A stretch of 15,565 nt of DNA. Source: Syntrophorhabdaceae bacterium PtaU1.Bin034 (GTDB lineage Bacteria; Desulfobacterota_G; Syntrophorhabdia; Syntrophorhabdales; WCHB1-27). Under the pieces are notes generated by a model, which saw only the letters and a list, made by a program, of their open reading frames with translations, ran no database searches and had not been told where the DNA came from. Of the stretch, positions 1 through 15,565 are shown in pieces. Position 1 is the stretch's first letter. The number at the start of each line of letters is the position of its first letter. The stretch spans positions 1 to 15,565 of the forward strand of contig MVRP01000082.1 in assembly GCA_002067405.1 (NCBI GenBank). Direction: 5' to 3'. Both the position numbers and the translations under genes were made by a program.

Positions 1-1
1 G

Positions 2-343
2 TATAGAGACGAATTTATTTTTGATCCCAAATTGAGGGAATTCCAGCATAAGGTCAAGCTCGTAGAGGATAAGGACGCAACCAGGAACTTTTTTCCCGGC
101 TACAAGACGCCGAGTACCGTCGAATTCATCATGAAGGACGGAACTCGATATACCAAAACAGTTGAGTATCCGAAAGGCGAGCCTGAAAACCCGTTCACGA
201 AACAGGACCATATCAATAAACTGACGAACATGGCTCTATGGGCGGGGATAGGGCAAGGGCAGATCGACGAGCTGATCCGGGCGATCGATGCGTTTGACAG
301 CATAGGCAACATTTCAGAATTTACCAGATTGTTAGTCCCGTAA
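2..343 (+). CDS. MmgE/PrpD family protein, C-terminal part (5' truncated)
   Basis: The frame is open from the window edge to the TAA at 341-343, so this is the last ~113 residues of a longer protein. A TTG at 32 is not its start, because the reading continues upstream as YRDEFIFDPKLREFQ. The segment running from a hydrophilic strand, through the DGTRYTKTVEYPKGEPENPF stretch, to 'KQDHINKL' is characteristic of the C-terminal domain of MmgE/PrpD proteins (2-methylcitrate dehydratase, cis-aconitate decarboxylase and relatives). Family members remove or add water, or decarboxylate, on tricarboxylate-like substrates in the cytoplasm. The active-site residues lie in the missing N-terminal part, so the reaction cannot be assigned. 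It ends 33 bp before a TctC-type binding protein, which fits a tricarboxylate-type catabolic operon. Confidence 0.85.
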   Translation, partial: YRDEFIFDPKLREFQHKVKLVEDKDATRNFFPGYKTPSTVEFIMKDGTRYTKTVEYPKGEPENPFTKQDHINKLTNMALWAGIGQGQIDELIRAIDAFDSIGNISEFTRLLVP

Positions 344-376
344 ATAAGGTGAATATCTCACATTAAGGAGAATAAA

Positions 377-1375
377 ATGAACCACGCAGTATGGAAAAGA
401 CTTTTTTGCTGCCTGATCGTTTCGTTGGTTTTCATCGGTAGCGCTGTTTGCATTTCCGCGGCTGCGGAAAAGAAGTATCCATCCTCTCCTATAAATATCT
501 ACGGTCCTTTCGCAGCCGGAGGACCTGTGGATACGATCAACCGTGTGTTTGCCAAAAAACTCGAGGCATATTTCGGACACGGCGCAGTCGTAGTCCCACA
601 AAACAAACCGGGAGGAGGAGGCTCTATTTTAGCCTCATACATAGCCAAAAGCGCCCGTCCCGACGGTTACACTCTTGCAAATATAAGCGGCCATCATATA
701 TGTGTTCCTATCCTGCTCGGGACCGGATCATATTCGCTAAAAGATTTCACCATAATCGGCCAGCTGGTCGTATTCCCCTCCGTTCTTGTGGTTCCCGCAG
801 ATTCGCCGTGGAAGACCTTTCAGCAATTTATGGATTATGCAAAAACACACCCCGTAAAATACGGGCATCCGGGCAATGCATCAACCATCTTTCTGCGGGT
901 AGAAAACTTTATTAAGCACTTTGACCTGAAGATGGAAGGCATTCCATTGAAAGGCGATTCGGAAACGGCAACAGCGGTGCTCGGAAAACATGTGGCTGTG
1001 GGGGCCATGTCTGCAGGGACGGCAAAGGGCCTTATGGCGGCCGGAAAAGTGAGAGTTCTTTTCAGCTTTGACAAGCCCACCAGCTTCGGCCTTCCTGCCG
1101 ATACACCGCATCTCGCCGGTGTTCTTCGCGGAGCTGCCTATACGGACATAGAACCCGGTCAGGTGCTTGCCGTCAACAGCAAAACCCCTCCTGCAATCAT
1201 CCGGACCCTGGAGGACGCCTGGAAAGAAATAATGAAGGATCCGGAGTTCCAGAAAACAGTAGCGGACCTCAACCTTGGTCTCGGGTACATGGATGGCAAG
1301 ACTTTTACTGCAAAACTACCGGCCAATATGGCAGTGCTCAAAGAGATGCTGCAGAAATCAGGGCAGCTCAAATAG
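377..1375 (+). CDS. tctC: TctC/Bug-type periplasmic binding protein of a tripartite tricarboxylate transporter
   Basis: This 332-residue protein is the usual length for extracytoplasmic solute receptors of the TTT family, which capture carboxylates or other small organic anions and deliver them to TctA/TctB. A Sec signal peptide is visible: a basic start, a hydrophobic core at about residues 8-24, and a probable cut after the SAAA stretch ending at residue 30. The mature protein opens with the family pattern YPSSPINIYGPFAAGGPVD (residues 34-52), where the GGPVD loop helps bind the ligand carboxylate. The start at 377 follows AAGGAG (365-370) at 6-nt spacing. The membrane components lie about 2.5 kb downstream (3835-5831), separated by two enzyme genes; this interleaving suggests that the enzymes act on the imported compound. 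TTT receptors are very numerous in some genomes, so the ligand cannot be deduced. Confidence 0.93.
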   Translation: MNHAVWKRLFCCLIVSLVFIGSAVCISAAAEKKYPSSPINIYGPFAAGGPVDTINRVFAKKLEAYFGHGAVVVPQNKPGGGGSILASYIAKSARPDGYTLANISGHHICVPILLGTGSYSLKDFTIIGQLVVFPSVLVVPADSPWKTFQQFMDYAKTHPVKYGHPGNASTIFLRVENFIKHFDLKMEGIPLKGDSETATAVLGKHVAVGAMSAGTAKGLMAAGKVRVLFSFDKPTSFGLPADTPHLAGVLRGAAYTDIEPGQVLAVNSKTPPAIIRTLEDAWKEIMKDPEFQKTVADLNLGLGYMDGKTFTAKLPANMAVLKEMLQKSGQLK

Positions 1376-1403
1376 GTTTTTGCTTTCAGAAAAGGAGCAT
1401 GCA

Positions 1404-2576
1404 ATGAAAATCAGCAAGGTGGAGATAATCCCTATAGATATTCCCTACAAGACGCCGTTTCGCGTTTCTTATGGGGGCGTTACCTCCGGGAGCCAGATCA
1501 TACTGAGAATAGTGACTGATGAGGGCGTTGACGGTGTGGGAAGCAGCATCGGCTTTCCAAAAGTAGGCCTCAACCGGGAGGCCGCCATGGCCCAGATGAA
1601 GGGTATTGCCTCAGGTCTTCTCTTGGGTCAGGATCCCTGCAATACGGAGGCGATCTTGAGCCGGCTCGACGTGGTGCTTCCCGGACATTGGCGAATAAAG
1701 GCGCACATCGATTATGCGTTATACGATCTCAAAGGCAAAATACTCAATGTTCCGGTCTATCAGTTGCTGGGTGGACTCTGTAGGGAGAAGATTCCACTGG
1801 AATGGATCGTCATGATGGATGAACCCGAGGCGCAGGCCGAAATGGCGGTGAAATATCTCGCAGCCGGGTTTCACAGCATCAAAATGCATGTGGGCGGCGA
1901 CCCGAAATTGGCGGTCAAGCGGTTCAAAACCGTCCGTGAGGCAGTTGGCCCTGATGTCCCCATTTCGATAGATATGGCGAGTGCCACGGGAACGCCGAGC
2001 CACTGTAACGTCCACGATGCATTGCGGGTTATCGAAGCCATTGATAAATATGACCTTCACTATGCAGAACAACCTGTCACCACTCATGATATAGACGGTT
2101 TTCGAGCCATAAGGAGCCGGACGAAGGTGCCTATTGCGGCTGACGCAAGCGCTGATTCGGTCGGCGAAGCCTATAAGGTGATAAAGCAAGAAGCGGCCGA
2201 TATCTTTCATGCGCTTATGGGAAGAATCGGGGGTTTCAGAAAATCGCTGCAGTTTGCCAACCTGGTTGACGCCGCAAGCCTCGATTATGCCATATGTGTC
2301 CTGGGAAACGGCATTGAACACGCCGCCGGTGCCCACTTTGCCGTATCCCGTGCAAAAAGAGAAAGGATTCTGGATGAGCTCGGCCTTGTTTTCTACCTGT
2401 ACGGGGGGACGGAAACAAAAGAAATTACCGCGGATGTTACAAAAGAAATAAACGGCGCCATAGAAAAGGGTTATTTGTATCCGCCGAAAGGGCCGGGGTT
2501 GGGCATCGAGCTTGACCAGGGTATGGTCGATCGATACCGCGCACCGGACACCAATAAAATTGTGGTGCAGCAATAG
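1404..2576 (+). CDS. Mandelate racemase/muconate lactonizing enzyme family protein (enolase superfamily)
   Basis: This 390-residue protein has the enolase-superfamily layout: an N-terminal capping domain (about 1-115, ending in the ALYDLKGK helix at 105-112) and a C-terminal barrel. The superfamily abstracts a proton alpha to a carboxylate using Mg2+. Likely metal ligands are D190 (SIDMAS), E222 (YAEQP) and D247 (AADAS), at barrel-strand ends in the expected order. The canonical catalytic KxK appears as K160-M161-H162, with His in place of the second Lys, as in some acid-sugar dehydratase branches. C-terminal H306 and H311 lie where the other-face base can sit. The ATG at 1404 is chosen because AAAGGAG (1391-1397) precedes it and similarity to the family begins there; the in-frame upstream ATG at 1275 lies inside tctC. 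The gap from tctC is 28 bp. The substrate is unknown; a hydroxy acid or lactone is plausible. Confidence 0.9.
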   Translation: MKISKVEIIPIDIPYKTPFRVSYGGVTSGSQIILRIVTDEGVDGVGSSIGFPKVGLNREAAMAQMKGIASGLLLGQDPCNTEAILSRLDVVLPGHWRIKAHIDYALYDLKGKILNVPVYQLLGGLCREKIPLEWIVMMDEPEAQAEMAVKYLAAGFHSIKMHVGGDPKLAVKRFKTVREAVGPDVPISIDMASATGTPSHCNVHDALRVIEAIDKYDLHYAEQPVTTHDIDGFRAIRSRTKVPIAADASADSVGEAYKVIKQEAADIFHALMGRIGGFRKSLQFANLVDAASLDYAICVLGNGIEHAAGAHFAVSRAKRERILDELGLVFYLYGGTETKEITADVTKEINGAIEKGYLYPPKGPGLGIELDQGMVDRYRAPDTNKIVVQQ

Positions 2577-2632
2577 ATGAGGCTCAGGCCGTCGGATTGA
2601 AGATGGCCGGAGGACGTTGCCGGAGGAAAAAC

Positions 2633-3760
2633 ATGGCTGTAGATCTACGGGAAAAACATAGACGCTACAAAATAATCAGGGAAAGGATGTCGGCTCAGGG
2701 GCTTGATGCGTTGATTGTGATCAACAGCGCCCAGATAAATGAAAAGGGGTTCGTGAAATACCTGACGAACTACCGGAGCATTCTTTATAACTGCGTCGTT
2801 ATCTTTCCTCTCGACGGCGAGGCCCGGTTATTGGTGCCGAGCCCCGTACAGAAATATTGGGCAGGGCTTCTCGGATGGATCCCCCGTGTAGAGAACCAGG
2901 TTCCCAACCTCGATGAGAGCCTGTCGGGAAGCATCAGGAAAATGGGATTATCAAAGGCGAAGCTGGGCCTTATCAACCGCAGAATCATGCCGGCCCAGAC
3001 TTATCTGACGTTGGTAAAAGAGTTTCCCGATGCATCGATAACCGATGCAACTGCGATAATTGAAGAAACGCGGATGGTGAAGAGCGCAGACGAGCAGGCG
3101 TCGGTAAGAACCACTGCCGGCCTTGCCGACCTTTCCTTCAGGGTGCTCGCCGGAACTCTCAAGCCGGGTGTTACCGAGTGTGATGTCGTTGCCGAGGTTG
3201 ACCGGAGACTTATCAAAGAGGGAGCCGAAGACATTTTTCATCTGGTCTCATCTGAACCGGGCAGCCTGTTTCCTTACGCACCCTCCGCACGCGTAATCGA
3301 GAAGGGTGATACCGTCATGTTCAACACGGAGCTGTCGGGACCGGGTGGCTACTGGATCCAGATGATACGAACGGTGTTCGTCGGTAAGCCAAAACCTGAT
3401 GCTGAACGAATGTACGATGTCCTGGTTGAAATCACGTCAAAGATTCCGGGCCAACTGAAGGCAGGAAGAAGGGTCGGTGATGTGGCGGAATGGGTACGGC
3501 AAGAGATACTCGCTGCAGGCTTCGAAACAGGGGTAAATTTTGGCCACTGTTTGGGCCTGGACGTTGTTGAACGGCCCATTGTTCATGTTAACGAGGAAAC
3601 AACGCTCGAGCCGGGAATGGTAATGACGGTTCATCCCCAGCTTGTTTCTCAGGACAAGGGAACATCCGTATGGCTGGGCGACACGTATCTTATTACCGAA
3701 GGCCCGGCGGAAATACTCACAAAAGTAGATCCGGCGGAAGTGAAAATAATCCCGTGCTGA
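2633..3760 (+). CDS. M24 (creatinase/Xaa-Pro peptidase fold) family protein with degenerate metal site
   Basis: The 375-residue protein has a creatinase/prolidase-type N-terminal domain (about 1-140) and a pita-bread M24 domain (about 150-370). In metallopeptidases of this fold five ligands (Asp, Asp, His, Glu, Glu) bind two metals. Here the first Asp region reads FNTELSGPGG (N231, E233), the second Asp is replaced in YWIQMIRT (Q243/M244), His305 is kept in FGHCLG, the first Glu is H334 in MTVHPQ, and the last Glu is replaced in VWLGDT (G349). A dinuclear peptidase is therefore unlikely. Creatinase shows that the fold can hydrolyse C-N bonds without metal, so a non-metallo hydrolase for a small operon substrate is plausible. 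The ATG at 2633 has GGAGG (2622-2626) 6 nt upstream; an ATG at 2597 in the same frame has no comparable site. Confidence 0.87.
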   Translation: MAVDLREKHRRYKIIRERMSAQGLDALIVINSAQINEKGFVKYLTNYRSILYNCVVIFPLDGEARLLVPSPVQKYWAGLLGWIPRVENQVPNLDESLSGSIRKMGLSKAKLGLINRRIMPAQTYLTLVKEFPDASITDATAIIEETRMVKSADEQASVRTTAGLADLSFRVLAGTLKPGVTECDVVAEVDRRLIKEGAEDIFHLVSSEPGSLFPYAPSARVIEKGDTVMFNTELSGPGGYWIQMIRTVFVGKPKPDAERMYDVLVEITSKIPGQLKAGRRVGDVAEWVRQEILAAGFETGVNFGHCLGLDVVERPIVHVNEETTLEPGMVMTVHPQLVSQDKGTSVWLGDTYLITEGPAEILTKVDPAEVKIIPC

Positions 3761-3790
3761 TTGTGACGGCTCTATAGAGAAACCTGCATC

Positions 3791-3825
3791 AAGCGTAAAG
3801 CGGTGGTAGGGTTGAAAGCGTAAAG
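3791..3825 (+). repeat. 10-bp direct repeat in the M24-tctB spacer
   Basis: AAGCGTAAAG occurs at 3791-3800 and again at 3816-3825, so the copies start 25 bp apart. The second copy overlaps the start of the tctB ribosome-binding region (AAAGAGGT, 3822-3829). The 74-bp spacer holds no gene and no obvious terminator. The repeat could be a local duplication or a protein/RNA site; it is short enough to be chance. Confidence 0.4.
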
Positions 3826-3834
3826 AGGTAGAAC

Positions 3835-4299
3835 ATGAGAAGGCACCAGCTTTGGGCGTCCGTCTTTTGGCTGGCACTGGGTGTGTTTGTTTGCCTTTAT
3901 TCTTATTGGCGTGGCTTAGGTCATATTAGAAACCCCGGACCCGGCTTGTTTCCGTTTTGCCTTGGAATAGCCTTTTTCATCATATCGGGTGTTATCCTCA
4001 TCCAAATTCTTATTAAAGGCGAGGTGAGTGAGACCGAAAAAGAAAAAGAGGGCGGCAATTTTCTCAACGTAATTGTCGCATTAGTCGTTCTGTTTGCCTA
4101 TGCACTTCTCCTTGAAGTGATAGGCTACATACTGATCACGTTAGCAGCAATGGCTGTCCTGTTCAGGATCGGAGGTTATAAGAAAACAATTCCGATACTG
4201 GGCTACTCGGCTGCGATCGCAGTCTTCACCTACTTGTTTTTCACATATCTTGGGGTGCAGTTGCCACCCGGGGTCCTCCGGCTCCCGGGTCTTTACTGA
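3835..4299 (+). CDS. tctB: TctB-type small membrane subunit of a tripartite tricarboxylate transporter
   Basis: A 154-residue, highly hydrophobic protein with five probable membrane segments (about 7-25, 41-60, 76-93, 94-111 and 119-139). This matches TctB, the small and poorly conserved subunit that partners TctA. The stretch NPGPGLFPF (33-41) after the first helix resembles the conserved 'pGpgffP' signature of the family. A charged cytoplasmic or periplasmic loop (ETEKEKE, 66-72) separates the helices. The start follows AAAGAGGT at 3822-3829. It ends 17 bp before tctA, as in most TTT operons, which supports the identification more strongly than the sequence alone. Confidence 0.88.
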   Translation: MRRHQLWASVFWLALGVFVCLYSYWRGLGHIRNPGPGLFPFCLGIAFFIISGVILIQILIKGEVSETEKEKEGGNFLNVIVALVVLFAYALLLEVIGYILITLAAMAVLFRIGGYKKTIPILGYSAAIAVFTYLFFTYLGVQLPPGVLRLPGLY

Positions 4300-4316
4300 G
4301 AGGAAAGGGAGATGCG

Positions 4317-5831
4317 ATGGATATCATAAGCGGGCTTCTCGGGGGCTTTCAGACTATTCTGCAGCCTGCAAATTTTTTGTACTGTTTCATAGGTGTTTTT
4401 ATTGGGACCCTTATCGGCGTGCTTCCCGGTATCGGCCCCATTGGTGCAATGTCGATTCTTTTGCCCACCACCTTCGGCCTGTCTCCTGCTGCATCGATTA
4501 TCATGCTCGCCGGCATCTACTACGGATCGATGTATGGCGGCTCTACCACCTCGATTCTGGTCAATATTCCCGGGGAAGCCGCCTCCGTTATTACCTGTCT
4601 TGACGGTTATGAAATGGCAAAGCAGGGCAGGGCGGGTCCTGCCCTCGGCATATCGGCCTTCGGCTCCTTCATCGGAGGGACCTTCAGTGTCATGTGCCTC
4701 ATGTTTCTTGTCGCTCCTCTCGCTGAAGTTGCTTTGAAATTCGGCCCGGCGGAATTCACTGCTTTAATGTGTCTGAGCATGACGGTTCTCACCTATCTTG
4801 CGAGTCGTTCCATGCTCCGCGCTCTTTTGATGGTAGTGGCAGGATTGCTGGTAGGCACGATCGGCAACGATCCCATTACCGCTATTCCCCGCTTCACCTT
4901 CGGTTCGGCCTATCTTCTTGATGGGATTGGCCTTGTCTCTGTAGCCATGGGCCTTTTTGGCATCTCCGAGGTTCTTCTTAATATAGAGAACCCCGAGAAA
5001 AGAATAATGCTTAAGACCAAAATCAAGAACATCCTTCCCAACCGGGAAGATTGGAAACGCAGTTATGGACCCATTGGCCGAGGTTCGATACTTGGCTTTG
5101 TGCTGGGCATTCTCCCCGGAGGAGGGGGGATTATTGCCTCTTTTCTTTCGTATACCATGGAGAAGAAGCTTTCCAAACACCCGGAGGGGTTCGGCAAAGG
5201 ATCGATAGAAGGTGTCGCCGGCCCCGAAACTGCCAATAATTCTGCCTCAGGCGGCGGGTTTGTCCCCCTCCTTGCCCTTGGTATTCCCCCGAACGCCATC
5301 ATGGGCCTTCTTTTGGGCGCCCTCATTATCCATGGAATCAGTCCGGGGCCTCTGCTTGTCGCCGAACATCCGGAGATATTCTGGGGGGTTATTGCAAGTA
5401 TGTACATCGGTAATGTAATGCTTGTTCTTCTCAACCTCCCTCTGATAAGTCTTTGGGTCAGGGTTTTAAAAGTGCCTTATCGAATACTCATGCCTGTCAT
5501 TCTCCTCTGCTGCCTTATAGGCGCTTATGCTTCAAACAACATGGCCCTCGATATTGTCGCCATGCTTATCTTCGGGATCCTGGGCTACGCTCTCCGGAAG
5601 CTGGACTACGAGCCGGCACCGTTTCTTCTCGCCATGGTCCTTGGCCCTATTCTGGAGACGAACTTCAGGAACGCCTTGAAAATGTCGGACGGAAGTCTCT
5701 TGATCTTTGTTCAAAAACCAATTTCTGCGGTTATTTTAGGTATTTGCGTTCTTCTCTTTCTTTCAACCGGTCTTTCCTCATACCGGAAAACGAAGACGAG
5801 AATCATAGAAGGGGGAGAAAACAACACATAA
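4317..5831 (+). CDS. tctA: TctA-type large membrane subunit of a tripartite tricarboxylate transporter
   Basis: A 504-residue polytopic membrane protein of standard TctA length. Two glycine/proline-rich repeats mark the family: GVLPGIGPIGAMSILLP near residue 34, followed by YYGSMYGGSTTSILVNIPGE, and a second repeat GILPGGGGIIASF near residue 264. These form the substrate and cation path for import of a carboxylate delivered by TctC. The ATG at 4317 is preceded by AGGAAAGGGAG (4301-4311); an ATG at 4312 is out of frame. Together with the binding protein at 377 and tctB the transporter is complete. No terminator is obvious directly after the TAA, and the next gene begins 186 bp later. Confidence 0.95.
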   Translation: MDIISGLLGGFQTILQPANFLYCFIGVFIGTLIGVLPGIGPIGAMSILLPTTFGLSPAASIIMLAGIYYGSMYGGSTTSILVNIPGEAASVITCLDGYEMAKQGRAGPALGISAFGSFIGGTFSVMCLMFLVAPLAEVALKFGPAEFTALMCLSMTVLTYLASRSMLRALLMVVAGLLVGTIGNDPITAIPRFTFGSAYLLDGIGLVSVAMGLFGISEVLLNIENPEKRIMLKTKIKNILPNREDWKRSYGPIGRGSILGFVLGILPGGGGIIASFLSYTMEKKLSKHPEGFGKGSIEGVAGPETANNSASGGGFVPLLALGIPPNAIMGLLLGALIIHGISPGPLLVAEHPEIFWGVIASMYIGNVMLVLLNLPLISLWVRVLKVPYRILMPVILLCCLIGAYASNNMALDIVAMLIFGILGYALRKLDYEPAPFLLAMVLGPILETNFRNALKMSDGSLLIFVQKPISAVILGICVLLFLSTGLSSYRKTKTRIIEGGENNT

Positions 5832-6017
5832 TATTCCTGTCTTTCTTCGTCGGAATGGTTACTGCAAGTGAGTGAACTGTTTATTGCTGTGTAAAAGGAA
5901 CGATTGCCGGAGGACCGTTGAGCTTGAGGATAACAGGAAGGAGATCGCCGGTGGTAACGTGGAATATAGACTAAATCGAAAGTCATAATCTCAGACGGAG
6001 ATGCATGGAGGTAACGG
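5832..6017. other. 186-bp spacer between tctA and the rhodanese gene
   Basis: No convincing gene, terminator hairpin or strong sigma-70 promoter is visible here. GGAGGT at 6007-6012 is the ribosome-binding site of the next gene. The sequence GCCGGAGGACCGTTG (5907-5921) closely resembles GCCGGAGGACGTTG just before the M24 gene (around 2606-2619), differing by one inserted C. Both contain a GGAGGA core and may simply be ribosome-binding-like sequence. Whether the selenoprotein genes have their own promoter here cannot be decided by eye. Confidence 0.4.
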
Positions 6018-6434
6018 ATGAAGAAAACCTTGGAAAAATTGGCGTTACTGATTCTTCTTACCCTCTCTTTTCTTGCCCCTGTTGTTGTCCTCGCTGCGGG
6101 AGACGACGTACCCAGGATCAGCATACAGGAACTGAAAAAGATGATGGACAACAAGATTGACGTCGTCATTCTCGACGCCCAGCCGAAACGCGCTTACGAC
6201 AAGGGACATATCAAGGGCGCTATCTCCTTTCCCTGGGCGCTGAAATTGAATGAAGAGCAAATCGCAGCCCTGCCCAAGGGGAAGCCGATCATCGTGTACT
6301 GCGACTGCGGTCCGGGAGAAACGGATAGCGTGAGTGTTGCCGAACGGTTGCTCGATCTGGGGTTTAATGACGTGAAAGTACTACAGGATCCTTCGATACG
6401 GGGATGGAAAGAAGCAGGTTTCCCCATAGAATAA
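6018..6434 (+). CDS. Exported rhodanese-domain sulfurtransferase
   Basis: This 138-residue protein has a Sec signal peptide (KK start, hydrophobic core about 8-26, probable cut after VLAA) and a single rhodanese domain from about residue 33. Family hallmarks are visible: ILDAQPKRAYDKGHIKGAIS (51-70), the strand-loop IIVYCDCGPGETDS (91-104) with presumed catalytic Cys95, and the ending RGWKEAGFPI. Rhodaneses carry persulfide sulfur on the active-site Cys. Here a second Cys (C97) lies two residues away inside the loop, which is unusual and could allow a disulfide or persulfide relay. The start is set by GGAGGT at 6007-6012. It lies 45 bp upstream of the cytochrome selenoprotein gene, and all three proteins of the unit carry export signals, so a periplasmic sulfur or selenium relay is plausible but inferred. 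Confidence 0.9.
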   Translation: MKKTLEKLALLILLTLSFLAPVVVLAAGDDVPRISIQELKKMMDNKIDVVILDAQPKRAYDKGHIKGAISFPWALKLNEEQIAALPKGKPIIVYCDCGPGETDSVSVAERLLDLGFNDVKVLQDPSIRGWKEAGFPIE

Positions 6435-6479
6435 AATGGGCCGTCACCGGACGGAGGTATTGAAAGGAGGCATGACAAA

Positions 6480-7607
6480 TTGGATCAACGACATTCATTG
6501 CCAGCGATGCTTCTGGTCTTTCTTCTCCTGTTTCTGCCGTATTTCCCCCTCTATGCAGCGGAGCAGGGTTACGCTGGTTCCAAGGCCTGTCTCACGTGCC
6601 ACGACAATCTCTCACGCGACTGGCCTCAAAGCAGGCACGCGCGGGCCTTTGACAGCCTGAAGAAATCAGGCCAGGAAAATCTGCCCGGCTGTGTCCGGTG
6701 CCACGTCACCGGCTACGGCCTGACAGGCGGCTTTATTGATCAGGAGCTCACCCCGGGACTTGCAGGGGTACAGTGCGAAGAGTGCCACGGGGCTGGTAAG
6801 GCTCACGTGACGGCGCCTGACAGGCACCGGCTGGTTGCCAAGCCGCAGGCCGAAACCTGCCGACGATGCCACACCAGCGGGCAGGACCCAAACTTTGACT
6901 ACGCCGGGAAAGTACGAGGAGTCCATAAAACCACCGGCATTGTACGCACGACAGAGAGAAAAAGCATCCTTACTGCCACCCCTGCCCTTGTCGATCTGGG
7001 TATGGTCGACGAAGGCATTCCGGCGCGTGCGACCGTTACCGTCCAGAATAACAGCGATACCACGGTCGTCATCACCGATTTACGCACCAATTGAGCATGC
7101 ACCGAGAGTGTGCTCGGGAAGCACACCTTGGCCCCTCACGAGAAAACATCGCTCACCATCATTTTTAATACGGCGGGTCTTCCGGGTCCATTTCGTAAGA
7201 CCGCGACATTGGGTATCAAAACCCCGGATCAGGGGGAGCTGGAAGTGACTATCCAGGGCACCGTGAAGGAAGCACCGTCTGCGAAGATCAAGGTGACCCC
7301 GAGACGCATCGATCTGGGCGGCGTAGTGGAAGGCACTGCGGTGCGGCGGAAGGTGACGGTCACGAATACGGGGATACTGCCGCTTACCATAACCCGGATC
7401 TTTATGAAGAGCACCGGTGTTGCGGTGCATGCAGCGTCGGCCCAACAACCGGTCATCGTTCCTGCGGGCAGTGAGCAGACGATAGAATGCGTCATCACCG
7501 CAGGCAAACCGAAAGGGCAGTACCAGGACTCGATGATACTGGAGTCCAACGCAAAAAACGCGACGAAGGGAGGGTACGTGATCATGGTGCGTAACGACGG
7601 CGGATAG
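6480..7607 (+). CDS. Tetraheme cytochrome c fused to DUF1573-type domain, candidate selenoprotein (Sec at TGA 7092-7094)
   Basis: Read through the TGA, this is one 375-residue protein. Residues 1-27 form a signal peptide. Four CxxCH haem sites follow at C37-H41, C71-H75, C99-H103 and C127-H131, as in cytochrome c554-like proteins. Two Ig-like beta domains come next: about 160-265 (DUF1573-like, 'VDLGMVDEG...VTVQNNSD') and about 268-375 ('IDLGGVVEG...VTVTNTG'). DUF1573 proteins typically carry an S-C-G-C-T motif just before 'LAPxE...FNTAG'; here it reads N204-U205-A206-C207-T208, so the TGA sits exactly on the first Cys. The same frame continues the domain without any slip, arguing against a broken gene. 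Start TTG 6480 lies 9 nt after AAAGGAGG; an ATG at 6472 is too close to it and out of frame. Expected in the periplasm, it could pass electrons between haems and a Sec/Cys pair. A nonsense mutation is the alternative. Confidence 0.85.
7092..7094 (+). other. In-frame TGA predicted to encode selenocysteine (U-A-C motif)
   Basis: TGA lies between DLRTN and ACTESVLGKHTLAPHEK, both halves of one DUF1573-like domain in the same frame. The family position is Cys, and Cys/Sec exchange at a redox Cys is the usual signature of selenoproteins. A SECIS-like hairpin begins 7 nt downstream, and the next gene also has a recoded TGA. Confidence 0.85.
7102..7131 (+). promoter_or_regulatory. Candidate bacterial SECIS hairpin for the cytochrome-DUF1573 selenoprotein
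   Basis: A perfect 7-bp stem, GTGTGCT (7108-7114) with AGCACAC (7120-7126), closes the loop CGGGA (7115-7119). Below a single bulged A (7107) five more pairs can form between 7102-7106 and 7127-7131, one of them G-U. The loop starts 21 nt after the TGA and has G in its second position. Bacterial SECIS elements sit in the coding sequence just after UGA, with G near the start of the apical loop, and are bound by SelB. Confidence 0.8.
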
Positions 7608-7664
7608 GTGCGTCCGGTTGGATCAACCTGGATACAGTGAAAGGAATCAAAGAGGAGGTATTAT

Positions 7665-9500
7665 ATGAAACAACGAATCAATGTGTTGCTGGCAGTCATG
7701 GCGGCAGCGGGCTTTATGATGGCCCTTTGCGCGGTGCCCGAGACCCACGCTGCGGTAACGCTGGAAGTGATGAACCCCCGCGGTGAGATCGAGGCGTTGC
7801 CGAGCCTCGCACCCTCGGCCCGGATTGCAGACCTGGCAGGGAAGAAGATCGGCATTTACTGGATAGGGAAACAGGGCGGAAACAACTTTTGGGATGAAAT
7901 TGAAGTGCTGATCAAGGCGAAGTTTCCCCAGACGCAGGTTGTCCGCTACAGCGGTCCTTTTGACCTCGGGCCCGATATGGCCGGCAAAATCGCAAAGGAG
8001 TGTGACGCCTTTATCTACGGCGTCGGTGACTGAGGCTCATGCACATGGGCCGGCGTGTCCGGCCTTATAAGATTGGAAAAGCTCGGCAAACCGGGAGTTT
8101 ACCTTGTTACCGACAACTTCGGTGAAGACGCGAGATTGTCGGCCGAAGATAACTTAATGCCAAAGATCCGCGTGGTGACCGTTCCCGCCAAAGACTATTA
8201 TATGAAACGGATAAGCCGGGAGCAGGTCAAGCCTGTGGCCGAAGGGGCGTTCGATGCCATTATTGTGGCGCTGACAAAGCCGCTTACCGCGGAGGAATCA
8301 CACCCCGCGACGAAACATGTGAAGACCGACGGGACCATGAAGGTTACGGCGGAGACGTATGAGGCCGCGCTCGAGAAGTTCAATCAACTCTTTCTGGACA
8401 ACCACTGGGGAAGCGGTTTGCCATTGATTCCGCCCACTGCCGAACGGGTAAAATGGATGCTCAAGGGTACTAGCCGTTCGCCTAAAGAGGTGATCGGCAC
8501 GGTTCCCCCGAAGAACGGGATCGCCACAATCGAGAAAATAGCCGTGAACGCGGTGATGGCAGGGGCACGACCCGAATATCTGCCGGTGATCATTGCGGCA
8601 ATGGAAGCGGTGGCCGACAAAAAATTCGATCTTTTTCATATGCAGACCTCGACGGGATCGTTCAGCCTTCTCATTCAAGTGAATGGTCCCATCGCAAAAG
8701 AGATCGAGATGCAGTCGGGAATCGGTTTCCTTGGCTACGGATGGCGTGCCAACAATACGATCGGTCATGCCGTACGACTGAGCCTGATCAACCTCGGCCA
8801 CGTGTGGCCGGGTGAAAATGATATGGGGCTTATTGGACGGCCGTCTTCACACACGTTCTTCACCTATTCCGAAAACGAATCGCTCAGCCCCTGGGAGCCT
8901 TTCCATGTGTCCCTCGGGTACAAGCCGGAAGATAGCTGCGTCACGGTAGCCACCATGAATGCATACACCAACCTTGGCAGCATTACGACCTTTGGAGGCG
9001 GCGCAGTTCTCACCTGGAACGTCGATTCAGTGTTCAAGAGAATGATCGACTTTATGAAACAGGACAGGGCATTCATGACGATCTGGAAACGGGGCTCCGC
9101 CATTTCGAGCCCGAGAAGAAATTCTTTCTTCATTCCCCCCGAGTTGGCGATCGAGCTTGACCGGCGCGGTTATACGAAGAAGAAACTGCAGCAGTACTTC
9201 TACGAGCAAACGAGCATCCCCTACGAACAACTGACGCCGAAGGAAATAGAGTCCGTTAAACGCAGAATTGACGCCGGGGAAATCAGCGCCGATCGTATAC
9301 CCGTCTTTAAAGACGCCCTTAAACCGGGCGGAAAAATCCCTCTCATCGACCGGCCCGAGGACAACGATTTCATTGTCACAGGAGGCTTTCCCGCGTATGT
9401 ATTCGGGACTTTCTATTTTTCCAGGCCCCTCTACTCCGAATTGTCCATCATGACCAAGAAGGTAACCGGGGCAACACTCACGAAATCAGGCCGGAAATAG
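7665..9500 (+). CDS. UGSC-family selenoprotein, exported (Sec at TGA 8031-8033)
   Basis: Read through the TGA, this is a 611-residue protein. Residues 1-29 are a signal peptide (cut near THA-A). About 50-240 is a Rossmann-like UGSC domain: 'KKIGIYWIG', then 'CDAFIYGVGD-U123-G124-S125-C126-T', then 'LEKLGKPGVYLVT'. D-U-G-S-C-T is the defining motif of the UGSC (seleno)protein family, so the TGA is explained exactly. A second large conserved domain follows (about 240-590) with GLPLIPPT (251-258), AVNAVMAGARPEYLPV (around 293-308) and RANNTIGHAVRL (361-372). From memory this is a typical partner of UGSC domains; its activity is unknown to me. The start has GAGGAGGT (7652-7659) 5 nt upstream of ATG. 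It is last in the three-gene unit, 57 bp after the cytochrome gene and before a hairpin. A Sec-Cys thiol redox role outside the cytoplasm is inferred. Confidence 0.93.
8031..8033 (+). other. In-frame TGA predicted to encode selenocysteine (UGSC motif)
   Basis: TGA GGC TCA TGC reads U-G-S-C, preceded by GVGD and followed by TWAGV. This is the motif that names the family. The downstream frame stays open to 9500 and has no ribosome-binding site or ATG near the TGA that would suggest a separate gene. Confidence 0.94.
8047..8065 (+). promoter_or_regulatory. Candidate bacterial SECIS hairpin for the UGSC selenoprotein
   Basis: A perfect 6-bp stem, GGCCGG (8048-8053) with CCGGCC (8059-8064), closes the 5-nt loop CGTGT (8054-8058); a G-U pair (8047/8065) can extend it. 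The loop starts 21 nt after the TGA with G second, the same geometry as the hairpin in the upstream gene. Confidence 0.82.
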
Positions 9501-9524
9501 TCTCGATTTATTTAGGGCAGTAAC

Positions 9525-9559
9525 ACAGGTGGCCTCCTGATAACCGGGAGGCCACCTGT
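9525..9559 (+). terminator. Long GC-rich hairpin after the selenoprotein operon
   Basis: ACAGGTGGCCTCC (9525-9537) pairs perfectly with GGAGGCCACCTGT (9547-9559) around a 9-nt loop. The 13-bp stem starts 25 nt after the UGSC stop codon, the usual place for a terminator. No T-run follows (CTATCGC), so it may act as a transcript-end stabiliser or a Rho-assisted stop rather than a classical intrinsic terminator. A small CTATC-GCT-GATAG hairpin follows at 9560-9572. Confidence 0.65.
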
Positions 9560-9620
9560 CTATCGCTGATAGTTGAATATAAGGTAAGCTTCGCCCCGTC
9601 TTAGCGTTTTGATACAGCTA

Positions 9621-9649
9621 TTGACAATGGTGCCCCAAAGCGGTACGTT
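9621..9649 (+). promoter_or_regulatory. Candidate sigma-70 promoter for the 9726-12987 cluster
   Basis: TTGACA at 9621-9626 is a perfect -35 box. With 17-bp spacing the -10 region is TACGTT (9644-9649), which keeps the conserved first TA and final T. It lies after the hairpin ending the previous unit and about 75 bp before the next start codon. The weak -10 lowers confidence. Confidence 0.4.
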
Positions 9650-9725
9650 TTTTTTCGATCATCGCGAATAGATTTGTTTGAAAAAAGACTGTCCTGAGAG
9701 ATTTGTGACAGGGTCGAGGAAACAG

Positions 9726-10001
9726 ATGGAAGCAAATGAGCAGATACGTTTGCGTATTTCAGAGGAAATAGAACGAATCATGGAGAATCGTGGGATTCGC
9801 AGGGAGGACGTGCAAGCGGCTATCCACCATGGCGAGACGACCGGGGAGAAGTTCATCAAACGCTTTTCCGGACGATCTCTCACATCTTTCAGGCCTGGCA
9901 GGGTTACCTACTGGGTGGAATACAGCCGGGTCGATGATGAGTATCATGTTCATACGGCCTATTCCCACAGGATGGAGATGAAGAGAGGGCCTGACGGATG
10001 A
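9726..10001 (+). CDS. Small conserved-looking protein of unknown function heading the radical SAM cluster
   Basis: A 91-residue soluble protein with a helical N-terminal half ('RLRISEEIERIMENRGIRRE', then 'DVQAAIHHGETTGEKFI') and a beta-rich, basic C-terminal half ('SFRPGRVTYWVEYSRVDDEYHVHTAYSHRMEM'). I do not recognise a named family with confidence. It has no Cys and three clustered His (H86 region and two in IHHGE). The ATG at 9726 is preferred because GAGGA (9716-9720) lies 5 nt upstream; a TTG at 9678 in frame has no such site. Its TGA overlaps the ATG of the redox-protein gene in an ATGA arrangement, so the two are translationally coupled and probably act together. Confidence 0.75.
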   Translation: MEANEQIRLRISEEIERIMENRGIRREDVQAAIHHGETTGEKFIKRFSGRSLTSFRPGRVTYWVEYSRVDDEYHVHTAYSHRMEMKRGPDG

Positions 10002-10210
10002 CGGAAAAACAGAAGTCCGACCGCGACGATGAATGGATCTGTAATAGGTGCATGATGCCGTTAGAGGTGCAAACGGTCAGGCTCCAGTATTCCAGGACCA
10101 TCTTTGCCCTTCATCTTCCTACGTGTCCCAAATGCGGCATGATACTGATTGACGAAGAGCTTGCAGTAGGCAAAATGGCCGAGGCCGAGCAAATCCTTGA
10201 AGACAAATAG
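9998..10210 (+). CDS. Small two-CxxC redox/zinc-ribbon protein, DVU_1557-like
   Basis: A 70-residue protein with two CxxC pairs (C15-C18 in WICNRC and C43-C46 in TCPKCG), followed by a helical acidic tail (EELAVGKMAEAEQILEDK). The pattern matches, from memory, the 'DVU_1557 family redox protein' found beside TrsS-type radical SAM genes in sulfate reducers and other anaerobes. The four Cys could bind one metal (Zn or Fe, rubredoxin-like) or form disulfides; the family name implies a redox role, which the sequence does not prove. It overlaps the upstream gene by 4 bp and ends 21 bp before the radical SAM gene. Confidence 0.82.
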   Translation: MTEKQKSDRDDEWICNRCMMPLEVQTVRLQYSRTIFALHLPTCPKCGMILIDEELAVGKMAEAEQILEDK

Positions 10211-10231
10211 TCTCGCGAGCAAGGCGATCTT

Positions 10232-11641
10232 ATGACCGCAAATGAAACGGAAAGCTTATGCCCCGTTTGCCTCCGTAAAATCAAGGCAAAACGGGTGAGC
10301 GAGGCTGACCGTGTATTTCTTGTGAAGGAGTGTGCGGACCACGGTTATTTTAAGACCGTCATATGGTGTGGCGAGCCGTCCATGGGTGAATGGCAAAGAC
10401 CGAAAGATGTGGTCCACCCTAACCTGGCCTATGGGGCTGTGGAAAGGGGATGCCCTTTCGACTGCGGTCTTTGCGAGGCTCACGAGCAGCTCCCCTGTTC
10501 GGTCTTGCTCGAGGTGACAGACCGATGCAACCTGCACTGTGCCGTCTGTTTCGCCGACTCCGGCCGCGGCAAGGCGGAAGAACCGTCATTGGAGAGGATT
10601 TCCTGGCTGCTGGAGCGGGCCATTGCCGCTGCAGGCCCAAGCAATATCCAACTATCAGGAGGTGAGCCCACCTTACGGGACGACCTTCCGGAGATTGTGG
10701 AGGTCGCACGGCGGACCGGCTATTCATTCATTCAGGTCAACACCAACGGTCTGCGTCTTGCCTCTGACAGGGACTATGGAAGGCGTCTTGCAGATGCGGG
10801 GCTCTCATCGGTCTTCCTTCAGTTCGACGGTGTTGATGACACGGTCTATCATTCGCTGAGAGGGAGAAGCCTGCTGGATGAGAAGCTCCGGGCTGTCAGG
10901 AATTGCGGAGAGGCAGGTCTTGGAGTCGTTCTCGTCCCTACACTTGTGAAAGGTGTGAATACTGATTCCATTGGAGCCGTAGTGCGGCAGGGGCTCGGAC
11001 TGGCACCTACAGTGCGCGGCATCCATTTTCAACCGGTGAGTTATTTCGGCCGTTTTCCGGCGGAACGGTGCGACGAAGGCCGTTTTACACTCCCCGAACT
11101 CATGAGGTGCCTTGAGGAACAGACAGACGGCCTTGTCAGGGTGCGCGATTTTTCCCCTCCGGGCACCGAGCACGCCCATTGTTCCTTCCACGCCACCTAT
11201 ATACATTCTGCCGAAGGGATCTTAAGGCCGATCGGAGCGGGGCAGGGAGGCAGTTGCTGCTCGGGTAACATCGGTACGGGAGGAGTCAACAAAACCATAG
11301 AGACCGTGTCGCGCCGCTGGAGTCTGCCGTCCTCGGCGCTGGCTTTTGATCGTTTCCTGAAGTCGGGGAAGACCGTTTGCTGCGGAGAGGGCAGCCCTGA
11401 CTTGGCCAGGGTCGAAGGCGTTCTCGACCTGGATGTCTTTCTTCAGGAGGCTGCCGTCAGGAGCTTTACGATTTCTGCAATGGCATTTCAGGACGTGGAC
11501 AACCTTGATCTGGAGCGGCTCCGGGGTTGCTGCATATCGGTCATATCTCCGGACGGCAGCCTCGTCCCGTTCTGCGCTTACAACCTCACGAGCAGGAGAG
11601 GGGAGAGCCTCTACCGGCAGAGGAACGGCGCGAAGTCGTGA
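10232..11641 (+). CDS. trsS: TrsS-like radical SAM protein (Cys form)
   Basis: The 469-residue protein has a core radical SAM motif C99-N-L-H-C103-A-V-C106 binding the [4Fe-4S] cluster that cleaves S-adenosylmethionine, and a GGEPT SAM-binding loop at 143-147. It is Cys-rich outside the core: LCPVC (10-13), C34, GCPFDCGLC (73-81), C89, C317, SCC (342-343), VCC (383-384) and GCC (433-434), plus PFCAYNLT at the C terminus. The N-terminal CPxC / GCPFDCGLC and C-terminal 'MAFQD...NLDLERLR' blocks match, from memory, the family called radical SAM (seleno)protein TrsS, some members of which use selenocysteine; here no internal TGA is present. Reaction and substrate are unknown. The ATG at 10232 has a weak AAGGCG upstream. 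Its TGA overlaps the GTG start of the ligase gene. A generic MoaA-like radical SAM enzyme is the alternative. Confidence 0.87.
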   Translation: MTANETESLCPVCLRKIKAKRVSEADRVFLVKECADHGYFKTVIWCGEPSMGEWQRPKDVVHPNLAYGAVERGCPFDCGLCEAHEQLPCSVLLEVTDRCNLHCAVCFADSGRGKAEEPSLERISWLLERAIAAAGPSNIQLSGGEPTLRDDLPEIVEVARRTGYSFIQVNTNGLRLASDRDYGRRLADAGLSSVFLQFDGVDDTVYHSLRGRSLLDEKLRAVRNCGEAGLGVVLVPTLVKGVNTDSIGAVVRQGLGLAPTVRGIHFQPVSYFGRFPAERCDEGRFTLPELMRCLEEQTDGLVRVRDFSPPGTEHAHCSFHATYIHSAEGILRPIGAGQGGSCCSGNIGTGGVNKTIETVSRRWSLPSSALAFDRFLKSGKTVCCGEGSPDLARVEGVLDLDVFLQEAAVRSFTISAMAFQDVDNLDLERLRGCCISVISPDGSLVPFCAYNLTSRRGESLYRQRNGAKS

Positions 11642-12987
11642 TCGTCGGCATCACCCCCTTGGATACATGGATCAGAAACAAGGCCTGCATCAGCCCTGGT
11701 CTTGCCGGTAGCTCTTTTCTGAAAGCACTTGAGGACTACCAGCTTCGTCGATTGAATGAGACCATCGAGTATGCCCGGCTCAACACGGCCTTTTACCGCC
11801 GCCATCTGGCCGCTTTACCCACTGCACCTCTGTCCGCTCTTTCCGATATCACTCGAATCCCCTTTACCTTTCCGTCGGATCTCGCCGGGAATCCTTACCG
11901 TTTTCTGGCGGTTCACCAGGACGATGTAGCCCGGATCGTCACTCTCAGATCGTCAGGGAGTACCGGGGAGCCCAAACGGCTCTTTTTCACCGAAGATGAC
12001 CTGGAGCTCACGGTGGACTTCTTTCATCACGGTATGTCAACACTTGTGCGGCCGGGTCAGAGGGTAGCGGTTCTCCTTCCAGGTGAAAGGCCTGACAGTG
12101 TGGGGGACCTTCTTGCTCGGGGTCTCAAAAGAATGGATGTGCAGACCCTCGTCTACGGTCCCGTTTCAGATCCTGCCCATGCCGCTCGCGCAATTGCTTC
12201 CTTCGGTGCCCATTGTCTTGTCGGCATTCCCACCCAGGTCCTTGCGGTAGCCCGTTCGAGCGCCGGGGCCGCAGCCGGAAAAGGCGGCATAGAGAGCGTA
12301 CTCCTAAGCACGGACTACGTCCCGCAAGCTATCGCGAGGACTCTGGAAAAGGTTTGGGGCTGCCGGGTATTCAACCACTATGGCATGACCGAAATGGGGC
12401 TTGGCGGCGGGGTCGACTGTGAAGCCCTTAACGGATACCATCTAAGAGAAGCTGACTTCTACTTTGAGGTGATCGATCATGAGACAGGAGAGGTGTGTCC
12501 CGATGGGGCGATAGGCGAGGTCGTCTTTACCACCCTTACGAGACGGGGCATGCCTCTCGTGCGATACAGAACGGGTGACATTGCCCGGATCATCCCCGAA
12601 CCATGTCCCTGCGGCACCATTCTCAGACGTTTGCAGCATGTCAGGGGCAGGTGGGACGGCACGGTTCGTCTGGGTCCCGGCTGCTCTCTTACCCTCTCGG
12701 ATATGGACGAGGCACTTTTCAAGCTTCCCGACCTGCTCGACTACCGGGTCACGGTATCAAGTCGGGGAGGCGGGGGATTCCGGCTTCACATCGATGTACA
12801 CCGGGCGGAGAGCGGCAGCCTCCCCGACCGAGAAGTACTTCAAAAGCTGAATGAGGTAGACGCGATACGGGAAGCGATTGATTTTGACATGCTCGACACC
12901 CCTACCGTGCGTTTCTCGGAAGACGGGCGCTGGACCACGACCGGCGTTGCAAAGAGAAAGATCGTCCAAGGAATCGTCCAAGGATAA
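11638..12987 (+). CDS. PaaK-like AMP-dependent CoA ligase, DVU_1553-like
   Basis: A 449-residue adenylate-forming enzyme of phenylacetate-CoA ligase size. Motifs are visible in order: phosphate loop SSGSTGEPK (105-113), NHYGMTEMG (246-254), YRTGD (310-314), and the C-terminal lid ending GVAKRK (436-441) with the likely catalytic Lys. These enzymes activate a carboxylate as acyl-AMP and transfer it to CoA. A PCPCG element (322-326) may bind metal, as in other PaaK relatives. The frame is open further upstream, but the GTG at 11638 is preferred: it overlaps the radical SAM stop (GTGA) and is preceded by AGAGGAA (about 11619-11625). From memory this matches the 'DVU_1553 family AMP-dependent CoA ligase' that accompanies TrsS. 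The substrate is unknown; it may be a protein- or cofactor-linked carboxylate rather than a catabolic acid. Confidence 0.88.
   Translation: MIVGITPLDTWIRNKACISPGLAGSSFLKALEDYQLRRLNETIEYARLNTAFYRRHLAALPTAPLSALSDITRIPFTFPSDLAGNPYRFLAVHQDDVARIVTLRSSGSTGEPKRLFFTEDDLELTVDFFHHGMSTLVRPGQRVAVLLPGERPDSVGDLLARGLKRMDVQTLVYGPVSDPAHAARAIASFGAHCLVGIPTQVLAVARSSAGAAAGKGGIESVLLSTDYVPQAIARTLEKVWGCRVFNHYGMTEMGLGGGVDCEALNGYHLREADFYFEVIDHETGEVCPDGAIGEVVFTTLTRRGMPLVRYRTGDIARIIPEPCPCGTILRRLQHVRGRWDGTVRLGPGCSLTLSDMDEALFKLPDLLDYRVTVSSRGGGGFRLHIDVHRAESGSLPDREVLQKLNEVDAIREAIDFDMLDTPTVRFSEDGRWTTTGVAKRKIVQGIVQG
12961..12984 (+). repeat. Perfect tandem 12-bp duplication at the 3' end of the ligase gene
   Basis: ATCGTCCAAGGA occurs twice back to back (12961-12972 and 12973-12984), directly before the TAA. 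It encodes IVQG-IVQG as the last eight residues. This is an in-frame, apparently recent, slippage-type duplication. Confidence 0.9.
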
Positions 12988-13032
12988 GTAATCAAGTTGC
13001 CAGACGGGCAATAACGTGAAATTTGGAACAAT

Positions 13033-13081
13033 GGAGAACACGATGCCTCAGGGAAAGCCACCTGAGATCTTTTGGTTCTCC
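13033..13081 (+). terminator. Nested inverted repeat, candidate terminator after the ligase gene
   Basis: An inner stem CTCAGG (13047-13052) / CCTGAG (13061-13066) is followed by ATCTTTTGG. It is enclosed by an outer perfect 7-bp repeat GGAGAAC (13033-13039) / GTTCTCC (13075-13081). It lies 46 bp after the ligase stop codon. The inner hairpin plus TCTTTT resembles a weak intrinsic terminator; the outer arm is an unusual addition. Confidence 0.5.
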
Positions 13082-13200
13082 GGTTCGTGCACTCTGACGT
13101 AAAAACCTTCAAACAATCTACCTATCCTTATCTACTGCAGAGGTGACTGCACAAGGTAACTTAAGTAATTTTTAGTAGTAATTAAGGGCCTTTCGTAATT

Positions 13201-13230
13201 ACAAGTAAGTATTTAACTTGACAGGTAAGT
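13201..13230 (+). promoter_or_regulatory. 20-bp-phased direct repeat, candidate operator
   Basis: ACAAGTAAGT (13201-13210) and ACAGGTAAGT (13221-13230) differ at one base and start exactly 20 bp apart, two helical turns. The second copy overlaps the -35 box of the promoter. A related ACAAGGTAAC lies at 13151-13160. This arrangement suits an activator or repressor that binds one DNA face; the regulator is unknown. Confidence 0.5.
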
Positions 13231-13246
13231 GCCGGTTTGATATATA
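13218..13246 (+). promoter_or_regulatory. Sigma-70-like promoter for the BamB/BamC-like genes
   Basis: TTGACA (13218-13223) is a perfect -35 box, and TATATA (13241-13246) follows at the optimal 17-bp spacing. Transcription would start near 13253, giving a leader of roughly 70 nt. A second TATAAT at 13265-13270 has no -35 at proper distance. Confidence 0.7.
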
Positions 13247-13287
13247 TTTGGATGAGGTTTGAGATATAATTCACAAAGTATCAAATA

Positions 13288-13310
13288 GCTGAAAAAGTCA
13301 GCAATTGCTG
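13288..13310 (+). promoter_or_regulatory. Overlapping hairpin and palindrome just before the ribosome-binding site
   Basis: GCTGA (13288-13292) can pair with TCAGC (13298-13302) around AAAAG. CAGCAATTGCTG (13299-13310) is a perfect 12-bp palindrome using part of the same arm and ends 4 nt before AAGGAG (13315-13320). The two pairings exclude each other. It could be a dimeric protein site or a leader structure. Confidence 0.35.
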
Positions 13311-13326
13311 CCCGAAGGAGTTAGAG

Positions 13327-15318
13327 ATGAGATACGCGGAGACCGGTTATAACCTAGAAATTGATTTAGCCACAGGGAACATCGAACGTGTGGAAACTGA
13401 CCCGAAAACGATGGAAACCCATCTTGGAGGGTTAGGCACAAGCGTCAAGATCCACTGGGACAGGGTCGGGCCGGAGGTCGGGCCTTTTGACCCTGAGAAC
13501 CTTTTGATTTTCAGCACAGGTGTTCTCAATGCGACACCTGCTTTCAGCGCTAATCGTACCGTTGTCACTTTCGTCAGTCCTCAGTCGCATTTACTGGCAT
13601 ATCCGATGATGGGGGGGTTCTGGTCGGCGGAATTGAAGTACGCGGGCTATGACAAGGTGATCATTCGCAACAAGTCCGAAAAGTGGGTCTATATCTGGAT
13701 ACACAATGACAAGGTAGAGTTACGCGACGCCTCTCATTTGAAAGGGCGAGGCGCCCTTGAAACCCAGGACCTCATCCGCCAGGAATTGAAGCAGCCTCAT
13801 GCTCAGGTGGCTGCGATCGGACCGGCAGGCGAAAACAAGTGTTTCACCGCCTCCATCGAGCAGGGCAGGTCAAGCGCAAGCCGGCTTGGTGGCGGTGCGG
13901 TCATGGGGGACAAGAAGGTAAAGGCTATAGCCGTTCGCGGAACCAAGAATGACATCAACCTTGCAGATGGCGAAGCTTTTATGAAAGAGATGAAAGGCGT
14001 GATGGAATATATCAACTTCCGGAACGCAAACCCCATACCTGACGTCATGACAATTCTTTCAGGGATCGGGTCACCCCAGGAGATGGTGCATACCGACGAG
14101 AAGTGGCACACCGAAAACTTCATGTGGGGGAATGCCCGTACCAGGAGAAGGGACTTTTGGGACGAAAAGATCGCCGTGGAATGGCCGAGGACCCAGTTGG
14201 AGGGCATCAAACGGTTAATAAGCTGCTTTAACTGCCCGCAGCACTGCGGCGCATTGATCTCGTACAAGGACACGCCGAGATACATGGCGAAGTGCTTCGG
14301 GAAGCTTACCTATGCAATGGCGGCTTACGTCGATAGCATGGATTTTGCTTGGAGAACCCTGCAAAAAGCCACGGAGTACGGGTTCGATTCATTCTCGACC
14401 CCCCAGATCATAGCCTTCGCCGTGGAGCTTATTGAGGCCGGCATCCTGACTGACAAAGATCTTCAAGGGACCTCTACCTATCCGGCCTGCCCGTCAGACA
14501 AAGAGGGGAGATTCCACTGGTTGCTCGACAGGGTGGCTCACCGGGAAGGCATCGGCAACATCCTGGCGGACGGCGTGTGGTATGCGGCCCGCGCGATCGG
14601 CAACGGTGCGGAGGAATTTGACCATAATACCATCAAGCGACACGAGCAGCTCCCTCTCAAATTAGGAATGCTTGACCCTCTTTATTTTCTCATGTACTCG
14701 ACAAACGAGAAAATAAGCATTACCCAGATCGAAGGCCAGTGGCCCCAGTCGGCCTTTCCTACGATGGAGCAGAAAGAAAACTTTGTGAAGGACTGGCCCC
14801 AGCTTCCCGATCCGAAGTTCAAGCAGTATTTGCTGGACTGGGACCTTCGGGGAGAGAAGGCAATACCCTACTACCCGACGCCTCAAATAGCCAGTGAAAT
14901 AGTAGACTGGATGGAGATGCTCCACAATATCGACGATGCCTGCTGTGTGTGCTGCGGTATGTCGGGATTCTGCCTGAAACCGCCTTACCACATTCACAAT
15001 TATCCGAGAATCATTTCAGCAGCGACCGGGCTCGATCTGGACGAAGCCGGACTGAAGAAGATAGTCAATAGAAACCGTAACCTGCACCGGGCCTTCAATA
15101 ACAGAAATGGTATGAGGAGGACCGATGAGAAGCCGCCACTGGATCACTGGAAGAAAAGATTTCCGGACCTTGAGGAAGAGCTCCTGTCTACGTATTACGA
15201 GTTTAAGGGATGGAATATGAACGGTATTCCAACTAAAGAAAGACTGCAGGAACTGGATCTGGGCTACGTTGCCGAAGACTTAGAAAAGAGAGGTATATTG
15301 AAAGATGGCCAAGATTAA
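13327..15318 (+). CDS. BamB-like tungsten-containing oxidoreductase (aldehyde:ferredoxin oxidoreductase family)
   Basis: The 663-residue protein belongs to the AOR family, which binds tungsten through two pterin cofactors plus one [4Fe-4S] cluster. From memory it closely follows BamB, the active-site subunit of class II benzoyl-CoA reductase, along its whole length, including start 'RYAETGYNLEIDL', 'MMGGFW..ELKYAGYDK' (94-110) and 'HNYPRIISA'. Fe-S ligands are C300, C303 and C307 (CFNCPQHC), with a fourth expected in the Cys-rich CCVCCGMSGFC (539-549). C323 (AKCF) aligns with the BamB tungsten-ligand Cys. The catalytic segment reads QEMVHTDEKWH (251-261), retaining E252 and H261. AAGGAG (13315-13320) precedes the ATG. 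A BamC-like gene overlaps its end. True benzoyl-CoA reductase needs further Bam subunits not seen here, so another aldehyde or aromatic substrate is possible. Confidence 0.9.
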   Translation: MRYAETGYNLEIDLATGNIERVETDPKTMETHLGGLGTSVKIHWDRVGPEVGPFDPENLLIFSTGVLNATPAFSANRTVVTFVSPQSHLLAYPMMGGFWSAELKYAGYDKVIIRNKSEKWVYIWIHNDKVELRDASHLKGRGALETQDLIRQELKQPHAQVAAIGPAGENKCFTASIEQGRSSASRLGGGAVMGDKKVKAIAVRGTKNDINLADGEAFMKEMKGVMEYINFRNANPIPDVMTILSGIGSPQEMVHTDEKWHTENFMWGNARTRRRDFWDEKIAVEWPRTQLEGIKRLISCFNCPQHCGALISYKDTPRYMAKCFGKLTYAMAAYVDSMDFAWRTLQKATEYGFDSFSTPQIIAFAVELIEAGILTDKDLQGTSTYPACPSDKEGRFHWLLDRVAHREGIGNILADGVWYAARAIGNGAEEFDHNTIKRHEQLPLKLGMLDPLYFLMYSTNEKISITQIEGQWPQSAFPTMEQKENFVKDWPQLPDPKFKQYLLDWDLRGEKAIPYYPTPQIASEIVDWMEMLHNIDDACCVCCGMSGFCLKPPYHIHNYPRIISAATGLDLDEAGLKKIVNRNRNLHRAFNNRNGMRRTDEKPPLDHWKKRFPDLEEELLSTYYEFKGWNMNGIPTKERLQELDLGYVAEDLEKRGILKDGQD

Positions 15319-15565
15319 GAAGAAAGTCAAGGTAATCAAGATCGATGCGGATAAATGCAATGGTTGCCGGGGATGCGAGGTAGTCTGCTCCGCCTTCCAC
15401 GCCAACCCTCGATACAGCAGCAATAATACGGCGAGGTCGCGCATCCAGATTATTCGCCACCCGATAAAAGACATATGGCTTCCTGTATTTGCCGGTGAGT
15501 ACACACCCGCCGAATGCATGGGCAGAGACCAGTACATCATCGACGGTAAGGAATACGACGAGTGC
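15305..15565 (+). CDS. BamC-like ferredoxin-type Fe-S subunit (3' truncated by window end)
   Basis: Eighty-seven residues are visible and the frame is still open. A ferredoxin-type motif C18-x2-C21-x2-C24-x3-C28 (KCNGCRGCEVVC) is followed by 'SAFHANPRYSSNNTARSRIQ' and 'AECMGRDQYIIDGKEYDEC'. This layout matches the electron-transfer subunit that accompanies BamB-type AOR proteins, carrying electrons between the tungsten subunit and other partners in the cytoplasm. The ATG at 15305 overlaps the last 14 bp of the BamB-like gene in another frame and is preceded by GAGAGG (about 15286-15291), indicating translational coupling. Remaining Cys motifs and the full length lie beyond the window. Confidence 0.88.
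   Translation, partial: MAKIKKKVKVIKIDADKCNGCRGCEVVCSAFHANPRYSSNNTARSRIQIIRHPIKDIWLPVFAGEYTPAECMGRDQYIIDGKEYDEC

Follow-up and report, generated by a model that had tools for sequence, protein, structure and literature searches.

Introduction

Selenocysteine (Sec) in domain DUF1573 has been on record since 2008, when family OS_HP2 (pfam07610, motif UxC) was tabulated, the data set of that study holding 2 members with Sec and 354 with Cys (PMC2398784, Table 2); a DUF1573 selenoprotein with the motif UGC is listed in PMC9312934 and PMC13188914, and the portions of these three reports cited here give no function for it. A Sec-containing multihaem protein of the Cytochrome_C554 family (PF13435), the haem family of the protein described below, is listed in PMC9312934 and named ExtKL in PMC13188914; a Sec-containing c-type cytochrome of the octahaem tetrathionate-reductase type (TTR-type) is listed in the latter as well. 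The table rows of these two cytochromes make no mention of DUF1573. An UshA-like (seleno)protein (NF041198) has, by name, an UshA-like body (COG0737) and a CxU motif (PMC9312934). For bacterial SECIS elements the constraints are a loop of 3–9 nt with G in loop position 1 or 2, a stem of 4–16 bp, a distance of 16–37 nt from the UGA to the loop, and an energy of at most −7.5 (PMC13188914).

The window, i.e., the whole stretch of 15,565 nucleotides analysed here (Syntrophorhabdaceae bacterium PtaU1.Bin034, contig MVRP01000082.1), contains at 6480–7607 (+ strand) what is probably a selenoprotein gene: its product would combine a tetrahaem c554-type cytochrome with a DUF1573 domain carrying Sec205-x-Cys207, the UGA is likely decoded by way of SelB and a hairpin, and a redox relay is proposed. 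The initial annotation had regarded Sec in DUF1573 and Sec in a multihaem cytochrome as new; the former had already been tabulated (PMC2398784, PMC9312934, PMC13188914) and the latter is represented by ExtKL and the octahaem TTR-type protein (PMC9312934, PMC13188914), so that neither claim can be upheld. Sec is thus known both in DUF1573 and with the Cytochrome_C554 haem type, and only the partner domain is new. As far as the open-access literature was searched, what appears to be new is the DUF1573 clade with a fused haem domain, together with the gene block around it.

Results and Discussion

Read-through gene and its domains

The frame at 6480–7607 (+) runs from TTG 6480 to TAG 7605–7607 with one in-frame TGA (7092–7094, +) and, read through this codon, gives 375 residues with U205; a likely ribosome-binding site, AAAGGAGG (6463–6470, +), was picked by eye 9 nt upstream of the TTG. 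Four CxxCH motifs (6588–6602, 6690–6704, 6774–6788 and 6858–6872, +; residues 37, 71, 99 and 127) lie in the PF13435 half of the gene, and haem would be expected to be attached to all four; Cytochrome_C554 (PF13435) was matched at residues 36–104 with 64.2 bits (Pfam cut-off 20.8), which with the four motifs assigns this half to the c554 type. DUF1573 (PF07610; 6987–7265, +; residues 170–262) gave 82.2 bits against a gathering cut-off of 26.1; it carries U205-A-C207 and spans the TGA, and the codon therefore lies inside one continuous domain, as had been annotated. A second Ig-like domain of the choice-of-anchor D type (7242–7505, +; residues 255–342; NF012200, 56.5 bits, cut-off 45) was predicted as mostly confident beta strands. 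The N-terminus is hydrophobic and signal-sequence-like by eye, and the protein is likely exported to the periplasm. In the structure model the DUF1573 part was confident and the cytochrome part poor (pLDDT mostly 36–60), for which reason a Sec–haem distance cannot be given; most of the best 50 Foldseek matches were Ig-like proteins, at query TM-scores of 0.19–0.33, and they are silent on redox function.

Comparison with described families

OS_HP2: The NCBIfam model NF041425 gave 51.2 bits with the window protein (cut-off 100); in the phylum of G435, one of the relatives described below, it was found in 150 of 395 genomes at E 1e-12, 44 of them above the cut-off, G435 itself being below. Fifty OS_HP2 loci were read (30 best matches and 20 chosen for long frames with a TGA), of which 48 were interpretable, L106 (no motif found) and L115 being left out. 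One TGA was present in 16 of the first 20 listed matches and none in the other 4; Sec was read in 25 and Cys in 3 of the 30 best matches, and Sec in 20/20 of the chosen set. CxxCH was present in none of the 48 readable loci. When 24 chosen OS_HP2 sequences and six of the window clade were aligned, the Sec columns coincided (27 U, 3 C) and the second Cys of C-x-C/U-x-C was present in 30/30 rows; the placing of the TGA at the first Cys of a C-x-C motif, made in the initial annotation, is borne out, U205 standing there together with the 24 OS_HP2 rows and five clade relatives. In a tree of the same 30 sequences the window clade formed its own branch (support 100/99). The coincident columns and the separate branching indicate a known site in a new, haem-coupled branch: domain, Sec column, U-x-C with second Cys and the existence of Cys forms are shared with OS_HP2, whereas the window clade has U-A-C in place of U-G-C, is tied to a tetrahaem cytochrome and branches separately.

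Haem proteins: At E 0.001 the window protein matched six NCBIfam families, and the ExtKL model NF040886 was not one of them. The UshA-like model NF041198 gave 121.5 bits (cut-off 275) through the C-terminal haem part only, its last 119 profile positions matching the window haem domain; its Cys-form relatives P0024 and P0025 have PCGC and CxxCH on one chain and no Pfam DUF1573. The haem domain is similar to cytochrome c554 (1bvb, E 1.2e-9) and to OcwA (6i5b, E 8.9e-16; PMC6703420), the best match being confined to residues 29–136, with none over the DUF1573 part.

Relatives and the TGA codon

Six relatives were found with the whole protein as query; since this query contains the haem motifs, the sample is to some extent biased towards sequences coupled to a cytochrome. 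In 7/7 sequences read as DNA across the site (window, L074, L001, L075, L076, L072 and L142; six of them codon-aligned, the seventh being G657/L142) the codon was TGA, never TAA or TAG, and all seven read U-A-C-T. Identity between the window and L074 proteins was 48% upstream and 52% downstream of the TGA; L001, from the genome scan, was 38% identical over residues 4–370 with a TGA in the equivalent position. Cytochrome and DUF1573 are fused in 3/7 sequences (window, G435, 50% identical, and G001) and split into neighbouring genes in 4/7 (G337, G428, G063 and, in the phylum of G013, G657; G013 is the genome of L012, titled Thermodesulfovibrionia MAG), and fusion in some with adjacency in others is the pattern expected of parts that work together. 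The fusion is real and recurrent, being found as DNA in the window, G435 and G001, and also in the 14 database heads described below. In G445 the cytochrome gene is present and a DUF1573 gene begins, on a contig that stops before the Sec site; the similarity of the other matches (such as G391, G706 and the 46 remaining loci among the 47 from the genome scan) is due to haem motifs and has no bearing on this site.

The clade is rare. In the phylum of G010, 3/395 genomes matched at E 1e-30, often with just five candidates scored per genome, G337 and G063 carrying the Sec domain; a further search gave 1/198 genomes, again G063. The numbers elsewhere were as follows: class of G337, 3/46 genomes at E 1e-20, with the Sec domain in all three; class of G063, 1/5 genomes; phylum of G001, 3/9 genomes at E 1e-20, with the Sec domain in G001 only; phylum of G013, 3/295 genomes, with the Sec domain in G657 only. 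Viral contigs and plasmids, both searched, yielded no relatives.

Database proteins: The whole-protein search gave 70 matches, 14 of which (P0003–P0015 and P0017, known as protein sequences) are heads ending exactly one residue before U; the profile search with the DUF1573 part, in which scoring was limited to the 7,995 candidates with the most words in common, gave 100 matches, 24 of which are tails beginning just after U. Heads and tails are stored separately, mostly as unnamed or hypothetical proteins, and are likely the halves of such selenoprotein genes, split by gene callers at the TGA. Tail P0087 is 96.3% identical to the window tail and tail P0108 (Syntrophorhabdaceae MAG) 85.4%; P0103, a Syntrophorhabdaceae entry, is 99% identical to the G337 protein. 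Relatives that end at this TGA, which according to the initial annotation would speak against Sec, exist as gene calls only; in the seven sequences read as DNA, protein similarity goes on beyond the TGA.

Cys forms: Among the 100 profile matches the motif [SN]CACT occurred in 32 and CGC[TA] in 8. In the 42 matches of at least 200 residues the aligned site was Cys in 38, Trp in 3 and Ala in 1, and the second Cys was kept in 40; one Cys form, P0102, is 41% identical to the G337 protein. Homologues with Cys or TGA at residue 205, which were to be looked for, are therefore both at hand. A motif search of the 70 whole-protein matches revealed no Cys form of the cytochrome–DUF1573 fusion; P0073 was the sole match in a region search with residues 150–375, the Cys forms having come from the profile search. 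The three Trp matches (P0085, P0093 and P0099; SWACT or SWGCT) sit on JGI contigs of 973–1,559 bases, and translation of a TGA as Trp by a code-4 gene caller is suspected, a real TGG being possible. P0175, with Ala at the aligned site, has CGCT elsewhere and is likely misaligned.

Sec machinery: SelA was matched in 5/5 relatives searched (G435, G428, G337, G063 and G001), four above the cut-off, the SelA of G435 being seemingly split across two contigs; SelB was above the cut-off in 5/5 relatives searched (G001, G657, G445, G435 and G063; three members in common with the SelA set), the match in G435 covering the first 263 of 581 positions. tRNA-Sec was above the gathering score in 3/5 relatives (G428, G001 and G337) and below it in G063 and G435; matches below this score mean little, because matches at E 0.001 occur in 14/14 control genomes.

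SECIS-like hairpin

The hairpin at 7108–7126 (+) has a 7-bp stem and a 5-nt loop, CGGGA, that begins 20 nt past the TGA, and it folds with −18.6 kcal/mol (core alone −9.6); in loop length, stem length, loop sequence, distance and energy it satisfies the constraints given above for bacterial SECIS elements (model per PMC13188914). By energy alone it is modestly better than shuffled sequences (z −2.08; 8/200 shuffles fold equally well); it is strongly backed by covariation and by a stem scan. The 51 nt from each of the seven TGA codons onward were aligned without gaps, the stem occupying columns 17–23/29–35. All 49/49 stem cells are paired; four of the seven pairs are altered on both sides (shuffle mean 1.6; 4 reached by 11/500 shuffles) and three are invariant. 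The covariation score was reached by 0/500 shuffles and by 0 of six slid versions, the paired percentage by 0/500 and the count of additional pair types by 43/500. When the six codon-aligned sequences were scanned, the 6-bp core was the best paired among 3,780 stems; one other stem has more double-change cells (8), yet is paired in 26/36 cells. An Rfam search gave two sub-threshold, unrelated matches; Rfam is not known to include a bacterial SECIS family. The annotation of a SECIS-like hairpin in the right place thus agrees with what was found.

Neighbouring genes

Rhodanese (6018–6434, +): The product has a hydrophobic N-terminus and the motif YCDCGPG (Pfam Rhodanese, 58 bits, cut-off 22.2). 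With the model of the CxU rhodanese selenoprotein, NF041203, it gave 67.5 bits, below the cut-off of 115, and its YCDC is the Cys counterpart of the CxU motif. A rhodanese gene lies upstream of the cytochrome gene in 5/6 relatives (L001, L074, L075, L076 and L142), with YCDCGPG retained in the first four; it was not found at L072.

UGSC-family protein (7665–9500, +): The gene encodes a predicted selenoprotein of 611 residues with a hydrophobic N-terminus and U123 in GDUGSC, the in-frame TGA being at 8031–8033 (+). The score with PF24696 (90.3 bits, cut-off 25) and the GDUGSC motif place it in the UGSC family, a domain unlike the cytochrome–DUF1573 protein; with NCBIfam NF041046 it gave 80.9, under the cut-off of 125, and the C-terminal ca. 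400 residues are without a Pfam match. The L074 homologue is 62% identical with a TGA in the equivalent position. A SECIS-like stem at 8047–8065 (+; 7 bp, loop CGUGU, at the same distance from its TGA as that of 7108–7126) is the centroid structure, whereas the minimum-energy fold differs, and shuffled sequences fold as well as this region does (z −0.52). In L076 the UGSC gene misfits this stem (energy +12.1) and has its own hairpin slightly further downstream, so that the same stem geometry is confined to the UGSC genes of window, L074 and L075. L076 and L142 have two UGSC-like matches each near the DUF1573 gene, the nearer of the two being distant in sequence (28–31% identical).

Gene order: A UGSC gene with a Sec-type TGA is present in window, L074, L075, L076 and L142. 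The order rhodanese, cytochrome, DUF1573, UGSC is found in window, L074, L076 and L142; in L075 the UGSC gene lies upstream of the rhodanese, L001 has rhodanese and fusion, its 5.6-kb contig yielding no UGSC match, and L072 has cytochrome and DUF1573 only. All four elements occur together in four relatives, one of them from another phylum. Selenoprotein genes that share an operon often act in one pathway (PMC13188914).

Decoding of the TGA

Sec is very probably inserted at TGA 7092, a call strongly supported by the conserved TGA, the Cys homologues, the covarying SECIS-like hairpin, the Sec machinery of the relatives and the adjacent Sec-type UGSC gene. Were the TGA an ordinary stop instead, or a mutation that inactivates the gene, a cytochrome of 204 residues would be made and the remainder would be a separate or dead frame. 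Gene callers do treat the codon in this manner, as the 14 heads among 70 matches and the 24 tails among 100 show, and TGA is the stop codon of four ORFs in the window; nevertheless, neither TAA nor TAG takes its place in any of the seven sequences, coding similarity is about as high downstream as upstream, the Cys homologues are continuous and the covarying hairpin keeps a fixed distance from the TGA. Furthermore, the break would fall inside DUF1573, leaving a tail that starts in mid-domain without a signal-like stretch, and no good ribosome-binding site was seen by eye before GTG 7110. An ordinary stop or decayed gene was rejected on account of the conserved TGA, the continued similarity and the covarying hairpin, and is very improbable. 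Reading of UGA throughout the genome as another amino acid, e.g., Trp, would likewise leave the frame open, and 3 of the 42 longer database relatives have Trp at the site; the M24 peptidase, TctB, the 9678 ORF and TrsS of the window nevertheless end in TGA, the aligned residue is mostly Cys or another TGA, and a hairpin lies downstream of the codon. These four stops, the Cys homologues and the hairpin led to the rejection of genome-wide recoding, which has next to no probability.

Proposed function

Sec205-x-Cys207 would be the redox-active site of the DUF1573 domain, TGA 7092 being decoded by SelB through hairpin 7108–7126. The haems would carry electrons between the cytochrome pool of the cell and the Sec205–Cys207 pair (selenenylsulfide/selenol–thiol), whose exchange partners would be thiols, persulfides, or the rhodanese and the Sec of the UGSC protein; electron flow in the reductive direction, from haem through Sec to the partner (UGSC and/or rhodanese), is favoured. 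All parts of the block look exported by eye, and all look redox-active. A periplasmic haem/Sec-x-Cys relay of this kind is suggested by domain content, fusion and neighbourhood, and is offered as possible though doubtful; that it would be a new type of relay, in which multihaem cytochromes drive Sec-x-Cys on an Ig-like DUF1573 and thereby power UGSC and an exported rhodanese, is a speculative and rather unlikely extension. If it is true, a conserved block in at least two phyla would form a direct link from the respiratory haem pool to selenium and sulfur chemistry outside the cytoplasm. A haem-joined clade beside a second selenoprotein gene leads to the testable idea that Sec-x-Cys exchanges electrons with haem, and hints at what the UGSC family might receive; gene calls split such proteins at the TGA.

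The protein may also be a selenoprotein with no haem–Sec relay, DUF1573 serving as an Ig-like scaffold whose Sec-x-Cys captures an electrophile or binds a metal, the cytochrome providing no more than an anchor or protection. The resemblance of the DUF1573 fold to Ig-like scaffold domains, at low TM-scores, and the lack of CxxCH in the 48 readable OS_HP2 loci are consistent with this; the tetrahaem cytochrome fused or adjacent in all seven sequences (obtained with a haem-containing query) and the rhodanese and UGSC neighbours in most of them point the other way, and such a scaffold is unlikely, though with a real chance of being correct. In the opposite direction of flow, a thiol, persulfide or selenium compound supplied by way of the rhodanese would give electrons or sulfur to Sec–Cys, which would pass electrons to the haems. 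Sulfur-oxidising c-type cytochromes are established, and the rhodanese gene comes first in five of the six relatives; on the other hand, besides the rhodanese the window proteins scanned gave no match to a sulfur-oxidation family, and oxidative flow is judged improbable, though well within consideration.

Other genes in the window

A tripartite tricarboxylate transporter set lies upstream of the selenoprotein genes at 377–5831, where TctC, an enzyme nearest muconate cycloisomerases (below cut-off), an M24 peptidase, TctB and TctA were recognised. Downstream, an ORF of 107 residues (9678–10001), whose match to NF045663 (oxidoreductase/dicluster-binding protein) is limited to the final 101 of the 759 profile positions, is perhaps a detached or decayed C-terminus. 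It is followed at 10232–12987 by a TrsS-type radical SAM protein (630 bits, read without a TGA) and a DVU_1553-family AMP-dependent ligase, and at 13327–15565 by an aldehyde ferredoxin oxidoreductase and an iron–sulfur-type protein (weak matches) that is cut by the window end.
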